A stretch of 64,000 bases of DNA from Erysipelotrichaceae bacterium (lineage in GTDB: Bacteria; Bacillota_I; Bacilli_A; Erysipelotrichales; Erysipelotrichaceae): the NCBI GenBank assembly GCA_017512885.1, contig JAFWEP010000028.1, positions 1 through 64,000 on the forward strand, given 5' to 3'. The notes under the pieces are model-generated. The model was given only the letters and a program-made list of their open reading frames with translations. It did not search any database and was not told the origin of the DNA. Shown here one piece after another: positions 1-64,000 of the stretch (position 1 is its first letter; each line of letters starts with the position of its first letter). The position numbers were made by a program, and so were the translations under genes.

Positions 1-81
1 AAAAGAGCCTCCAAGAAAAAGAAAAGATCCGTGAACGATAAGGCGAAAGACTACCGTTACAGATCGGCGAAGAAGAAATGA
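1..81 (+). CDS. C-terminal end of an unidentified gene (partial)
   Basis: The first 81 bases are open on the plus strand and end in TGA. The 26 residues visible are strongly basic (two lysine clusters, RASKKKKRS near the edge and SAKKK at the very end). A strong terminator follows 10 bases later, as expected for a real gene end. Such lysine-rich tails occur on RNA-binding proteins, for example RNase R or RNA helicases, but nothing here identifies the family. The rest lies outside the window. Confidence 0.5.
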   Translation, partial: KRASKKKKRSVNDKAKDYRYRSAKKK

Positions 82-84
82 TCA

Positions 85-143
85 GAAAAAGGGCTGTCCC
101 TCAGCCGTGTTCAGTCACGGACTTTTCGGACAGCCCCTTTTTT
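85..143. terminator. Bidirectional intrinsic terminator
   Basis: GGGCTGTCC (91-99) pairs with GGACAGCCC (128-136), followed by six T (138-143). On the opposite strand an A-run at 86-90 reads as a U-tract, so the hairpin can also stop minus-strand transcription coming from yhaM. It sits between a plus-strand gene end and a minus-strand gene end. Confidence 0.85.
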
Positions 144-279
144 ATGCTTTCTTTCTTGTCTTCCGGATAAAGAACAGCAGCGTCAGCAGCAGGAACAGGA
201 CCAGCAGGCCCGGGTTCGAAGCACTGCTGTCCCAAAGATGCAGGGGCAGCGGGCTGAAGAAGGCCGAATAGACGCACAT
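142..279 (-). CDS. Possible small two-helix membrane protein (uncertain)
   Basis: Downstream of yhaM the minus strand stays open to a TAA at 142-144. The frame encodes hydrophobic residues in two blocks separated by a short polar loop (SSASNPG) and ends in a basic tail (RKTRKKA), the look of a tiny membrane protein. The only in-frame ATG is at 277-279 (45 residues). It has no visible Shine-Dalgarno, and the hydrophobic sequence continues upstream of it to the yhaM stop, so a non-standard start or a degraded gene is possible. No family is recognised. This is the only content I see between 144 and 356. Confidence 0.3.
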   Translation of the reverse strand: MCVYSAFFSPLPLHLWDSSASNPGLLVLFLLLTLLFFIRKTRKKA

Positions 280-356
280 TACGATACCGACCGGCAGGCC
301 GGTCAGCAGATAAGCCAGCAGAATACTGGCAAAAGGCGCAGGATCGCTTTTATCGT

Positions 357-1289
357 TTAATGATGTCGGTAGAAGAAGCGTCCGTCCAGGGCAAAGAGTT
401 TCGGCGTGAAGGTGCCGGGCTCGACCTGACTGAGGGCTTTGTCGAGGATGTTCATGCGGGCATCGATGTTGTCGATGAAGTTCAGCATCTCCGCTTCCAT
501 CGTTTCCGGACGGACCGGTGAACCGTATTCATATTGTCCGTGATGGCTCAGCACCATATGACGCAGTACCAGCAGTTCCTCGCTGTCTTCGTAGCCCAGT
601 TCCTTCCCGATCTCCAGCAGTCTGCCGGCGGCGATAGAGATATGACCGAGCAGTTTCCCTTCCGTCGTGTATTCGGTCACGACCGGGGAAGAGAGCTCTT
701 CGATCTTGCCCAGATCATGCAGGATGACCCCGGCATAGAGGTAGTCCCGGGAAAGCTGGGGATAGATGTCACAGAGCGCTTCCGCCACCTTCAGCATGCC
801 CGAAACGTGCGTAGCCAGACCGCCCATGAATTCATGATGGATCTTGGAAGCCGCCGGATAGGCATAGAAGTCCTTCTCGTAATACTTCAGCATCGCTGTC
901 ACGATCTCGGCGATCTTCACATTGCCGATCCGGGCCACCGCATCATGGATGACCTGACGCAGTTCTTCCTTCGGGACCGGGGACTTGGAGATGAAGTCTT
1001 CCTTCTTCAGTTCCTGTTCCATCACCGGCAATACCTTGATGACCTTGGCCTGCAGGTTGTTGCGGTACTTGATGATCTCCAGATCGAAGTTGTAGATCCT
1101 GCCGGCTTCCAGCAGTTTCTCTACTTCCGGACGCAGGTCCCAGAGCTTCGCATCGATGGACTTGCTGTCATCCTGCAGGACCAGCGTCATGTACGGCGAA
1201 CCGCTGTTCGTCGTTCCCTTCAGCAGCGAACTGACCAGCAACGGTGTAGAGATATGTTCGCCTTCTTTAAAATCGATCACTTTCTTCAT
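357..1289 (-). CDS. yhaM: 3'-5' exoribonuclease YhaM
   Basis: Product of about 310 residues matching YhaM, a cytoplasmic 3'-to-5' exoribonuclease that trims mRNA and small RNA ends. The N-terminal part is an OB-fold (single-strand nucleic acid binding). The C-terminal part is an HD metal-hydrolase domain with HHEFMGGLATHV and the HD pair in ILHDLGK, plus a later LSHHG. Three starts are possible; I chose ATG at 1287-1289 because GGAG lies 8 nt upstream and it forms an ATGA overlap with the preceding fusion gene. A GTG three codons earlier (1298) lies too close to that GGAG. Co-transcribed with the glycosyltransferase-RecX gene. Confidence 0.92.
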   Translation of the reverse strand: MKKVIDFKEGEHISTPLLVSSLLKGTTNSGSPYMTLVLQDDSKSIDAKLWDLRPEVEKLLEAGRIYNFDLEIIKYRNNLQAKVIKVLPVMEQELKKEDFISKSPVPKEELRQVIHDAVARIGNVKIAEIVTAMLKYYEKDFYAYPAASKIHHEFMGGLATHVSGMLKVAEALCDIYPQLSRDYLYAGVILHDLGKIEELSSPVVTEYTTEGKLLGHISIAAGRLLEIGKELGYEDSEELLVLRHMVLSHHGQYEYGSPVRPETMEAEMLNFIDNIDARMNILDKALSQVEPGTFTPKLFALDGRFFYRHH

Positions 1290-3268
1290 GATTTCCACTC
1301 CATCTCATTCAATGCGGCATAGATCGCTTCCGTCTTATACCCCTTGGATGCCAGGGCATGATAGACACGGTTGCGCAGATCGGTACCGCTGTATTTCCTT
1401 TCCAGACGTTTCGCCGCCTTGGCGGCTTCCCGGCTGAGGTTTTCGTTCTCCGAGAACTCCTCCTGACTGAAATCCAGGTCTCTGAGCGCTTCCTGAGCCG
1501 TATCCGCGTCGAAACCCTTCGTGATGAGTTTCTGTACGATCATCTTCTTTTTGACCGCCAGCGACTTGTTATGGATCGTATTCTGGATCTTCTCGGCCTG
1601 GATCCGGGCCCGGACTTTCTCATCATCCGGATCTGCCTGCAGCAGCTCCTCGATCAGTTCCTGACCGATCCCCTCCGTACGCAGTTTGCGTTCAAACTGT
1701 TTCTTCGAGAGTAAGGAAGTCCGGAAGGAATCCATCTTATTCAGGACATAGGTCCGATCATTGAGGATCCCTCTTTCCTGCAGCTTCTGGATGACGGCTT
1801 CCTGCTCCTGCGGTTCCAGCTCCCCTTCTTCCTTCAGGAACGTGCGGATCTGCTGCACCGTACGGTCATGGGAAGCGATCTTGCGCAGACAGGCCCGGTA
1901 AGCCTTGGCAAAGGCTTCCTTCCGTTTCAGTTCCTGATAGGCCGCTTCCGGCAGACGCTGATCCTTGCGCAAGCCTTCCTCATAGAAAGTATCCAGCGAG
2001 ACCAGCAGGGTCTCCTCCTCGTTCTCGCCCTTGTGCAGCTTCAGGGCCACATAATCGTTCTTCAGCGAGATCTTCGTGATCGTATAGGAAGCATGGTAGT
2101 CTTCGATCGCCTGCAGATAGAGCTTCTCGACCTTCTCGCCGAAGCTGTCCGCATCATACTCCTGGGCTGTGGCCAGGGCTTTCTCCTTCATCTGCTGCAG
2201 GGATCTTTCATCCAGCTGCAGCAGGGCTTTTACCTTCTGTGCCAGTTCGTCCTGATCGCGGAAGAAATACCCATTCTCCCCTTCGCTGACCAGATCTTCC
2301 AGTACTTCATCATAGCGGGCCAGTACCGGCAGTCCGGTCGCCAGAGCTTCCACATAGGTCATGCCCTGGGTCTCAGAGGTAGAGGCGCTCACAAAGGCGT
2401 CTGCAGCCTTGTAGAAGGCCGGAACTTCATCGAAAGGTTTCTTACCGAGGAAGGACACTTTCTCCTGCAGAGCGAGCTCCTGAGCCTTCTGCTGCAGTTC
2501 TTCCAGCTGCGGACCGCCGCCGACGATGACCAGCCGGACCGGCAGCTGCTGCTGCACCATCTCTGCCGCCGTATCGATCAATAGATCGATCGACTTCTCT
2601 TCGGCGATCCTGCCCACGAACAGCAGCATCTTTTCCTCCTCGCGGATACCGATCTGCTGACGGACCTGCTGGCGCAGCTGTGCATCCCCTTCCGTGGGAC
2701 GGAAACGCTGCAGTTCCACCCCGGTGGGGATGATATCGATCGGAGTCTTGACCCCGTATCCCTTCAGCATATCCGCCGTCTTGCGGGAAGGAGAGATCAG
2801 CCGGATGCAGTCTTCCCCGATCGACTTGGACAGCTTGATGATCACGTTGCGGGCGATCTGTTCGAAGGTCTCGGATTCAATAGGTGTAACGTAATGGGTG
2901 TAATCCTCGTAGGTCGTATGGTAGGTGCGCACCAGCGGGATATGCAGCAGATGAGCGGCCATCGAAGCGAAGATGCCGACGCCGAATTCGGTATGGACAT
3001 GGATCAGATCCAGCTGCAGCTCGCGCAGTTCTTCGAGCATCAGCAGATGCCCGGGAGAAGCGGCTTTATAGCCGTAGAGGCTCTTCAGTTCCAGTCCGGG
3101 CAGACGGATGATCCGTCCTTCTTTTTTGACTTTGAAAATACCGGGATAGGTAGACACGACATAGACTTCGTGTCCCCTCTCTTCCAGTTTCTTTCGCAAC
3201 AATTCTACAGAAGATACCACACCGTTGATATCCGGCAGATAGGTATCCGTAAACAAAGCAATGCGCAT
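1286..3268 (-). CDS. Glycosyltransferase family 4 fused to RecX
   Basis: A 660-residue two-part protein. Residues 1 to about 390 form a complete GT4 glycosyltransferase (GT-B fold): N-terminal FTDTYLPDINGVVSSVE, acceptor-side HVHTEFGVGIFA, hinge IPTGVE, and nucleotide-sugar motif SASTSETQGMTYVEALATG. It most resembles diacylglycerol glucosyltransferases that make glycolipid anchors. Residues about 391-660 form a full RecX module: the beta-rich start ITKISLKNDYVALKLHKG, then repeated three-helix units (AYRACLRKI, SKKQFERKLRTEGI, LRNRVYHALASKGY). RecX inhibits RecA filaments. I chose ATG 3266-3268 because AAGGAG precedes it by 7 nt; an in-frame TTG lies 16 codons upstream. No stop or frameshift is visible at the junction. 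The GT acts at the membrane and RecX on DNA, so the logic of joining them is unclear. Confidence 0.85.
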   Translation of the reverse strand: MRIALFTDTYLPDINGVVSSVELLRKKLEERGHEVYVVSTYPGIFKVKKEGRIIRLPGLELKSLYGYKAASPGHLLMLEELRELQLDLIHVHTEFGVGIFASMAAHLLHIPLVRTYHTTYEDYTHYVTPIESETFEQIARNVIIKLSKSIGEDCIRLISPSRKTADMLKGYGVKTPIDIIPTGVELQRFRPTEGDAQLRQQVRQQIGIREEEKMLLFVGRIAEEKSIDLLIDTAAEMVQQQLPVRLVIVGGGPQLEELQQKAQELALQEKVSFLGKKPFDEVPAFYKAADAFVSASTSETQGMTYVEALATGLPVLARYDEVLEDLVSEGENGYFFRDQDELAQKVKALLQLDERSLQQMKEKALATAQEYDADSFGEKVEKLYLQAIEDYHASYTITKISLKNDYVALKLHKGENEEETLLVSLDTFYEEGLRKDQRLPEAAYQELKRKEAFAKAYRACLRKIASHDRTVQQIRTFLKEEGELEPQEQEAVIQKLQERGILNDRTYVLNKMDSFRTSLLSKKQFERKLRTEGIGQELIEELLQADPDDEKVRARIQAEKIQNTIHNKSLAVKKKMIVQKLITKGFDADTAQEALRDLDFSQEEFSENENLSREAAKAAKRLERKYSGTDLRNRVYHALASKGYKTEAIYAALNEMEWKS

Positions 3269-3349
3269 TTCGTGCTCCTTCGATCGGGATCTCTCTGTTT
3301 TATTATTGTCAGACAAAACGAAAAATCCTCAGGAAATATTCACTTTATT

Positions 3350-3378
3350 AGGATACCGCTTTCCCCTGCTTTACGCAA
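3350..3378 (-). promoter_or_regulatory. Candidate promoter of the GT4-RecX/yhaM operon
   Basis: TTGCGT, 17-base spacer, TATCCT on the minus strand, about 80 bases upstream of the start codon. The match is moderate. The intervening leader shows no clear structure. Confidence 0.4.
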
Positions 3379-3387
3379 ACCGCAGGC

Positions 3388-3415
3388 ATAAGAAAAGAGC
3401 TGCCGAAGCAGCTCT
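3388..3415 (-). terminator. Intrinsic terminator of por
   Basis: AGAGCTGC (3396-3403) pairs with GCAGCTCT (3408-3415) around a four-base loop. On the minus strand the stem is followed by a T-rich run. It begins only 8 nt after the por stop codon. Confidence 0.85.
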
Positions 3416-3423
3416 ATGAGACA

Positions 3424-6400
3424 TTACAGGGTAGCCTTCAGTTCGACCAGTTTCTTCCAGCGTCTTTCCGCATCTTCTCTCGTCTTGGCGAAAGCTTCAT
3501 CGGCAAGTTCCTTGCCTTTCAGCTGGACCAGCTGAGCATAGCGGTTCTCGTTGAGCAGGAAGTCATGGAACAGGTTGAAGTCAGGCTCCTTGGAGTCGAT
3601 GGTCAGCGGGTGTTCCTTACGCGGATCGTAACGGTAGAGGTTGACATAGCCGCACTTTACCGCTTCGGCCTCTACGCGCTGATGCATGGCCATACCGCCC
3701 TTGATGCCGTGTTCCTGACAGGGCGAGTAAGCGATGATGATCGAAGGACCGTCATAGCTCTCGGCTTCCAGCATCGCGTTGATGACCTGCTGCTTGTTGG
3801 CGCCCATGGAGACACTGGCCACATAGACCGTGCCATAGGACATCGCCAGCATGCCCAGATCCTTCTTCGCCGTCGCTTTGCCGCCGGCAGCGAACTTCGC
3901 GATCGCCGCAGACTGCGTGGACTTGGAGGACTGACCGCCGGTGTTGGAGTAGACCTCGGTATCGAGGACCAGGACGTTGACGTTCAGGTTGTTGGCGAGG
4001 ACGTGATCGAGTCCGCCGTAACCGATATCGTAAGCCCAGCCGTCGCCGCCGATGATCCAGACAGACTTGCTGACGAGATCCTTCTCGTAATCCAGCAGTT
4101 CCTTGACGGCTTCATTCTTGGAGGCCTTGACCGCTTCCAACAGTTCTGCTTTCAGCGCTCTCTGGGCATCGCGGTCATCCTTGACATCCAGCCACTTTCT
4201 GAAGACTACACCGCAGTCGCTGTCGAGGTTGTTCTCCATGATGGAGAGGATGCGGGACTGTGCATAGTTGGCAGCGATCGCCATACCGAAGCCGTATTCC
4301 GCGTTATCTTCGAACAGCGAGTTCGCCCAGGCCGGACCGTTGCCGTCCTTGTCCTTGACGAACGGGTTCGACGGCGTACTGGAGGAGTAGATCATCGAGC
4401 AGCCGGTCGCGTTCGCCATCAGCATATCCTTACCGAAGAGCTGGGTAGCGACCTTGGTGTACGGTGCTTCACCGCAGCCGGGGCAGGCACCGGAGACTTC
4501 GAAGTAAGGCATCTGGAACTGAGAACCCTTGACAGTGGTCTTGGGCATCAGATCGGTCTTGTATTCGACTTCCTTGAAGAGGTAATCGGCTAACGGCTGT
4601 TCCGGCATCTTTTCATAGAGCGGGACCATCGTCAGGGCCTTATTGCCGCCCTTGCCCGGGCATTCCTGAGCACAGAGACCGCAGCCCATACAGTTGGCCG
4701 GAGAGACCTGGATACGGAAGGAGAGACCTTCGAGGCCCTTGCCGATCGGCTTGGCAGTAGCGAATTCCTGCGGAGCAGCCTTGACTTCTTCCTCGTTGAC
4801 CAGGAACGGACGGATCGTCGCGTGCGGGCAGACGAAGGAGCAGAAGTTACACTGGATACAGTTGTCCGGATTCCAGCTCGGGACATAGGCAGCGATCGCG
4901 CGCTTCTCTTCGTAAGCGACGTTGGGCTGCAGCGAACCGTCTTCCAGACCGTACTTCAGGAAGTTGCTGACAGGAATGTCATAGCCATCCAGGGAATTGA
5001 TGCGGTTGACATGTTCATCCATGTAGGCATTTCCGGTCATCTTGCCCAGACGGTTGTAGCTCAGTTTGGCCCATTCCGGCTTGACCGGGACTTCGACGAG
5101 TCCGCTCTTGCCGATATCGATCGCCTTATAGTTCAGTTCGACGACTTCGTCACCCTTGGAACCATAGGACTTCTTGGCCATGTATTTCATCTGTTCGACC
5201 GCATCCTTGTAAGGCATGATCTGCTCGTTCAGAGCGAAGAAAGCAGACTGCAGGATGGTGTTGGTGCGGCGGCCCATACCGATATCGTCAGCCAGCTTGG
5301 TCGCATCGATGATGTAGAACTTCGCTTCTTTTTCGGCTAACTGGGCCAGCAGACGCTTCGGCAGACGGTCTTCCAGTTCATCAACCGCAGCGGAAGTGTT
5401 CAGCAGGAAGGTACCGCCCTTCTTCAGCTGGCGGATCATATCATACTTGAAGCAGTATTCATCCAGCGAGCAGGAGATGAAGTCAGCATCTTCGATATAG
5501 TAGATGGAACGGATCGGAGTCGGACCGAAACGCAGATGCGAACGGGTGACGCCGCCGGCCTTCTTGGAGTCATACTGGAAGTAAGCCTGAATGTATTTGT
5601 CGGTATTGTCGCCGATGATCTTGATAGAGGACTTGTTGGCGGAGACAGTACCGTCGGAACCCAGACCGAAGAAGAGGCAGGACGTGTAGTCATGCGGCAG
5701 CTGATAGTCCGGATCGACCTTCAGCGAAGAATGACGGACATCATCCTCGATACCGATGGTGAACGGATCCAGCATCGTTTCCTTATCCAGTTCATCAAAG
5801 ACTGCTTTGATCTGGTTCGGAGCCGTGTTGCGGGAAGAAAGACCGTAACGGCCGCCGATGATCTCGATGTCCTTGTGATCCTTCAGAGCGGATACGACAT
5901 CCAGGTACAGCGGTTCTCTGCCGCCGGATTCCAGCGTACGGTCGAGGACAGCGATCTTGTTGACCGTCTTCGGCAGGACAGCTTCCAGATACTTGACGGA
6001 GAACGGACGGTAGAGGTGGACCTTGATCAGACCGACCTTGCGGCCCAGCGAGTTCAGATGATCGACCGTTTCCTTGATGGTCTCAGTAACGGAACCCATC
6101 GCAACGATGACATGTTCTGCTTCCGGATCACCGTAGTATGTGAACGGAGCATAGTTCCTTCCGGTATGCTTGGAGATCTCCTGCATGTACTTGTTGACGA
6201 TATCAGGCATTGCGTCGTAGTAGACGTTCTGCGCTTCTCTGGAGGAGAAGAAGATATCATCACTTTCGGAACCGCCGCGGACGACCGGGTTATTGTGCGG
6301 GTTCAGGGCATGGTCCTTGAAACGTTTGACAGCATCCCAGTTGACCAGAGACTTCAGATAGTCATAGTCCATGACTTCGATCTTGTCGATCTCGTGGGAA

Positions 6401-6927
6401 GTACGGAAACCGTCAAAGAAATGAATGAACGGCAGAGACCCTTCGATCGCAGACAGATGGGCAACACCTGCGAGGTCCATCGCTTCCTGAACGGAATGCG
6501 AAGCTAAGAGGCAGATGCCGGTCTGACGGCAGGCATAGATGTCCTGATGGTCACCGAAGATCGAGAGCGAACGTCCGGCGATGGAACGGGCCGCACAGTG
6601 GATGACACCGGGCAACAGTTCCCCGGCCCACTTGTAGAGGTTCGGGATCATCAGCAGCAAGCCCTGGGAAGCCGTGAAAGTCGAAGCGAAGGCACCGGCC
6701 TGCAGAGCGCCGTGAACGGCACCGGCAGCGCCGCCTTCGGCCTGCATTTCTACGACCTTGACCTTGGAGTCATAAATGTTTTTACGACCCTGCGTGGACC
6801 AGGTATCGATGTTTTCCGCCATCGGTGACGAAGGCGTGATCGGATAGATACAGGCTACTTCCGTAAACGCATAAGCAACATGCGCAGCAGCTGTATTACC
6901 ATCCATCGACATGAATGTTTTTGGCAT
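3424..6927 (-). CDS. nifJ: Pyruvate:ferredoxin (flavodoxin) oxidoreductase
   Basis: Single-chain enzyme of 1167 residues, the usual length for NifJ/Por. It converts pyruvate and CoA to acetyl-CoA and CO2 while reducing ferredoxin, the central fermentative step in anaerobes. Visible in order: N-terminal pyruvate-binding domain (YPITPSSPMAE), CoA-binding core, EKR region, a two-cluster ferredoxin domain with CIQCNFCSFVCP and CMGCGLCAQECP near residues 685-760, and a C-terminal thiamine-diphosphate domain (GACPGCGEAPY, GDGWAYDIGYGG, YSNTGGQSSKST). The start has AGGAGG about 11 nt upstream. It is a single-gene unit with its own extended -10 promoter and terminator. Its presence argues for an anaerobe. 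Confidence 0.97.
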   Translation of the reverse strand: MPKTFMSMDGNTAAAHVAYAFTEVACIYPITPSSPMAENIDTWSTQGRKNIYDSKVKVVEMQAEGGAAGAVHGALQAGAFASTFTASQGLLLMIPNLYKWAGELLPGVIHCAARSIAGRSLSIFGDHQDIYACRQTGICLLASHSVQEAMDLAGVAHLSAIEGSLPFIHFFDGFRTSHEIDKIEVMDYDYLKSLVNWDAVKRFKDHALNPHNNPVVRGGSESDDIFFSSREAQNVYYDAMPDIVNKYMQEISKHTGRNYAPFTYYGDPEAEHVIVAMGSVTETIKETVDHLNSLGRKVGLIKVHLYRPFSVKYLEAVLPKTVNKIAVLDRTLESGGREPLYLDVVSALKDHKDIEIIGGRYGLSSRNTAPNQIKAVFDELDKETMLDPFTIGIEDDVRHSSLKVDPDYQLPHDYTSCLFFGLGSDGTVSANKSSIKIIGDNTDKYIQAYFQYDSKKAGGVTRSHLRFGPTPIRSIYYIEDADFISCSLDEYCFKYDMIRQLKKGGTFLLNTSAAVDELEDRLPKRLLAQLAEKEAKFYIIDATKLADDIGMGRRTNTILQSAFFALNEQIMPYKDAVEQMKYMAKKSYGSKGDEVVELNYKAIDIGKSGLVEVPVKPEWAKLSYNRLGKMTGNAYMDEHVNRINSLDGYDIPVSNFLKYGLEDGSLQPNVAYEEKRAIAAYVPSWNPDNCIQCNFCSFVCPHATIRPFLVNEEEVKAAPQEFATAKPIGKGLEGLSFRIQVSPANCMGCGLCAQECPGKGGNKALTMVPLYEKMPEQPLADYLFKEVEYKTDLMPKTTVKGSQFQMPYFEVSGACPGCGEAPYTKVATQLFGKDMLMANATGCSMIYSSSTPSNPFVKDKDGNGPAWANSLFEDNAEYGFGMAIAANYAQSRILSIMENNLDSDCGVVFRKWLDVKDDRDAQRALKAELLEAVKASKNEAVKELLDYEKDLVSKSVWIIGGDGWAYDIGYGGLDHVLANNLNVNVLVLDTEVYSNTGGQSSKSTQSAAIAKFAAGGKATAKKDLGMLAMSYGTVYVASVSMGANKQQVINAMLEAESYDGPSIIIAYSPCQEHGIKGGMAMHQRVEAEAVKCGYVNLYRYDPRKEHPLTIDSKEPDFNLFHDFLLNENRYAQLVQLKGKELADEAFAKTREDAERRWKKLVELKATL

Positions 6928-6953
6928 TAGTTGGAAATCCTCCTATTGTTATT

Positions 6954-6962
6954 ATTATAACA
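6954..6962 (-). promoter_or_regulatory. Extended -10 promoter of por
   Basis: TGTTATAAT on the minus strand is a perfect extended -10 element 27 bases upstream of the ATG. No good -35 is present at the usual distance, which an extended -10 does not require. Confidence 0.6.
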
Positions 6963-7025
6963 GAAGCGCTGCATGCTGAACATTTCAATTGACAAAAGAG
7001 TACCGCAAAAGCGTTCCCGGCATAG

Positions 7026-7052
7026 AAAAAGCAGGCTGTCATTCAGCCTGCT
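7026..7052 (-). terminator. Intrinsic terminator overlapping the pyrR stop codon
   Basis: AGCAGGCTG (7030-7038) pairs with CAGCCTGCT (7044-7052). The TGA stop of pyrR (7039-7041) lies in the loop. The minus-strand stem is followed by five T. Confidence 0.85.
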
Positions 7053-7560
7053 CGATCACTACCGAATCTTCCTGATCATATTCCCGGAGATTGACCTTGA
7101 CGATCTCTTCCAGACTGGTCGGAACGTTCTTTCCGACATAATCTGCCCGGATCGGCAGTTCCCGGTGGCCCCGGTCGACCAGGACCATCAGTTCGATCTT
7201 GCGGGGACGTCCGAAGGACATGATCCCGTCCATGGCCGCCCGGACCGTACGTCCGCGGAAAAGCACGTCATCACAGAGGATCACGACCTTTTCCCGGACA
7301 TCGCAGGGAGCTGCCGTCTTCTCCGGTCTCTCCCCTTCCAGATCATCGCGCCAGGGCCGGAAGTCCACGCTGCAGCATTCCACCCTCTCCCCGGCCAGGA
7401 TCTCGATGTTGCGCTGCAGACGGTGAGCCAGGGTATCGCCGCGGTGGATGACGCCCATCAGGACGACATCTTCGAGGTCTTCATGGTGTTCGATGATCTC
7501 GTGCGCGATCCTTTTCAGCGTGCGGGCAACGCCCGCTTCATCCATGATCGTCTTCATCAT
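7039..7560 (-). CDS. pyrR: PyrR, pyr-attenuation protein / uracil phosphoribosyltransferase family
   Basis: The 173-residue product matches PyrR, which binds pyr mRNA in response to UMP and often also has uracil phosphoribosyltransferase activity. The PRPP-binding loop VVILCDDVLFRGRT is intact, as are MGVIHRGDTLAHRL and the VDFRPWRDDL segment. ATG at 7558-7560 overlaps the stop of the PASTA gene (ATGA), so translation is coupled. The location is unusual: pyrR is normally with pyrimidine genes, but here it ends a cell-surface operon, and no PyrR-type attenuator is evident in the window. Its targets must lie elsewhere. Confidence 0.93.
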   Translation of the reverse strand: MMKTIMDEAGVARTLKRIAHEIIEHHEDLEDVVLMGVIHRGDTLAHRLQRNIEILAGERVECCSVDFRPWRDDLEGERPEKTAAPCDVREKVVILCDDVLFRGRTVRAAMDGIMSFGRPRKIELMVLVDRGHRELPIRADYVGKNVPTSLEEIVKVNLREYDQEDSVVIEQAE

Positions 7561-9443
7561 TCGAACCCGGTGCTGATCGTTACCACGATCGGCGTAGAGA
7601 CTTTGTACTGGCCGGGCTCATAGGCAGTATTTCCGCCGACAGAGACCGAGATCAGATTGCCTCGGGTATAGTCCTGAGATGTGATGCCGTTGATCTGCAC
7701 GTTGCTGAAGGCCGAGAGCGTCTGTCTGACGAAAGCCGTGGCATCCTCATAGGAAGTGTTGTGTGAATTCAGATCATCCAGAGACGGGACATAAGCGGTC
7801 GCTTCCGTATCCGGTGTCGGGGTCGGTGTAGGAGTGGGTTTTGGCGCAGAAGTCGGCGTCGGTTCCGCAGTCGGCGCCGGTTTTTTGCCTAAGGAGACGG
7901 TGACCGTCACGACCGTGCCGTCAGACACTTCCCCGGCTGCCGGATCCTGACGCAGGACTGTGCCTTCCGCTACGCTGTCGCTGTAATCGCCCTTGATCTG
8001 CAGAGTGATGTGATCATTGGCGATCTTGCAGCTGGTCGCTTCCCCGCAGGGATCGGCCTTGCCGACATAGTCCGGCAGAGTATACATGACCGGCGCTTCG
8101 CCCTGCGAGAGCTTGCAGGAGACGACCGTCGTGGAGCCGTCCAGTGCGGAGGTACAGCCGTACAGCGTACCGGAGTCATACTGCGAAGAGTATTCCTTCG
8201 TCGTTTCCAGTTCCAGATGGGCGTTGAGGTTGTTGGCGTTATTGACATAGTCATTGGCTGCCGAAGAGCTCTTGCCCTCGAAGTTCGCCAGATCGACCTC
8301 GAAGGGACCGGCGGACAGGCTGTAGGAGATGACCGTATCAGCAGTGAAATCGCCGTCATCGTAGGAATAGACATGGCCTTCCGCGATGACCCGCGAATAG
8401 TAACTGACATCCTGTTTCTGGGCTTTGAGGCCTAAGGATTCGATATAGGTCAGGAAATCCGCTTCCGTATCATCCAGATGCTCCGCATTGACGTGGACCT
8501 TCTTGTTGGAAGGATCGGGACCTGCTGAGAGATAGACCCGCAGGGTCGAACCGGCAGCGATCGTGGTCTGGGCTTTGGGGCTCGTCGAGATGACGAGACC
8601 TTCGGCTACGGTATCAGAGTAGTTGTTGATGAAACTGACATTGATGTTGTTTTCGTTGGCCCAGCTGCGGACGGAAGCCGCATTGTCCTTGTAGAAGTCC
8701 TTGACAGAGATACCGACGCCGCTGGAGACGGTGACGGTGATCGAAGCGCCGGGCGAGACTTCCGTTCCTTCCCGGGTGCCCTGATCGACGACCGCGTCGG
8801 CCGGCACTGTATCGCTGAAGACGTAGACATACTTGATGTTCATCATGTTGGTGTCTGCCCAGGCTTTGATGTTGGCCAGCGTGTAGTTATGGAAATCCGG
8901 GACAGTGATCTTGACGTTCTCGGCGTCTTCACCGGCGGATAAGGTGACGAGTACAGGCGTGTTGCGGCTGACACTGCCGCTGACGTTCATGCCCAGGACG
9001 ATATCCTTGGGATGTTCCGGATCGAGGGTGTACTCATAGGTCACATCGGAAAAGTAGTTCTGGGTGAACCATTTCTCCAGATCGACCCGGGTCATCCCTT
9101 CGGCGATGACCGGAAGTTCGACTTTCTTTTCCGGATCGGCGCCCTGCGAGATGACGATCGCCAGCCGGTCTTCGATGACTTCGCCGGCTTTCGGTGACTG
9201 CGAGACCATCATCCCCTTCTCGACCGAATCGGAATACTGGTAGGTGATCTTCAGTTTCTCGGCCGGAAGCCCTTCGTTCTCTGCCCAGGCCTGGATCTCT
9301 TCTTCGGTCAGCTGTGAGTAGTCGATCGCTGTCAGCGGATCCGGCTGCAGCATCCGCCAGCCCAGAAAGCCGGCAGCGCCCAATATCACCACCAGCAGGA
9401 CCACCAGCAGGATATTCAGTTTATTCGAAAAGAAACTCTTCAT
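7557..9443 (-). CDS. Membrane-anchored PASTA-repeat protein without a kinase
   Basis: 628 residues with a short cytoplasmic start, one membrane helix (about 10-31, LLVVLLVVILGAAGFLGW) and a long extracellular region. That region is a chain of PASTA-type repeats; the typical phrases SDSVEKGMMVSQSPKAGEV, SDTVPADAVVDQGTREG, SDTVAEGLVISTSPKAQ and SDSVAEGTVLRQDPAAGEV each sit before a valine-rich strand. A proline/threonine linker (about 540-560) precedes a final divergent domain. PASTA repeats bind muropeptides and usually hang from Ser/Thr kinases or PBPs; here no kinase domain is present. Four cysteines (in YGCTS, VSCKL, DPCGE, TSCKI) could form disulfides. It is 3 nt from the glucosaminidase gene, suggesting a joint role in wall sensing or remodelling. 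Confidence 0.85.
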   Translation of the reverse strand: MKSFFSNKLNILLVVLLVVILGAAGFLGWRMLQPDPLTAIDYSQLTEEEIQAWAENEGLPAEKLKITYQYSDSVEKGMMVSQSPKAGEVIEDRLAIVISQGADPEKKVELPVIAEGMTRVDLEKWFTQNYFSDVTYEYTLDPEHPKDIVLGMNVSGSVSRNTPVLVTLSAGEDAENVKITVPDFHNYTLANIKAWADTNMMNIKYVYVFSDTVPADAVVDQGTREGTEVSPGASITVTVSSGVGISVKDFYKDNAASVRSWANENNINVSFINNYSDTVAEGLVISTSPKAQTTIAAGSTLRVYLSAGPDPSNKKVHVNAEHLDDTEADFLTYIESLGLKAQKQDVSYYSRVIAEGHVYSYDDGDFTADTVISYSLSAGPFEVDLANFEGKSSSAANDYVNNANNLNAHLELETTKEYSSQYDSGTLYGCTSALDGSTTVVSCKLSQGEAPVMYTLPDYVGKADPCGEATSCKIANDHITLQIKGDYSDSVAEGTVLRQDPAAGEVSDGTVVTVTVSLGKKPAPTAEPTPTSAPKPTPTPTPTPDTEATAYVPSLDDLNSHNTSYEDATAFVRQTLSAFSNVQINGITSQDYTRGNLISVSVGGNTAYEPGQYKVSTPIVVTISTGFE

Positions 9444-9446
9444 TGT

Positions 9447-12389
9447 TTATTCTCCTTCGATATGCAGATAGATACGGGCTGTCTTGGGGCTGGTCTGCAG
9501 GGAATACTTCCTGCCGTTGACGCTGACTTCCGGCAGAGTCCGGAAGGAACGGTTGCTGAGAGGCAGGATATCGTAGTATTCACCGCTGCGGATCGTGACG
9601 ACCAGCTGATGATCGCCGGCTGAGAGATCTTCGATACTGCCGCTAGCCGTAAAGCAGATCCCATTCAGATCATATTTTGACTGCAGGGTCGCCGTATAAT
9701 CCAGGGCGCAGGCATTGCCCGAAGCAGCGATCTCTTTCATGCCGCCCTTCTCATCGATCAGCCAGAGCTTGTATTCCGCAGAACCGATCTCCGGATAGGC
9801 CAGATAATACATCAGCGCATGCGCCTGCAGCTGCAGCTGCAGATCCTTGGAGAGCGTCAGCTTGTCGAAAGCCATCAGCGAGGTACGGGCGCTGGGCTTC
9901 TTGACTGCACTGTAATCCAGGGATTTAGCGGCCGCTTCGAGCTCAAAGCGATAGTTGTAGAGCTCGTTGGCGGTCAGGCGGATGCCGAGCCCGTCCTTCT
10001 CTGTATAGAGCGAACGGTATTCGACACGGGAATTGCCGAGACTGGCTTCAGCGCTGTAGGAACCGTTGCTGATCCTCAGTTTCAGACCGTAGATGCCCGG
10101 CTTCACACCGGAGAGCGATACGCTGCCTTCATAAGCGCTGTAGGTATAATCGACCCCGTCGTTCAGACTGAAACCGTTGTTTTCCAGGGTAGCAGCCGGG
10201 AAGACCGTATTCTGCTCCGGATCATCGATCAGATACAGGACCAGCTCGTATTTGACGTCTTCCTTCCTGGTGGCCGGGATGCCCTGCAGGACGCCGGTGC
10301 CCTTCAGTTTCAGGCTGCCGGAAGTCAGTTCCAGGGAACGGACCGAGACGACGGAAGTGACATCCTCACTGCCGACCTTTTTGATCTGCAGGGTGAGCTT
10401 CTTGTTTGCGACGGTGAAACTGCAGACCTTGCCGTCGACCATCGCCGAAGCGGGCTGCTGCTTGACAGAAGCAACTTCAAAGGAGTCATTGAACTGACCG
10501 CGTTCGCTGTATTCCGTCGTGATCTTAAAGGTGTAGGTACCGACATCGAGATCTTTCAGATCGATCTCACCGCTGAAGGTACTGACCCCGTCTTTGGTCT
10601 CTGTGCTCAGTTCCTGGGTCACTTCTTTGGGACCGGAAAGGATCAGGGTATTGGTGATCCGGTTGACGTCAGTGACCGGGACATTCTCGGTATAGGCTTT
10701 GCCGCTGATCTTCAGGATGCCGTCTTTGATCGTCATGCTGCTGACTTCCGCGACATACTTGCCCGGCCTGACGATCTCATAGGTCAGAGGTGTCAGATCG
10801 GCAGTCTTGAGGTAGCCGACGCTGCGGTCAAAGCTGTATTCGCTGGCCGCATTGATGCTGCCGGTCGTAGCTGGTGTGCGGTGGGTCAGCAGTTCGCCCT
10901 TGCTGTTCAGACCGTTCGGCAGCTGGACCTTGGTGTAGTTGCCGCTTTCGCCTAACGGGATGACCAGGAAATCTTTCTGGTAACTGCCGCCGTAACCGGT
11001 CTTGAAGAGCTCGTTCTTATCGTTGGCTGCAGAATAGACAGAGGCATCAAAGGTCTTGACCAGCGCCATGTCATAGGCTTTGTAGTCGGTCAGCTGTCCG
11101 TTGAAATGATTGGCGCTCTTGTCGATACGGTAAGCGATCGCCGCGATCTTCATGCCCCAGTAAGGATCGGAGGCATACTTGACATTGACGCCGGCCGCTT
11201 TATTGCCTAAAGACGGACCGAAGAAACGTCCGTCCGTGATATCCAGATAACCGCGCAGGTTGATGCCCATCTGTTCGTTGACACACTGTTCCACCGAGGA
11301 GAAGGAAGAAGCACTGTTCGGCGAGGCATCAAAGGCATTCCAGCCGAAAAGATTCTTCCGTTTGACAGCGAAGTTGCTGGTGCCGGAATCCGATTCATGG
11401 CAGGCCATCGCATAGACCAGCAGCGCGTTGACGCCGTATTTATTCTGGGCATCGATGAAGGCCTGTGCCTTGCCGGTCAGTACGGAGCGGTCAGCGTATT
11501 TCTGCTCTTTCAGATAAGTCTCGATCTGTGCAGCCGTGATCTTCGTCTTGGAACGCAAGGGCAGCCACTGGTAGTAGTTGTATTCCGTGCCGGCGCCCTT
11601 TGTCAGAGCCGGATCGGTATAGTAATGGATCCCATCCAGGGAATAGTAGTTCGTTCCGCTCTTGGCAAACGCCGGAGCCGGTCCGATATCGACGGTATAT
11701 TCCAGACACTGCAGAGAAGAACTCTTCGGATATGCCATATGGTAAGTGAAGCGCAGATCGCTGTAACTGCCGTTCTGGACGACGGAATACGTGTTGCGCT
11801 TCATCACGATCCGGTAAGGATCTTCTCCGTAATAGCTGTTCTTGCCGCCCAGCCAGATCGCAATGCCCCTGTCGATATATTTGGAAGGCACCAGATCGGT
11901 GTATTCCAGATCGGTATAGCCGTCAAAGCCATTGAGCGTGACATGGATCATGCCCCGCTTGCCGTCCGAAAGGACCAGCGAGGTCTCGTGGTAATACATC
12001 TCATAGTAATGGCTGACATAGGTCCGCTTGGTATAGATACTGCGGTCGGAGATATCTTCGTAGATGCTTAATGTCGCATCTCCGCCCCGGCCCGGATAGG
12101 CATAGGCATAACCGGAGTTCATGGCCACGATCCTGGTCGGAGAATCGCCGTTGGCGCTTCTCACGACATGGTCGCCGCCCAGTTCCTTCATCTTCTGATT
12201 GGCAGAAGCGAAATCGCTGTAGCACTCGACCTTCTTGAAGGAACCGTCATCGTTGATGTAGGAGACTTCGTAGGCGTTGCAGGACATCGGGTAATAGTCT
12301 GCCGCCTTGACCGTACGCAGGAAAGGCCCGCTCAGCAGGATAAGCAGGCAGGTCAGGATCTGTACTGTACGGAAGAAGTTCTTACGCAT
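9447..12389 (-). CDS. Secreted N-acetylglucosaminidase (peptidoglycan hydrolase)
   Basis: 980 residues with an export signal (MRKNF, hydrophobic LLILLSGPFL, cleavage near VKAAD). Around residues 300-440 lies a glucosaminidase domain of the GH73-like autolysin type: KYGVNALLVYAMACHESDSG with the likely catalytic Glu, KNLFGWNAFD, YASDPYWGMKIAAIAYRI. It would cleave glycan strands outside the membrane. The C-terminal half has beta-sandwich-like stretches of unknown role. There is no LPXTG motif; the protein could be wall-bound through these repeats. The start is ATG with AGGAG upstream. It lies between the anchored protein gene (8 nt gap) and the PASTA gene (3 nt gap). Confidence 0.87.
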   Translation of the reverse strand: MRKNFFRTVQILTCLLILLSGPFLRTVKAADYYPMSCNAYEVSYINDDGSFKKVECYSDFASANQKMKELGGDHVVRSANGDSPTRIVAMNSGYAYAYPGRGGDATLSIYEDISDRSIYTKRTYVSHYYEMYYHETSLVLSDGKRGMIHVTLNGFDGYTDLEYTDLVPSKYIDRGIAIWLGGKNSYYGEDPYRIVMKRNTYSVVQNGSYSDLRFTYHMAYPKSSSLQCLEYTVDIGPAPAFAKSGTNYYSLDGIHYYTDPALTKGAGTEYNYYQWLPLRSKTKITAAQIETYLKEQKYADRSVLTGKAQAFIDAQNKYGVNALLVYAMACHESDSGTSNFAVKRKNLFGWNAFDASPNSASSFSSVEQCVNEQMGINLRGYLDITDGRFFGPSLGNKAAGVNVKYASDPYWGMKIAAIAYRIDKSANHFNGQLTDYKAYDMALVKTFDASVYSAANDKNELFKTGYGGSYQKDFLVIPLGESGNYTKVQLPNGLNSKGELLTHRTPATTGSINAASEYSFDRSVGYLKTADLTPLTYEIVRPGKYVAEVSSMTIKDGILKISGKAYTENVPVTDVNRITNTLILSGPKEVTQELSTETKDGVSTFSGEIDLKDLDVGTYTFKITTEYSERGQFNDSFEVASVKQQPASAMVDGKVCSFTVANKKLTLQIKKVGSEDVTSVVSVRSLELTSGSLKLKGTGVLQGIPATRKEDVKYELVLYLIDDPEQNTVFPAATLENNGFSLNDGVDYTYSAYEGSVSLSGVKPGIYGLKLRISNGSYSAEASLGNSRVEYRSLYTEKDGLGIRLTANELYNYRFELEAAAKSLDYSAVKKPSARTSLMAFDKLTLSKDLQLQLQAHALMYYLAYPEIGSAEYKLWLIDEKGGMKEIAASGNACALDYTATLQSKYDLNGICFTASGSIEDLSAGDHQLVVTIRSGEYYDILPLSNRSFRTLPEVSVNGRKYSLQTSPKTARIYLHIEGE

Positions 12390-12397
12390 AGGCTCTC

Positions 12398-13345
12398 CTA
12401 ATGCAGGGTCGTAGCGACCTCGATGGTCCCGGGGTAGTCGGACAGAGTGATCAGGATCTTTCCTTCATAGGTGATCCCTTCCTCTTCCGGATTGAAGATC
12501 TCAAAGAATAAGGCACCGCTCTCCCCTGCCAGCAGGGTCTTGCCGATGACCGACTGATCCCCGCGGCGGGCGCTGGCATAGGTACCGTCCAGAGCTTCAA
12601 AGCTTTCTTCATAGCCTTCCGGTACGAATTCCGCTTTAGAGATGACAGCTCCCGTTGCCGGGATATCTCTCGCTTCGATGCGGAAGGTATAGATCTTGAT
12701 CGTGGCCGGAGTGGTGTACTCCTCTCCGTCACGGGTCATCATATTGCTGGTATAGGCATCGGAGATATAGAAGACATATTCGTCAGCCTTGATCTCTCCG
12801 CCGGTCTTGTATTTGAGACCGGAGACTTCCTGTACCTCTCGGTCGAGATCCAGCGAGAAGGTCTTTCCGCTCACGCTGTCGGTGATCGTCAGAGTACCGC
12901 TGCTCTTGCGGTAAGGGATGAACAGCGAGACCAGCGCTTCGGATTCGTTGCTGCGGACCGAGTAGACGACATTCTCCCGGCCCAGATAATAAGATTTCTC
13001 TTCCAGACGCTTCACATAGGTGGAGACATCCGCAAGGTTGACATCTTCTTCGGTGCTCAGCCGCTCCAGGGCAAAGTCGATGGCTTTGTCATCCTTGAAA
13101 CGGAAACGGGCGATCGCAAAAGAGAAGTCCAGTTCTTCCGGACGATAGAGCTGATAATCCATCAGATCGATCTGCAGGCTCTCAGCCGGAGTCTCACTGG
13201 GCTGTACGCTCGGTGTCGGCGTCGGATCCGGTCTTTCCGGATCTTTCGGCTGCAGGAAACGGACCAATGCAAAAACGCCTGCCACCAGCAATGCCAGGAG
13301 AACAGCCAGTATTGCGATCCTGCTCCAACGTACTTTTCTCTTCAT
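12398..13345 (-). CDS. Membrane-anchored extracellular protein of unknown function
   Basis: 315 residues. A basic start and one membrane helix (about 9-30) are followed by a Pro/Thr/Ser linker (PDPTPTPSVQPSETP) and a beta-rich extracellular domain. I recognise no family or catalytic motif. It is the first gene of the operon running through the glucosaminidase, the PASTA protein and pyrR, so a wall-associated accessory role is plausible by context only. Confidence 0.75.
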   Translation of the reverse strand: MKRKVRWSRIAILAVLLALLVAGVFALVRFLQPKDPERPDPTPTPSVQPSETPAESLQIDLMDYQLYRPEELDFSFAIARFRFKDDKAIDFALERLSTEEDVNLADVSTYVKRLEEKSYYLGRENVVYSVRSNESEALVSLFIPYRKSSGTLTITDSVSGKTFSLDLDREVQEVSGLKYKTGGEIKADEYVFYISDAYTSNMMTRDGEEYTTPATIKIYTFRIEARDIPATGAVISKAEFVPEGYEESFEALDGTYASARRGDQSVIGKTLLAGESGALFFEIFNPEEEGITYEGKILITLSDYPGTIEVATTLH

Positions 13346-13365
13346 AATTGACCTATCAACTAATA

Positions 13366-13394
13366 ATTATATGCGATATATCCGCTTTCAACAA
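13366..13394 (-). promoter_or_regulatory. Promoter of the surface-protein operon
   Basis: TTGTTG, 17-base spacer, TATAAT on the minus strand. The predicted transcript starts about 13-14 nt before the ATG at 13345; the short leader contains only a weak GATAGG ribosome site. Confidence 0.75.
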
Positions 13395-13400
13395 GTTTCC

Positions 13401-14414
13401 CTAAAGGATCCCTTCCGGATTCTCTTTGGTGAAGCGATAGGAGTCCCGGCACATCTCTTCTACGCCGTAGACTGTGGAGAAGCCCAGCAGTTCCTTCGCC
13501 TTGGAAGGATCGGCATAGCAGACCGCGATATCGCCGGGACGGCGCGGGCAGATCTTATAGGGGATCTCGTGTCCGCAGGCCTTTTCATAGGCATGCAGGA
13601 TCTCCAGAACGGAGTAGCCGTTGCCGGTACCGATGTTGATGACTTCTGCTCCGGTATGGCCTTCCGCATAGGACAGAGCCGCCACATGCGCTCTGGCCAG
13701 ATCGACGACATGGATGTAGTCACGCACCCCGGTCCCGTCCGGCGTGTCATAGTCATCGCCGAAGACGGAGAGATACGGCAGTTGACCGGTCGCCACCTTG
13801 GCGATATATGGCAGCAGGTTGTTGGGGATGCCGTTGGGCATCTCGCCGATCAGTCCCGAAGGATGGGCGCCGATGGGGTTGAAGTAACGTAAGAGGACAG
13901 CCGACAGTTCCTGGTCGGCAGCAGCCAGATCGGTCAGGATGCGCTCGTTGAAGAGCTTGGTGGTGCCGTAGGGATTGGTCGTCGTGCCGGTGCCAAATTC
14001 TTCCTTCAGCGGAGATTCGAAGTCACCGCCGTAGACGGTCGCTGAAGAGGAGAAGACGATGCGGGAGACCCCGTGTTCCTTCATGGCCCGGTACAGGTTC
14101 AAAGAACCGGTGATGTTGTTTTCGTAGTAGACGAGCGGTTTGGCGACCGACTCCCCTACGGCCTTATAGCCGGCAAAGTGGATGACGGCATCGAAATCAT
14201 TCTCGTCGAAGACCTTCTTCAGGCCTTCCTTGTCCAGCAGATCGACCTGATAAAAAGGCACCCGGACGCCGGTAATGGTCTCCAGACGGTCCAGTACGCC
14301 GATCGAGGAATTGTAGAGGTTATCAAGGATGACCGGTTCATGTCCGGCCTGCAGGAGTTCAACGACAGTGTGGGAACCGATGAAGCCGGTCCCTCCGGTT
14401 ACGAGTACTTTCAT
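13401..14414 (-). CDS. galE: UDP-glucose 4-epimerase
   Basis: 337 residues, normal GalE length, interconverting UDP-glucose and UDP-galactose. NAD-binding GGTGFIGSH at the start, the FSSSATVYG segment carrying the catalytic Ser, and NPYGTTK with the Tyr-x-x-x-Lys pair are all present. AAAGGA precedes the ATG. It is apart from the galM-galK operon at 39.9-42.2 kb, so it may serve mainly cell-surface sugar supply. galT is not in the window. Confidence 0.95.
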   Translation of the reverse strand: MKVLVTGGTGFIGSHTVVELLQAGHEPVILDNLYNSSIGVLDRLETITGVRVPFYQVDLLDKEGLKKVFDENDFDAVIHFAGYKAVGESVAKPLVYYENNITGSLNLYRAMKEHGVSRIVFSSSATVYGGDFESPLKEEFGTGTTTNPYGTTKLFNERILTDLAAADQELSAVLLRYFNPIGAHPSGLIGEMPNGIPNNLLPYIAKVATGQLPYLSVFGDDYDTPDGTGVRDYIHVVDLARAHVAALSYAEGHTGAEVINIGTGNGYSVLEILHAYEKACGHEIPYKICPRRPGDIAVCYADPSKAKELLGFSTVYGVEEMCRDSYRFTKENPEGIL

Positions 14415-14432
14415 ATTTTTCCTTTCCAGATG

Positions 14433-15500
14433 CTAAGGCAGCAAACGCAGTACATCATTAAATGTCACATAGACGAACAGCATGAGCACCAGCGCCGTCG
14501 AGAGAGTCATCAGGAAGCTCTGGGCTTTCTCGGACAGCGGCCGGCGGATCAGCGCTTCGATCAGAGTCAGCAGGACTCTTCCGCCGTCCAGGATCGGCAG
14601 CGGCAGAAGGTTCATGAAGCCGATATTGATGGAGATCAGGGCCATCATCAGGAAATAACTCGAAGCACCGGCAGCCGCCGCCTGCCCCGTGGCCTGATAG
14701 ATCCCGACCGGACCGGACATGTTGGAAGTGCCGATCCCGTGCAGGAGCTGACGCAGGCTCATCCAGATGGAACGGACCATGTAGGCGCAATAGTCGAAGG
14801 CATAGCCCCAGACATTGCCGAAGTTGATCTTCGCCACTTCGCCCTGCGGTCCGCTGATGCCGATCAGGTAGCGTCCGCTCTCTTCGGAGTATTCCGGTAC
14901 GATCGAGAAACTCAGCGTCTCTCCGTTCCTTTCGACGGTGAAGAGGACATCCCCTTCTCCTTCGTAGGTCGCCAGATACATGACCAGGTCATCGAAGGAA
15001 GAAAGCTTCTGAAGCGAGCCGCCTTCGATCTGCACAGCCGTGATCCGGTCTCCGGCCAGCAGGCCGGCTGCAGCCGCCGGGGTACCGGGACTGACAGCAG
15101 CGATCTCCGCCTTCGGAGAGAGCACATAGCCTCCCGAATGGAGCAGGATGAGGGTGATGATCACATAGCCCAATACGAAGTTCATGAAGATCCCCGCCAG
15201 CATGATCACGATCCGTTTCCATTTGGCGATGCCGGTCAGGGTCCTTTCCGGCGGGACTTCGACATCGGTCTGGGTCTCCAGCCGGTTGTCCGTGTCTCCG
15301 GCCATGGCGACGAAACCGCCGATCGGCAGGGCTCGCAGGGAGTATTCCGTTTCTTTGCCTTTATGGCTGACGATCTTCGGTCCCATTCCGATCGAAAACT
15401 CGGAACAGTAGACCCCGAAGGTCTTGGCGGCGATGAGGTGACCTCCTTCATGCAGGATGATGATCACCGATAATAAGACGATAAAGAGGATAAATGTCAT
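14433..15500 (-). CDS. rseP: RseP/RasP-type site-2 intramembrane metalloprotease
   Basis: 355 residues. The zinc motif HEGGH lies in the first membrane helix (LLSVIIILHEGGHLIAA), a PDZ domain is in the middle (GTPAAAAGLLAGDRI), and the second metal-ligand region is LPLPILDGGRVLL near the C terminus. RseP-family enzymes cut membrane-embedded anti-sigma factors and signal-peptide remnants. It follows dxr in the common Bacillota order, but here a terminator and a separate promoter lie between them. Confidence 0.93.
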   Translation of the reverse strand: MTFILFIVLLSVIIILHEGGHLIAAKTFGVYCSEFSIGMGPKIVSHKGKETEYSLRALPIGGFVAMAGDTDNRLETQTDVEVPPERTLTGIAKWKRIVIMLAGIFMNFVLGYVIITLILLHSGGYVLSPKAEIAAVSPGTPAAAAGLLAGDRITAVQIEGGSLQKLSSFDDLVMYLATYEGEGDVLFTVERNGETLSFSIVPEYSEESGRYLIGISGPQGEVAKINFGNVWGYAFDYCAYMVRSIWMSLRQLLHGIGTSNMSGPVGIYQATGQAAAAGASSYFLMMALISINIGFMNLLPLPILDGGRVLLTLIEALIRRPLSEKAQSFLMTLSTALVLMLFVYVTFNDVLRLLP

Positions 15501-15523
15501 AAGGACCTTTCTGTATAACCCTT

Positions 15524-15553
15524 ATTATACGCTTTCCGGGCAGCGTTATTCAA
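15524..15553 (-). promoter_or_regulatory. Promoter of rseP
   Basis: TTGAAT, 18-base spacer, TATAAT on the minus strand, 24 nt before the rseP ATG. The -35 box touches the U-tract of the dxr terminator. Confidence 0.65.
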
Positions 15554-15572
15554 AAAAGACCCCTGAGGGTCT
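15552..15572 (-). terminator. Intrinsic terminator overlapping the dxr stop codon
   Basis: AGACCC (15557-15562) pairs with GGGTCT (15567-15572), with six T following on the minus strand. The dxr TAG (15571-15573) is part of the stem. Confidence 0.75.
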
Positions 15573-16710
15573 AGTTCCACATCCGGGCTACGGTATCTCT
15601 GCCGAAGTTATGGGCAGCGATGATATCTGCTTCATCCGGATCGGAAACGAATTCCATCTTCGAAAGGGCCGCAAAGACCGACTTCTCGATATCCAGGAAG
15701 GAGATCTTCTTCTGCAGGAAGAGCGATACCGCTTCGTCATTGGCTCCGTTCAGGACAGCGCCGAAGTTGCCGCCCAGGGGCGCGATGCGCTTCACCGCCT
15801 TCAAGAACGGGAAACGGTCATAGTCCATGGCCCGGAACTCCAGTGTCCCGACTTTGGCCAGATCGAGCGATTCCGAGCTGACGCCGGCCGCATGCGAGGG
15901 ATGCCGCAGGGCATAGAGGATCGGGATCCGCATGTCCGGCAGACCCAGCTGAGCCAGCTGTGCGCCGTCCCGGAACTCGATCAGGGAGTGAACGATGCTC
16001 TGGGGATGGATCAGGACATCGATCTGTTCGTAGGGCACATCGAAGAGATAATGGGCTTCCATCACTTCGAAGGCCTTGTTCATCATGGTGGCGGAATCGA
16101 TGGTGATCTTGGCGCCCATCGACCAGGTAGGATGCTTGAGGGCATCTTCCAGCGTCACGTTCTTCAGCTCCGCTCTCGTCTTATCCCGGAAGGAACCGCC
16201 GGAAGCAGTGATGATCAGCCGCTTCAGATCTTCCCGGGGATTGCCCTGCAGGCACTGCCAGATGGCGGAATGTTCGGAATCGATCGGGTAAAGCTTCGTT
16301 CCGTACTTCTTCATCTCGCGCCGGATCACTTCGCCGCCGGCGACCAGTGTCTCCTTGTTGGCGAGAGCCAGATCCTTGCCGGAGCGGATCGCGGCCAGGG
16401 ACGGCAGGAAACCGACGAAACCGACCAGTGCATTGATGACGAGATCAGTGCGCGGCCAGGCGGCCAGTTCGCTCAGTTCTTCGCCGCTGAAGTAACGCAG
16501 CTGCGGATGAGCAGCCGCCAGTTCCTCGTCTTTCTCGATTGAATAGACCGCTTCCAGCGAGGGATAGCGTTCGACCAGTTCCCGGAGAAAAGCGGTATTC
16601 TTACCGACCGATACCGCCTTCAGACAGAATTCTTCATGATAGAGATCCAGCACCTCCAGGGTCTGGGTCCCGATGGAGCCGCTGGCTCCCAGTAATACGA
16701 TATTGCTCAT
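15571..16710 (-). CDS. dxr: 1-deoxy-D-xylulose 5-phosphate reductoisomerase
   Basis: 379 residues, standard for Dxr, the committing NADPH-dependent step of the MEP isoprenoid pathway. It has the GASGSIGTQT dinucleotide loop, ANKETLV, the metal/substrate site PIDSEHSAIWQCL and the flexible-loop region HPTWSMG. The start overlaps the cdsA stop (ATGA). With ispH at 51.4 kb it shows that this organism uses the MEP route, feeding UppS next door. Confidence 0.97.
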   Translation of the reverse strand: MSNIVLLGASGSIGTQTLEVLDLYHEEFCLKAVSVGKNTAFLRELVERYPSLEAVYSIEKDEELAAAHPQLRYFSGEELSELAAWPRTDLVINALVGFVGFLPSLAAIRSGKDLALANKETLVAGGEVIRREMKKYGTKLYPIDSEHSAIWQCLQGNPREDLKRLIITASGGSFRDKTRAELKNVTLEDALKHPTWSMGAKITIDSATMMNKAFEVMEAHYLFDVPYEQIDVLIHPQSIVHSLIEFRDGAQLAQLGLPDMRIPILYALRHPSHAAGVSSESLDLAKVGTLEFRAMDYDRFPFLKAVKRIAPLGGNFGAVLNGANDEAVSLFLQKKISFLDIEKSVFAALSKMEFVSDPDEADIIAAHNFGRDTVARMWN

Positions 16711-17477
16711 AGTCCGAAAAACACTCCTACCGAACCGAAGAAGATCAGACAGAACAGCAGGGAATCGATACGGTCCAGGATCCCGCCGTGTCCGGGGATC
16801 AGGGAACCGTAGTCCTTCACTTCATAGTTCCGTTTGATCAGGCTGAAAGACAGATCGCCGATCTGCGAGATGATCGGCAGTGTCAGGGAGAAAAAGAGGA
16901 TGATCTTCTGATCGAATCCCAGATAGCCCAGAAAATGGGCAAAGAAGTAGGAGAGCAGCGCTCCGCCCAGCCAGCCGCCGATCGCCCCTTCCCAGGTCTT
17001 CTTGGGAGAGACGCGGGGATTCAGTTTGTGCTTTCCGATCGCCATGCCGGTGAATAAGGCGAAGATATCACAGCCAAAGGCAGCAATCGCGATATACAGC
17101 ATGACCAGATAGGAAGAACGCTCATAGATGCGTAATACGCACATGATCGCAAAGGCCAGGATGATCGACATCATGAAGGTCGAAGAGATATCGTCCATCG
17201 ATATATCTTCAAAGAGGATGCCGAAGAAGAACAGCAGCATGATATAGAACAGAATGATGCCGGTGCTGCGCTGCGGCAGGACGTTGATCGCCGCAATGAA
17301 GACCACCATCAGGATATAGATGGCGATATTGAAACGTTTGTTGCGGATGCTGGTGTATTCATAAGAAGCGATCAGAGCCACCGCTGCTACCAGCACCTTC
17401 AGCCAGACCCCGCCCAGGATCAGCCCCGGTCCGCAGACCAGGAGGGTCAGGATCGCCCCGATGATACGTTGTTTCAT
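16707..17477 (-). CDS. cdsA: Phosphatidate cytidylyltransferase (CDP-diglyceride synthase)
   Basis: 256 residues from ATG 17475-17477, chosen because GGAGG lies upstream and it overlaps the uppS stop as ATGA; a longer in-frame extension to 17528 reads into uppS and is unlikely. A polytopic membrane enzyme that makes CDP-diacylglycerol for phospholipid synthesis. The family signature is intact: SPKKTWEG, then GDLSFSLIKRNYEVKDYG and GHGGILDRIDS. Confidence 0.95.
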   Translation of the reverse strand: MKQRIIGAILTLLVCGPGLILGGVWLKVLVAAVALIASYEYTSIRNKRFNIAIYILMVVFIAAINVLPQRSTGIILFYIMLLFFFGILFEDISMDDISSTFMMSIILAFAIMCVLRIYERSSYLVMLYIAIAAFGCDIFALFTGMAIGKHKLNPRVSPKKTWEGAIGGWLGGALLSYFFAHFLGYLGFDQKIILFFSLTLPIISQIGDLSFSLIKRNYEVKDYGSLIPGHGGILDRIDSLLFCLIFFGSVGVFFGL

Positions 17478-18175
17478 GCGTTCAGTCCTCCGAAACGGCG
17501 GTTGCGCCGTTCGTATTCCTGCAGACATTTATCGAATTCGTCTTCATCGAATTCCGGCCAGGCCTTCTCATCGAAGATCAGTTCGCTGTATGCCAGCTGA
17601 TAGAGCAGGAAATTGCTGATGCGCTCTTCCCCGCTGGTACGGATCAGCAGATCCACATCCGGCATCCCTGCAGTCTGCAGATATGACGAGAACTCCTCTT
17701 CGCTGAGCTCGTTCTCTTTCCCGGCCGCCACCTCCGCGGCATAGGCCTTCGCCGCTTCCACGATCTCCCTGCGGGAGCCGTAGTTCAGGGCGAAACAGAG
17801 CACCATCCCGGTGTTCTCCTTCGTCCGTTCGATCGCTCCCTGGAAGTACTTCCGGGCTTCTGCCGGGATCTCTTTCAGGGAACCGATCATGGTGACGCGG
17901 ATGTTCTTTTCCATCAGTTCTTTCAGGTAAGACTCAAAGAAGATCTTCGGAAGAGACATCAGATAACCGACTTCTTCTTTGGGCCGTTTCCAGTTTTCAG
18001 TGCTGAAAGCATAAAGCGTAAGATATCTCACGCCCCGCTCATTCGCATGGATCGCGATCCTTCTTACGTTCTTTACGCCTTCATAATGACCGAAAGTCCG
18101 GACTTTCCCCTGTTTTTTTGCCCAACGGCCGTTGCCATCCATGATGATGGCAACATGTGCAAGAGAGTTCTCCAT
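17474..18175 (-). CDS. uppS: Undecaprenyl diphosphate synthase (isoprenyl transferase)
   Basis: 233 residues. IMDGNGRWAK at the start carries the catalytic Asp, and the C-terminal LLIRTSGEERISNFLLYQ carries the substrate-binding Arg and Ser residues. It makes the C55 lipid carrier precursor used by MraY and other wall enzymes. Its ATG overlaps the frr stop by one base (TGATG). Confidence 0.97.
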   Translation of the reverse strand: MENSLAHVAIIMDGNGRWAKKQGKVRTFGHYEGVKNVRRIAIHANERGVRYLTLYAFSTENWKRPKEEVGYLMSLPKIFFESYLKELMEKNIRVTMIGSLKEIPAEARKYFQGAIERTKENTGMVLCFALNYGSRREIVEAAKAYAAEVAAGKENELSEEEFSSYLQTAGMPDVDLLIRTSGEERISNFLLYQLAYSELIFDEKAWPEFDEDEFDKCLQEYERRNRRFGGLNA

Positions 18176-18720
18176 CAGATCGTCATGATCTCTTTTTCTT
18201 TGGCAGCTCCGATCTCTTCGACCTGTTTGATGTACTTCTTGGTCAGATCATCGACATCTTCCAGCAGGGATTTCTGCAGATCTTCGTCGCTGATCTCCTT
18301 ATCCTTCTTGATGGCATCGTTCGTATCCCGGCGGATGTTGCGGATCGCCACTTTCGCTTCTTCCGTCATCCTGGAGACATCCTTGCAGTAGTTGCGGCGG
18401 GTCTCTTCCGTCAGTTTCGGAACGCTGAGACGGATGACCGAACCGTCGTTCTGCGGCGGCAGGTTCAGCTGTGACATATTGATAGCCGTTTCGATGCCCT
18501 TCAGAGAGGTGCGGTCATAAGGTTTGATGACCAGGATCGTACCTTCCTGAACAGTAATGGAAGCGATCTGGTTGAGCGGTGTCATCGCTCCGTAGTAATC
18601 GACTTCGATCCCGTTCAGCATCGTCGGGTTGGCCCGGCCGGTACGGACGCGGGTCAGCGAGTTCTCGAAACGTTCACAGGCTTCCATCATTCTTTCTTCG
18701 CATAGATCGAGATGTTCCAT
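18175..18720 (-). CDS. frr: Ribosome recycling factor
   Basis: 181 residues, close to the family norm of about 185. The RRF helical domain is clear (RTGRANPTMLNGIEVDYYG; VRIAIRN-like AKVAIRNIRRDTND). It splits post-termination ribosomes with EF-G. The start overlaps the pyrH stop (TAATG). Confidence 0.97.
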   Translation of the reverse strand: MEHLDLCEERMMEACERFENSLTRVRTGRANPTMLNGIEVDYYGAMTPLNQIASITVQEGTILVIKPYDRTSLKGIETAINMSQLNLPPQNDGSVIRLSVPKLTEETRRNYCKDVSRMTEEAKVAIRNIRRDTNDAIKKDKEISDEDLQKSLLEDVDDLTKKYIKQVEEIGAAKEKEIMTI

Positions 18721-19430
18721 TATTCTTTTCCTCCATGGATCAGGGTACCGACGGCTTCACCGGCAGCAGCCTTGATGATATTCCCTTCTTCATTCATATC
18801 GAAGACGAAGATATTCACACCGTTGTCCCGGCAGAGCCCGGCAGCGGTGGAATCGATCACCTTCAGATCCTTTTCCAGTATAGCATTAAACGTCAGATCC
18901 GCATAGCGCACGGCCGTCTCGTCCTTGGCCGGGTCGGCACTGTAGACTCCGTCTACGCCGTTCTTGGCCATCAGGATCGCTTCGGCGCCCAATTCGCAGG
19001 CCCGCAGTGCAGCCCCGGAATCAGTCGAGAAATAGGGATTGGCGACACCGCCGCCGAAGACCAGCACTCCGCCCTCTTCCAGGACTTTCAGAGCCAGTTC
19101 CCGGTCGAACTTCGTGACCCCGTCGATCTGGAAAGCGCTCATCGCCAGAGCCTTGACGCCGGCCTGCCGCAGAGCGGCCTGCAGAGCCAGGGCATTGATC
19201 ACCGTCCCCAGCATGCCCATCCGGTCAGCGGTGGAACGGTCGGTTCCCAGCGCGGATAAGGTACGTCCGCGGACGAAGTTTCCTCCGCCGACGACGACGC
19301 CGACTTCGGTGCCGTTTGCACGGACCGTTTTGATCTGTTCTGCCAGACGGGCCAGCGTCGGCTGATCCAGCGTATCTCCGTCCGCACCCAGCGCTTCGCC
19401 GCTGAGTTTCAGAATAATGCGTTTATACAT
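18720..19430 (-). CDS. pyrH: UMP kinase
   Basis: 236 residues of the amino-acid-kinase fold: KLSGEALG, GGGNFVRGRT, the TDRSTADRMGMLGTVINA nucleotide region and the C-terminal TLIHGG. Phosphorylates UMP to UDP. GGAGG lies 8 nt before ATG. It starts a new unit after a terminator behind tsf. Confidence 0.97.
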   Translation of the reverse strand: MYKRIILKLSGEALGADGDTLDQPTLARLAEQIKTVRANGTEVGVVVGGGNFVRGRTLSALGTDRSTADRMGMLGTVINALALQAALRQAGVKALAMSAFQIDGVTKFDRELALKVLEEGGVLVFGGGVANPYFSTDSGAALRACELGAEAILMAKNGVDGVYSADPAKDETAVRYADLTFNAILEKDLKVIDSTAAGLCRDNGVNIFVFDMNEEGNIIKAAAGEAVGTLIHGGKE

Positions 19431-19496
19431 AAAAGGACCTCCAAAGATTCCTCAAAAATAATAGCAGATTTCCTATCGAAACGAAAGCAGGCAGAA

Positions 19497-19520
19497 GAAA
19501 AGCAGGTCACCCTGCTTTTC
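19497..19520 (-). terminator. Intrinsic terminator between tsf and pyrH
   Basis: GAAAAGCAGG (19497-19506) pairs perfectly with CCTGCTTTTC (19511-19520) around a four-base loop, with a T-rich stretch after it on the minus strand. It splits rpsB-tsf from pyrH-frr-uppS-cdsA-dxr. Some read-through plus a weak TATTAT promoter upstream of pyrH may supply the second unit. Confidence 0.8.
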
Positions 19521-19533
19521 GTTTCGGAATGGT

Positions 19534-20421
19534 TTAGTTGCCCATCTGCTTCGCTACTTCAGCAGCGAAGTCTTCCTGACGCTTTTCGATGCCTTCACCG
19601 ACCAGGTAACGCAGGAAGCACTTGACTTCTGCACCGGCTTCCTTCAGGACAGCGGCACACTTCTTGTCGGTATCCATGAAGTACGGCTGATCGACTAAGC
19701 ACATCTCTTCCAGAGACTTGGAGAGACGGCCTTCAACGATCTTTTCCAGGATCTGTTCAGGCTTGTTGGCGTTCTTCGGATCGTTGCGCAGGATCTCGAG
19801 CTGGATGCCGCGCTCATGTTCGATGACGTCAGCCGGCATATCGTTGCGGGAAACGAAGGTCGGGTTCATCGAAGCGACCTGCATGGCCATGTAGTGAGCG
19901 AGATCATCGTTGCCGCCCTTCATGACGACCAGCGTAGAACTCTTGCCGCCCATGTGCATGTAGGTGCCGAAGCGTTCATCATCACCCTTCTCGACAACAG
20001 CGAAACGGCGCAGAACGATCTTTTCACCGATCGTAGCGGTCGCATTGACGAAGAGGTCGTTCAGGGTCTGACCGTCGACCGGCAGAGCCAGAGCCGCTTC
20101 ATTGTCAGCCGGAGCAGCTGCCAGGATGACCTCGGCAGTCTTATCCAGCAGAGCCAGGAACTGTTCGTTCTTGGCGACGAAGTCGGTCTCGGAGTTGATC
20201 TCAACAACGATGGCCTTGTCGCCGTCAACGACGACGCGGCTCAGACCTTCGGCCGCGATGCGGCTGGCCTTCTTGGCAGACTTGGCGATACCCTTCTGGC
20301 GGAGCCAGTCGATCGCCTTTTCCATATCGCCGTCACATTCTACAAGAGCGTTCTTGCAGTCCATCATGCCGGCGCCGGACATTTCACGAAGTTCTTTGAC
20401 CTGTGCAGCAGTAACAGCCAT
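19534..20421 (-). CDS. tsf: Elongation factor Ts
   Basis: 295 residues, normal length. The N-terminal UBA-like part (VKELREMSGAGMMDCKNAL), the TDFVAKNEQF core motif and the dimerisation region are intact. It is the guanine nucleotide exchange factor of EF-Tu. The ATG overlaps the rpsB stop (TAATG). Confidence 0.97.
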   Translation of the reverse strand: MAVTAAQVKELREMSGAGMMDCKNALVECDGDMEKAIDWLRQKGIAKSAKKASRIAAEGLSRVVVDGDKAIVVEINSETDFVAKNEQFLALLDKTAEVILAAAPADNEAALALPVDGQTLNDLFVNATATIGEKIVLRRFAVVEKGDDERFGTYMHMGGKSSTLVVMKGGNDDLAHYMAMQVASMNPTFVSRNDMPADVIEHERGIQLEILRNDPKNANKPEQILEKIVEGRLSKSLEEMCLVDQPYFMDTDKKCAAVLKEAGAEVKCFLRYLVGEGIEKRQEDFAAEVAKQMGN

Positions 20422-21413
20422 TATGCGTTCTCTCCTTCGCTCTTCGGGGTTTCCGAAGCTTTTTCAGCCTTGTTTTCAGTCGGCAGATCCTTGCGGATGG
20501 TCTGGTTCGGAGAAGCCGGAGCGTTGTCCTTGCGGCCTACGAAACGCTTCTCGGAGTTGAAACGGCGCTGACCGTTCTGACCGAAGCGGGCGTTCTGCTG
20601 AGCGCGGCGCTCTTCGATGCGCTGACGACGTCTCTTTTCCTGTTCCTCAGCGTGCTTCTCAACGTTGATGATAACGTCAGCCATGGTGATGTCTTCGACA
20701 TCTTCGCCTTCCTGGTAAGCATCCTGAAGGATACCGCCCTTGGTCTCGACGATGGCATCCGCCAGCAGGGAGACGACGAGTTTGATGGACTTGACCGCAT
20801 CATCGTTGGCCGGGATCGGGAAATCGACCAGGCCCGGATCGCAGTTGGTATCGCAGAGACCGAAGACCGGGATGCCCAGCTTCCTGGCTTCCGCAACAGC
20901 ATTGTGGTCTTCCTTCGGATCGACGACGACGACGGCATCCGGAAGCTTCTTCATTTCCTTGATACCGCCTAAGAAGTTGTTCAGACGAGTCGCTTCCTTG
21001 CGGATCAGCGCGACTTCCTTCTTCGGGTACAGGTTGATGGTCTCATTGGCTTCCATCTCTTCGATCTCGATCAGGCGCTTGATACGCTTCTGGATCGTAC
21101 GGAAGTTGGTGAGCGTGCCGCCCAGCCATCTCTGGTTGATGTAGAAGCTTCCGGAACGGAGAGCTTCATCCAGGATGATCTGCTGAGCCTGCTTCTTGGT
21201 GCCGACAAAGAGGACCTTACCGCCCTTTTCGGCGATCTCTTTCATCTTGTTGTAGGCAACGTCGAGGTTTTCCTGAGTCTTTTCGAGGTTGATGATGTAG
21301 ATACCGTTCTTCGCGGTATAGATGAAGGGCTTGCATTTCGGATCCCAGCGTCTGGTCTGATGACCGAAATGTACGCCGTTTTCCAGCAGCTTGCGCATGG
21401 AAACTAACTGCAT
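20421..21413 (-). CDS. rpsB: 30S ribosomal protein S2 with long C-terminal extension
   Basis: 330 residues, against about 230-260 for typical S2. The core is conventional ([60 protein letters not shown]). After about residue 240 it continues with an Arg/Gln-rich helix ([20 protein letters not shown]) and a low-complexity Lys/Glu/Ser tail. The tail reads through with no frame change to a stop that overlaps tsf, so it is real coding sequence. Confidence 0.96.
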
Positions 21414-21525
21414 TCTTTTTTTCCTCTCTTTCCGTTAATTCCTCCACTGTTTCAGACGCGACAGACCTTTGCAGGCACGGAAATCACGAATCCACAGTGT
21501 GCGTATTGCACAATAGTGCTCATAT

Positions 21526-21555
21526 AGTATAGCAGAAGGCTTTCTCCCTTTACAA
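21526..21555 (-). promoter_or_regulatory. Promoter of rpsB-tsf with a 100-nt leader
   Basis: TTGTAA, 18-base spacer, TATACT on the minus strand. About 105 nt of leader separate it from the rpsB ATG. The leader starts with a small GCAC/GTGC hairpin and further inverted pieces; it could be an S2 autoregulatory site, but I cannot match it to a known leader motif. Confidence 0.65.
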
Positions 21556-21590
21556 GGCGAAAATGCGTTTATAAAGCCTTTTCTCCATAG

Positions 21591-21611
21591 AAAAAGGCTC
21601 TTCAGGAGCCT
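21591..21611 (-). terminator. Terminator overlapping the stop of the small export-family gene
   Basis: AGGCTC (21595-21600) pairs with GAGCCT (21606-21611) and is followed by five T on the minus strand. The TAG stop (21610-21612) overlaps the stem. Confidence 0.75.
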
Positions 21612-22071
21612 AGAAGAGATTGAATCCCAGGAAGGAAGCAGTCATCATGATGACCCCTGCCAGCAGTACCCCGCACATGACCGATAAGGTCGTGGACCGG
21701 AAGTCCATATCCAGGATCGAAGCGGCCAGCGTACCGGTCCAGGCGCCGGTGCCCGGGAGCGGGATCCCGACGAACAGGAGCAGCGCCAGGAAGAGTCCTC
21801 TGCCGGCTTTGGCGGTCAGTTTCTCGCCGCCCTTTCTTCCCTTCTCCAGACAGAAACGGAAGAAGGGACCGATCAGAGGTTTGTCCTGTCCCCATTCCAG
21901 GACCTTGCGGGCAAAGAGGTAGATGAAGGGTACCGGCAGCATGTTGCCGATGATACTGATGATATAGGACGGGATGATCGGCAGATGCAGGTACTGGGAA
22001 TACGGGATGGCTCCGCGCAGTTCGATCAGCGGTACCATCGAAATAAAGAATATCTTCAGATAATCCAGCAT
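21610..22071 (-). CDS. Small multidrug-export / COG2426 family membrane protein
   Basis: 153 residues with about four membrane helices. It has the family traits: MVPLIELRGAIPYS near the start, then the conserved FVGIPLPGTGAWTGTLAA motif. The family is named for a proposed export role but its function is not established. A short GAGG precedes the ATG. It is a one-gene unit between the aspS terminator and the rpsB promoter. Confidence 0.82.
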   Translation of the reverse strand: MLDYLKIFFISMVPLIELRGAIPYSQYLHLPIIPSYIISIIGNMLPVPFIYLFARKVLEWGQDKPLIGPFFRFCLEKGRKGGEKLTAKAGRGLFLALLLFVGIPLPGTGAWTGTLAASILDMDFRSTTLSVMCGVLLAGVIMMTASFLGFNLF

Positions 22072-22113
22072 ATCATTTCCTCACAATACAGGGTCTATCG
22101 TAGCATATTCTAT

Positions 22114-22141
22114 AAAAAAGAAACAGGGCTAAGCCTGTTTC
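22114..22141 (-). terminator. Terminator enclosing the aspS stop codon
   Basis: GAAACAGG (22120-22127) pairs with CCTGTTTC (22134-22141); the TAG of aspS (22129-22131) is in the loop. Six T follow on the minus strand. Confidence 0.85.
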
Positions 22142-23883
22142 TTCTTCTTTTCTACAACAGCGATATGCAGATCATCGAGCTGATCCTGATCGACTCCGGC
22201 CGGAGCTTCCGCCATCAGGTCCATCGCGCTCTGCGTCTTCGGGAAGGCCACGACATCCTTGATGTTGTCAGTCTTCGTTATCAGCATCATCAGCCGCTCG
22301 AGACCGATGCCGACGCCGCAGTGCGGCGGTGCACCGTATTCAAAGGCTTCCAGGAAGAAGCCGAAGCGTTCCTTCGCCTTCTCCGGCGTGAGTCCCAGTG
22401 CTTCAAAGACCTTGGCCTGCATCTCCTGGTTATGGATACGGACCGAACCGGACAGCAGTTCATAGCCGTTCAAGACCAGGTCGTAAGCACGGGAGTAGCA
22501 GTTGGCCTTGTCATCGATCAGTTTGTCGATATCTTCATCGCGCGGAGCGGTGAAGGGATGGTGCGCGGATTCGTAACGCTGACGCTCTTCCGACCATTCG
22601 TACATCGGGAATTCGGTGATCCAGACGAAGTGGTAGACATCGTCATCGCAGAGGCCCAGCTGATGGCCGAGCTTGTTGCGTAAGGCGCCCAGAGCGACTT
22701 CCGCAACTTCCTTCTTGTCGGCTACGAACAGCAGCAGGTCATTCTCCTGCAGGACAAACTCTTCCTTGAGAGCTTCCCCTTCCGCAGCGGAGAGGTACTT
22801 GCTGAAGCCGCCGGAGAAAGCACCGCCCTGATACTTCAGGAAAGCGACGCCCTTGGCTTTGTAGATCTTGACGAATTCGGAGAAACCGTCCAGTTCCTTA
22901 CGGGAGAAGGAACTTCCGCCGTCGACTTTCAGACCCTTGATGACCCCGCCGTTCTGCAGAGCGCTCTGGAAGACCGGGAAAGCTGTTTCCTTGAAGAGAT
23001 CCTGAACGTTATGCATCGGCATATCGAAGCGCAGATCCGGTTTATCGGAACCGTACTTGTCCATCGCTTCGCGGTACGGCAGACGCGGGAAAGCCGGCAG
23101 ATCGATGCCCTTGACGTTCTTGAAGACGTGACGCATCGCTCCTTCGACGACCCCGAAGATATCCTCTTCCGAGGCAAAGCTCATCTCGATATCGATCTGG
23201 GTGAATTCCGGCTGACGGTCGGCACGCAGATCTTCGTCCCGGAAACAGCGGGCGATCTGGAAGTAACGGTCCATGCCGCCGATCATCAGAAGCTGCTTAT
23301 AGATCTGCGGAGACTGCGGCAAGGCATAGAAGGAACCTTCATAAAGTCTCGAGGGGACCAGGTAGTCCCGGGCGCCTTCCGGCGTGGACTTGGACAGGAT
23401 CGGGGTCTCCACTTCCACGAAGTTCTGCGAATGCAGGTATTCACGGAACAGGGTGCAGACCTTATCGCGGGCGATCAGCCGCTGCTGCAGCGGCGAACGG
23501 CGCAGATCCAGGTAACGGTAGCGCAGACGGGTATCCTCCAGGGCATCCGTCTCATCGGCAACGATCATCGGGGTGGTCTTGGAGGTGCTCAATACCTTGA
23601 CCGACTTCGCAGCGATCTCGATCTCGCCGGTAGCCAGTTTATTGTTGGGGTTCTCCTTGAGAGTGACTTCCCCGCTGACCTGCAGGACATATTCGTTGCG
23701 GACATCCTTGACGCTGTCCGACATCTCTTCGTTGAAAGTGACCTGCGTGATGCCGTAACGGTCACGCAGATCGATGAAGCAGATCGAGCCGAGATTGCGG
23801 CGCTTGGCGACCCAGCCGCAGAGCGAGACGCTCTTGCCGGCATCTTCCTTGCGGAGCTCTCCGCAGGTATGTGTTCTATACAT
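22129..23883 (-). CDS. aspS: Aspartyl-tRNA synthetase (bacterial type)
   Basis: 584 residues, the bacterial-length class II enzyme: N-terminal OB anticodon-binding domain (CGWVAKRRNLG, FIDLRDRYG), class II motif 2 (FRDEDLRADRQPEFTQID), an inserted GAD domain, and motif 3 (GIGLERLMML). Whether it also charges tRNA-Asn cannot be told from sequence alone. The ATG lies in the end of hisS with GGAGG 5 nt upstream (8-base overlap). Confidence 0.97.
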   Translation of the reverse strand: MYRTHTCGELRKEDAGKSVSLCGWVAKRRNLGSICFIDLRDRYGITQVTFNEEMSDSVKDVRNEYVLQVSGEVTLKENPNNKLATGEIEIAAKSVKVLSTSKTTPMIVADETDALEDTRLRYRYLDLRRSPLQQRLIARDKVCTLFREYLHSQNFVEVETPILSKSTPEGARDYLVPSRLYEGSFYALPQSPQIYKQLLMIGGMDRYFQIARCFRDEDLRADRQPEFTQIDIEMSFASEEDIFGVVEGAMRHVFKNVKGIDLPAFPRLPYREAMDKYGSDKPDLRFDMPMHNVQDLFKETAFPVFQSALQNGGVIKGLKVDGGSSFSRKELDGFSEFVKIYKAKGVAFLKYQGGAFSGGFSKYLSAAEGEALKEEFVLQENDLLLFVADKKEVAEVALGALRNKLGHQLGLCDDDVYHFVWITEFPMYEWSEERQRYESAHHPFTAPRDEDIDKLIDDKANCYSRAYDLVLNGYELLSGSVRIHNQEMQAKVFEALGLTPEKAKERFGFFLEAFEYGAPPHCGVGIGLERLMMLITKTDNIKDVVAFPKTQSAMDLMAEAPAGVDQDQLDDLHIAVVEKKKKQA

Positions 23884-25153
23884 CTTTTTCCTCCCAGGCT
23901 TTGTTCAGGAAGTCGACGACTTCCCCGTAAGCCAGTTCCTTCTGTTCCTTGGTGGCAGAGACCCGCATCTGAACGGTCTCTTTCTTTTCTTCGTCTTCGC
24001 CGATGATCAGCACATAGGGGGCGCTGACCCGGTCTGCCGACTTGAACTGGGCTTTGATCGAACGGGGCTGGACATTGAGCACCGTACGGTAGCCTTCCGC
24101 CCTTAACATCGTCGCCAGTTTTAAGACATAGGGCGAACCGTTGGTCAGATCGATCAGGTAGCAGTCGGTCTCAAACGGTTCTTCCTTCAGCAGTCCTTCC
24201 GCCTCCATGGCTAAGAGGATCCTCTCCTCCCCCATCGCAAAGCCGATGCCGGAGAGTTCCGGACCGCCCATCTCCTTCACCAGTTCATCATAGCGGCCGC
24301 CCGCAAAGAGCGTGGCCTGCGAACCGGAAGCGGGATTGGTGGAAACGACTTCGAAGACCGTATCGGTATAGTAATCGAGACCTCTGACCAGCTTCTCATC
24401 GATCTGGTAAGGGATCTCCAGGGCATCCAGATAAGTCAGGACCTTCTCAAAGTATCCCTTGGATTCCTCGCTCAGGTAGTTGCTGAGCTTCGGGGCATTC
24501 TGCACCGCCTCCAGTTCGTGGTCGATCTTGCAGTCCAGGATGCGCAGCGGGTTCTTCTCGTAACGCTTCTGACAGTCCGTGCAGAGTTCATCGAGGTGCG
24601 AGGCAAAGTGGCTCCTCAGTGCCTCGGAATAGGCCAGCCGGGAAGCACTGTCGCCCAGGGTATTGATCAGGACCTTGACGCCCTGTAAGCCCAGAGCCTT
24701 AATGAAGGAGTAACCTAAGGCGATCACTTCCGCATCGACCAGCGGCGACTTGACCCCGATATTCTCGAGACCCAGCTGAGTAAACTGACGCTGACGTCCT
24801 TTCTGGGGACGCTCATGGCGGAACATTTCTTCGATGTAAGCAAGCTTCAGTGGCAGTTCTTCCTTGCCGTAGAGCTTGTTTTCAATGACGGAACGGATGA
24901 TCCCGGCAGTTCCTTCCGGACGCAGGGTCAGGCGGTCCTTTTCGTTCATGGAGAAGGTAAACATCTCCTTGGTGACCATATCGGAGGTATCGTTCTCCTT
25001 CTGAAAGACACCGGCATACTCGATCACCGGCGTTTTCATTAAACGATATCCGTACAGATCCAGGAACAGACGGAAGATCCCTTCCAGTTCCTCGCACTGT
25101 GCGAGGCGGGAAGGGAGCTGATCGTAAGTTCCTTTCACAGTCTGATAAGGCAT
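23876..25153 (-). CDS. hisS: Histidyl-tRNA synthetase
   Basis: 425 residues. It has the N-terminal YQTVKGTYDQLP, motif 2 (MFRHERPQKGRQRQFTQ), the histidine-specific LVRGLDYYTDTVFE, motif 3 (GIGFAMGEERIL) and a C-terminal anticodon-binding domain. AAGGAG precedes ATG. The rel-hisS-aspS order is common in Bacillota. No T-box lies in the 12-base gap after rel. Confidence 0.97.
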   Translation of the reverse strand: MPYQTVKGTYDQLPSRLAQCEELEGIFRLFLDLYGYRLMKTPVIEYAGVFQKENDTSDMVTKEMFTFSMNEKDRLTLRPEGTAGIIRSVIENKLYGKEELPLKLAYIEEMFRHERPQKGRQRQFTQLGLENIGVKSPLVDAEVIALGYSFIKALGLQGVKVLINTLGDSASRLAYSEALRSHFASHLDELCTDCQKRYEKNPLRILDCKIDHELEAVQNAPKLSNYLSEESKGYFEKVLTYLDALEIPYQIDEKLVRGLDYYTDTVFEVVSTNPASGSQATLFAGGRYDELVKEMGGPELSGIGFAMGEERILLAMEAEGLLKEEPFETDCYLIDLTNGSPYVLKLATMLRAEGYRTVLNVQPRSIKAQFKSADRVSAPYVLIIGEDEEKKETVQMRVSATKEQKELAYGEVVDFLNKAWEEKDV

Positions 25154-25165
25154 AAGTGCTCCTTT

Positions 25166-27358
25166 CTATTTGATGACCCGGTCGACCGAAAGCACGCTTT
25201 CGATCTTGCGCAGATTGGCCATCAGTGTCTGCAGCTGTTCCGTATCGTCTACGACGATGCGGATCGCTGCCTTGGCGGTAAGATCCTGCTGGTTCAGCAC
25301 GACGTTGATCGCCAGCATGGTCGCTTTGTATTGGGCAATGACCGTAACGATGTCAGAGACTAAGAAGTTGCGGTCTTTCATATAGATCGAGATATCCGTC
25401 TCGTAATGGATGGAGGGATCCTTCTCAGGATTCCATTCCACATCGATCAGCCGGGCCTTCTCGTTTAAGACATTGGGACAGTCTTTGCGGTGGACGCGGA
25501 TGCCGCTGCCCCGGGTGACGTAGCCGATGATCGGATCGCCGTAGACCGGCTTGCAGCAGGAAGACATCTGCATCTTCATGGAATCGATGCCCTTCACGAT
25601 GACGTCGGTCTTCGATCCGGCATTACGGCGCTTGTTCTGGTTCTTTTCCAGGATCGGCCGCAGCGTCTCCTCATCGACTTCCTTCTTCTGGGCTTTGACC
25701 AGTTTCTCGATGACGGACTGCGTCGTTAAGGACTTGCAGCCGACCGCATACAGCAGATCGTTGTAGTCCTTGACCTGCAGCTGCGGACAGATCTCGGCGA
25801 CCTTCTTGTGTTCCAGGACCTCTTCGGCATTGAGACCGCGGCGCTTGATGTCGTCATGCAGCATCTTTTCGCCCAGTTTGACGGTCTCTGCCCTTTCCTG
25901 TTCCTCTTTCTTGGTCAGGTAGGCCCGGATCTTGTTTTTGGCATTGGAGGTCTTGACGAACTTCAGCCAGTCTTCGGAAGGTCCGCTGTTCTTGTTGGTG
26001 CGGATGCTGACGACGTCACCGGTCTTTAAGACGGAGTTCAAGGGCACCAGCACATCGTTGACCAATGCGCCTACCGTCTGATGGCCGACCTCGGTATGGA
26101 CGCGGTAGGCAAAGTCGATCGGGGTGGAACCGTAAGGCAGGTCGATGACCCTTCCCTTCGGAGTCATGACATAGATGTTCGCATTGAAGATATCGTTGAC
26201 GATATCGCTCATGTAGCGGTTGGCATCCTTGCTTTCTTCATCTTCCTCGAAGGCTTTCAGCCATTCCAGTTCCTTGACGATATCCTTCTGTTCGTGGTGG
26301 GCGCCCTGCCCTTCCTTGTAGGCCCAGTGCGCAGCGATACCGCGTTCGGCGATGCGGTCCATCTCTTCGGTACGGATCTGAACTTCGAAGATCTTGCCGT
26401 CGATCCCGATGATCGTCGTATGTAAGGACTGGTACAGGTTGACCTTCGGCATCGCGATATAGTCCTTGAAGCGCCCTGGGATCGGTTTGTAGGTGGCATG
26501 GATATAGCCCAGGCACTCGTAGCAGTTCAGCTCGCTCTTGGTGATGACCCTTATCGCCAGGAGATCCAGGATCTCATCGAAACGCTTATGCTTCACTTCC
26601 ATCTTGCGGTAGATGCTGTAGAGATGCTTGGAACGGCCGAAGATGCGGAACGGGATGTTGTGCTCGGTCAGGATCGAAGAGATCTCCTCGATCATCTTTC
26701 TGACCTGCTGATCACGTTCGGATTTCTTATTCTCCACGAGATGGGCGATCTCATGGTATTTGTCGTTGTTCAGGTAGTAGAAGGACAGATCTTCCAGTTC
26801 GTTCTTGATCTCCGCAAGACCTAAACGGTGAGCGATCGGGGCATAGACCTCCAGGGTCTCGGTAGCGATCCGTTCCTGTTTCTCACGGGGCTGAAACTGC
26901 AGGGTGCGCATGTTGTGGAGACGGTCCACCAGCTTGATCATGATGACCCGGACATCCTTGGCCATCGCAATGAAGATCTTGCGGTGGTTGGCAGCCTGAT
27001 ACTCTTCGCGGTCCTTGAATTTCAGATTGCCGATCTTGGTGACCGCATTGACCAGTGTATAGATCTCATCGCCGAATTCCTTGCGGAAATCCTCGTCGCT
27101 GACGTCACAGTCTTCGATGACGTCATGCAGCAGTCCGCCGGCCACGGTCTCGGGATCGGCATTCAGGGTAGCCAGGATATAGGCGACGCTTAAGACATGC
27201 GTAAAATAGGGTTCTCCGCTGCGGCGGAACTGACCCTCATGTTTCTCATGCGCATAGTCATAGGCTTTCTGGATCAGCTCCAGTGAATGTTCGTTACGGA
27301 TGTACGAACGTACCTGCTGATCGAAGATCTCCTTGCTGACAGCTCCCTTATCCTTCAT
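25166..27358 (-). CDS. rel: Bifunctional (p)ppGpp synthetase/hydrolase Rel
   Basis: 730 residues with the full long-RSH architecture: HD hydrolase (LLHDVIEDCDVSDEDF; near 25-180), synthetase (RFKDYIAMPKVNLYQSLHTT; near 230-340), TGS (VMTPKGRVIDLPYGSTPIDF), a conserved-Cys region (SSCCKPVYGDPIIGY) and a C-terminal ACT domain. Both catalytic halves look intact, so it should both make and break the alarmone. It is probably co-transcribed with apt upstream. Confidence 0.96.
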   Translation of the reverse strand: MKDKGAVSKEIFDQQVRSYIRNEHSLELIQKAYDYAHEKHEGQFRRSGEPYFTHVLSVAYILATLNADPETVAGGLLHDVIEDCDVSDEDFRKEFGDEIYTLVNAVTKIGNLKFKDREEYQAANHRKIFIAMAKDVRVIMIKLVDRLHNMRTLQFQPREKQERIATETLEVYAPIAHRLGLAEIKNELEDLSFYYLNNDKYHEIAHLVENKKSERDQQVRKMIEEISSILTEHNIPFRIFGRSKHLYSIYRKMEVKHKRFDEILDLLAIRVITKSELNCYECLGYIHATYKPIPGRFKDYIAMPKVNLYQSLHTTIIGIDGKIFEVQIRTEEMDRIAERGIAAHWAYKEGQGAHHEQKDIVKELEWLKAFEEDEESKDANRYMSDIVNDIFNANIYVMTPKGRVIDLPYGSTPIDFAYRVHTEVGHQTVGALVNDVLVPLNSVLKTGDVVSIRTNKNSGPSEDWLKFVKTSNAKNKIRAYLTKKEEQERAETVKLGEKMLHDDIKRRGLNAEEVLEHKKVAEICPQLQVKDYNDLLYAVGCKSLTTQSVIEKLVKAQKKEVDEETLRPILEKNQNKRRNAGSKTDVIVKGIDSMKMQMSSCCKPVYGDPIIGYVTRGSGIRVHRKDCPNVLNEKARLIDVEWNPEKDPSIHYETDISIYMKDRNFLVSDIVTVIAQYKATMLAINVVLNQQDLTAKAAIRIVVDDTEQLQTLMANLRKIESVLSVDRVIK

Positions 27359-27377
27359 AGGCCCCCTTAGAACAGAA

Positions 27378-27397
27378 GATCGAAGTTTCCTTCGATC
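27378..27397 (-). terminator. Hairpin at the apt stop, possible weak terminator
   Basis: GATCGAAG (27378-27385) pairs with CTTCGATC (27390-27397), overlapping the apt TGA. The following minus-strand sequence (TTCTGTTCT) is only moderately T-rich, so read-through into rel is likely. Confidence 0.5.
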
Positions 27398-27908
27398 AGT
27401 AACTCATGACAGTAAATACGTTATAATCTTTCAGTTTCTCACGGCCGCCCAGATCTGCCAGTTCGATCAGGAAGGCGCAGCCAACGACTTCGCCGCCCAT
27501 CTGCTGGACCATCTTGATGGTCGCTTCCACGGTACCGCCGGTCGCCAGCAGATCGTCAACGATCAATACCTTCTGACCCGGCTTTACGGAATCGGCATGC
27601 ATATTCAGGGTATTCGTACCGTATTCCAGCGCATATTCGCAGGAGATCACTTCTCTCGGCAGCTTGTTGGGCTTACGGACCGGTACGAAACCGATATGCA
27701 GTTCATAAGCGACCGGGCAGCCGAAAATAAAGCCGCGGGATTCCGGACCGGCGATCACTTCGGCGCCGACTTCTTTCGCAAAATCACTGATCTGTTTGGT
27801 GGCAGCGTGGAAAGCTTCCCCATTCTGCATCAGCGGAGTAATGTCCCGGAAAAGGATCCCTTCTGTCGGGAAATCCGGTACAGCAGCGATATAATCCTTG
27901 AAATCCAT
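27396..27908 (-). CDS. apt: Adenine phosphoribosyltransferase
   Basis: 170 residues, the typical size, salvaging adenine to AMP with PRPP. IPDFP-type start ([19 protein letters not shown]), [17 protein letters not shown], and the PRPP loop [13 protein letters not shown] are intact. AAAGGAG precedes ATG. A TGCTATAAT extended -10 at 27935-27945 is a likely promoter. apt-rel is a conserved pair in Bacillota. Confidence 0.97.
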
Positions 27909-27974
27909 AAAAGCTTCTCCTTTTTGTACCCGTATATTATAGCATTCCCCCTCCTCAATGGAAACTTTTCATGA

Positions 27975-27996
27975 AAGAAAAAGCGCTTTACAGCGC
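27975..27996 (-). terminator. Intrinsic terminator directly after recJ
   Basis: GCGCT (27983-27987) pairs with AGCGC (27992-27996), followed on the minus strand by TTTTTCTTTC. The hairpin starts immediately after the recJ stop codon. Confidence 0.7.
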
Positions 27997-29517
27997 CTAA
28001 TCCATGTCTTCGATGCGGAAAGTGACACCCTTCCGATAGTTATTCTTTTCCGGATGTCCGATGAGGTAGGTAAAATAGCGCCGGGCATCCTCAGGATGGA
28101 AGGAGATCGCCTCCGCCCCACCCTTCAGGACGAACTTGGGGTACTTGCCCTTGACCAGGAAATGAGAAGTGATCTCCGGATCCTTCAGGGCGAAGAGCGG
28201 TTCCCGGAAGCCCTGACCGAAAGGCTGCAGCGCCTCCAGCGATTCCAGATTCTGCTGGGTCAGATCCCGGCTGTCGAGCAGGATGCACTCTTCCTCCTCG
28301 TTGATCGTCATCGGTTCCAAAGAAGCGAGATACTCCCGGAAGCCGGCTTCCTCTTCTTCCTTCAGGCTCAGACCGACCGCCAGTTCATGACCGCCGAAGG
28401 TCAGGAAGTGTTCGCGGTAAGGATAGAGCGCCTGATAGAGGTCGCCTCCCGGAAGCGAGCGCCCGCTCCCCTTCAGGATGCCGTCCTCTCTCGCAAAGAC
28501 GAGACAGGCCTTGCGCCGGTCATGGGTCAGTCTGCCGGCAATGATGCCGCAGAGACCTTCCTGATAGCTTTCATCCGCAAACAGCAGGATCTCCCCTTCC
28601 GGATACTGCGAAGAGGCATGATCGTACATCTGTGCAGAGAGCGTGCGGCGCAGTTCGTTGACGCTGTCGATCTGGGGGGCAGTCGCCTGGCAGGTCGCTT
28701 CATCGGCCAGCAGGTAGTTGACCATCTGGTTGACGTTGGCCTTGCCTTCTAAGCGCGACAAAGCATTGATCTTGGGGATGACCCGGAAAGAGAGGTCATT
28801 GACCTGATAGCTGCACTTCTTTCCGTTCAGGCAGTCGATGGCCGGGACCTTCCCTTCCGAAAGGATGCGCAGCGCTTCCTTGATCAGATAGCGGTTGTAG
28901 CCGAAGACTTCCACGACATCAGCCAAAGTAGCGATGCCGGCATAAGCCTTCAGTTTCTCATCCTCTTCAAACGTCGAATAAAGCAGATAGGCCAGTCCCG
29001 CCGTACAGCAGTCCCGGTAGCCTTCCTTCAGCAGCCTTGGATGCAGGAAACCCAGCACTTCCGGCGCTTCCTGATACTCATGGTGATCCATGATCAGCAC
29101 CTTGAGACCCAGCTCCTTCGCTTCGGCCAGAGCTTCCTTCGCCGCCACCCCGTTATCGAGACAGAGCAGGGTCGTGAAACCGAAATGGGCCGCCTGCGCG
29201 ACCATCCGCGGATTCACTCCGTAACCGTCCCTGAAACGGGAAGGAATGTAGTAGTTGACCGGAATGTTCAGTTTCTGCAAGAGGCTCTTCAGGATCGCCG
29301 TGGAAGTGATGCCGTCGCAGTCATAATCCCCGACGATGAAGATCTTCTCGTTCTGACAGGAAAGCAGCGCCTTGCGAAAATGCAGCAGGGCTTCCTGCTG
29401 CAGATCCGGCTCATAAGCGTCGTTCAGCAGTTCCTCCCGACGCTCATAGAGTCCGTAATGATGTAAGACTTTCTCCTGCAGGGTCTCCCCGGCCGGAGTC
29501 AGGTAACGGTATTTCAC
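27997..29517 (-). CDS. recJ: RecJ-type single-strand DNA exonuclease
   Basis: 506 residues, somewhat shorter than many Bacillota RecJ. The DHH phosphoesterase motifs are present: IVGDYDCDGITSTAI, LCLDNGVAAKEAL, LIMDHHEYQE. The CTAGLAYLLY segment and the DHHA1-type GGHELAVGLSL follow. RecJ degrades 5' single strands in repair and recombination. The start is GTG, with AGGAG 2-3 nt away and a GTGA overlap with the murD stop, so it is translationally coupled to murD. Confidence 0.92.
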   Translation of the reverse strand: MKYRYLTPAGETLQEKVLHHYGLYERREELLNDAYEPDLQQEALLHFRKALLSCQNEKIFIVGDYDCDGITSTAILKSLLQKLNIPVNYYIPSRFRDGYGVNPRMVAQAAHFGFTTLLCLDNGVAAKEALAEAKELGLKVLIMDHHEYQEAPEVLGFLHPRLLKEGYRDCCTAGLAYLLYSTFEEDEKLKAYAGIATLADVVEVFGYNRYLIKEALRILSEGKVPAIDCLNGKKCSYQVNDLSFRVIPKINALSRLEGKANVNQMVNYLLADEATCQATAPQIDSVNELRRTLSAQMYDHASSQYPEGEILLFADESYQEGLCGIIAGRLTHDRRKACLVFAREDGILKGSGRSLPGGDLYQALYPYREHFLTFGGHELAVGLSLKEEEEAGFREYLASLEPMTINEEEECILLDSRDLTQQNLESLEALQPFGQGFREPLFALKDPEITSHFLVKGKYPKFVLKGGAEAISFHPEDARRYFTYLIGHPEKNNYRKGVTFRIEDMD

Positions 29518-30809
29518 AGCTCCTGGACCAGGCGCACGAATTCGTGTCCGCGCACTTCAAAGTTCGGGAACTGATCCCAGGAAGCGCACATCGGAGACAG
29601 CAGGACGATATCGCCGTCTTCAGCCAGCTTGTGTGCTCGGTCGACCGCTTCCGCCAGATCCTCGACCAGGATGGCATCCGGTACGATCTCCTGCAGCTGG
29701 TGCTTGGTGGCTCCGAAGGCGACCAGATGCTTGATGCGTTCACGGTACGGCTTGATGGATTCAAAGCCGGTATGCTTGTCATAGCCGCCGCCCAAGAGGA
29801 TGACCGGCTTGTTGAAGGCTTTGAGGGCAACGATCGTGGAATCGGGGTTGGTGCCCTTGGAGTCGTTGTAGTAACGGACACCGTCCAGTTCGCGGACGAA
29901 CTGGATACGGTGTTCGACACCGGCAAAGTTCGAAAGGACGTTGAAGATGCTGTCCTTGGAGACGCCCATCTTATAAGCCATCGCTGCAGCGACCATCGCA
30001 TTCGATACGTTGTGCATGCCCGGGATGCGCAGGATCTGAGTCGGGAAGAGTTCTTTGCCGAAGAGATAGACGATGCCGTCCTTCAGGCAGAGATCGGCGT
30101 CCTGATAGAGCGAATAAGTAACGACCTTGCAGGGCACGTCCTTGGCATACTTGACGCAGTTCTCGTCATCCAGGTTCAGCAGGAACCAGTCGTCATCCTT
30201 CTGATTCGCATATACCAGCATCTTCGTCTTATAGTAGTTGTCCAGATCTCCGAAGACATCCAGATGATCCGGAGTCAGATTGGTGCAGACCGATACTTCC
30301 GGATGGAAGTTCTTCACGCCTAAGAGCTGAAAAGCAGAGATCTCTACCGCCATCGAGAGCGGTTCTCTGCCGTAATGCAGGACGAGATCGCTTAAGGGAA
30401 GACCGATGTTGCCGACCCCGTCATTGCGCTCATCGAGCGTCTTCAGCAGTTCCTTCAGGATCGTAACGGTCGTGGTCTTGCCGTTGGTACCGGTCACGGC
30501 ACCGTAGCGGTAATTCGCAAAGGACTGGGCAACTTCCAGTTCGTTGTAGAGGAAGTAGCCTTTCTCCTTGAAATAGGAAACGAACGGTACATAGTCCGGG
30601 ATGCCCGGATTCTTGACGATCATGTCCCACTTCACTTCCTTGAGATGATCCGGATGTCCTTCCGGATAGACCTGAATGCCCAGGGCTTCCAGAGCTTCCT
30701 TCTCCGGGATCTCTTTCTTGTCTGTCAGGGTTACTTCCATTCCTTTCGCTGCGCAGAGCTTTGCGACAGCACAGCCGGACAGAGCGGCTCCGATCACTAA
30801 TACTTTCAT
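29514..30809 (-). CDS. murD: UDP-N-acetylmuramoyl-L-alanine:D-glutamate ligase
   Basis: 431 residues. ATP-binding GTNGKTTTVTIL, then LTPDHLDVF and the C-terminal ligase region YYNDSKGTNPDST, LLGGGYDK. It adds D-Glu to the muropeptide precursor in the cytoplasm. The ATG overlaps the mraY stop (ATGA). Confidence 0.97.
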   Translation of the reverse strand: MKVLVIGAALSGCAVAKLCAAKGMEVTLTDKKEIPEKEALEALGIQVYPEGHPDHLKEVKWDMIVKNPGIPDYVPFVSYFKEKGYFLYNELEVAQSFANYRYGAVTGTNGKTTTVTILKELLKTLDERNDGVGNIGLPLSDLVLHYGREPLSMAVEISAFQLLGVKNFHPEVSVCTNLTPDHLDVFGDLDNYYKTKMLVYANQKDDDWFLLNLDDENCVKYAKDVPCKVVTYSLYQDADLCLKDGIVYLFGKELFPTQILRIPGMHNVSNAMVAAAMAYKMGVSKDSIFNVLSNFAGVEHRIQFVRELDGVRYYNDSKGTNPDSTIVALKAFNKPVILLGGGYDKHTGFESIKPYRERIKHLVAFGATKHQLQEIVPDAILVEDLAEAVDRAHKLAEDGDIVLLSPMCASWDQFPNFEVRGHEFVRLVQEL

Positions 30810-31777
30810 CCAAATACTCCTATCAGAAATCCTATAAAGGCACAGCCGAACGAAATGACCCAGAAACTGCTGACGATCCGCTTCTCCGCGATCCCTTTCA
30901 GCCGGAAGGCATAATGGATCGGGGTATAGGAGAAGATACGGCGGTGGAAAAGGATCACGCTCGTGAGCTGCAGAACGACACAGAACATCTCCCAGACGAA
31001 GACGCCGCCGGCAAAGAAAAGGACGATCTCCTTATGCATGACGACAGCCAGAGCGGCAAAGAGACCGCCTAAGGCCAGAGAACCGGAATCACCCATAAAG
31101 ATCTTCGCCGGAAAGTGATTGTAGTAGAGATAGCCTAAAAGACCGCCCAGAACGCAGATGATCAGTACGGCCAGATTGAGGTGTCCCTCGCTTAAGGCCA
31201 GCAGGATGAAAGGCAGCAAGGCAAAGAAGGAGACACCGGCGCAGAGTCCGTCCATGCCGTCCGTGAAATTGACGGCATTCGCTTCCGCTGCATACATGAA
31301 GATCATGAACGGCAGATAGAGCCAGCCGATATTCAGTTCTTTATGCAGGAACGGGAAATAGACCGTATTGGTCATCAGCGGACGGAACAGGAAATAAAGG
31401 ATAAAGGAGAAGACCAGCTGCATCAGCAGCTTGAGCTTCGGAGACAAGCCGAGGTTGTTGTGGTATTTCAGGATCAGGAAATCATCCAGGAAACCGATCA
31501 GACAGTAGGACAGGTAGGAAAGGATGACGAATATCGCTTCCGAACTGCGCAGCATATCCGGTTTGATGACGATCGCGGCAATGACCGGGAAGATCACGAA
31601 CAGAAGACCGCCCATGATGGGGGTCTTGGCTTTCTGTTTGAATTCTTCCAGGGCATATTCACTGACTTCCTGGTTCATGCCCATCCGCTTTAAGGCGCTG
31701 ATATAAGAGGGCATCACCAGGTAGACCGCCCCCAGAGACAGGGCGAAGCCCAGTGTCAGCAAGATCATGGTACTCAT
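30806..31777 (-). CDS. mraY: Phospho-N-acetylmuramoyl-pentapeptide-transferase
   Basis: 323 residues, about ten membrane helices. Conserved MraY residues are seen in MGGLLFVIFPV, NFTDGMDGLCAG, FMGDSGSLALGG and FHRRIFSYTPIHYAFRLKG. It makes lipid I on undecaprenyl phosphate. There is no Shine-Dalgarno; the -10 box lies 8 nt before ATG, so the mRNA is probably leaderless. Confidence 0.97.
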   Translation of the reverse strand: MSTMILLTLGFALSLGAVYLVMPSYISALKRMGMNQEVSEYALEEFKQKAKTPIMGGLLFVIFPVIAAIVIKPDMLRSSEAIFVILSYLSYCLIGFLDDFLILKYHNNLGLSPKLKLLMQLVFSFILYFLFRPLMTNTVYFPFLHKELNIGWLYLPFMIFMYAAEANAVNFTDGMDGLCAGVSFFALLPFILLALSEGHLNLAVLIICVLGGLLGYLYYNHFPAKIFMGDSGSLALGGLFAALAVVMHKEIVLFFAGGVFVWEMFCVVLQLTSVILFHRRIFSYTPIHYAFRLKGIAEKRIVSSFWVISFGCAFIGFLIGVFG

Positions 31778-31785
31778 AAGTAAAG

Positions 31786-31814
31786 ATTGTACTCTCCGTT
31801 TCGCTGTGGTTCAA
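31786..31814 (-). promoter_or_regulatory. Promoter of mraY-murD-recJ (probably leaderless)
   Basis: TTGAAC, 17-base spacer, TACAAT on the minus strand; only 8 bases separate the -10 from the mraY ATG. The promoter fits entirely in the 46-base gap after the pbp2 stop. Confidence 0.75.
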
Positions 31815-31823
31815 GAGAAGAGA

Positions 31824-34076
31824 TCATTCTTCGTCGGAATCCTCTTCCCAGTCTTCCTCGTAGTATTCGCCATCTTCTTCGTAGCCTTCTTCATAAGGCT
31901 CTTCCACGGCAGTATGGATGTCCTGGAAGGTCACCTCGACTTCCTGCCCGTAGGTCAGCAGGGTGCCGGCTTCCGGGGATTGGGAAGTGACGACGCCGTA
32001 GCCGTTCAGGGCAAAGGAAAGGTCGCTCATCTTCCAGTAGTCCATGACTTCCTTGCGGGTCCAGCCGCTGAAGTCCGGCAGGGTGATATTGCTGCCGTCG
32101 GTCAGCAGGAAGACCTTCTGGTTGGTATAGACGTCCTTCCCCTTCTCCGGGATCTGGGCCCGGACGCGTAATCCGTCCCCGATCGTGATCACATCAAGAT
32201 CCATCGCTTCCAGGGTCTCTCCGGCTGCGCCGATATTGCTGCCGATGAGGGAAGGCATCTCGTATCTGGTGATGGTGGAGACGCTCTGGGAGTATTCCTC
32301 CTTGAGGTTCATCTTGGTCAGCAGGACGACCTTGCGGGTCAGTTCATTGATCGGTCCGGAGTAGGCATGACGGTTGTAGTCATAGGGAGCGATATAGGCA
32401 AAGTAGATCATGATCTGGGGATCTTCCGCCGGAAGGCCCATCATGACCGAGGTGATGGCCATATCGGAGTTATAGCCGCCGCCGATGACTGCGATCTCGG
32501 AAGTACCGGTCTTGGCTGCGACGTTGACTTCGTCGATGCCGTAGAACTTGGCGGTACCGATCGGATCGGAGACGACCCGGGCCAGAAGCGCCTGCATCTG
32601 TTTGGCGGTGGATTCCTTGATCGGGGTGCCGACGACCGTACGCTGGGCCTGATAGACGGTATTGCCTTCCGCATCGACGATATGGTCGATGAAATACGGC
32701 TTGACCATCTCGCCGTTGCCGAAGATCGCCGAATAGGCCCTTAGCAGTTGCAGCATGGTCACACTGGAACCCTGACCGAAGGTCAGAGCCAGTTTTTCCG
32801 ATGCATAGTAGTAGTTCTTGTTGCCGGTGACTTCGGCGATGCCGTCAGTATCGACCGGGGTGAAGAACTGGAAGCGGTTGACGTATTCCTCAAAAGTACG
32901 TACTCCGACATAGTCCGTTAATAAGGTACTGGTGGCAACGTTGCTGGAGAGGATCAGACCGTAGTCCAGTTCGATGCTGCCCCAGTTGCGGTAACCGGCA
33001 TTGTTGATGCAGCCATAGCTGTTGCCGTAGCTGCGGAAAGGCACGTTGTCGTTATAGGCATAGTAGCAGAAAGGCGTCGAGTCGAACATCGCCGTGCCGT
33101 CATAAACGCCGGAATCGATGGCCGCCGAATAGATGATGGACTTGAAGACCGAACCGGGCTCATAGGCATACTGCGAACCGTAGTTGTTGTAGTCTTCGAT
33201 ATTGATCAGATTGGGGTCGAAGGAAGGACTCTGGCCGTAAGCCAGCAGCTTGCCGCTGTCGACTTCCATGACCGCTCCCCAGGCCTGGACGCCCTGGTTC
33301 TCGGCAAAGGTCGCATCAAAAGCCGTCTCCAGCGCTTCCTGGATCGAGGCATCGATGGTCAGATAGACACTGTTGCCGTCATGCGAGGGCGTGATCTCTT
33401 CGTACATGCCGGGCAGGATATAACCGTTCTTGTCGGACTGGTAGATATGTTCGCCGTCGGAACCGGAAAGTTCCGTATCCAGATACTGTTCGACGCCCAT
33501 CTTGCCGACCAGTTTGCCGTTCTCATCAGACTGGGCAAAACCAACCAGATAGGGAGCGAAGGATTCGCCCAGCGGATAGATGCGCTGGGTAGACTCTTTA
33601 AAGCCGATGCCGTGCAGATGGGGATCGGCCTGGATCTTCTCGACAGTCTCCGGAGAAAGGTTCCTTCCGGCCGTTCCCAGCTCGGTCTGGTAGAGATCGG
33701 GATTGGAAGTCAGCCGCTCGTAGATCTCGTTGCGGTCCGCGCCCAGGATCTCAGAAAGGACCTGAGCGGTATAGACCGGATCATCGACGTAGGCGATCTC
33801 ATCCCCTACGCCCTTGCGGGTCTTGCTGAGGAAGCAGATGATGTCGTAGGTCTGCGCATTCTGCGCTACGACCTGTCCGTTGGCATCGTAGATATAGCCT
33901 CGCTCACCGTAGATCTTCTCCCGGTTGGTGGAGACGTTTTCAACATAGGAAGTGAGGCTGGTCAGGGAACGCAGATGCACCTTCCCGACAGCGACACAAA
34001 AAACGCTGATCGTGCACAGTAAGACCAGGACCAGCGCAAATATATAGATAAATTTCAAAGAGGAATTCTTCTTCAT
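31824..34076 (-). CDS. pbpB: Division-type class B penicillin-binding protein with PASTA repeats
   Basis: 750 residues, PBP2B/PBP2x-like transpeptidase for septal peptidoglycan. One membrane helix (about 8-32), a PBP dimerisation domain, then the transpeptidase with the catalytic EPGSVFKS (SxxK), LSSN (SxN) and AAKTGTSE (KTG). Two PASTA repeats follow (from YEMPSLIGSNIGAAG and ITLPDFSGWTRKEV). The last about 30 residues are a Glu/Asp/Tyr tail (EEDGEYYEEDWEEDSDEE), unusual outside the membrane. It follows ftsL as in the dcw cluster but behind a terminator and its own promoter; no Shine-Dalgarno is present. Confidence 0.95.
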   Translation of the reverse strand: MKKNSSLKFIYIFALVLVLLCTISVFCVAVGKVHLRSLTSLTSYVENVSTNREKIYGERGYIYDANGQVVAQNAQTYDIICFLSKTRKGVGDEIAYVDDPVYTAQVLSEILGADRNEIYERLTSNPDLYQTELGTAGRNLSPETVEKIQADPHLHGIGFKESTQRIYPLGESFAPYLVGFAQSDENGKLVGKMGVEQYLDTELSGSDGEHIYQSDKNGYILPGMYEEITPSHDGNSVYLTIDASIQEALETAFDATFAENQGVQAWGAVMEVDSGKLLAYGQSPSFDPNLINIEDYNNYGSQYAYEPGSVFKSIIYSAAIDSGVYDGTAMFDSTPFCYYAYNDNVPFRSYGNSYGCINNAGYRNWGSIELDYGLILSSNVATSTLLTDYVGVRTFEEYVNRFQFFTPVDTDGIAEVTGNKNYYYASEKLALTFGQGSSVTMLQLLRAYSAIFGNGEMVKPYFIDHIVDAEGNTVYQAQRTVVGTPIKESTAKQMQALLARVVSDPIGTAKFYGIDEVNVAAKTGTSEIAVIGGGYNSDMAITSVMMGLPAEDPQIMIYFAYIAPYDYNRHAYSGPINELTRKVVLLTKMNLKEEYSQSVSTITRYEMPSLIGSNIGAAGETLEAMDLDVITIGDGLRVRAQIPEKGKDVYTNQKVFLLTDGSNITLPDFSGWTRKEVMDYWKMSDLSFALNGYGVVTSQSPEAGTLLTYGQEVEVTFQDIHTAVEEPYEEGYEEDGEYYEEDWEEDSDEE

Positions 34077-34084
34077 ACGGAAAT

Positions 34085-34113
34085 ATTATAAACCGCCCTT
34101 CCGGCCCAAACAA
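34085..34113 (-). promoter_or_regulatory. Promoter of pbp2 (probably leaderless)
   Basis: TTGTTT, 17-base spacer, TATAAT on the minus strand. Eight bases lie between the -10 and the ATG, with no purine-rich ribosome site, so transcription should begin at or next to the start codon. Confidence 0.75.
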
Positions 34114-34173
34114 GAGACAGGAAGGGATTTGCCGCGACCTTTCTGCATTCCGTGAAAGAGCCCGTGCTAACGC

Positions 34174-34197
34174 AAAAGGCCTCCCTTGCAGGAGGCC
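34174..34197 (-). terminator. Terminator between ftsL and pbp2
   Basis: GGCCTCC (34178-34184) pairs with GGAGGCC (34191-34197), then TTTT on the minus strand. It ends the mraZ-rsmH-ftsL unit. The remainder of the 156-base gap holds the pbp2 promoter. Confidence 0.75.
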
Positions 34198-34232
34198 AGA
34201 ATTATCTCAGGCAGTTGAAATGCTTCCGGGGA

Positions 34233-34535
34233 CTATTCCGCCGAAGGCATGCTGATGACGTTCGCTTCGTTCTGCTGCAGACCGGCTTCCGTAGCCAGAT
34301 TGTAGATACGGTCCTTGTTCTGCAGAGTCTGGATCTCGATCGCCAGACGCTGGTTTTCCGTACGCAGGGATGTGCATTCATTGTTCATGTTCTGAATGCG
34401 GATCATCAGCGACGCCTTCGTCTGACGTAAAAACAGGCTGGAGAAGACCGAAAGAATGACCGCCGGGATGATCAGCAAAACCGCAACTGCTTCCAGTCTG
34501 ATCTTTCTTCTTTTCTTCTCTACGATTCTGGCCAT
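34233..34535 (-). CDS. ftsL: Cell division protein FtsL
   Basis: 100 residues. A basic cytoplasmic start (KKRRKIRLE), one membrane helix (about 15-36) and an extracellular coiled-coil-like helix (MIRIQNMNNECTSLRTENQR) give the FtsL layout. Identification rests mainly on position between rsmH and the class B PBP, since FtsL sequences diverge. AAAGGGG precedes ATG. It would link FtsB/DivIC and PBP2 in the divisome. Confidence 0.85.
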   Translation of the reverse strand: MARIVEKKRRKIRLEAVAVLLIIPAVILSVFSSLFLRQTKASLMIRIQNMNNECTSLRTENQRLAIEIQTLQNKDRIYNLATEAGLQQNEANVISMPSAE

Positions 34536-34542
34536 AACCCCT

Positions 34543-35460
34543 TTACCTCACCTTTCTGATCGCCCGTAAGCGCACACTGTGCGAACGGCTGTTCTCCCCT
34601 AGTTCTTTTTCAGATGCCTTCAGCGCTTTTCTGTTCAGCAGCTCGAAGGAAGCTTCTTCGATCTCTTCCGGACGCAGCGGGATCCGTTTGTCGACCTCCA
34701 CTGTGCTCAGCTCGTGGAAGCGTCTCTTGACCAGACGGTCTTCCAGCGAATGGAAGCTCAGGATCACTGCCCGGCCGCCCACATTGAGCAGTTCCGGCAG
34801 ATCCTGCAGTACGGTCTCCAGCGAGCCCAGTTCATCGTTGACGGCGATGCGCAGCGCCTGGAAGACCTGTTTGGCCGGGTGTCCTTTTTCCCGTAACACC
34901 CGCTGCGGGAGGACGTCTCTGATCAGATCGACCAGTTCCGTCGTCGTTTCGATCGGCCGGTCTTGACGGACCTTGACGATCTTTCTGGCGATCGGGCCGG
35001 CGAACTTTTCTTCGCCGTATTCCCGAAAGATGCGGATCAGTTCCTCTTCGGACCATTCGTTGACGATAGTCCGGGCATTGAGCGTCTGGCTTACATCCAT
35101 TCGCATGTCCAAGGCCGCTTCCCCGCGGTAGGAGAACCCCCGCGAGATATCGTCAAACTGCGGAGAGGAGACACCGAGATCGAGCAGGATCCCGTCTGCC
35201 TTCTCCGGCAGGAGATCCTTCATCTCCGCGTAGTTGGCGTGGAAGAGAGTCAGGTTGGGATAATCTTTCAGAGCTTCGCGGCATTCCCGTATCGCCGTTT
35301 CATCCAGATCGAAGGCATAGACACGGCCTTTTTTCGCTCTTTCCAGGATCTCCCGGGTATGTCCTCCCCTGCCGAGCGTTCCGTCGACGTACACGCCGTC
35401 TTCTTTCACATCCAGATAGGAGAGACATTCCTCTTTCATCACGCTGTAGTGGCTACTCAT
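34543..35460 (-). CDS. rsmH: 16S rRNA (cytosine-1402-N4)-methyltransferase RsmH
   Basis: 305 residues from ATG 35458-35460. The family N terminus 'HYSVMKEECLSYLDVKEDG' begins right there; the frame continues upstream into mraZ without meaning. SAM-binding DGTLGRGGHTREIL, ILLDLGVSSPQFD and the C-terminal SFHSLEDRLVKRRF are intact. It overlaps the mraZ end by 8 bases, the conserved mraZ-rsmH arrangement. Confidence 0.95.
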   Translation of the reverse strand: MSSHYSVMKEECLSYLDVKEDGVYVDGTLGRGGHTREILERAKKGRVYAFDLDETAIRECREALKDYPNLTLFHANYAEMKDLLPEKADGILLDLGVSSPQFDDISRGFSYRGEAALDMRMDVSQTLNARTIVNEWSEEELIRIFREYGEEKFAGPIARKIVKVRQDRPIETTTELVDLIRDVLPQRVLREKGHPAKQVFQALRIAVNDELGSLETVLQDLPELLNVGGRAVILSFHSLEDRLVKRRFHELSTVEVDKRIPLRPEEIEEASFELLNRKALKASEKELGENSRSHSVRLRAIRKVR

Positions 35461-35890
35461 CGTCCGGTATCTCTTCGAGACCTTCCGCGATCTCTTCAAA
35501 GTTTGCACTGGCCTCTGCATAGTAAGCGTTCCAGCGGTCCTTATCCCAGATCTCCACATGATCGTTGACGCCGACAACGACACATTCCTTGTTCAGGCCG
35601 GCTTCGCTGGCCAGGTAATCGGGAATATTGATGCGTCCCATCTTGTCCGGGACGCATTCACTCGCTCTGGCAGTCAGGACGTGGAGATACTTACGGGCAT
35701 TGGTCTTGGTGCTGGGCAGCTTGGAGAGCCGGTGCAGGACTTTTTCCCACTGTTCTGCCGAGTAGATCGTCAGACAACCGTCGTAGCCCTTGGTCAGATA
35801 GAAACTGTCATGCAGTTCGTCGCGGAACTTGCTGGGGATGATGATCCGGCCTTTGTTGTCGAGATTGTGCTGATACTCACCGATGAACAT
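35453..35890 (-). CDS. mraZ: Transcriptional regulator MraZ
   Basis: 145 residues with two AbrB-like half-sites: MFIGEYQHNLDNKGRIIIPS and CVPDKMGRINIPDYL, each carrying the DxxGR signature. It represses its own dcw operon in characterised bacteria. I chose ATG 35888-35890 over an upstream frame extension to 36001, since the protein then starts at the family position and GGGGGA lies upstream. Four MraZ-type operator heptamers lie immediately before the start. Confidence 0.96.
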   Translation of the reverse strand: MFIGEYQHNLDNKGRIIIPSKFRDELHDSFYLTKGYDGCLTIYSAEQWEKVLHRLSKLPSTKTNARKYLHVLTARASECVPDKMGRINIPDYLASEAGLNKECVVVGVNDHVEIWDKDRWNAYYAEASANFEEIAEGLEEIPDDE

Positions 35891-35892
35891 TC

Positions 35893-35929
35893 CCACTTTC
35901 CCCCACAAACTGACACTTTCTACCACTAT
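35893..35929 (-). promoter_or_regulatory. MraZ operator: four heptamers at 10-base spacing
   Basis: Read on the minus strand: ATAGTGG (35929-35923), AAAGTGT (35919-35913), TTTGTGG (35909-35903), AAAGTGG (35899-35893), each separated by exactly three bases. This fits the AAAGTG(T/G)-N3 MraZ box known from Mollicutes and relatives. The array runs from the -10 box to 3 nt before the mraZ ATG, so bound MraZ would block both polymerase and ribosome access. Confidence 0.85.
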
Positions 35930-35956
35930 TATGCAAAAAACAGCGTTTGTTGTAAA
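35928..35956 (-). promoter_or_regulatory. Promoter of mraZ-rsmH-ftsL
   Basis: TTTACA, 17-base spacer, CATAAT on the minus strand, its -10 overlapping the first MraZ heptamer. The predicted start of transcription lies inside the operator. Confidence 0.7.
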
Positions 35957-36001
35957 GAAAAAATGCGGTTTTCCCGCATCTTTTTTTGTAAGCCTTTCCA
36001 T

Positions 36002-36027
36002 AAAAAAGGTCCTCCTTCCGGAAGACC
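36002..36027 (-). terminator. Terminator after the Gate-domain gene
   Basis: GGTCcTCC (36008-36015) pairs with GGAaGACC (36020-36027) with one mismatch, followed by six T on the minus strand, 8 nt after the stop codon. Confidence 0.75.
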
Positions 36028-36035
36028 GTGTGTAT

Positions 36036-37197
36036 TCAGAAGATCAGCGTCAGCAATACGTAGATCCAGCGTGCGGCAAAGCCGGCACAGAGCCCGCCCA
36101 GAGTATGGGCCAGGACCGCCTTGCCGGTCCAGCGCGTGCGCTTCAAAGCCGACATCATCGCCAGATGCGTGCTCAGATAGCCGCTCCAGCACATGCAGAT
36201 GGCATTGAAGACGGCCAGATCCTGCAGATCGGCATAGCCTTCCCGTAAGAGGTTATTGACCATCGAGAGCGCCGCTCCGGATGAGCCGATGGCGACGATC
36301 GGCACTGCCACGCATTCTCCGCTGGAGAAGCCGAAGAGCGCCTCGAGCAGGAAGTCCAGTTTTTCCGCCAGCATCGGCAGCAGCGCGATGCCTTCATAAG
36401 GCGCCCCGCTGTAGCCTCCTTCCCCCCGGTCCGTACGTCAGCATCATCACCACCGTGCAGATGACGACGACGCCCGGTATGATGTCGAGACCGAGATCGA
36501 CGCCGGAACGTCCGCCTTCGGTCAGACAGTTCAGGAAACGCAGAAAGAGCGTGGTCTCCGTCTTCTTCGTGCTCCCTTCCTCTTCCGGCAGATCGAGGAC
36601 CGCTTCCTGTTCGATCGGGATCTCCTTCTTCGTAAAGAAGATCATCAGCCTCGTCGAGACGACCGCTCCGCAGACCGCCCCCAGGGTCCCGGCGGCTGCC
36701 GAGAGCCCGGTCCCGCTGCCGACCACCACCGACTGGCTCAGTACGAAGATCGTCACAATCAGGCCCATTCCGAAGGAGGTCCCAAGGTTGGTCAATGCCG
36801 GTACCTGGTATTCTTTGAAGCACTTCAGGAAACGCCGGTCCCGGGCCAAAGAGATGATCGCCGGGTTGTCCGAGAGATAGGTCGTAACGACGCCTAAGGA
36901 AGCTGCTCCGGGCATATCGAAAAGCGGGCCCATCAGCGGAGACAGCAGTCTGTCGATCAGCTCGACCACCCCGAACTCCGAAAACAAGGCCGCGATCGCT
37001 CCGGCCAGGACAGCGACCGCCATCAGATAGAAACAGGTATCGATCAGCAGCCTATACGCTGTTCCCATCATCGTATTGAACATGTTGCCCAGTCCCATCT
37101 TCCCTGCAAACAAGCCAAAAAAGCCCAGAAACAGGGCCAGGAAGCCCAGAGCGGACAGGCTCCGGGAACTGCGTATCTTCTTGTAAAAACTGCCCAT
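36036..37197 (-). pseudogene. Frameshifted Gate (nucleoside-recognition) domain membrane protein
   Basis: Two frames together give one protein of about 387 residues. The first (37197 to 36394) starts MGSFYKK, has many membrane helices and the phrases NMFNTMMGTAYRLLIDT and VVTTYLSDNPAIISLA, as in CD0519/CD1768-type Gate proteins. The second (to 36036) continues with GGYSGAPYEGIALLPMLAEK and FGFSSGECVAVP. They join if one base is removed from a six-G run (minus strand; C36422-C36427), giving LTYGPGEGGYSGAP. This is a real mutation, a homopolymer sequencing error or, less likely, programmed slippage. The start has a poor ribosome site. Substrate unknown. Confidence 0.75.
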
Positions 37198-37205
37198 ATC
37201 CAAAG

Positions 37206-37224
37206 AAAAAGCCTCTCGTGAGGC
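37206..37224 (-). terminator. Terminator after rpmF
   Basis: GCCTC (37211-37215) pairs with GAGGC (37220-37224), five T follow on the minus strand. It starts 8 nt after the rpmF stop and ends 9 nt before the ATG of the Gate-domain gene. Confidence 0.8.
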
Positions 37225-37232
37225 TTCCTTCC

Positions 37233-37391
37233 TTACTTATTCGAATTGCAATCCGGGTTCGCACAAGCTCTGTGCGACAGTTTGTATTCTCCGCATACCG
37301 GGCACTTGACCAGTGTCGGTGCGCTCAGCTTATAATGCGTTCTGCGCTTTGCGGTACGCGTCTTCGAATTTCTTCTCTGTTGAACAGCCAT
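37233..37391 (-). CDS. rpmF: 50S ribosomal protein L32
   Basis: 52 residues starting [20 protein letters not shown], as in L32. All four zinc cysteines are present (CPVCG and CANPDC), so this is the zinc-binding paralogue type. It follows yceD by one base, the conserved Bacillota pair, with GGAG overlapping the yceD end as ribosome site. Confidence 0.96.
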
Positions 37392-37392
37392 C

Positions 37393-37908
37393 CTATTGCT
37401 CCTCCTTATCGATCTGCAGATCCCGCAGTGCATCCCAGCGCGGATCACGTCTTTGTCTGCGGGATTCTTCGAACTCCGCTTCCGTCATGACTTTCCAGCC
37501 ATCTCCACTAGGATACTCTATTTCTCCCTTTTTTACAACCTTAATCGGTACTTCCGGGAGGATGAAAGACAGCAGCAGGTCTTCGATATCCTCGCTCTCT
37601 TCCATCAGACAATAGGTCTCCTCATCTTCACTGTCGTTCTTCTCGACATAGGTGACCAGAGCCTCCTCATCGATCTGGAAAGGTACTTCCACATCTTCGA
37701 GAGTGACGGCACACGGGCAGATCATGAGACCTCCGCAGCGGACTCTTACCTGCAGGCGGTCCAAGGCGTCGTAAGAGAAACTTACGAGCGCATCGATATC
37801 CTGCAAGGCACGCAGATAGGGATACTGCCCGAAGCCAAGTTTTTCGATGCGGTATGTGTAGTCCTTCTGCCCTTCCAGAGCGGTCAAATCCTGTCTTTCG
37901 ATCTTCAT
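37393..37908 (-). CDS. yceD: YceD/DUF177 family protein
   Basis: 171 residues. The CxxC-like part ([21 protein letters not shown]) and acidic middle match YceD (DUF177), linked to 23S rRNA accumulation in other organisms. The yceD-rpmF pair is almost universal. GGAG lies before ATG, and a near-perfect sigma-A promoter precedes it. Confidence 0.92.
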
Positions 37909-37928
37909 GTGTTCTCCGATGCCTACGT

Positions 37929-37958
37929 ATTATAGGCTACCTGTTCGATTCTTGTCAA
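37929..37958 (-). promoter_or_regulatory. Consensus promoter of yceD-rpmF
   Basis: TTGACA, 18-base spacer, TATAAT on the minus strand: both boxes are perfect sigma-A consensus, the strongest promoter match in the window. It overlaps the divergent tmcAL promoter region. Confidence 0.88.
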
Positions 37959-37967
37959 TTCTTCCGC

Positions 37968-37973
37968 TATAAT
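37968..37973 (+). promoter_or_regulatory. -10 box of tmcAL (probably leaderless)
   Basis: TATAAT ends 7 bases before the tmcAL ATG. A weak TTCGAT lies 18 bases upstream as possible -35. No room remains for a ribosome-binding site if transcription starts at the normal distance. Confidence 0.6.
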
Positions 37974-37980
37974 AGAAGGC

Positions 37981-39075
37981 ATGAAAAGCTGCGGTATCGT
38001 AACGGAATACAATCCTTTCCATAACGGACATATCTATCACATTCAGAAGAGCCGGGAGATGACGGACTGCGAGGTACTGATCGCGGTCATGTCCGGCAAT
38101 TTCACCCAGCGCGGGGAACCGGCGGTCTGCGACAAATACCAGCGTGCGGAAGCAGCCCTGCGTAACGGCGTCGATATCGTGATCGAGCTTCCCTTCATCT
38201 GCGCCGTACAGAACGGTTCGGTCTTCGGGGCGCAGAGCGTTTCTCTGCTGAAGAAAGCCGGCGTCTCCGATATCGTCTTCGGTTCCGAGACCGGCAACCT
38301 CGAGGAACTGCAGGAGATCGCCTCCCTGCCGGTCAATGTCGATCATCTGAAGGAAAGGATGCATCAGGGCGAGAGCTATCCCAAAGCCTACGGGCTGTTA
38401 GCGGACTACATCTATCCCAACGACCGGCTGGCCGTCTGTTACCTGCGGGCCCTGGAAGGCAGTGAGATCACCCCTCATGCCCTGCCCCGCAGCAACGACT
38501 ATAACGACACCGCTCTTTCTTCCCTGGCCAGCGCCTCCGCGGTGCGCAAGGCCCTCCTGGAAGGAAGAGACATCTCTGAAGCAACACCGATGGAGATCCC
38601 CGATCCGGTCTTCATGAAAGACCTCTACCCCTATCTGCGCCGTCTCCTGCTGCTGCGGAAAAGAGAAACGGTCCAGCAGTACTTCCTGGTCAACGAAGGC
38701 ATCGAGAAGCTGATGCACGATGCAGCAGACCGTTATGACGATTATGAAGCTTTCTTAAAAGCCTGTGTCAGCAAGCGCTACACCCGCTCCCGCATCCAGC
38801 GTACCGCCCTGCAGATCCTCTGCGAGAACAGCAAGGAAGAAGTCAAAGCCCTGGAAGATCCCACCTATCTGCGGGTATTAGGCTTTACCCCCAAAGGACA
38901 GGAATATCTGAAAGAGTTCAAGAAGAAAGAAAAGATCATCACCCTCTTCAAGGAGATCCCTCCTTCCTACAAAGTACTGGAGGAGAGAGCGATGCAGCTG
39001 TACGCTTCGCTGTATCCGGAAGAAAAAAGAAAAGCTCTCCTGAAGAGAGAGCTGATGGGTCCGATCAGGATCTGA
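37981..39075 (+). CDS. tmcAL: tRNA(Met) cytidine acetate ligase TmcAL (YlbM)
   Basis: 364 residues. The nucleotidyltransferase start GIVTEYNPFHNGHIYH and the SGNFTQRGEPAV motif identify the YlbM/TmcAL family, which acetylates the wobble cytidine of elongator tRNA-Met. Divergent from yceD-rpmF, as ylbM sits beside ylbN-rpmF in Bacillus. Both neighbours fit a translation-related set. Confidence 0.93.
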   Translation: MKSCGIVTEYNPFHNGHIYHIQKSREMTDCEVLIAVMSGNFTQRGEPAVCDKYQRAEAALRNGVDIVIELPFICAVQNGSVFGAQSVSLLKKAGVSDIVFGSETGNLEELQEIASLPVNVDHLKERMHQGESYPKAYGLLADYIYPNDRLAVCYLRALEGSEITPHALPRSNDYNDTALSSLASASAVRKALLEGRDISEATPMEIPDPVFMKDLYPYLRRLLLLRKRETVQQYFLVNEGIEKLMHDAADRYDDYEAFLKACVSKRYTRSRIQRTALQILCENSKEEVKALEDPTYLRVLGFTPKGQEYLKEFKKKEKIITLFKEIPPSYKVLEERAMQLYASLYPEEKRKALLKRELMGPIRI

Positions 39076-39100
39076 AAAGGCAGTTCAGTGAACTGCCTTT
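39076..39100. terminator. Bidirectional terminator between tmcAL and yebC
   Basis: AAAGGCAGTTC (39076-39086) pairs perfectly with GAACTGCCTTT (39090-39100). It begins at the base after the tmcAL stop and ends 3 bases before the yebC stop; A/T runs on both sides let it work in both directions. Confidence 0.88.
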
Positions 39101-39103
39101 CGT

Positions 39104-39826
39104 TTATTCTTCAACGACGTTATGGTAGATCTCCTGCACATCTTCTACTTCATCAAGCAGATTCAGCAGACGGTTCCAGAGTTCCTTGTCCTCATCACTG
39201 GTCAGGGTGGTGGTCTCGTTCGGGACCATCTTCAGACTGCAGGTCTCGAACTTGACATCCGGGATATTCTGTTCGATGACTTCCTGCGCGCTGTGCAGAT
39301 CGCCCGGATCGGTGTAGACGGTGGCAAAGCCGTCATCGATCTGAACATCGGCAACGTTGACATCAGCGTTCAGCAGCATCTCCAGCAGGGCATCGGCATC
39401 ATCATAATTGAATTCCAGGACACCGTAGTTGTTGTAGTTGAAGGATACGCTGCCCTTGACGCCCAACTTGCAGTGGGACTTGTTGAAGCAGGTGTTCATC
39501 GAAGCGACCGTACGCTTGACGTTGTCGGTCAGGCAGTCGATGATGATCGTTGCGGCGCCCGGTCCGAAACCTTCGTAACGCAGCGAATCGTAGTTCTCGG
39601 TGGAACCGCCCTTCGCCTTTTCGATCGCTCTCTTGATGACATCCGCCGGGACCTGGTTGGCCTTGGCTTCAGCGATCTTCCTCTTCAGTGAGAGGTTCAT
39701 ATCCGGATCCGGAACGCCGGACTTGGCGGCGATATAGAGTTCCTTTCCGTAACGTGAATACAGTTTTGACTTGATAGCTGCCGTTTTTGCCATGGAGGCA
39801 GCTCTTACTTCATGTGCTCTTCCCAT
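39104..39826 (-). CDS. yebC: YebC/PmpR family protein
   Basis: 240 residues starting MGRAHEVRAASMAKTAA, with PADVIKRAIEKAKG and YEGFGPGAATIIIDCLTDN, all typical. The family is annotated as transcriptional regulator; recent work links YebC-type proteins to translation of difficult sequences such as proline stretches. AAGGAG is 8 nt before ATG. Confidence 0.95.
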   Translation of the reverse strand: MGRAHEVRAASMAKTAAIKSKLYSRYGKELYIAAKSGVPDPDMNLSLKRKIAEAKANQVPADVIKRAIEKAKGGSTENYDSLRYEGFGPGAATIIIDCLTDNVKRTVASMNTCFNKSHCKLGVKGSVSFNYNNYGVLEFNYDDADALLEMLLNADVNVADVQIDDGFATVYTDPGDLHSAQEVIEQNIPDVKFETCSLKMVPNETTTLTSDEDKELWNRLLNLLDEVEDVQEIYHNVVEE

Positions 39827-39850
39827 AATCGTTTCTCCTTAACGTGCCAT

Positions 39851-39880
39851 ATTATAGCATAACCCCCAAAAGCCTTTCAA
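39851..39880 (-). promoter_or_regulatory. Promoter of yebC
   Basis: TTGAAA, 18-base spacer, TATAAT with TGC before it (extended -10) on the minus strand. The -35 lies inside the galK terminator hairpin. Confidence 0.8.
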
Positions 39881-39888
39881 CGAAAGAC
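39865..39888 (-). terminator. Terminator of the gal operon overlapping the yebC -35
   Basis: On the minus strand AGTCTTTC and GAAAGGCT pair (one G-U) around GTT, followed by TTTT. It begins 1-2 bases after the galK stop. Confidence 0.6.
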
Positions 39889-41163
39889 TTAGAGGATCCT
39901 GATCCCGCCGGCCTTGCGGATCGCCATCACCGAAGAGGAGCCCTCTCCGCAGAAAGCTTCCATGCCTCTGCAGTAATCTTCGACCATCTCATCGGGAACG
40001 ATGGCCTGGATCGTACCGGCCAGACCGCCGCCATGCACACGGGTGATGCCGCGTCCCTGCAGCAGTTTCTCGCTCAGAGCGATCGTCAGGGCATAGATCT
40101 GATTCTCGGGGTGTTTCAAAGAGAAGGCATTCTGCAGGAAGCGGTAACTGGAGAGACCGCCTTCCTTCATCTGTTCCAGAAGGCTGTCGATATCTCCTCT
40201 TTCGATCGCCTCGCGGGCTGCCAAAGCTCTGGCGTCTTCCCCGAAATAATGGATCGCCCGCAGTAAGGCCCGGTCATTGTGCAGTTCTTCCTGCAGCTGC
40301 GGCAGTTTCGCATAGAACTCTTCTTCGCTGCATTCGCTGAGGAAGGTCTTTCCCAGGGCCGCAGCGACTTCTTTCATCTCCAGAGGCATCGCTGCGTATT
40401 CATCGGAAAGATCACTGTGATCGCTCTTGGAAGCTGTCAGGACCAGGGAATAACCGTGATCGGCAAAGGAGAAGTCATAGCTCCTGACCTGCGGATCGGC
40501 AGGATCGGAGAAATCCATGAAGGTGAATCCGCCGCAGGCGATCGCCATCTGATCGAGCAGTCCGCAGGGCTTGCCGAACCAGTGGTTCTCAGCCCGCTGG
40601 GAGATCTGGGCCACTTCCTTGGCGGAGATCTTTCCGTCGTTGTAGAAGTGGTTGAAGATCTCGGTGATCAGCACTTCAAAGGAAGCGGAGGAAGAGATCC
40701 CCGAACCGGCCCGGACAGCAGAGACGGCACAGCCGTCGAAACCGCCATAGGCATAGCCTCTTTCCTTCAAAGCGCCGGCGATGCCGCGGATCAGGCTCTC
40801 GGTACGGTTCTTTTCTCCTTCGTGTACGGAGAGATCGGAAAGATCGACATCCTGCAGATCAAAGCCCAGCGAAGTGAAACGGACGATACCGTCCCCGTTC
40901 TTCTTGGCGAAGGCGATCGTATCGATATTGACGCTGGCTCCGATCACGTGGCCGTGCTGATGATCGGTATGGTTGCCGATGATCTCGCTGCGGCCGGGTG
41001 CGGAGAACAGGGCATACTCCCCGTCGCCGTAAAGCTCACAGCTCTTCTGCAGCAGTTCACGACAGCGTGTTCTCTCTTTTGCCGGATCGGCGGCCAGTTC
41101 TTCTCTGACCAGTTCTTCCCACTGCGGCGTTTCCAGCTGCCGCAGGATCTCTTCTTTCTTCAT
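39889..41163 (-). CDS. galK: Galactokinase (GHMP family)
   Basis: 424 residues, a little longer than usual. The galactokinase signature reads GRSEIIGNHTDHQHG (variant of GRxNLIGEHTDYxxG), followed by the GHMP ATP loop AGSGISSSASFEVL and C-terminal RVHGGGLAGTIQA. It phosphorylates galactose. The Glu-to-Asn and Tyr-to-His differences in the signature leave a small chance of a related sugar kinase. The ATG overlaps the galM stop (ATGA). Confidence 0.87.
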   Translation of the reverse strand: MKKEEILRQLETPQWEELVREELAADPAKERTRCRELLQKSCELYGDGEYALFSAPGRSEIIGNHTDHQHGHVIGASVNIDTIAFAKKNGDGIVRFTSLGFDLQDVDLSDLSVHEGEKNRTESLIRGIAGALKERGYAYGGFDGCAVSAVRAGSGISSSASFEVLITEIFNHFYNDGKISAKEVAQISQRAENHWFGKPCGLLDQMAIACGGFTFMDFSDPADPQVRSYDFSFADHGYSLVLTASKSDHSDLSDEYAAMPLEMKEVAAALGKTFLSECSEEEFYAKLPQLQEELHNDRALLRAIHYFGEDARALAAREAIERGDIDSLLEQMKEGGLSSYRFLQNAFSLKHPENQIYALTIALSEKLLQGRGITRVHGGGLAGTIQAIVPDEMVEDYCRGMEAFCGEGSSSVMAIRKAGGIRIL

Positions 41164-42170
41164 CGCTCATTCCTTTCCAGACGGTAACGGATATAATGGC
41201 GCATCGTCTCTCCTGCCGGAAGGATCGGCTTCCGGTATCTATCGTAGTTGACCGCGTTGGGGGCATACTGACATTCAAAGCAGATCCCGTCCTGCGGTCC
41301 GTAGCTGCAGCCGTTCTTCCCCTCGTTCTCTTCCAGCCAGTTGGCCGTATAGACATGCATGCCCGGCAGATCGGAATAGACCGAGAGCTTCAGTTCGCTG
41401 CTGCTCAGTTCCGCCCGCAGTCCTTCCGGCTCTCCTTCAAAGACGTAGTTGTGATCGATACCGCGGGCTGCCTTCATATTGGGATGGGGATCCCGGAAGG
41501 CTTCGGCGATCTTTCTGGGGGTGCGGAAGTCAAAGGCCGTACCGGCGACCGGCAGGGTCTCTTCCAGTGTCAGGGAATGCTCGTCGAGCAGCGAGATCTC
41601 TTCTGCCGGGATCATCAGGGTCTGCCCGAGAACGGTGCGCCCCACGCTGCCCAGCAGATTGAAATAGCTGTGGTTGGTCATGTTCAGGATCGTGTCCTTA
41701 TCGCTCTGGCCGGCATAGATCCAGGTCAGTTCCCGGCCGTTCAGGAGATAGGCCACACTGTATTCCAGACGTCCGGGGAAACCTTCTTCGCCGTCTTCGG
41801 AAACACCGCGGTAAACGATGACGTTCTCCCCTTCTTCGATCGCGTAGTTCTTCCAGGCGAAGTTCTGTTTGCCGCCGTGCAGACAGTTCTCCCCGTCGTT
41901 CTTCGGCAGTGAGTATCTTTCTCCGTTAAGAACGAAGGAAGCGCCGCCGATGCGGTTGGCGCAGCGTCCGACGCTGGCGCCGAGATAGGAGTTATGCTGG
42001 TCGAGATAGCCTTTTAAAGCCGGAAAGCCCAGGACGATGTCCTTGCCGCTCTCCTTGTCGGTCAGCGACAGCAGCGTCGCTCCCAGGCTCATCGTTTCGA
42101 CCCGCAGATATTCATTCTCCAGCACGGAAGAGCGTACAGCCTCTCCCTTGTATCTTCCGATGACCGTCAT
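41160..42170 (-). CDS. galM: Aldose 1-epimerase (galactose mutarotase)
   Basis: 336 residues. Conserved substrate residues lie in GASVGRCANRI, MTNHSYFNL (catalytic His) and CFECQYAPNAVN (catalytic Glu). It supplies the alpha anomer for galactokinase next door. The start overlaps the ROK gene stop (ATGA). Confidence 0.93.
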   Translation of the reverse strand: MTVIGRYKGEAVRSSVLENEYLRVETMSLGATLLSLTDKESGKDIVLGFPALKGYLDQHNSYLGASVGRCANRIGGASFVLNGERYSLPKNDGENCLHGGKQNFAWKNYAIEEGENVIVYRGVSEDGEEGFPGRLEYSVAYLLNGRELTWIYAGQSDKDTILNMTNHSYFNLLGSVGRTVLGQTLMIPAEEISLLDEHSLTLEETLPVAGTAFDFRTPRKIAEAFRDPHPNMKAARGIDHNYVFEGEPEGLRAELSSSELKLSVYSDLPGMHVYTANWLEENEGKNGCSYGPQDGICFECQYAPNAVNYDRYRKPILPAGETMRHYIRYRLERNER

Positions 42171-43060
42171 TGCAGAGCCGCCTTTGCCAGCATCGCCGCT
42201 CCGACGATGCCCGGTTCTTTCAACTGAGCCAGAACGATCTGTGTATCGCGCATGCCGGGATGGATGAAGCTTTCGTAATACTTCTTCAGCAGCGGGAAGT
42301 AAAGCTCTGAAGAATGGACGGCGACACCGCCCCCGATCACGATGATGTCGGGATCGGCGACCAGCGCGATCGATGACAGCAGCCGGGCCAGATCGCAGGA
42401 CATCGTATCGATGAGCTCCTTGGCCTTTTCGTCTCCGGCCGCTGCAGCCTTAAAGAGTCCTGCCGCATTGCCGTAGCCCAGGGCTTTGGCCTTGCGGTTC
42501 AGCGCCGTACCGGAAGCTTCCGTTTCGGCGGAACCGGCATTGAGCTCGCTGATCTTCTCGCGGTGAGGGTCGATGATGATGTTGCCGATCTCGCCGGCAT
42601 AGCCATGGGCTCCGGAATGGATCTTCCCATTGATGACGAGAGCTCCCCCGATCCCCGTGCTCTGGGTCACGTAATAAACGATCGGGCACCCCTTCCCGGC
42701 TCCGGCCAGGGCTTCGCCGATACCGGCGACATTCGCATCGTTCTCCACGAAGACCGGGATGCCGAACTTTCTTTCCAGTCTCTCCGCCAGCGGATAATCC
42801 TTGAATCCGGGCAGATTGGTAGCCAGGGTCATCACCCGGCGGCGGGAATCGACCGGTCCCGGGACCCCGATCCCGATGCCTTTGCATTCCTGTAATTCCG
42901 CAAAGCCGCTCAGGATCTCTTCAATGTTGCCGGAGACCTTTTCCGGTCCTTCCTGGGCATAGGAAGGAGAATCCGCTTCTTTCAGCACTTCCCCTTCTTC
43001 ATTGATCAGAGCGATACGGACATTCGTACCGCCCAGATCGATACCGATATACTTGTTCAT
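42167..43060 (-). CDS. ROK-family sugar kinase, probable glucokinase, lacking the zinc motif
   Basis: 297 residues. The ATP-binding IGIDLGGTNVRIALI, GVPGPVD, FVENDANVAGIGEA and STGIGGALVING are intact, so it should be active on glucose or a similar hexose. The usual ROK zinc site (His in GEIGH and CxCGxxGCxE) is replaced: the sequence reads GEIGNIII and SELNAGSAETEASG with no cysteine. Translationally coupled to rimO and galM by ATGA overlaps. Confidence 0.88.
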   Translation of the reverse strand: MNKYIGIDLGGTNVRIALINEEGEVLKEADSPSYAQEGPEKVSGNIEEILSGFAELQECKGIGIGVPGPVDSRRRVMTLATNLPGFKDYPLAERLERKFGIPVFVENDANVAGIGEALAGAGKGCPIVYYVTQSTGIGGALVINGKIHSGAHGYAGEIGNIIIDPHREKISELNAGSAETEASGTALNRKAKALGYGNAAGLFKAAAAGDEKAKELIDTMSCDLARLLSSIALVADPDIIVIGGGVAVHSSELYFPLLKKYYESFIHPGMRDTQIVLAQLKEPGIVGAAMLAKAALQ

Positions 43061-44364
43061 ATTTCTTCCTCCGCGATCACCGCCAGGAGATCGTACTCCC
43101 GGTATCCGGTGATCTCACACATGACAAATTCTCCGACCCTTAGACTTCCGGCATCCCGGATCCGGACTTCCGGATCCACCCCTTCCGGAGCAGAGAAGTA
43201 AGCCCGTCCGGTACTGATCCCCCGGAAAGGATCGTTCTTTTCCACCAGGACCGGCAGTTTCTGTCCGATGCGGGCAGCGTTCTTTTCTTCGCAGATCGCT
43301 TTCTGGGTCTCCATCAGTTCCCGGTATCTTCTTTCCTTGATCTCTTCCTCGACCTGATCGGGCATATCATAGGAAGGCGTATCTTCCTCCCGGGAATAAG
43401 TGAAGGCGCCCAAGGAATCAAAACGCTGTTCCCTGATGAACTGCAGGGTCTCCCGGAAGTCTTCTTCCTCTTCTCCCGGGAAGCCGACCATGAAGGTCGT
43501 ACGTAAGACTTCCTTCCCGCCGAAGATCTCGTGGATCAGAGCGAACTTCTCTCTCAGGAAAGCGGTACTGGTCGGACGGCGCATCGCTTTCAGGATGCGG
43601 TCGGAACCGTACTGGACCGGCATATCGAAATACGGCAGCACCCGCCTGCAGGAAGCGACGGTCCGCAAGAGCTCTTCGCTCATCTCATCCGGATAGAGGT
43701 AGAGGATCCTGATCCAGGTGAAAGGAAGTTCGTCCAGCTGCTTCAGCAGTTCCCCCAGGGCAAAGTGACCGTAGAGATCTCTTCCGTAGTAGGCGCAGTC
43801 CTGGGCGATCAGGTTCAGTTCCTTCACTCCCTCTGCTGCCAGCCCTTTCGCTTCTTCGACCAGTTCCTCGATAGGCCGCGACTGATAGCGTCCGCGGATC
43901 AGAGGGATAGCGCAGTAGGCACAGCGATGGTTGCAGCCTTCGGCGATCTTCAGATAGGCAAAGTAGGAAGGAGTCAGCCGGCTGCGTGCGTTGAGATCGG
44001 CTGCCGCAAAGTCCAGATGCAGGGTATCCAGCAGGATCTCCTTGATGCGGGGATAGTCATCGATGCGGATGAAGGCATCGACTTCCGGCAGGGCTTCTTT
44101 CAGGTCTTCCGCATAGCGCTGCACCAGACAGCCGCTGACGATCAGTTTCTTCAGACGGTCTTTCTTGTATTCCGCCATCTCCAGGATGGTATCGATGGCT
44201 TCCTTCTTGGCAGCCTCGATGAAACCGCAGGTATTGATGAAGATCACATCACACTTGGCCGGATCGCTCTCGATCGTAAAACGGCCGTCACGGAAAAGAG
44301 ACAGCAGATGTTCGCTGTCCACCAGATTCTTGGAACAGCCCAAAGAGATAAAACCAACGTTCAT
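43057..44364 (-). CDS. rimO: Ribosomal protein S12 methylthiotransferase RimO
   Basis: 435 residues from ATG 44362-44364, which has GGAGG upstream and begins MNVGFISLGCSKNLVDSE. The N-terminal cluster cysteines (GCSK, INTCGF, SGCLVQ), the radical-SAM CNHRCAYCAIP and a C-terminal TRAM domain are all visible. It methylthiolates an Asp of S12. A 106-residue in-frame upstream extension lies antisense/out of frame to the Gx gene and is rejected. 4-base overlap with the Gx gene. Confidence 0.95.
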   Translation of the reverse strand: MNVGFISLGCSKNLVDSEHLLSLFRDGRFTIESDPAKCDVIFINTCGFIEAAKKEAIDTILEMAEYKKDRLKKLIVSGCLVQRYAEDLKEALPEVDAFIRIDDYPRIKEILLDTLHLDFAAADLNARSRLTPSYFAYLKIAEGCNHRCAYCAIPLIRGRYQSRPIEELVEEAKGLAAEGVKELNLIAQDCAYYGRDLYGHFALGELLKQLDELPFTWIRILYLYPDEMSEELLRTVASCRRVLPYFDMPVQYGSDRILKAMRRPTSTAFLREKFALIHEIFGGKEVLRTTFMVGFPGEEEEDFRETLQFIREQRFDSLGAFTYSREEDTPSYDMPDQVEEEIKERRYRELMETQKAICEEKNAARIGQKLPVLVEKNDPFRGISTGRAYFSAPEGVDPEVRIRDAGSLRVGEFVMCEITGYREYDLLAVIAEEEI

Positions 44365-44849
44365 AAACGGATCCTCCGTAATACCTGTACCGCGATACTG
44401 CCGGTCAGGATACCGGTCAGCAGAGAAGAGACCAACAGCGTCGGCAGCAGGATGGCGATGCCAGGCTGGGCATAGAGCAGGATGACACACAATAACTGTC
44501 CGAGGCTGTGAGCCAGCGCCGACAGGATCGAAGAGAAGAGCACGGAGCTCTTCAGTCTCCTCGTCAGCAACAGACTCAGCGAGGACAGGAAGATCCCGGA
44601 AGCCGAGATCCAGAACGGCGCCCCGAAGAGGATCCCCTTCAGCAGGTTCCCCAGCGAGAGCCTCAAGAGATTGACGGTCCACATCTCCTTTACCCCAAAG
44701 AGCTGCAGTGTGACCAGAGCCACGATATTGGCCAGTCCCAGCCGGATCCCGAACTGTAAGGGCGGGATAAAGGCTGCCTCGACCAGATTGATCACGATGG
44801 CGATCGCTCCCAAAAGACCCAGCAGCGCTGTTTTCCTTGTCTTACTCAT
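44361..44849 (-). CDS. Gx transporter / heptaprenyl-diphosphate-synthase component I family
   Basis: 162 residues, nearly all hydrophobic, five to six helices. The FGIRLGLANIVALVTL and LGNLLKGILFGAP segments match the Gx family (Hpre_diP_synt_I), once named for heptaprenyl diphosphate synthase and resembling ECF substrate-binding units. It overlaps the NusG_II gene by 8 bases; these two are commonly paired in Bacillota near quinone or flavin electron-transfer genes, though none is visible here. Confidence 0.85.
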   Translation of the reverse strand: MSKTRKTALLGLLGAIAIVINLVEAAFIPPLQFGIRLGLANIVALVTLQLFGVKEMWTVNLLRLSLGNLLKGILFGAPFWISASGIFLSSLSLLLTRRLKSSVLFSSILSALAHSLGQLLCVILLYAQPGIAILLPTLLVSSLLTGILTGSIAVQVLRRIRL

Positions 44850-45180
44850 CGCTCACTACCACCAGGATCCCGTTGGGCAGACAGATGATCGGAGCGTATG
44901 CCTCCGAAGTGATCCAGCCCTGATGTTCGCAGATCTTGTCCGGACAGTCGACATCGACCGCCCGCCAGGCTTTGTCCTTCACTTCCAGATGAAAGAGGCC
45001 CCGCTTTCCTTCGATCGTATAGATCCCCTCCTGATCGTCCCTTACCTGCAGCAATACCTTATTCTCCGCATCGCGCACTTCGATCGTGTGCGCCCCGGAG
45101 AAGAACGTACGGAATGCGAACAGTCCGCCGATCCCCAGCAGGAACAGAATGAAAACGATCAGAAGTTCCTTCTTCTTCAT
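44842..45180 (-). CDS. NusG domain II-containing membrane-anchored protein
   Basis: 112 residues: a short basic start, one helix (about 6-24), then an extracellular NusG_II domain with paired cysteines (DVDCPDKICEHQGWI, CLPNGILVVV). Not a NusG transcription factor. It pairs with the Gx gene. The mRNA looks leaderless: a TGCTATAAT box lies 9 nt before the ATG and no ribosome site is present. Confidence 0.87.
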   Translation of the reverse strand: MKKKELLIVFILFLLGIGGLFAFRTFFSGAHTIEVRDAENKVLLQVRDDQEGIYTIEGKRGLFHLEVKDKAWRAVDVDCPDKICEHQGWITSEAYAPIICLPNGILVVVSDE

Positions 45181-45189
45181 AATAAACCC

Positions 45190-45198
45190 ATTATAGCA
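45190..45198 (-). promoter_or_regulatory. Extended -10 promoter of the NusG_II-Gx-rimO-gal operon
   Basis: TGCTATAAT on the minus strand, 9 bases before the ATG. No clear -35. Six coupled genes follow, down to galK. Confidence 0.6.
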
Positions 45199-45240
45199 GA
45201 AAGTGCAGAGCAGAGACTTTTCCCGAAAGCCTTTCTTCCG

Positions 45241-45246
45241 TAGAAT
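45241..45246 (+). promoter_or_regulatory. -10 box of the GTPase-nuclease gene (probably leaderless)
   Basis: TAGAAT ends 8 bases before the ATG. No ribosome-binding site fits. The -35 is weak. Confidence 0.45.
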
Positions 45247-45254
45247 AAATACAT

Positions 45255-47732
45255 ATGAAAAAGATCGTACTGGGGCTCTTTGCGGCGGTAGACGCCGGCA
45301 AGACGACGCTCTCCGAGGCTTTCCTGGTCGCCAGCGGCCAGCGCCGGGACGGAGGACGGGTCGACAAAGGAACGGCCCTTTTGGACTATAACGAACAGGA
45401 ACGAAAGAGAGGCATCACCATCTTCCTCAAGGAAGAGCGCTTTCTTTATCAGGACGTCTCCTTCAACATCCTGGATACCCCCGGTCACCGCGACTTCGCC
45501 GAAGAAAGAAGACGGGCCTTGAAAGCAGTCGATGCCGCAGTCTTCCTCTTGTCGGGAAGCGAAACGCTGCCGGCGGCAGCGATCGCCCTCTTCCGGGAAC
45601 TGCAGGAAGCCCGCATCCCCCTCTTCCTCTTCGTCAACAAGATGGACATCAGTCCCTATGCGAAGGAAGAGATCCTGCGCAGGATCCGGAGCGAACTGAG
45701 TCCGCTCTGTTTCCCCCGTGAGGAACTGGCTGAACAGGTCGCTTTGACCGATGAGAAACTGCTGGAGCAGTATCTGGAGAGCGAGACGCTCGATCCGGCC
45801 GTCCTGGAGAAAGCGGTCCGGGAGCGTTACTTCTATCCGGTCTTCTTCGGTTCCGCCCTGAAACAGGACGGGATCGAAGCCTTCCTGCAGGAGCTCTCCT
45901 GCTATGCCCGGGAGAATAACGATCCGCAGGTATCCGCCTATGTCTACAAAGTCTCCCGTCAGGGAAAGGAACGTCTCCTGCATACCCGCATCTTCTCCGG
46001 CACGCTGAACAGCCGCGATCCTTTGGGCGAAGAGAAGATCGCCGAGATCCGTCTCTACAACGGGAAGCAGTATGAGTCCGTGCGCAGTGCCGGACCGGAT
46101 GAGCTCTGCGTCCTGCGCGGTCCCGAAAACATTGCGGCCGGTACATTCCTGCCCTCTCTGCAGCAGGAGAAACAGGTCTTCCCCCTCTTCCTGCGTTACC
46201 GTATCCTCTCGGAGATGGACAGCGGCTACCTCTACGGCCAGCTGAAGCAGCTGGAGGAAGAATTCCCCGATCTCGATGTCCGCTACGATGCCGCCCGCAA
46301 GGAACTCAGCGTGAACCTGCAGGGCGAACTGCACGGCGATGTGCTGAAGACGATGCTGAAGGAACGCTGCGGGGCTGAGATCAGCTATACGGAACCGCCC
46401 CGCGAGATCCGCGAAAGTCTCAGTGACAGCGTCTACGGTTTTGCCCACTTCGATGTCTTGAAACACTTCGCGGAAGTCACCCTGCAGATCGAACCGCTCC
46501 CTGTCGGCAGCGGCCGCGAGATCCGCTGCCTGCCGGTCTCGGCAGCTGCTTCGGTACTGCTTTCGATCCTGCAGGAAGAACCTCCCCGGGGGATCTTCAC
46601 GGACGGACCGCTGGAAGACGTCAGGATCACCATCCTGAAGATCGAGACCAGTCAGAAACATACGACGGCAGCCGATATCCGGGAAGCGCTGACCCGCGCT
46701 CTCTATCAGGCCCAGGAGAAGACCCGTCCCCTCTTCAGCGAACCCTGTGCCTTCTTCCGGCTCTTTACGAAAGCGGAAGATCTGGGAAGCTTACAGAACT
46801 ATCTGGCCAGAGAGAATATCGCCTTCACCCCGGAAGAGGATCACCTGCTGGCTTCTTCTCCCCTGCCCAAACTGCAGGATCTGCGCCGGGAGCTCTCTGC
46901 CCTGCATACCGAACTGGAAGTCTATGACCAGCGTCCGCAGCTCTGCGCCGACCAGCAGGCCGTCTATGCTTCGTATCTGCCGCTCGATCCCGCCGCCCAT
47001 GTCTCTTCTTCGCTCTATCTGAAGAACGGCAATGTGCTCAGCGTTCCCGGAAGCGAAGTCGAAAAGTATGCCGGGGTCGTCTATGAACGCAGGCAGTCCT
47101 CCTACGAGAGCGGACCGATGAAGGTCAGCGAGAAGGAACTGCAGCGGGTCTGGTCCGCTACCTACAAGGAAAAGGAACGCTGGATCGAGAAGGAACAGAA
47201 GAAACAGGCCGAGGAAGAAAGACGGGAACTGCAGCTGCAGAAGTCCCGTGAGACCTGCTTCCTGATCGACGGCTATAACCTGTTGTATGCCACCGAAGAG
47301 ACAGCTTCGCTCGCCCGGCAGGATCTCTTTGCCGCCCGTGAGAAGCTGCTGGACAGGCTCAGCGACATGCAGGGCTACTTCGGGGTACGGATGATCGTCG
47401 TCTTCGATGCCTACAAGCGGGACAGTTCCCGCCCGGTCAGCACCGAACGGGAGAACCTCACCGTCGTCTATACCCAGGAAGACCATTCCGCCGACCGTTA
47501 CATCCAGGAGAACGCCGGAGCGCTGTCCCAGCACTACCGGCTGATCGTCGTCACTTCCGACGCCCTGGTCCAGCTCTCGGTCTTCGGTTCCGCTTCCCTG
47601 CGCCTCTCTTCCCGGGAATTCAACGAACGCTACGAACAGTTAAAGAAAAAGATCTCCCTGCCGGAAAAGAAAGCCAACCGGCCTCTGGAAGACCTGCGTG
47701 CGATCTTCTACCAGGAAGACGGAGATCAGTAA
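45255..47732 (+). CDS. TetM-like translational GTPase fused to a Rae1/YacP-type NYN endoribonuclease
   Basis: 825 residues. Residues 1 to about 215: GTPase domain close to ribosomal protection proteins, with P-loop AAVDAGKTTLSE, switch I RVDKGTALLDYNEQERKRGI, DTPGHRDF carrying the catalytic His, and NKMD. EF-G-like domains II-V follow to about 600, including a domain IV loop SQKHTTAAD at the place where TetM contacts the decoding site. A charged coiled-coil-like linker (about 625-665; KEKERWIEKEQKKQAEEE) leads to a NYN nuclease (about 667-825): CFLIDGYNLLYA, VVFDAYKRDSS, YTQEDHSADRYIQ, IVVTSDALVQ, as in YacP/Rae1, which cuts mRNA inside the ribosomal A site. Divergent from the NusG_II operon, leaderless-looking. 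Not a simple tetracycline-resistance gene. Confidence 0.9.
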   Translation: MKKIVLGLFAAVDAGKTTLSEAFLVASGQRRDGGRVDKGTALLDYNEQERKRGITIFLKEERFLYQDVSFNILDTPGHRDFAEERRRALKAVDAAVFLLSGSETLPAAAIALFRELQEARIPLFLFVNKMDISPYAKEEILRRIRSELSPLCFPREELAEQVALTDEKLLEQYLESETLDPAVLEKAVRERYFYPVFFGSALKQDGIEAFLQELSCYARENNDPQVSAYVYKVSRQGKERLLHTRIFSGTLNSRDPLGEEKIAEIRLYNGKQYESVRSAGPDELCVLRGPENIAAGTFLPSLQQEKQVFPLFLRYRILSEMDSGYLYGQLKQLEEEFPDLDVRYDAARKELSVNLQGELHGDVLKTMLKERCGAEISYTEPPREIRESLSDSVYGFAHFDVLKHFAEVTLQIEPLPVGSGREIRCLPVSAAASVLLSILQEEPPRGIFTDGPLEDVRITILKIETSQKHTTAADIREALTRALYQAQEKTRPLFSEPCAFFRLFTKAEDLGSLQNYLARENIAFTPEEDHLLASSPLPKLQDLRRELSALHTELEVYDQRPQLCADQQAVYASYLPLDPAAHVSSSLYLKNGNVLSVPGSEVEKYAGVVYERRQSSYESGPMKVSEKELQRVWSATYKEKERWIEKEQKKQAEEERRELQLQKSRETCFLIDGYNLLYATEETASLARQDLFAAREKLLDRLSDMQGYFGVRMIVVFDAYKRDSSRPVSTERENLTVVYTQEDHSADRYIQENAGALSQHYRLIVVTSDALVQLSVFGSASLRLSSREFNERYEQLKKKISLPEKKANRPLEDLRAIFYQEDGDQ

Positions 47733-47735
47733 AAG

Positions 47736-47759
47736 CCCCCGGTCAGTGACCGAGGGTTT
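47736..47759. terminator. Bidirectional terminator between the GTPase-nuclease and DEAD-box genes
   Basis: CCCcCGGTC and GACCGaGGG pair with one mismatch, with TTTT on the right and AAAA on the left. It fits in the 30 bases between the two convergent stop codons. Confidence 0.8.
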
Positions 47760-47762
47760 TCT

Positions 47763-49106
47763 TTACTCTTCTACTTTTTTGCGGGCAGCAGCACGGTAGC
47801 GCGCTTTCTTCTCTTCCCGGATCTTGGAGCGGATGAACTCCTGCCGTTCCTTGCGGCGGATGCGTTCGATCGCTTCCTTTTTCTTTTTGCGGTAGTTCGG
47901 CTTGACCTTTTCCTTCTTCTTGGTCAGGATCTTTGCCAGTTCCTTCTCCCGTTCATCATTGCGCTTCTTGCGCGGAGCGAAAGGATCCTGCAGATCCCTC
48001 CATTCGTTGCCGCGGAAGCTGCGGAAACGGAAGGAGATCCCCTGCTTGCGCAGCGTCTTCAGACTGGCCGTGTCCTTTTCCTGATAGAGAGCGAAGCAGG
48101 TGCCTTCCTTGCCGCTCCTTCCGGTACGTCCGGCCCGATGGGTATAGAAAGAAAGATCGCTGGGGAAGCCCAGGGAAACGACATGGGTGATCCCCTCGAT
48201 ATCGATGCCTCTGGCGGCAACGTCGCTGGCCACCACATAACGGTATTCCTGCGAAGCCAGGGCGCGCATCGCCTTCTGACGTTCTCTCGATTCCAGTCCG
48301 CCGTGCAAGAGCACTGCCCGGTAGCCGGCTGCCCGCAGCTGATCGTAGACCTCGTTGCATTCCTCGCGGGTATTGCCGAAGATCAGGCAGACATAGGGAT
48401 CGAAGCCCGGCAGGATCTGCAGCAATGTTTCGCCGTAGCTGCGGTGCTTGCAGGCAATGGCGACGTGCCGGATGCGGGGCGAGAGCTTTTCCGCCTCTTC
48501 GATGCGGATGATCTGGGGATTGTTCAGATATTTGCGCACAAAGGGACGCAGCGCTTCCGGGAAGGTCGCCGAGAAACACATGATCTCCGGTTCCTTGACC
48601 ATATGCGAAAAGACCGCATCGATGTCTTCCAGGAAACCGTACTCTAATGTCATATCCGCTTCGTCCACCACAAAGACCTTGACCTTATCGACCCGGATGA
48701 CATTGTTCAGGAAGAGGTCCTTGATCCGTCCCGGAGTACCGATGATGATCTGCGGCACATTCTTCAGCTCTTCCCGGCTGCGGACGCTGTCCGTACCGCC
48801 GGAAAGCAGCTTGATCCGCAGGGAGGGATAGACTTCCTTCATCAGTTTGGCCGCCCGATGGATCTGGAAAGCCAGTTCCCGGGTCGGAGCCGAGATCACC
48901 GCCTGGGTCTCTTCCTTTTCCGGATCGATCCTTTCCATGATCGGGATCAGGAAGGCATGGGTCTTGCCGGTACCGGTCGCAGAGACCGCAATGATATCCT
49001 TGTCTTTCGCAGCCATCTCGATGCAGGCTTCCTGGATCTTCGTCAGTTCCCGGAATCCGTTGAGTTCGATAAAACGCTGCGTTTCTTTTTTCAACTGTTG
49101 ATTCAT
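47763..49106 (-). CDS. DEAD-box RNA helicase
   Basis: 447 residues from ATG 49104-49106 (AAGGTG upstream; an in-frame GTG three codons earlier is ignored). Motifs: AVSATGTGKTHAFL (I), PTRELAFQ (Ia), TPGRI (Ib), VVDEADM (II), FSAT (III), VASDVAARGIDI (V), HRAGRTGRSG (VI). A Lys/Arg-rich tail follows (about 370-447), typical of CshB/YqfR-like helicases acting on ribosomal RNA or mRNA decay. Confidence 0.93.
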   Translation of the reverse strand: MNQQLKKETQRFIELNGFRELTKIQEACIEMAAKDKDIIAVSATGTGKTHAFLIPIMERIDPEKEETQAVISAPTRELAFQIHRAAKLMKEVYPSLRIKLLSGGTDSVRSREELKNVPQIIIGTPGRIKDLFLNNVIRVDKVKVFVVDEADMTLEYGFLEDIDAVFSHMVKEPEIMCFSATFPEALRPFVRKYLNNPQIIRIEEAEKLSPRIRHVAIACKHRSYGETLLQILPGFDPYVCLIFGNTREECNEVYDQLRAAGYRAVLLHGGLESRERQKAMRALASQEYRYVVASDVAARGIDIEGITHVVSLGFPSDLSFYTHRAGRTGRSGKEGTCFALYQEKDTASLKTLRKQGISFRFRSFRGNEWRDLQDPFAPRKKRNDEREKELAKILTKKKEKVKPNYRKKKKEAIERIRRKERQEFIRSKIREEKKARYRAAARKKVEE

Positions 49107-49124
49107 ATTTATCACCTTGTAGAG

Positions 49125-49152
49125 ATTATAGCGGAAAAGCCGGATTTTTCAA
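49125..49152 (-). promoter_or_regulatory. Promoter of the DEAD-box gene
   Basis: TTGAAA, 16-base spacer, TATAAT on the minus strand, 18 nt before the ATG. It touches the pepC terminator. Confidence 0.7.
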
Positions 49153-49176
49153 AGAAAAAGGACAGCATTGCTGTCC
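49153..49176 (-). terminator. Terminator after pepC
   Basis: GGACAGC (49160-49166) pairs with GCTGTCC (49170-49176), then TTTTTC on the minus strand, 6 nt after the stop codon. Confidence 0.85.
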
Positions 49177-49182
49177 CTTGAA

Positions 49183-50502
49183 CTAGTCGGCCAGGGTCCC
49201 CATCGGATCCCAGGGTTCCAGTTCGATCTTCTTTTTCGTCATCGCTGCAGCGATCTTCTTCGGCAGATATTTCTTCTCGACGACAGCCTGATAGACATAA
49301 CGGTCGAACCATTCATCGGAAGCGACGAAGTAGCCCTTGTTGGCGACATCTTCGCCCCAGCTGTTCTCGATCTTCCACTTGGTGGCTTTCTTGCCGTCCA
49401 GATTGACACCGGTGATGACCATCGCATGGTTCATCGCGCTCTGGCAGGCATAGAGAGAATCTTCTTTGGAGATCTCGAAGTTCACCCCGAACAGGGATTC
49501 ATAATCATAGTTCTCCGGAGCCCAGGTACCGGCCTTGCGGTCACCGAACTTGCCGCAGTCACTGCCGAACCAGACGACCTTGCCGTCTTTCAGCTGGGCG
49601 ATGACGGCCTTCTTCATCTCTTCGATGGTGACGTTCAGATAGGATACCGGCACACCTACGACGTTGCCCAGGAACTTGACGGTGAACATCTCATTGAAGG
49701 GCGTCTCTTCACGCGGAGAGTTGATCAGCGATGCCAGCGAAGAGAAATCCGCATGGACATACTTCTCATAGAAGCTCTTCGGGGTCAGGCCCTTGTCGCA
49801 GTGATACTTCTTATCCTTGTCGACATATTCGAAGTCGAAACTCTGCGGCGGTACGCCGAAGCAGGTGCAGAGCATCGAATAGATCTCCTTCAGACAGGTC
49901 TCCTTGAGCTTATTGACTTCCTTTTTGTCGGCAGCCTTGCGGACATCGACCGCAAACTTGCGTAAACGGGTATTCATCAGCGAACCCAGCGAACGGGTAT
50001 GGGAGCTGGCATAGGTCTCCGGCATGACATCCTTCGGGACCAGACCGTACTTTTCGATGACTGCCGTCAGCATATCCCACTGACCGCCGTCGCCGACCGG
50101 GAAACGCAGCACCCAGTTCAGGGTACGGTCATCCCAGGGACGGTCCTTCAGTTCGATGACTGCTTCCATGAAGAAGTTCGCCTTCTCCAGCTTGTCGTAG
50201 AAAGCGGTATAGTTCTGCGAGAACTCAAAGTTCTCCAGTTTCAGTTCCTTAGCGACCGGTTCCCGTAAGGTATTGAGTCCGGAGAAGATCCAGCAGCGGC
50301 CGGACTGCATCTGGTTGGTCGCCGGCAGGGTCTTGATATCGATCGAGAAACGATTCTTCAGCTGCGCATTCTCTTCCTGCACCTTCGCGGCATCCGCGAT
50401 ATCGGTACCGTAAAGGGCTCTGCGGGCAACTTTGGCGACCGGATCCTTGGCATACTCTTTGTCAAACTGCGCTAAGAGGTTCTGTGTGATTTCTTTCGGC
50501 AT
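49183..50502 (-). CDS. pepC: Aminopeptidase C (bleomycin-hydrolase family)
   Basis: 439 residues from ATG 50500-50502 (AAGGAG upstream; the frame extends 11 codons further but without a ribosome site). Papain-like catalytic residues are visible: Cys in QMQSGRCWIFSGLN, His in MNHAMVITGV, Asn in KIENSWGED. A cytoplasmic oligopeptidase, probably hexameric as in the family. The C terminus (PWDPMGTLAD) should lie near the active site. Confidence 0.95.
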   Translation of the reverse strand: MPKEITQNLLAQFDKEYAKDPVAKVARRALYGTDIADAAKVQEENAQLKNRFSIDIKTLPATNQMQSGRCWIFSGLNTLREPVAKELKLENFEFSQNYTAFYDKLEKANFFMEAVIELKDRPWDDRTLNWVLRFPVGDGGQWDMLTAVIEKYGLVPKDVMPETYASSHTRSLGSLMNTRLRKFAVDVRKAADKKEVNKLKETCLKEIYSMLCTCFGVPPQSFDFEYVDKDKKYHCDKGLTPKSFYEKYVHADFSSLASLINSPREETPFNEMFTVKFLGNVVGVPVSYLNVTIEEMKKAVIAQLKDGKVVWFGSDCGKFGDRKAGTWAPENYDYESLFGVNFEISKEDSLYACQSAMNHAMVITGVNLDGKKATKWKIENSWGEDVANKGYFVASDEWFDRYVYQAVVEKKYLPKKIAAAMTKKKIELEPWDPMGTLAD

Positions 50503-50524
50503 AAGTTTCTCCTTATCTAGAAGA

Positions 50525-50554
50525 GAATATAGCACAGTTCTTTTTTAAATGAAA
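50525..50554 (-). promoter_or_regulatory. Candidate promoter of pepC
   Basis: TATATT on the minus strand at 50526-50531, with a weak TTTCAT 17 bases upstream. The surrounding 50503-50618 is AT-rich and holds nothing else I can identify. Confidence 0.4.
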
Positions 50555-50618
50555 GATAAATGCATAGAATATGTAAATGTTTTCTATGCATGTAATAACG
50601 ATGCATTACGTTGTTATA

Positions 50619-51329
50619 TTAGAGAGGAAGATCGTTGCGCGAGGAACGGCGCACCGTATACAGCGCTGCCGCAAACAGGACCGTCAGATAGACATGAAAG
50701 ACGGTCAGGGTCCACTCCCCTTCCACAGAGAGCACAAAGTCATAGAAGCCGTGCAGGATGACCGGGATCAGTACGGCCAGCACGAGGGAGAGCAGACTCT
50801 TCCCCTGCTGCCCCTGCTTCTGATAGTGCCTGGCTTCGGCATAGAAGGAACCCATATAGATCCCGAAGATGCAGTGTGCCGGAAGCGAGGTGAACGCTCG
50901 GGCCACGGCATTGCCGAGACCGTAGGCAAAGACGTAGCGGACGTTCTCCACGGCCGCAAAGCCCATCGAGACGATCACCGCATAGAGGATCCCGTCAAAA
51001 TAGTAATTGAAATGTTCGCTCTTCCAGCTGCCCAGTTTCAGCGCCAGGAACTTGCAGAGCTCTTCCGATACGGCTACGATCAGGAAATTATCGAGGGCCA
51101 GATACAGCGGATCGGAAAACAGTTCGCGACTTCCGCCCATGCCGTAAAACAGCATATTCCCGCCCAGGACTTCCATCCAGTAGACCGGGAACGTTATGGC
51201 CATGCCCAGCAGCAACAGTTTCAGCAGCAGCCGGGGAGGTTCCCTGTCCAGCTGATCCAGCTGATAGACCCGCATCAGCAGGAAGATCACCGGGATCAGG
51301 GCGGCTGCCAGATAGATCAGATATGTCAT
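50619..51329 (-). CDS. PrsW-family intramembrane metalloprotease-like protein
   Basis: 236 residues, seven to eight helices. The family's SEELCKFLAL (EExxK-like), SLPAHCIFGIYMG and VILHGFYDFVL histidines are present, suggesting a working metal site. PrsW cleaves an anti-sigma factor in Bacillus; the substrate here is unknown. No ribosome site; the -10 is 6 nt before ATG. Divergent from ispH over a 57-base gap. Confidence 0.88.
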   Translation of the reverse strand: MTYLIYLAAALIPVIFLLMRVYQLDQLDREPPRLLLKLLLLGMAITFPVYWMEVLGGNMLFYGMGGSRELFSDPLYLALDNFLIVAVSEELCKFLALKLGSWKSEHFNYYFDGILYAVIVSMGFAAVENVRYVFAYGLGNAVARAFTSLPAHCIFGIYMGSFYAEARHYQKQGQQGKSLLSLVLAVLIPVILHGFYDFVLSVEGEWTLTVFHVYLTVLFAAALYTVRRSSRNDLPL

Positions 51330-51335
51330 AAGATC

Positions 51336-51364
51336 ATTCTACACGAGGTATCAATATCTGTGCA
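51336..51364 (-). promoter_or_regulatory. Promoter of the PrsW-like gene (probably leaderless)
   Basis: TGCACA, 17-base spacer, TAGAAT on the minus strand, six bases from the ATG. Confidence 0.55.
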
Positions 51365-51371
51365 GTGCATA

Positions 51372-51380
51372 TGCTAAAAT
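51372..51380 (+). promoter_or_regulatory. Extended -10 promoter of ispH (probably leaderless)
   Basis: TGCTAAAAT on the plus strand, six bases before the ispH ATG, interleaved with the divergent promoter of the PrsW-like gene. Confidence 0.55.
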
Positions 51381-51386
51381 GAGACT

Positions 51387-52286
51387 ATGAATGTACGCAG
51401 AGTCGTGCCCAGCGGTTACTGCAAGGGCGTCGTGAGAGCGATCCGCATCGCTCTCGATGCACGCAGGGATTTCCCGCAGGAACCGGTCTATGTAGCCGGA
51501 ATGATCGTTCATAACCGCTATGTAGCAGAGGCACTGGAACAGAAAGGGATCATCACCCTGGATGATTCCCGTTCAAAGGAAGAATGGATCAACTCGCTCG
51601 ATCACGGCGTGCTGATCTTTTCTGCACACGGTATCGCGCAGTATTACAAGGATCTGGCCCGTTCCCGCGGCCTGATCGTGATCGATGCGTCCTGTGAAGA
51701 TGTGATCGAGACCCAGAAGATCATCACCCGGGAGCTGATGGCCGGCAAGGAGATCTTCTATATCGGCAAGAAAGGTCATCCTGAAGCGGAAGCCGTGCTC
51801 TCCCTTTCCGAGCACATCCACCTGCTGGATGATCCCCGGGTCCTGCCCGATGTCGAAGGCGAGATCTTCGTGACCAATCAGACCACGATGTCGATCTTTG
51901 AAGTGGCCGGTTTCTCGGAGATGATCCGGATGAAGTATCCCGATGCAGAATTCCAGCAGGAGATCTGTCAGGCGACTTCTTCCCGGCAGCAGGCCCTGCT
52001 GCGCTTGTTTGACTGCGATCTGCTCTATGTCGTGGGAGATCCCCGCTCCAACAACTCCAACAAGCTTGCCGAGATCGCTCACAAGGCCGGGATCCCGCTG
52101 GTCCGCATGATCGAAGATGTCAGCGGGATACAGGAGGAAGACCTCCATGACCGGAAGAATGTCTGTGTGACGGCCGGAGCCAGTACGCCCCCCTACCTCA
52201 GTCAGCAGGTGCTGGACACCATAAAAAAGTATGCCGAGAGCGGCATACTGGAGATCCCGGAAGTCGAGATCGATAAGATCCTTTAA
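51387..52286 (+). CDS. ispH: 4-hydroxy-3-methylbut-2-enyl diphosphate reductase
   Basis: 299 residues. The three iron-sulfur cysteines are in PSGYCKGVVRAI, IDASCEDV and EICQATSSRQ; SAHGI, TNQTTMS and VTAGASTPPYL are also conserved. Final MEP-pathway step, giving IPP and DMAPP. Stand-alone gene; it overlaps the convergent flippase gene by 4 bases at its end. IDASCEDV differs from the common DATCPLV but keeps the ligand. Confidence 0.95.
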   Translation: MNVRRVVPSGYCKGVVRAIRIALDARRDFPQEPVYVAGMIVHNRYVAEALEQKGIITLDDSRSKEEWINSLDHGVLIFSAHGIAQYYKDLARSRGLIVIDASCEDVIETQKIITRELMAGKEIFYIGKKGHPEAEAVLSLSEHIHLLDDPRVLPDVEGEIFVTNQTTMSIFEVAGFSEMIRMKYPDAEFQQEICQATSSRQQALLRLFDCDLLYVVGDPRSNNSNKLAEIAHKAGIPLVRMIEDVSGIQEEDLHDRKNVCVTAGASTPPYLSQQVLDTIKKYAESGILEIPEVEIDKIL

Positions 52287-53917
52287 GCGCGGAAACGTTT
52301 CAGCAATCCTTTCAGGGAGAATTCCTTCATCCGGAAGACCTGCTGCGGCAGTCTTAACAAGGTAGAGAAAGCCAGATAGACCGCCACCATCAGGATCCCT
52401 TCGATCCCGAAACGGAAGAGCAGCAGGATGCGGCTGTCGTAGCTGTGCGGCACGAAGTAGCTGAACAGCGCGACCGGCAGGATGCAGACGATGCTGGAAA
52501 GCAGGGTCCGGAAGGCGATCGAAGCGATGCTGCGGATATCGAAAGAGAACTGTTTCTTTAACAGAGCCGTACCTAACACGATGACCAGGATACTGGCCAG
52601 CGCCGTGGAATAGATCATGCCGGAATAACCGACGGCCTTGATCAGCACGAAGAAGGTCACGGCTTTTAATATGGCCGAAAGGACCAGGAAAGCGATCGCA
52701 TTGAGACGGAAACGCAGGGTGATCAGGATCGAAGAGAAGATCGGCGCGACCGTATCGGTGAAAGCGACCAGCGCATAGCGGCGCAAGAGCGAACCGCCCA
52801 GCACCACGTTCCGGCTGCCGTACATGATCGCATAGATCTCCGCTGAGAAGACGCCGATGACGAGCACGACCGGGATCAGGATATAGAGCACGGTGCCGAA
52901 GATGTCCCGCAGCTGACGGCGCAGCTGTTTGTGGTCCTGTTTCTCATAGGTATCACTGAGATAAGGGACCAGTCCCGCCGAGAAGCCCAGCGAGAGCACC
53001 TGCGGGATCGAAGCGATCTTCGAGCAGTTGGTCTGTACGATGCCCAGTACCTGCTTGGCGATCTCGTAATCGATGCCGGTCTTCGTGGCATAGGACAGGA
53101 AGAACTTGGCGTTGACCAGCGGTCCCATCGTACCCAGGAAGGAGATGATCACGTAAGGGATGCCCAGAGACAGGATCTCCCGCATGATCTTCTTCGGGGG
53201 CTGTGCTCCCCCTTCCTGCTTTGCCGCCTGCTGACGCACATAGCGGCTGTCCCGGCGGGTACTGGCCAGGAAATAAAGGATCGTGACGACGGCGGCCAGC
53301 GAAGCAGCCAGGATCGCCATATAGATCGCATAGATGCTTTTGAAGTGCAGCAGTTTGACGAAGAGATAGCCGAGACCGATGATGCCGGTGACTCTGACCA
53401 GCTGTTCCAGGACCTGCGATACGGCGTAGATATCGAGCCTCTTGAGGCCCTGATAGAAACCGCGTACCGAAGAGAGATAAGGTACGGTGATGACCGCCAG
53501 CAGCAGGATATAGAAGAGATTGGTCAGGGCCGCGATATCTTCCGGCGCTGCCGAGCTTCCCAGCGAGGAGACCGCCAGCGGCCTGGCTCCTAAGAAGAAC
53601 AGGAAGGCGATCAGGAAGGAGATGCCCATGATGAAGGAAGTACCGAGCTTCCGTACTAAGAGGGCCGTCTTATAGTCTTCCCGGCCTACATACTTGGCGA
53701 CCAGAGCAGCGATCGCAAAAGGAATGCCGGCCTGACAGATCTTGAGGATCATGTCGTAGTAGGTATAGGTGATGCTGTAGAAAGCCATGTTGCTCTCGCC
53801 GGCCAGAGAGTTCAGCGGAACGACATAAAACAGTCCCAGGGCCTTGGAGATAAAGACGCCGAAAGAGCCGGTCAGGGCTCCGGCCAGGAGAGACTGTTTT
53901 TTCTTTTCCTCAGTCAT
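52283..53917 (-). CDS. MurJ/YtgP-type lipid flippase (MOP superfamily)
   Basis: 544 residues from the ATG starting MTEEKKKQSLLAGAL, the same length as YtgP-type MurJ. About 14 membrane helices. The start GALTGSFGVFISKALGLFYVVPL and the later GLVPYLSDTYEK are family-like. It probably flips lipid II, completing the MraY-MurD-MurC pathway in this window, though other polysaccharide flippases share the fold. It overlaps the lipoprotein gene by 8 bases. Confidence 0.85.
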   Translation of the reverse strand: MTEEKKKQSLLAGALTGSFGVFISKALGLFYVVPLNSLAGESNMAFYSITYTYYDMILKICQAGIPFAIAALVAKYVGREDYKTALLVRKLGTSFIMGISFLIAFLFFLGARPLAVSSLGSSAAPEDIAALTNLFYILLLAVITVPYLSSVRGFYQGLKRLDIYAVSQVLEQLVRVTGIIGLGYLFVKLLHFKSIYAIYMAILAASLAAVVTILYFLASTRRDSRYVRQQAAKQEGGAQPPKKIMREILSLGIPYVIISFLGTMGPLVNAKFFLSYATKTGIDYEIAKQVLGIVQTNCSKIASIPQVLSLGFSAGLVPYLSDTYEKQDHKQLRRQLRDIFGTVLYILIPVVLVIGVFSAEIYAIMYGSRNVVLGGSLLRRYALVAFTDTVAPIFSSILITLRFRLNAIAFLVLSAILKAVTFFVLIKAVGYSGMIYSTALASILVIVLGTALLKKQFSFDIRSIASIAFRTLLSSIVCILPVALFSYFVPHSYDSRILLLFRFGIEGILMVAVYLAFSTLLRLPQQVFRMKEFSLKGLLKRFRA

Positions 53918-54419
53918 TTTCCTCCGATACCGCCAGGTGCAGACGGTAATAAGCACGGGTATTGTTGTTGCGGTCCTTGTTTTCCCACTGGATCAGGACC
54001 CTCAGATCCACCTCCGGCTTCTGGGAGACGCCGCTGATCACGAGACCGGAGACATAGCCCTTGTCGGGATTGCTCTGGTTGGGGATCATATGGTATTCGT
54101 TCTCTTCAAAGATGCCGACCGAAGCAGCCATCTGATTCGTATAGTCCACTCCGTCCTCACAGGCTAAAGCTTCCATATCGTACAGAGCGATACGGGCATT
54201 GTCGATGAAGACGTAATAACGGTAGCCTTCGGTGATCGGTACGATCTCTCCGGAAAGATCAAAAGCATTGGAACTCTCCCGCAGCACCTCCTGGGCCTGC
54301 AGAAGTTCCACCAGATCGAGATAACGCTCTTCAGCCGTCATTTTGCGGGCGCTGGAACTGTCGCGCTGACAGCCGCAGAGCAGCAGAAACAACAGCAGAA
54401 AACAGCAGAACTTTTTCAT
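53910..54419 (-). CDS. Lipoprotein of unknown function
   Basis: 169 residues with a lipoprotein signal: MKKFCCF, hydrophobic run, lipobox LLCGC. The mature part has no motif I recognise (segments YYVFIDNARIALYDME and VSGLVISG). Translationally coupled to the MurJ-like gene. The -10 (TATAAT, 54426-54431) lies 6 nt before ATG without a ribosome site. Confidence 0.8.
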   Translation of the reverse strand: MKKFCCFLLLFLLLCGCQRDSSSARKMTAEERYLDLVELLQAQEVLRESSNAFDLSGEIVPITEGYRYYVFIDNARIALYDMEALACEDGVDYTNQMAASVGIFEENEYHMIPNQSNPDKGYVSGLVISGVSQKPEVDLRVLIQWENKDRNNNTRAYYRLHLAVSEEND

Positions 54420-54425
54420 GACTCA

Positions 54426-54431
54426 ATTATA
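54426..54431 (-). promoter_or_regulatory. -10 box of the lipoprotein-MurJ unit (probably leaderless)
   Basis: TATAAT on the minus strand six bases before the ATG. The -35 region lies in the tyrS terminator palindrome. Confidence 0.5.
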
Positions 54432-54442
54432 AACAGAATAAT

Positions 54443-54464
54443 GGAAAGGGACTAGTCCCTTTCC
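54443..54464 (-). terminator. Terminator palindrome over the tyrS stop codon
   Basis: A perfect 22-base palindrome, GGAAAGGGAC-TA-GTCCCTTTCC, with the tyrS TAG in its centre. The following minus-strand sequence (ATTATTCTGTTT) is T-rich but not a clean U-tract. Confidence 0.6.
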
Positions 54465-55678
54465 AGTACGAAGTAATTCTTCTTGCCTTTGCGCAGGATG
54501 AAGAGGTTTCCGGCCAATGCCCTGTCAGCACTGAGCAGCAGGTTCGGATCCTTTTCCTTAACGCCGTTCAGAGTGATCGAGGAACCGTTGATCAGTTCTC
54601 TCGCTTCCCGCTTGGAGGAGCAGGCGCCGACTTTTAAGAGCGCATCGGAGAGCGTGATCTCTTCATTGAGCGGGAAACGCGGCAGATCGCTGATGCCTTC
54701 GCGCAGTTCCTTCTCGCTCAGAGAACGGATATCGCCGCCGAAGAAGGTCTCCGAGATGCGTACGGCGCTCTCGTAGGCTTCCTCTCCGCGTAAGAAGCTG
54801 ATGACCTCGTGAGCCAGGGCCTTATGGGCCTTGCGCAGATGCGGTTCGTTGCGGTTGGATTCTTCCAGAGCTTCGATCTCTTCTTTGGAAAGGAAGGTCA
54901 GGAACTTCAGGTAGTCGATGACTTTGGCATCTTCGGAGTTGATGAAGAACTGGTACATCTCATAAGAGGAAGTCTTCTCCGGAGAGAGCCAGATCGCTTT
55001 GCCGTTGGACTTGCCGAACTTGGTGCCGTCGCTCTTGGTCAGCAGAGGCATCGTAAAGGCATAGCACTCGGTATTGTGCTTCTTGCGGATCAGTTCGATC
55101 CCGGCAGTGATGTTGCCCCACTGGTCCTGACCGGCACACTGCAGGGTGACCCCTCTCTCTTCGTAGAGGTGCAGGAAATCCAGTGCCTGCAGGATCATGT
55201 AGGAGAACTCGGTGTAGGTGATGCCCTGATCGAGACGTCTTCTGACGATGTCCTTGTTCAGCATGTAGTTGATGTTGAAGAACTTGCCGTAGTCGCGCAG
55301 GAAATCGATGACCTGGATATCCTTGATCCAGTCGTAGTTGTTGACGACTTCAAAACCGAAGATATCTTCCGCCTGTTTCTTCAGACAGGCGATGTTGTGG
55401 TCGACTTCTTCCTTGGTGATCATCGGCCGTTCGGCATCCGGTTTGGGATCGCCGATCATGCCGGTACCGCCTCCGACTAAAAGGATCGGATGGTGTCCGG
55501 CTTCCTTCAGACGGCGGGAGATCAGGAACGAGGAGAAGTGTCCGATATGCAGACTGTCTCCGGTCGGATCGGTGCCGATGTAGAAGGTCATGCCGCCGTT
55601 GTTGAGTTTTTCGCGCAGGTCCGGTGAACTGACATCCTTGATCAGTCCCCGCCATTCCAGTTCTTCATAGATTCCCAT
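54452..55678 (-). CDS. tyrS: Tyrosyl-tRNA synthetase
   Basis: 408 residues from the ATG beginning MGIYEELEWRGL. Class I signatures: TFYIGTDPTGDSLHIGH and the KMSKS-like LLTKSDGTKFGKS. The C-terminal S4-like domain contains SKREARELINGSSI. AAAGGA precedes the ATG; the in-frame upstream extension to 55741 lies in the T-box leader and is rejected. Controlled by a T-box riboswitch. Confidence 0.96.
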   Translation of the reverse strand: MGIYEELEWRGLIKDVSSPDLREKLNNGGMTFYIGTDPTGDSLHIGHFSSFLISRRLKEAGHHPILLVGGGTGMIGDPKPDAERPMITKEEVDHNIACLKKQAEDIFGFEVVNNYDWIKDIQVIDFLRDYGKFFNINYMLNKDIVRRRLDQGITYTEFSYMILQALDFLHLYEERGVTLQCAGQDQWGNITAGIELIRKKHNTECYAFTMPLLTKSDGTKFGKSNGKAIWLSPEKTSSYEMYQFFINSEDAKVIDYLKFLTFLSKEEIEALEESNRNEPHLRKAHKALAHEVISFLRGEEAYESAVRISETFFGGDIRSLSEKELREGISDLPRFPLNEEITLSDALLKVGACSSKREARELINGSSITLNGVKEKDPNLLLSADRALAGNLFILRKGKKNYFVLERD

Positions 55679-55694
55679 AAGTATTCCTTTCCAT

Positions 55695-55855
55695 AAAAAA
55701 GGCAGAACCAAGGTCGCTGCAAAGCGAGGTCCCACCTTCATTTCTTACTCTGCCCTTAACGCGGGATACGTCTTATCTTTGCAATAAGAAACTCCAAGGT
55801 GTATTTCCCTTCCCTTCCTGTCCCCTTCTCAGCAGCCAGGGGCTCTCTGTACATT
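55695..55855 (-). promoter_or_regulatory. Tyrosine T-box riboswitch upstream of tyrS
   Basis: On the minus strand: an AGAGAGCC stem I start (near 55848), apical CTGAGAAGGGG, specifier UAC for tyrosine (55803-55801) followed by A, a stem III hairpin CTTAT-TGCAAAG-ATAAG, the T-box AAGGTGGGACC (55738-55728), then a terminator in which GGCAGA (55754-55749) pairs with TCTGCC (55706-55701) before six T. Uncharged tRNA-Tyr should favour read-through. The tRNA 3'-end-pairing bulge reads UGGG, where UGGU would match an A73 discriminator. Confidence 0.88.
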
Positions 55856-55882
55856 CCGGAACGGTACTCTTCCTTTTCAGCG

Positions 55883-56875
55883 CTATTTCTTTGTGGTCTG
55901 CCGCGGCGTGAAGAGATAGGTCAGACACTTTTCCTTGTCTTCCACCTTTTCATCCTGCAGCATCTTGGTCATCAGCCGCATACCGACAGCACCCAGATCA
56001 TACGACGGGATCGAGAATGCCGAGATCTTCGGTCTGACCATCGAATTATACTTCGTATCGATCGCACAGACAAGTTCCATGTCTTCCGGAACGCTGATCC
56101 CGTTCTCTCTGGCGGCATTGACGACAGCCATTGCCTGCGAGTCACGGTTGACGATCATCAGCTGGTGCCTGTGATCCTTGAAGTATTCGCAGAGGAAGCG
56201 GTAGGAAGAACGCGCTTCCCGTGGGATATGCACATAGTTCTCAAAGTTCAGGCCATGGGCCGCAAAGGCTTTCTGAGCCCCTTCCCGCATCTGCCGGGAA
56301 CTGGCTTCGTTCTTGCGGTCTTCGAGGACAGCGATGTCCTGCAGGCCCTTCTCCAGATATCTCTCGCAGAGCTCGCTGACAGCCTTCTCGGTATCGACAT
56401 AGACGGAGCAGATCCTTTCCGAGGAGATGCGGTTGCCGATGACGACGATCGGGATGTTGTAGTCGTTGAGCAGGTTGATGGAATCTTCCTTGATCTTGTC
56501 GGAATAGATGATGACCCCGTCGACCCGGGACTTGATGATGACGTCGATGATCTTGTCGACATCAGAGATCCCTTCGGTGATCGTATGCAGGATCACGCTG
56601 TAGTTGTAGATCTTGGAGACATCCAGCAGACCGTTGATGATCTGTCCGGTATAGGTGAAGCTCGTTTCCGGGACGATCAGACCGATCATGGTCGTCTTCT
56701 GCAGAGCTAATCCCTGAGCGATCGCATTGGGCTTATAGCCCAGATGCACGATCGCATCTTCGACCTTCTTGCGGGTAGCAGCTTTGACGACGGAAGAATC
56801 GTTGATAACACGGGAAACGGTGGCCAGTGAGACACCGGCTTCCTTGGCTACATCGTAGATCGTTACTCGTTTCAT
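55883..56875 (-). CDS. ccpA: Catabolite control protein A-like LacI-family regulator
   Basis: 330 residues. N-terminal helix-turn-helix TIYDVAKEAGVSLATVSRVI and hinge PNAIAQGLALQ. The C-terminal VRPKISAFSIPSYDLGAVGMRL closely tracks CcpA. The neighbourhood murC-ytxG-ytxH-ccpA with tyrS nearby repeats the Bacillus order, supporting CcpA, the HPr-Ser-P-dependent carbon regulator. I cannot verify all HPr-contact residues. The ATG overlaps the ytxH-like stop (ATGA). Confidence 0.82.
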   Translation of the reverse strand: MKRVTIYDVAKEAGVSLATVSRVINDSSVVKAATRKKVEDAIVHLGYKPNAIAQGLALQKTTMIGLIVPETSFTYTGQIINGLLDVSKIYNYSVILHTITEGISDVDKIIDVIIKSRVDGVIIYSDKIKEDSINLLNDYNIPIVVIGNRISSERICSVYVDTEKAVSELCERYLEKGLQDIAVLEDRKNEASSRQMREGAQKAFAAHGLNFENYVHIPREARSSYRFLCEYFKDHRHQLMIVNRDSQAMAVVNAARENGISVPEDMELVCAIDTKYNSMVRPKISAFSIPSYDLGAVGMRLMTKMLQDEKVEDKEKCLTYLFTPRQTTKK

Positions 56876-57546
56876 GCGTTATCCTCTCCCGGTCCTTCCG
56901 GCGGTGCTTCGGCCGGAGCTTCCGCTTCCGGGGCTTCCTCCGGCGTTTCGACCGTTTCTTCTTTCTTCATCAGGCTGCGCAGCGCTTCTGCTGCCTTATC
57001 GGCTGCAGCCAGGACATCGTCCTTGGCTTTGACCAGTTTCTCATCCAGATCCGTCTTTTCCGCCAGTTCGTTCCATTTGACCTTGACGGCGTCCCGCAGG
57101 TCAGTGACCTTGTCGATGACCTTGCGGACATTCTCGTTCTCGCCGGCCTTGTCGAGAGTCGTATTGACGGCGCTGCCGACTTTCAGAGCGGTCTCCTTCG
57201 TCTTCTCGATGCCGTTCTCGACCGCTTCCCGGACCTGGGGGTTATTCTTCAGTTCGTTCAGTTTGCCCATCGCAAAGTCAGCAGCTTCCTGCGATTTGCT
57301 GCGGATGTAGTCCAGGGTCTTTTCCATCTGGACCCTGTCCCTGGTCTCCTGATAGGCACTGACCAGTTTGCCGGAAGTCGTTTCCAGCGTTTCGCTGACC
57401 TTGCCGGCGATGGCTTTGGCCTTGGCCGAAAGACGCTCGTCTTCCACTTCATCGGCGGCCCGGGTGATCTCTTCGATCTTCCGCTTCATTTCTTCAACAG
57501 TCTCGTTGACGGATCTTTCCAGTTCCTGTCTCTCTTCTTCATTCAT
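56872..57546 (-). CDS. YtxH-like helical envelope-stress-type protein
   Basis: 224 residues, almost all charged alpha-helix (alternating K/E with A and L), probably long coiled coil, ending in a Pro/Glu/Ala tail (EAPEAEAPAEAPPEG). No membrane helix. Position between the DUF948 gene and ccpA equals that of ytxH in Bacillus; sequence similarity beyond composition is weak, so the name is positional. Confidence 0.65.
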   Translation of the reverse strand: MNEEERQELERSVNETVEEMKRKIEEITRAADEVEDERLSAKAKAIAGKVSETLETTSGKLVSAYQETRDRVQMEKTLDYIRSKSQEAADFAMGKLNELKNNPQVREAVENGIEKTKETALKVGSAVNTTLDKAGENENVRKVIDKVTDLRDAVKVKWNELAEKTDLDEKLVKAKDDVLAAADKAAEALRSLMKKEETVETPEEAPEAEAPAEAPPEGPGEDNA

Positions 57547-57548
57547 GA

Positions 57549-57971
57549 CTATTTTCCTCCGATGATATCTTCCGGACTCGGTTCCTTCGGTTCCGGCGTT
57601 TTCTTCAGATTGCGGACCTTGTCGATCACTTCGTCGGTCTTGGCCAGCAGTTCGTCCTTCTTCTCGATCAGGACGTCCTTGTTTTTGTGGAGATAATCCT
57701 TGGCATCCCCGATCGCCTTGACACCGGCATCATAACCGCTGTCCACGCCGTGACTGACTTTCACGACCGTATTCAAAGGCTCCTGGATCTTGGTCAGGCT
57801 GGTATCGACCAGATCGATGGTCGTATGGGTCTTTTCCAGGGTCCCGCCTACTTTTTTCACGACTTTGATCAGATTGTTCAGCAGCACGATCAGCAGGATC
57901 AGAACGATCAGTCCGGCGATCGGCAGCAGCTGTTCAGCCAGAGCTTTGCTGGCAACAATGAAAGCATCCAT
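57549..57971 (-). CDS. DUF948 (YtxG-like) membrane protein
   Basis: 140 residues: a membrane helix (about 15-37, LPIAGLIVLILLIVLLNNLI), then a predicted coiled coil with VKKVGGTLEKTHTTIDLVD, the DUF948 look, ending in a charged tail. Function unknown; next to murC in many Bacillota. Short spacing (2 nt) to the YtxH-like gene. Confidence 0.75.
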   Translation of the reverse strand: MDAFIVASKALAEQLLPIAGLIVLILLIVLLNNLIKVVKKVGGTLEKTHTTIDLVDTSLTKIQEPLNTVVKVSHGVDSGYDAGVKAIGDAKDYLHKNKDVLIEKKDELLAKTDEVIDKVRNLKKTPEPKEPSPEDIIGGK

Positions 57972-57996
57972 GATAGGTCCTCACTTTCTCTTCTAA

Positions 57997-58024
57997 ATTG
58001 TAACAGATTTGCATTTTTTTACAA
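57997..58024 (-). promoter_or_regulatory. Promoter of ytxG-ytxH-ccpA
   Basis: TTGTAA, 16-base spacer, TACAAT on the minus strand, 25 nt before the ATG with GAGG between them. Confidence 0.7.
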
Positions 58025-58080
58025 TGAAATGATTTACATTTCAGAACCAACTACCGAAGATTGCACGTAATATCACCAAA

Positions 58081-58103
58081 GAAAAAGACAGCCGGAGCTG
58101 TCT
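58081..58103 (-). terminator. Terminator overlapping the murC stop
   Basis: AGACAGC (58086-58092) pairs with GCTGTCT (58097-58103) around CGGA; five T follow on the minus strand. The murC TAG (58102-58104) overlaps the stem. Confidence 0.85.
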
Positions 58104-59403
58104 AGAAGAGTGCTTTGGTCTTTTCGGCCAGATGATAGATGTCCTTGCTGGACATGAAGACGTAGCAGGCGTCCTTTTCCGCAGCCAGAACGGCAGCGCC
58201 GGCTTCGTCCTCGCTGAGGACGACCGAACCCGGCAGACGCTCCTGCAGGTAACGGATATCGATATCGACGCCGTCCTGCTTGTCATCGATGGAGGTGAAA
58301 TCCAGCAGGTAGACCTTGTCGGCCAGGGAGAGCGCAGCCGCGAAATCATCCGCAAAGCGGTAGACCCGGCTGGCCCGGTGCGGCTTGAAGATCGCCACGA
58401 TCTTTTTGTCCGGGAAACGGTTGCGGGCCGTCTCCAGCGTGACTTTGACCTCAGTCGGATGGTGGGCATAGTCATCGACGAAGACTGCATCGGCGAACTT
58501 CTCGACCTTGAAGCGGCGTTTTGGAGTCGCGAACTGCTGGAACGAAAGTTCGATCAGGGCCGGAGCGATCCCCAGCATGGTCGCCAGGGAGATGACCGCC
58601 AGGGCATCATAGAGCAGATGCTGCTCCGAGAACGGCAGGCAGTAGTCGCCGACATGGTTCCCCCGGAAAGTGACCTGGAAGTTGCAGCGTTCCGGCTGGG
58701 CCTGCAGGTTGACGATGCGGAAATCGTTGTCTTCTCCGAAACCGAAGGAGAAATGGGCACAGGGGATGTTCAGCTTGCGGGCTTCCGGATCGTCTCCGTT
58801 AAAGAAGACCGCTTCCTTGACCTGTTCCACAAAGGACTGATAGGCCGAAAGGTAATCCGCCTCATCCTTGAAGTAATCGACATGGTCGATCTCGACATTG
58901 GTGATCAATGCATAGGTCGGATGATAGGCCAGGAAATGGCGGCGGAACTCATCCGCTTCGACACAGAGATACTTGCTGTCGGGAGTGATATGCCCTTCTC
59001 CGTCACCGATCAGATAGGCCGTCGGGGCATAACGGGAAAAGACATCCCGGGTCATCGTGGTCGTGGTGGTCTTGCCGTGCGAACCGCTGATCGCGATCGA
59101 GGTATAGCCTTCCATCAGTTTCCCGAGATATTCATGGTAACGGTAGCAGGTGCAGGTCGGGTTATTGCGGGCAGCGATGACTTCCGGGAAATCCTCCAAG
59201 AAGGCATTGCCGATGATGACCGTCATCCCGTCCCGGATATTGGCGGGGTCAAAGGGAACGATCGGGATCTGCCTTTTCAGCAGTTCCTCCTCGGTAAAGA
59301 AATGCTTCTCCAGATCGGAACCGGAGACTTCTTCCCCCAGGTCCTTCAACATGCAGGCCAGGGCCGCCATTCCGGTGCCTTTAATGCCGATAAAGAATAC
59401 CAT
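58102..59403 (-). CDS. murC: UDP-N-acetylmuramate:L-alanine ligase
   Basis: 433 residues. N-terminal GIKGTGMAALACML, ATP loop SGSHGKTTTTTM, NVEIDHVDYF and the C-terminal VDDYAHHPTEVKVTL and FKPHRASRVY place it as MurC. Adds the first amino acid to UDP-MurNAc. Two bases after the preceding gene; co-transcribed with it and the lipoprotein upstream. Confidence 0.97.
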   Translation of the reverse strand: MVFFIGIKGTGMAALACMLKDLGEEVSGSDLEKHFFTEEELLKRQIPIVPFDPANIRDGMTVIIGNAFLEDFPEVIAARNNPTCTCYRYHEYLGKLMEGYTSIAISGSHGKTTTTTMTRDVFSRYAPTAYLIGDGEGHITPDSKYLCVEADEFRRHFLAYHPTYALITNVEIDHVDYFKDEADYLSAYQSFVEQVKEAVFFNGDDPEARKLNIPCAHFSFGFGEDNDFRIVNLQAQPERCNFQVTFRGNHVGDYCLPFSEQHLLYDALAVISLATMLGIAPALIELSFQQFATPKRRFKVEKFADAVFVDDYAHHPTEVKVTLETARNRFPDKKIVAIFKPHRASRVYRFADDFAAALSLADKVYLLDFTSIDDKQDGVDIDIRYLQERLPGSVVLSEDEAGAAVLAAEKDACYVFMSSKDIYHLAEKTKALF

Positions 59404-59405
59404 GC

Positions 59406-60068
59406 TTACTCCTTGTCGTCCTTGAAGAGCTCGTCAAAGAGCGAGATCTCCTGTGCCGCTACATAGGTCTCGTCATCATGCAGGATCTCGTCCAGACTGT
59501 GGTTCTCGAACCCGTCTTCGCGGATCCCCTGCAGCGGCATCTCGCCGGCCGAGAAATGCTGGGTCACGCCCTGGATCGTTTCTTCCTTGGGCAGGACATC
59601 AACGGCCGGGGTCTGCGGTCTCTTCGGTTCCGGCCTGACCGGTTCTTCTTCCTTCTGCGGGATCACGCCGTAGAACGGGGAATAGACCGTTCCCAGCACC
59701 GACCCGCTGTCCTTCTTGATCTGCGGGGTGTGCAGGACAGGTTCGCCCGTCTTCTCCTTGTCGACATAGCCGAAGATCGGGGAGATCGCCGGCTGGGATT
59801 CATAGGGACGGACTTCTTCCTTCTTCTCCGCTTCCTTTTCCTTTTTGGGAGCAGGCTTGCGGACCTGCAGTTCATCGAGATCGATGAAGGAACCGCTGCG
59901 TTTCTTTTCCGTTTTCTTCTCTTCCGTCTTCACCGGAGCCGGTCTTGCTTCCTGAACAGGCTGTTTCACCGGTTCCGCCAGAGGTTTCACTTCCTCTAAG
60001 GGAGCTTCGACGACGACTTTTCCCTCTTCTTCTTCGGGTTCAAATAACAGATCGATCAGTTTTTTCAT
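59406..60068 (-). CDS. Disordered linker protein at the SftA position
   Basis: 220 residues, mostly Lys/Glu/Pro-rich and probably disordered, no membrane helix and no ATPase motifs. Two short islands repeat a theme: ISPIFGYVDKEK (about 95) and TVYSPFYGVIP (about 128), similar to the SPIYGF-type motif in the linkers of SftA/FtsK DNA translocases. In Bacillus sftA sits directly before murC, exactly this position. It may be a translocase remnant or an independent divisome adaptor. The C terminus is acidic (ISLFDELFKDDKE). Confidence 0.65.
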   Translation of the reverse strand: MKKLIDLLFEPEEEEGKVVVEAPLEEVKPLAEPVKQPVQEARPAPVKTEEKKTEKKRSGSFIDLDELQVRKPAPKKEKEAEKKEEVRPYESQPAISPIFGYVDKEKTGEPVLHTPQIKKDSGSVLGTVYSPFYGVIPQKEEEPVRPEPKRPQTPAVDVLPKEETIQGVTQHFSAGEMPLQGIREDGFENHSLDEILHDDETYVAAQEISLFDELFKDDKE

Positions 60069-60073
60069 GATTT

Positions 60074-60787
60074 CTATTCTCCAATAATATCTTCTGTCTG
60101 TGTTTCGCTCGGCTGCGGGCTCTCGCTCGGTGCCGGAGTCTCTTCACCAATGATCATATCGCTGAGGTTGCCGTTCTTGGGGATGATCGTCTCAAAGAGG
60201 TCGACCTGTTTCTTCTCGTAGTCGATCGTGATCTTATCGGAGAAGTCCGCGATCACGTTCTCGCTTTCACAGAGCGCGCTCTTGGCGATCAGCAGGATAT
60301 GGCGCAGAGCCGTTTCGGCTTCCTCAGGATAACAGTAAGCATAGTAATGAAACTGAGAGGTATAAACGACTAAGAGGATCTCTTTCTCATGCGTATAGGC
60401 TTCGATCAGGAAAGGCACGATATTCTCTTCCGCATCGGCATAGACGCCCCGCTTCTGATAGATGCGGTCGCTCTCGGCATAGAAACCGTCCTCCAGCAGG
60501 AAGGAGGAAACGTACTGTTCCTGGTTGATGACATCGGCGATATTGATGTTCATCAGGATCGTGATATCTGCATACTGCAGCAGGATGCCGGTGCCGTCGG
60601 TAGACAGACGCTGCATATCCGAAGGCAGATAATAGCTGTAATAACGGCTGCGGATATTCGGTCGATGTACGACGCTGTCCTGCTGGAAAGCCAGGATCCG
60701 GGCATCGAGCCTCTCTTCCAGTGACGATGAGGAGACAGTGCAGGCGCTCAGCAGCAGGAAAAGCACCACAAAAAAAGTCTTCTTCAT
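60074..60787 (-). CDS. Lipoprotein of unknown function
   Basis: 237 residues from the ATG starting MKKTFFVVLFLLLSAC, with lipobox LLSAC. The mature domain is mixed alpha/beta without a motif I know; the tail is Pro/Ser/Glu-rich (TPAPSESPQPSETQ). First gene of the unit leading to murC. An extended -10 TGCTATTAT ends 6 nt before ATG; GAGG lies too close to ATG to serve as ribosome site. Confidence 0.8.
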   Translation of the reverse strand: MKKTFFVVLFLLLSACTVSSSSLEERLDARILAFQQDSVVHRPNIRSRYYSYYLPSDMQRLSTDGTGILLQYADITILMNINIADVINQEQYVSSFLLEDGFYAESDRIYQKRGVYADAEENIVPFLIEAYTHEKEILLVVYTSQFHYYAYCYPEEAETALRHILLIAKSALCESENVIADFSDKITIDYEKKQVDLFETIIPKNGNLSDMIIGEETPAPSESPQPSETQTEDIIGE

Positions 60788-60793
60788 GCCTCG

Positions 60794-60802
60794 ATAATAG
60801 CA
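60794..60802 (-). promoter_or_regulatory. Extended -10 promoter of the lipoprotein-murC unit (probably leaderless)
   Basis: TGCTATTAT on the minus strand, six bases from the ATG; a poor -35 (TGCAAA) at 17 bases. Confidence 0.55.
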
Positions 60803-60825
60803 CAAAAAGAAGACAGTTTGCAGGC

Positions 60826-61482
60826 TTAGAGCAGTTTTTCCTGCCGGAACGAGAAATACGCAGCCGGACCGACGATGATGTGATCCAGCAGTTCCATATC
60901 CAGATAGAGCGCCCCTTCCTTCAGCCGCAGCGTCAGATCGACATCTGCCTCTGAAGGCGAACAGTGTCCGCTGGGATGGTTGTGGGCAGCCAGCAGGTAG
61001 ACTGCCCGGTAGAGCAATGCCTTGCGCAGGATCTGCCGGACTGCCACCAAGGAAGCGGTATCGCTGCCCTTGAAGAGCACTTCATAGCGGATAACTTCAT
61101 AGCGGCAGTTCAGGAAGATGATCAGGAACTGTTCCTGAGCTTCCCCGCCCAGTTGCAGGCGCAGCCAGTCGGCTGCCCGGCCCGGTTCGTTCAGTTTCTC
61201 TTTTTCGATCCTGCGCAGTTCCAGCAGCCGCCGGCAGATCTCAAAGACGGTCAGGATCGAGAGAGCCTTGGCTTCCTTGATGCCTTTGACCGCCGTCAGT
61301 TCCTCGTAACTCAGCTTCAGCAGTCCGGATAGACCGCCGGAGACCTCCAGGATCTCTTCCGCCAGGGCGAAGACGTTCCCTCCCCGGCCGGCGGAACCCA
61401 ATAGGATCGCCAGCAGTTCCTCATCGCGCAGAGCGGAGAGACCGCAGCGCTTCGCTTTCTCGCGGGGCAGTTCCTCACTCAC
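60826..61482 (-). CDS. radC: RadC/JAMM family protein
   Basis: About 218 residues if started at GTG 61480-61482 (AGAGGGG upstream), which puts ELPREKAKRCG at the family start; the frame runs further up but through another gene. An HhH-like part (LRDEELLAILLG; LTAVKGIKEAKAL) is followed by the JAMM metal motif AAHNHPSGHCSPSEAD. Despite the name, its cellular role is not settled. Overlaps the small lipoprotein gene by 8 bases. Confidence 0.9.
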   Translation of the reverse strand: MSEELPREKAKRCGLSALRDEELLAILLGSAGRGGNVFALAEEILEVSGGLSGLLKLSYEELTAVKGIKEAKALSILTVFEICRRLLELRRIEKEKLNEPGRAADWLRLQLGGEAQEQFLIIFLNCRYEVIRYEVLFKGSDTASLVAVRQILRKALLYRAVYLLAAHNHPSGHCSPSEADVDLTLRLKEGALYLDMELLDHIIVGPAAYFSFRQEKLL

Positions 61483-61816
61483 AGTGATACCCCTCTTCAC
61501 GCAGTGCCTGCAGGCTCTTGCGCAGCGAGACATAGTCCCGGAAGTCTTCCGTTTCCTCAAAGACGACCCGACGTCCTTCCAGCGCATACGCTTCCTGCAG
61601 CTGGCGCAGGATCTTCTCTTCCCCGCCCGGCGGCAGCGGATAGCTCTCGCGGTAAGAGACGTGACGCAGGAGGTCGCCTTCCGCCTGCAGTTCATAGAGC
61701 GAGACCACGTCCTCCCTCTCGCGGTAACAGAGCGCCTGCTGCGGCTTGCAGCCGCTTAACAATAACAGCAGGATCAGACAGCTTCTTTTCAGTTTCTTTT
61801 CCAGTGACGAAGACAC
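61475..61816 (-). CDS. Small lipoprotein (start uncertain)
   Basis: The frame contains a lipoprotein signal KKLKRSCLILLLLLSGC with lipobox LSGC and then about 85 residues without known motif (VVSLYELQAEGDLLRHV). No ATG lies near; GTG 61814-61816 is my choice, inside the end of the VanZ-like gene, and a CTG closer to the signal is possible. It overlaps both neighbours. Confidence 0.6.
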   Translation of the reverse strand: MSSSLEKKLKRSCLILLLLLSGCKPQQALCYREREDVVSLYELQAEGDLLRHVSYRESYPLPPGGEEKILRQLQEAYALEGRRVVFEETEDFRDYVSLRKSLQALREEGYHCE

Positions 61817-62190
61817 AGAAGGAAGACGAGCGCTCCGGCCGCATCGATCAGCACATCCTGCCACATCCCGGCCCGGCCGGCCACGAAGAGCTGGTGCAGC
61901 TCATCCCCGACCGCATAGAGTACGGCAAACAGGAAGGCATAACGATAGTTCTCCTTCAGCGGGAACTCTTCCAGGAAGGAAGCCGCCAGCAAGGCCAGCA
62001 CGCCGTATTCCAGGAAATGGGCCAGCTTGCGGATCAGAGTCCCGGCATAAGGCAGGCTCAGGAGACCGACCCGCTGCAGGATCCCGTCGGAAAGCTGCTG
62101 CGAGGCAGTGCCGTTCGCGGCCGAAAAGGAATATATAAGGATACACCAGAGGATCAGCAGGATCCCCTTGATCAGTTTTCTGCTGGACAT
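61789..62190 (-). CDS. VanZ-like membrane protein
   Basis: 133 residues, three to four helices. VanZ-family features: IYSFSA near the N terminus, RKLAHFLEYGVLALL, and DELHQLFVAGRAGMWQDVLID. Function of chromosomal VanZ-like proteins is unclear; named after a teicoplanin-resistance gene, but no van genes are near. Divergent from the small NTPase gene at 62220. Confidence 0.85.
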   Translation of the reverse strand: MSSRKLIKGILLILWCILIYSFSAANGTASQQLSDGILQRVGLLSLPYAGTLIRKLAHFLEYGVLALLAASFLEEFPLKENYRYAFLFAVLYAVGDELHQLFVAGRAGMWQDVLIDAAGALVFLLCLRHWKRN

Positions 62191-62212
62191 TCGAATTCTA
62201 CGCTCCTACAAT
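62184..62212 (+). promoter_or_regulatory. Promoter of the P-loop kinase-like gene (probably leaderless)
   Basis: TGGACA, 17-base spacer, TACAAT, seven bases before the ATG. The -35 overlaps the start codon of the divergent VanZ-like gene. Confidence 0.65.
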
Positions 62213-62219
62213 TGAACAC

Positions 62220-62741
62220 ATGAAGACGGCGATCGTTGGATTCACCGGCTCCGGTAAAAGCAGTATGGCCAGAGCCATCGCAAAGATCACTTCCGATCCG
62301 GTCTTACACCTGGATACCGTCCATTTCACGGCAGACTGGCAGCGCCGGCCGCTGCCGGAGGCCCGGGCCCTGGTCGAAAGCTTCTGTGATCGGGAAGGCT
62401 GGATCATCGAAGGCAACTATCAGTCGCTGCAGCTGCAGCGGCGTTTTGCGGAAGCCGACGTGATCCTGTTTCTCAATATTAATCGCTTTCGCTGCTTCCG
62501 ACAAGCCGTGCACCGGGCCTTCCGCAACCGGGGAAGACAGCGCGAGGATCTCGCCGAAGGCTGTTACGACCGGCTGACCCTCTCCTTCCTGACCTGGATC
62601 CTGCTGGGCAGCCGCACGAAGCGCTGGACGCAGTTCTACCGCGATCTGGCGGAGCAGTATCCGCAGAAGTTCGTCGAACTGAAGAGCCCGCAGGAGATGC
62701 GCGGCTGGCTCGCTTCACTGCAGCAGGCTCATGATCTCTGA
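62220..62741 (+). CDS. Small P-loop NTPase, adenylate-kinase/FlaR-like
   Basis: 173 residues. Walker A GFTGSGKSS at the N terminus, LHLDTVHF, and WIIEGNY give the pattern of 'DNA topology modulation protein FlaR'-type NTPases, related to nucleotide kinases. True substrate unknown. Its last 27 bases overlap the convergent SAF-domain gene. Confidence 0.8.
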   Translation: MKTAIVGFTGSGKSSMARAIAKITSDPVLHLDTVHFTADWQRRPLPEARALVESFCDREGWIIEGNYQSLQLQRRFAEADVILFLNINRFRCFRQAVHRAFRNRGRQREDLAEGCYDRLTLSFLTWILLGSRTKRWTQFYRDLAEQYPQKFVELKSPQEMRGWLASLQQAHDL

Positions 62742-63407
62742 ATCTTTGCCGAGCTCTGCCGAAGAGAGTTCTTCATAGCTCTCCTTGGAGACAGCGACAG
62801 AGATCTTACCGGCCAGCAGGGCCTTATTGAGGACGGCAACGTCCTTTTCTTTTACTGCCAGCGTAAAGATCTCGATCGCTGCCTTCTTCTCGTTCTCGTA
62901 GACCTCTCCTTCCCGGCTGTAGCAGCCGGTGATCCTTGCCCCCTTCAGCAATAATCCGCTGCGGGGCGGATCGTTCACCGTCAGGTAAAGATCGACGGCC
63001 ATCCCGCTGCGCAGACTGTTGGGATTCACCCGTACCTCACTGACATAGAGGTCGTAGGAAGTCTCCCCTTCCAGCAGTCTGAGGTGGGAGCGGTCCGGCA
63101 CGGCAGAGACGTCTTCCAGCACGCTGCGGTAGAAGAGGCTGCCGTTCGGCACAGCAGCATTCAGCCGTACGCACTTTCCCTGCAGTTCTTCCGGATCGGT
63201 GATCACCTCTTCGTTGAGACAGGCTGCCGGCAGAGGGATCGTTTTGAGATCCTCCTCGCTGAGCAATGTACGCTGACGCAGATAGTGGGCTGCGACCGGG
63301 ACCGGACGCAGATGCAGGAGGCGCTGCAGACTGAAGGCCATACCGGTCAGAGAAACGATCAGCAGGGCCGTAAATACGATCAGTCTTACTTTTTCCTTCT
63401 TCTTCAT
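62715..63407 (-). CDS. SAF-domain membrane-anchored protein (CpaB-like)
   Basis: 230 residues: membrane helix (about 8-27), then a SAF domain (VPVAAHYLRQRTLLSEEDL ... LPAACLNEEVI, NGSLFYRSVLED), as in CpaB/RcpC of Flp pilus systems. No pilus genes are in the window, but the DNA beyond 64000 is unseen. AAAGGAG precedes ATG. Confidence 0.78.
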   Translation of the reverse strand: MKKKEKVRLIVFTALLIVSLTGMAFSLQRLLHLRPVPVAAHYLRQRTLLSEEDLKTIPLPAACLNEEVITDPEELQGKCVRLNAAVPNGSLFYRSVLEDVSAVPDRSHLRLLEGETSYDLYVSEVRVNPNSLRSGMAVDLYLTVNDPPRSGLLLKGARITGCYSREGEVYENEKKAAIEIFTLAVKEKDVAVLNKALLAGKISVAVSKESYEELSSAELGKDSEIMSLLQ

Positions 63408-63456
63408 CTTTCTCCTTTCTGTATCATTGTTTCCGGGAAAAAGCGAAATTCCTACA

Positions 63457-63479
63457 CAAAAAGACTGCCTGGCAGTCTT
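63457..63479 (-). terminator. Terminator after the thioredoxin-fold gene
   Basis: AAGACTGC pairs with GCAGTCTT around a short loop; minus-strand TTTTTGTG follows. It begins right after the stop codon. Confidence 0.75.
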
Positions 63480-64000
63480 TTAGCGGATATAGGGAGTCAG
63501 TAACTCCCGATATGTCTCTTTTAACTGGTTCACGGAAGCTTCCGAAGGAGAGGTCCCTTCCCAGCTGCCGGTCAGTCCGATATGGTTCTTGCCGAACTCG
63601 CCGTTGATGAGCTGGAAGACATCGGGAGTGAGGATGATCACCTCTCCGTCATCTTCCTTGCCCAGGATCGGTTCCAGTTCTGCAAGCACCCGGTCATAGG
63701 CCTCGCGGTCACCGCGGATATTGTAGTCGGCGCGGTCGATGTTGATGTAGTAGACGGTCACGCCCAGTTCCATCCCCACTTCATTGAGATAGCGGACGCC
63801 CTGCTGGCAGTTGGCGCAGTCGGTATAGCCGAGGTAGAAGACACCGCTGCCGCCTTCCTTGATGAAGTCATAGACATCATAGAGATCGACTTCGCGGAAG
63901 CAGTGCTTCGTGGAATTGACACCGCGGTAGCCGCTCATATCGACGTCCCTCGTTGCGATCTCGACCGAGAAGTCCATGTCCGGGACATCGTACTTCCCGC
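63480..64000 (-). CDS. Thioredoxin-fold protein (partial)
   Basis: Open to the window edge; the visible 173 residues end LLTPYIR. A CxxC active site sits in YLGYTDCANCQQGVRYL, followed by VTVYYINIDRADY, the thioredoxin layout. It resembles bacteriocin-accessory/TlpA-like thiol proteins. An internal ATG (63977) could be a start, but the frame continues upstream without a stop, so a signal peptide or anchor may lie outside. Confidence 0.75.
   Translation of the reverse strand, partial: GKYDVPDMDFSVEIATRDVDMSGYRGVNSTKHCFREVDLYDVYDFIKEGGSGVFYLGYTDCANCQQGVRYLNEVGMELGVTVYYINIDRADYNIRGDREAYDRVLAELEPILGKEDDGEVIILTPDVFQLINGEFGKNHIGLTGSWEGTSPSEASVNQLKETYRELLTPYIR

Follow-up and report, generated by a model that had tools for sequence, protein, structure and literature searches.

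The window (the whole stretch of 64,000 nucleotides that was analysed) contains an 825-aa open reading frame at 45255-47732 (+) that begins with ATG and has no internal stop codon. This single frame confirms the sequence-only reading of the locus, according to which intact GTPase motifs are followed without a stop by an NYN nuclease. The gene stands alone: its neighbours are encoded on the other strand, and a terminator-like hairpin follows it (Table 1). A RimO-like frame elsewhere in the window (43057-44682, minus strand) is listed as 541 aa and has 435 aa in congeners; because it overlaps the frame 44361-44849, its first ~105 residues are probably non-coding.

Table 1. Features of the fusion gene, with positions in the window and residue numbers of the encoded protein.
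Feature	Residues	Position	Strand	Remarks
Whole fusion gene		45255..47732	+	825 aa, monocistronic
G domain	1-222	45255..45920	+	AAVDAGKTT P-loop, RGITI switch I, DTPGH with catalytic His78, NKMD, GSAL
EF-G-type domain II	223-310	45921..46184	+	
EF-G-type domain III	311-380	46185..46394	+	
Domain IV	381-491	46395..46727	+	in TetM and EF-G, this domain reaches into the A site
Domain IV tip KHTTAAD	468-474	46656..46676	+	KHTEGGD in the family consensus, SPVSTPAD in classical Tet proteins
Domain V and TetM-like C-terminal helix region	492-606	46728..47072	+	
Linker	607-664	47073..47246	+	predicted single helix of ~39 residues running into the nuclease; motif (S/K)xxEL.RV(W/F/Y).xTY, present also where homologues lack the GTPase
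NYN_YacP / Rae1 nuclease domain	665-805	47247..47669	+	catalytic Asp672, Asp718, Asp747, Asp769
Terminator-like inverted repeat		47736..47756		common to the fusion gene and the convergent DEAD-box helicase gene

Pfam matches in the protein were GTP_EFTU (residues 5-217, E 4.2e-37), EFG_IV (residues 387-490, E 1.4e-6) and NYN_YacP (residues 670-806, E 1.1e-33, 117 bits with a cut-off of 24.6). When the protein was compared with PDB sequences, the GTPase half matched TetO and TetM best (E ~1e-43), and the C-terminal end matched B. subtilis YacP/Rae1 best (5mq9, E 4e-17). The GTPase half is a complete protein of the EF-G/TetM type with domains I-V and a C-terminal helix, and it shares this five-domain body and all GTPase motifs with TetM/TetO (3j9y, 4v6v). 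The nuclease domain has the fold and acidic residues of B. subtilis Rae1/YacP (5mq8, 5mq9) at ~32% identity over the domain; in B. subtilis, however, Rae1 exists as a separate protein of ~170 aa whose gene lies next to rlmB, whereas the window's domain forms the C-terminal end of a large GTPase encoded elsewhere.

Both enzymes look catalytically competent, judging from their conserved residues. The G-domain motifs listed in Table 1 were read directly in the protein, as were HTTAAD, DGYN, VVFDAY, SADRYI and TSD, and the P-loop is the usual AHVDAGKTT with the His replaced by Ala. The P-loop, the switch I Thr, the DTPGH His and NKxD are unchanged in all 105 fused homologues, save for one N128S. 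The acidic residues of the NYN nuclease, on which the proposal of an mRNA-cutting enzyme turned, are all in place: the four Asp residues at 672, 718, 747 and 769 (window numbering) are found in the window protein and are invariant in 105/105 fused homologues. Sequence alignment places Asp672 opposite Asp7 of Rae1; Asp7 and Asp81 are reportedly the residues mutated in the work on Rae1.

A full-length AlphaFold model, built from 21 family members, contained all EF-G domains. When compared by VIA-align, model residues 1-601 matched residues 1-639 of TetM (3j9y) with a Z score of 29.4 over 564 aligned residues, at an rmsd of 23 that reflects differently placed domains. The position of the nuclease relative to the GTPase carried no confidence in this model (pTM 0.43), and its placement is not interpretable. 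A separate model of the linker and nuclease was confident (mean pLDDT 89), with a single helix of ~39 residues leading into the nuclease, and its only strong PDB matches were Rae1 5mq9/5mq8 (the top three were all Rae1). The linker has ~60 residues in the window protein and ranges from 60 to 178 residues across the fused homologues. Since its motif (K/S)xxELxRV(F/Y/W)xxxYxxxxR is kept in most genes that encode only the NYN part, the motif belongs to the nuclease module.

Distribution of the fusion and replacement of stand-alone rae1

The fusion is widespread in Erysipelotrichales, Lachnospiraceae and Oscillospiraceae. The window's own genome is 2.09 Mb in 50 contigs. A single NYN_YacP match is found in 44 of 60 relatives, and almost all of these matches lie in frames of 830-880 aa. 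Among 391 genomes of the class, every NYN_YacP match above the cut-off was a fusion or a frame-broken fusion. The 80 named GTDB loci closest to the window's nuclease span Lachnospiraceae, Oscillospiraceae, Erysipelotrichaceae and unnamed Clostridia; 77 of them are fused, and the remaining three are located at contig edges or have interrupted frames. A chance fusion, an assembly artefact or a frame error was rejected, as these 77 loci and nearly all relatives are likewise fused.

Short candidates were inspected individually. Five short or stand-alone candidates (L218, L220, L221, L222 and L223) proved to be fusions with frame changes, L224 was an assembly gap, and L123, L129, L138, L030 and L033 lay at contig edges or had broken frames. 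Among the candidates inspected, only one related genus, g3, yielded forms that are truly trimmed or NYN-only. We found no conserved partner gene beside the fusion beyond the genus. In the nuclease tree, the fused NYN domains fall almost entirely on one side, with two changes. This pattern fits a single fusion followed by later changes; the positions of L152 and of the unfused L190 are uncertain.

The sequence-only reading had proposed a search for co-occurring stand-alone yacP, and fused and separate forms turned out to be nearly mutually exclusive. NYN_YacP occurs in 193 of 293 Clostridia genomes; the 150 matches listed comprise 84 of fused size, 62 of stand-alone size and 4 intermediate. Only 4 of the 193 genomes carry two copies; about 18 double carriers would be expected under independence from the listed Clostridia numbers alone, a figure that genome kinship makes a guide rather than a test. 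The survey of relatives revealed no stand-alone copy, apart from the reduced forms of genus g3.

Stand-alone rae1 in Clostridia lies 3' of rlmB in the order cysS-mrnC-(thyX)-rlmB-rae1-sigH-...-secE-nusG (C. difficile, G663, G712 and G799). The gene is missing from an otherwise present cysS-rlmB-sigH row in the fusion-bearing Clostridia G564, G775 and G811, and likewise in the fusion-bearing wider relatives G093, G037 and G026. The window's own genome has 95 bases between rlmB and the sigma-factor frame, with no rae1 between them. Because the rae1 site is empty in fused genomes, the fusion takes the place of the separate gene that was lost. This replacement was not found in the literature searched.

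Record L251 (NZ_CP149721.1) and 11 similar C. difficile records are labelled as plasmids, and L251 holds the chromosomal cysS-rlmB-rae1-sigH-tuf-rplK region; at least one of these records, and probably all, are misassigned pieces of chromosome. Host-like yacP/rae1 genes also occur in the phage-collection records H62-H71 (Listeria phage LM, Staphylococcus phage SA and Enterococcus phage Efs), and these look like host DNA in phage preparations.

A separate GTPase clade and its trimmed derivatives

In a tree of the GTPase part, the fused proteins and a group of unfused proteins of ~655 aa form one clade (SH-aLRT 99), separate from the clade of classical Tet proteins (99). The domain IV tip is KHTxGGDF in the fused and unfused group, KHTTAADI in the window protein and SP(V/A)STPADF in 5/5 classical Tet proteins. 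TetM Pro509 at this tip overlaps and displaces bound tetracycline (PMC7456112); none of the 105 fused and none of the 12 unfused sister proteins has the SPV(S) tip residues, Pro509 included. The NCBIfam model tet_protect scored 236 bits with the window protein against a cut-off of 775. Unlike TetM/TetO, the fusion has an added nuclease, and identity to them is ~30%. The fused GTPase is, on its residues and phylogeny, no classical tetracycline-protection protein.

The unfused sister GTPases (loci L201-L210 and L214), annotated as 'translation factor GTPase' in Clostridia, are the nearest relatives of the fused GTPase half and share its tip, but have no linker or nuclease. They occur with a separate Rae1 or without any (genomes G735, G695, G644, G663, G805, G570, G597, G829, G573 and G740, with two copies in G644). 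The window's genome also encodes a second EF-G-like protein of 693 aa (L004, G000:C25:12217-13020); its P-loop reads GHAGSGKT, Ser and Tyr replace the switch I Thr and the catalytic His, respectively, and by sequence it is a divergent EF-G2.

Domain IV is the best conserved part of the other fused members, with 66% mean identity versus 54% for the G domain and 50% for NYN; the value for domain IV of the window protein is 33%. The lineage of the window forms a long branch in the GTPase tree, and in congeners the tip reads RQDAYEEC. Between congeners, dN/dS was 0.01-0.23 in every domain, which shows purifying selection, so no domain is decaying in the window's genus and a decaying pseudogene was rejected. 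The window's genus and genus g3 form one clade with support 100. Loss of the tip throughout this clade was also considered and rejected: most full-length g3 members retain KHTEG(G/Q)D, and the alignment shows the change in the window's genus only.

In some members of genus g3, which belongs to Erysipelotrichaceae, the GTPase half has been shortened or lost. In G005 (L219/L230) and G852 (L228), domains IV and V and the C-terminal helix are deleted in frame, leaving proteins of 603 and 615 aa that consist of G-II-III, the linker and the nuclease. These variants resemble RF3 (G-II-III class) in having no A-site domain of the EF-G kind, but they carry a nuclease, and the likeness lies in the domain set rather than in shown release-factor kinship. 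Five further genomes (G857, G866, G868, G865 and G853; loci L227, L229, L231, L232 and L234) encode only the linker and nuclease, 201-226 aa, and no GTPase of the fused kind was found elsewhere in them; these genomes are 72-95% complete. As the GTPase is trimmed or lost while NYN stays, the nuclease is the part kept by selection and the GTPase the part open to trimming.

The sequence-only reading had also ascribed to the protein the ligand eviction of TetM-class factors. For this lineage, that part finds no support, since the GTPase falls outside the classical Tet clade and SPV(S)/Pro509 is absent; eviction of this kind is likewise at odds with the diverged tip in the window's genus and with the loss of domains IV-V or of the whole GTPase in the related genus.

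Possible action of the fusion on the ribosome

We propose, with a probability of roughly 0.6, that the gene supplies the organism with its Rae1, in the form of an endonuclease that cuts mRNA in the A site and that a translational GTPase carries to stalled ribosomes. A ribosome-directed mRNA cutter on a translational GTPase, as the sequence-only reading had it, is still the best account of the protein, as both enzymes look competent and the nuclease is that of Rae1 in its sequence, its fold and its distribution among genomes; that the fusion binds ribosomes, cleaves mRNA and couples this to GTP is what we infer. Rae1 is an A-site mRNA endonuclease of the ribosome (PMC6613710, PMC12320835). In B. 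subtilis, loss of rae1 suppresses an efp mutant, in which ribosomes pause (PMC6613710), and cleavage in the A site clears the path for tmRNA-SmpB (PMC12320835). SmpB is encoded in the window's genome.

Under this proposal, the GTP-bound EF-G-like body would dock at the factor site of stalled ribosomes with an empty A site. GTP hydrolysis would loosen or release the body, and the nuclease, on its helix of ~39 residues, could then move into the vacated A site and cut the mRNA, after which tmRNA-SmpB would rescue the truncated complex. The GTPase would thereby provide ribosome targeting and timing, for which free Rae1 would have to rely on diffusion. The conserved KHTEGGD tip of most members probably checks for an empty A site, and this check may have been altered in the window's genus and dropped in its relatives, with the nuclease as the retained function. 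More tentatively, and with slightly less than even confidence, the family may be a distinct class of translational GTPase that carries the nuclease as cargo, in which GTP times the entry of a tethered Rae1 and so gates mRNA cutting on stalled ribosomes; in some Erysipelotrichaceae the nuclease may have taken over the place of domain IV (G-II-III + NYN).

Several points count against this proposal. If the protein binds as TetM does, domain IV and the nuclease would need the same A site, so that they must act in turn or the nuclease must cut elsewhere; natural loss of domains IV-V would be expected if the conflict can be solved by dropping domain IV. Stand-alone Rae1 acts without a GTPase in B. 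subtilis, and the full-length AlphaFold model does not position the nuclease against the GTPase with confidence. The existence of an unfused sister GTPase means that the GTPase has a job independent of the nuclease, and since the sister often occurs with a separate Rae1 or with none, that job needs no nuclease.

In the main rival, the two halves act independently: the GTPase would be an A-site clearing or recycling factor and the nuclease an ordinary Rae1, with the fusion only keeping their numbers equal at the ribosome and GTP not controlling the cut. The unfused sister with the same KHTxGGDF tip agrees with it, as do the NYN-only genes that outlast loss of the GTPase and the spread of linker lengths, which makes tight mechanical coupling unlikely in all members. 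However, stand-alone rae1 is cleanly replaced in a wide range of taxa and the helical linker motif is conserved, both of which suggest more than chance tethering, and proteins that have lost domains IV-V in frame still have the nuclease attached to G-II-III, as though it were still served by the GTP module. We regard independent action as rather unlikely.

It is improbable that the protein is a ribosomal protection protein against tetracycline or another antibiotic with an accessory RNase, as proposed in 2015 (PMC4342817) and implied by automatic annotation. TetM/TetO are its best PDB sequence matches and NCBI names homologues 'TetM/TetW/TetO/TetS family', but the missing SPV(S)/Pro509, the separate clade and the low tet_protect score all argue otherwise, as do its inheritance among the core genes of Erysipelotrichales, the lack of conserved resistance genes beside it and a domain IV that is degenerate or lost in the window's relatives. 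A mobile resistance gene was also considered and rejected: the fusion-bearing records (Monoglobus and Agathobacter) are large replicons or chromosome-like pieces, and no close fused match was found on a typical resistance plasmid. The fusion is probably the native Rae1 of the cell rather than a gene for antibiotic resistance. Public-record names in the family are 'TetM/TetW/TetO/TetS family tetracycline resistance' or 'translation factor GTPase', and such names stand on L192 (Agathobacter rectalis), L190 (a Ligilactobacillus salivarius plasmid) and L191 (Monoglobus); the resistance labels among these are probably false calls.

Processing of rRNA or tRNA by the nuclease, with the GTPase aiding ribosome assembly or quality control, would agree with the original proposal of rRNA/tRNA maturation for NYN (cited in PMC4342817) and with the position of the stand-alone gene next to rlmB and mrnC, both encoding rRNA enzymes, but is very improbable, as the studied orthologue Rae1 cuts mRNA in the A site (PMC6613710, PMC12320835) and the TetM-like body targets assembled 70S ribosomes.

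The architecture itself has been known since 2015, when Tet-NYN fusions were described from sequence in ten Clostridiales with the suggestion of resistance via RNase activity (Atkinson 2015, PMC4342817). Those proteins have the same order, a TetM-like GTPase followed by a YacP-like NYN domain on a single chain, but they were placed in the Tet subfamily, whereas our tree puts the fusions outside the classical Tet clade. The present analysis also differs in the replacement of rae1, the spread to Erysipelotrichales and the trimmed and GTPase-less derivatives, and the window's copy differs in its diverged domain IV tip. No experimental study of the fusion was found in the literature searched; to our knowledge, three findings are new: that the fusion replaces rae1, that its GTPase belongs to a separate clade with a characteristic tip, and that trimmed or GTPase-less derivatives exist.

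The list of bacterial ribosome-associated enzymes that cleave mRNA is incomplete, and gut Firmicutes seem to include a whole group whose Rae1 is linked to a GTPase. The homologues in gut genomes that are named 'TetM/TetW/TetO/TetS family tetracycline resistance' are probably no resistance genes, which bears on resistome counts. The natural series of full-length, domain IV-V-deleted, nuclease-only and GTPase-only forms is well suited to testing what the GTPase contributes.
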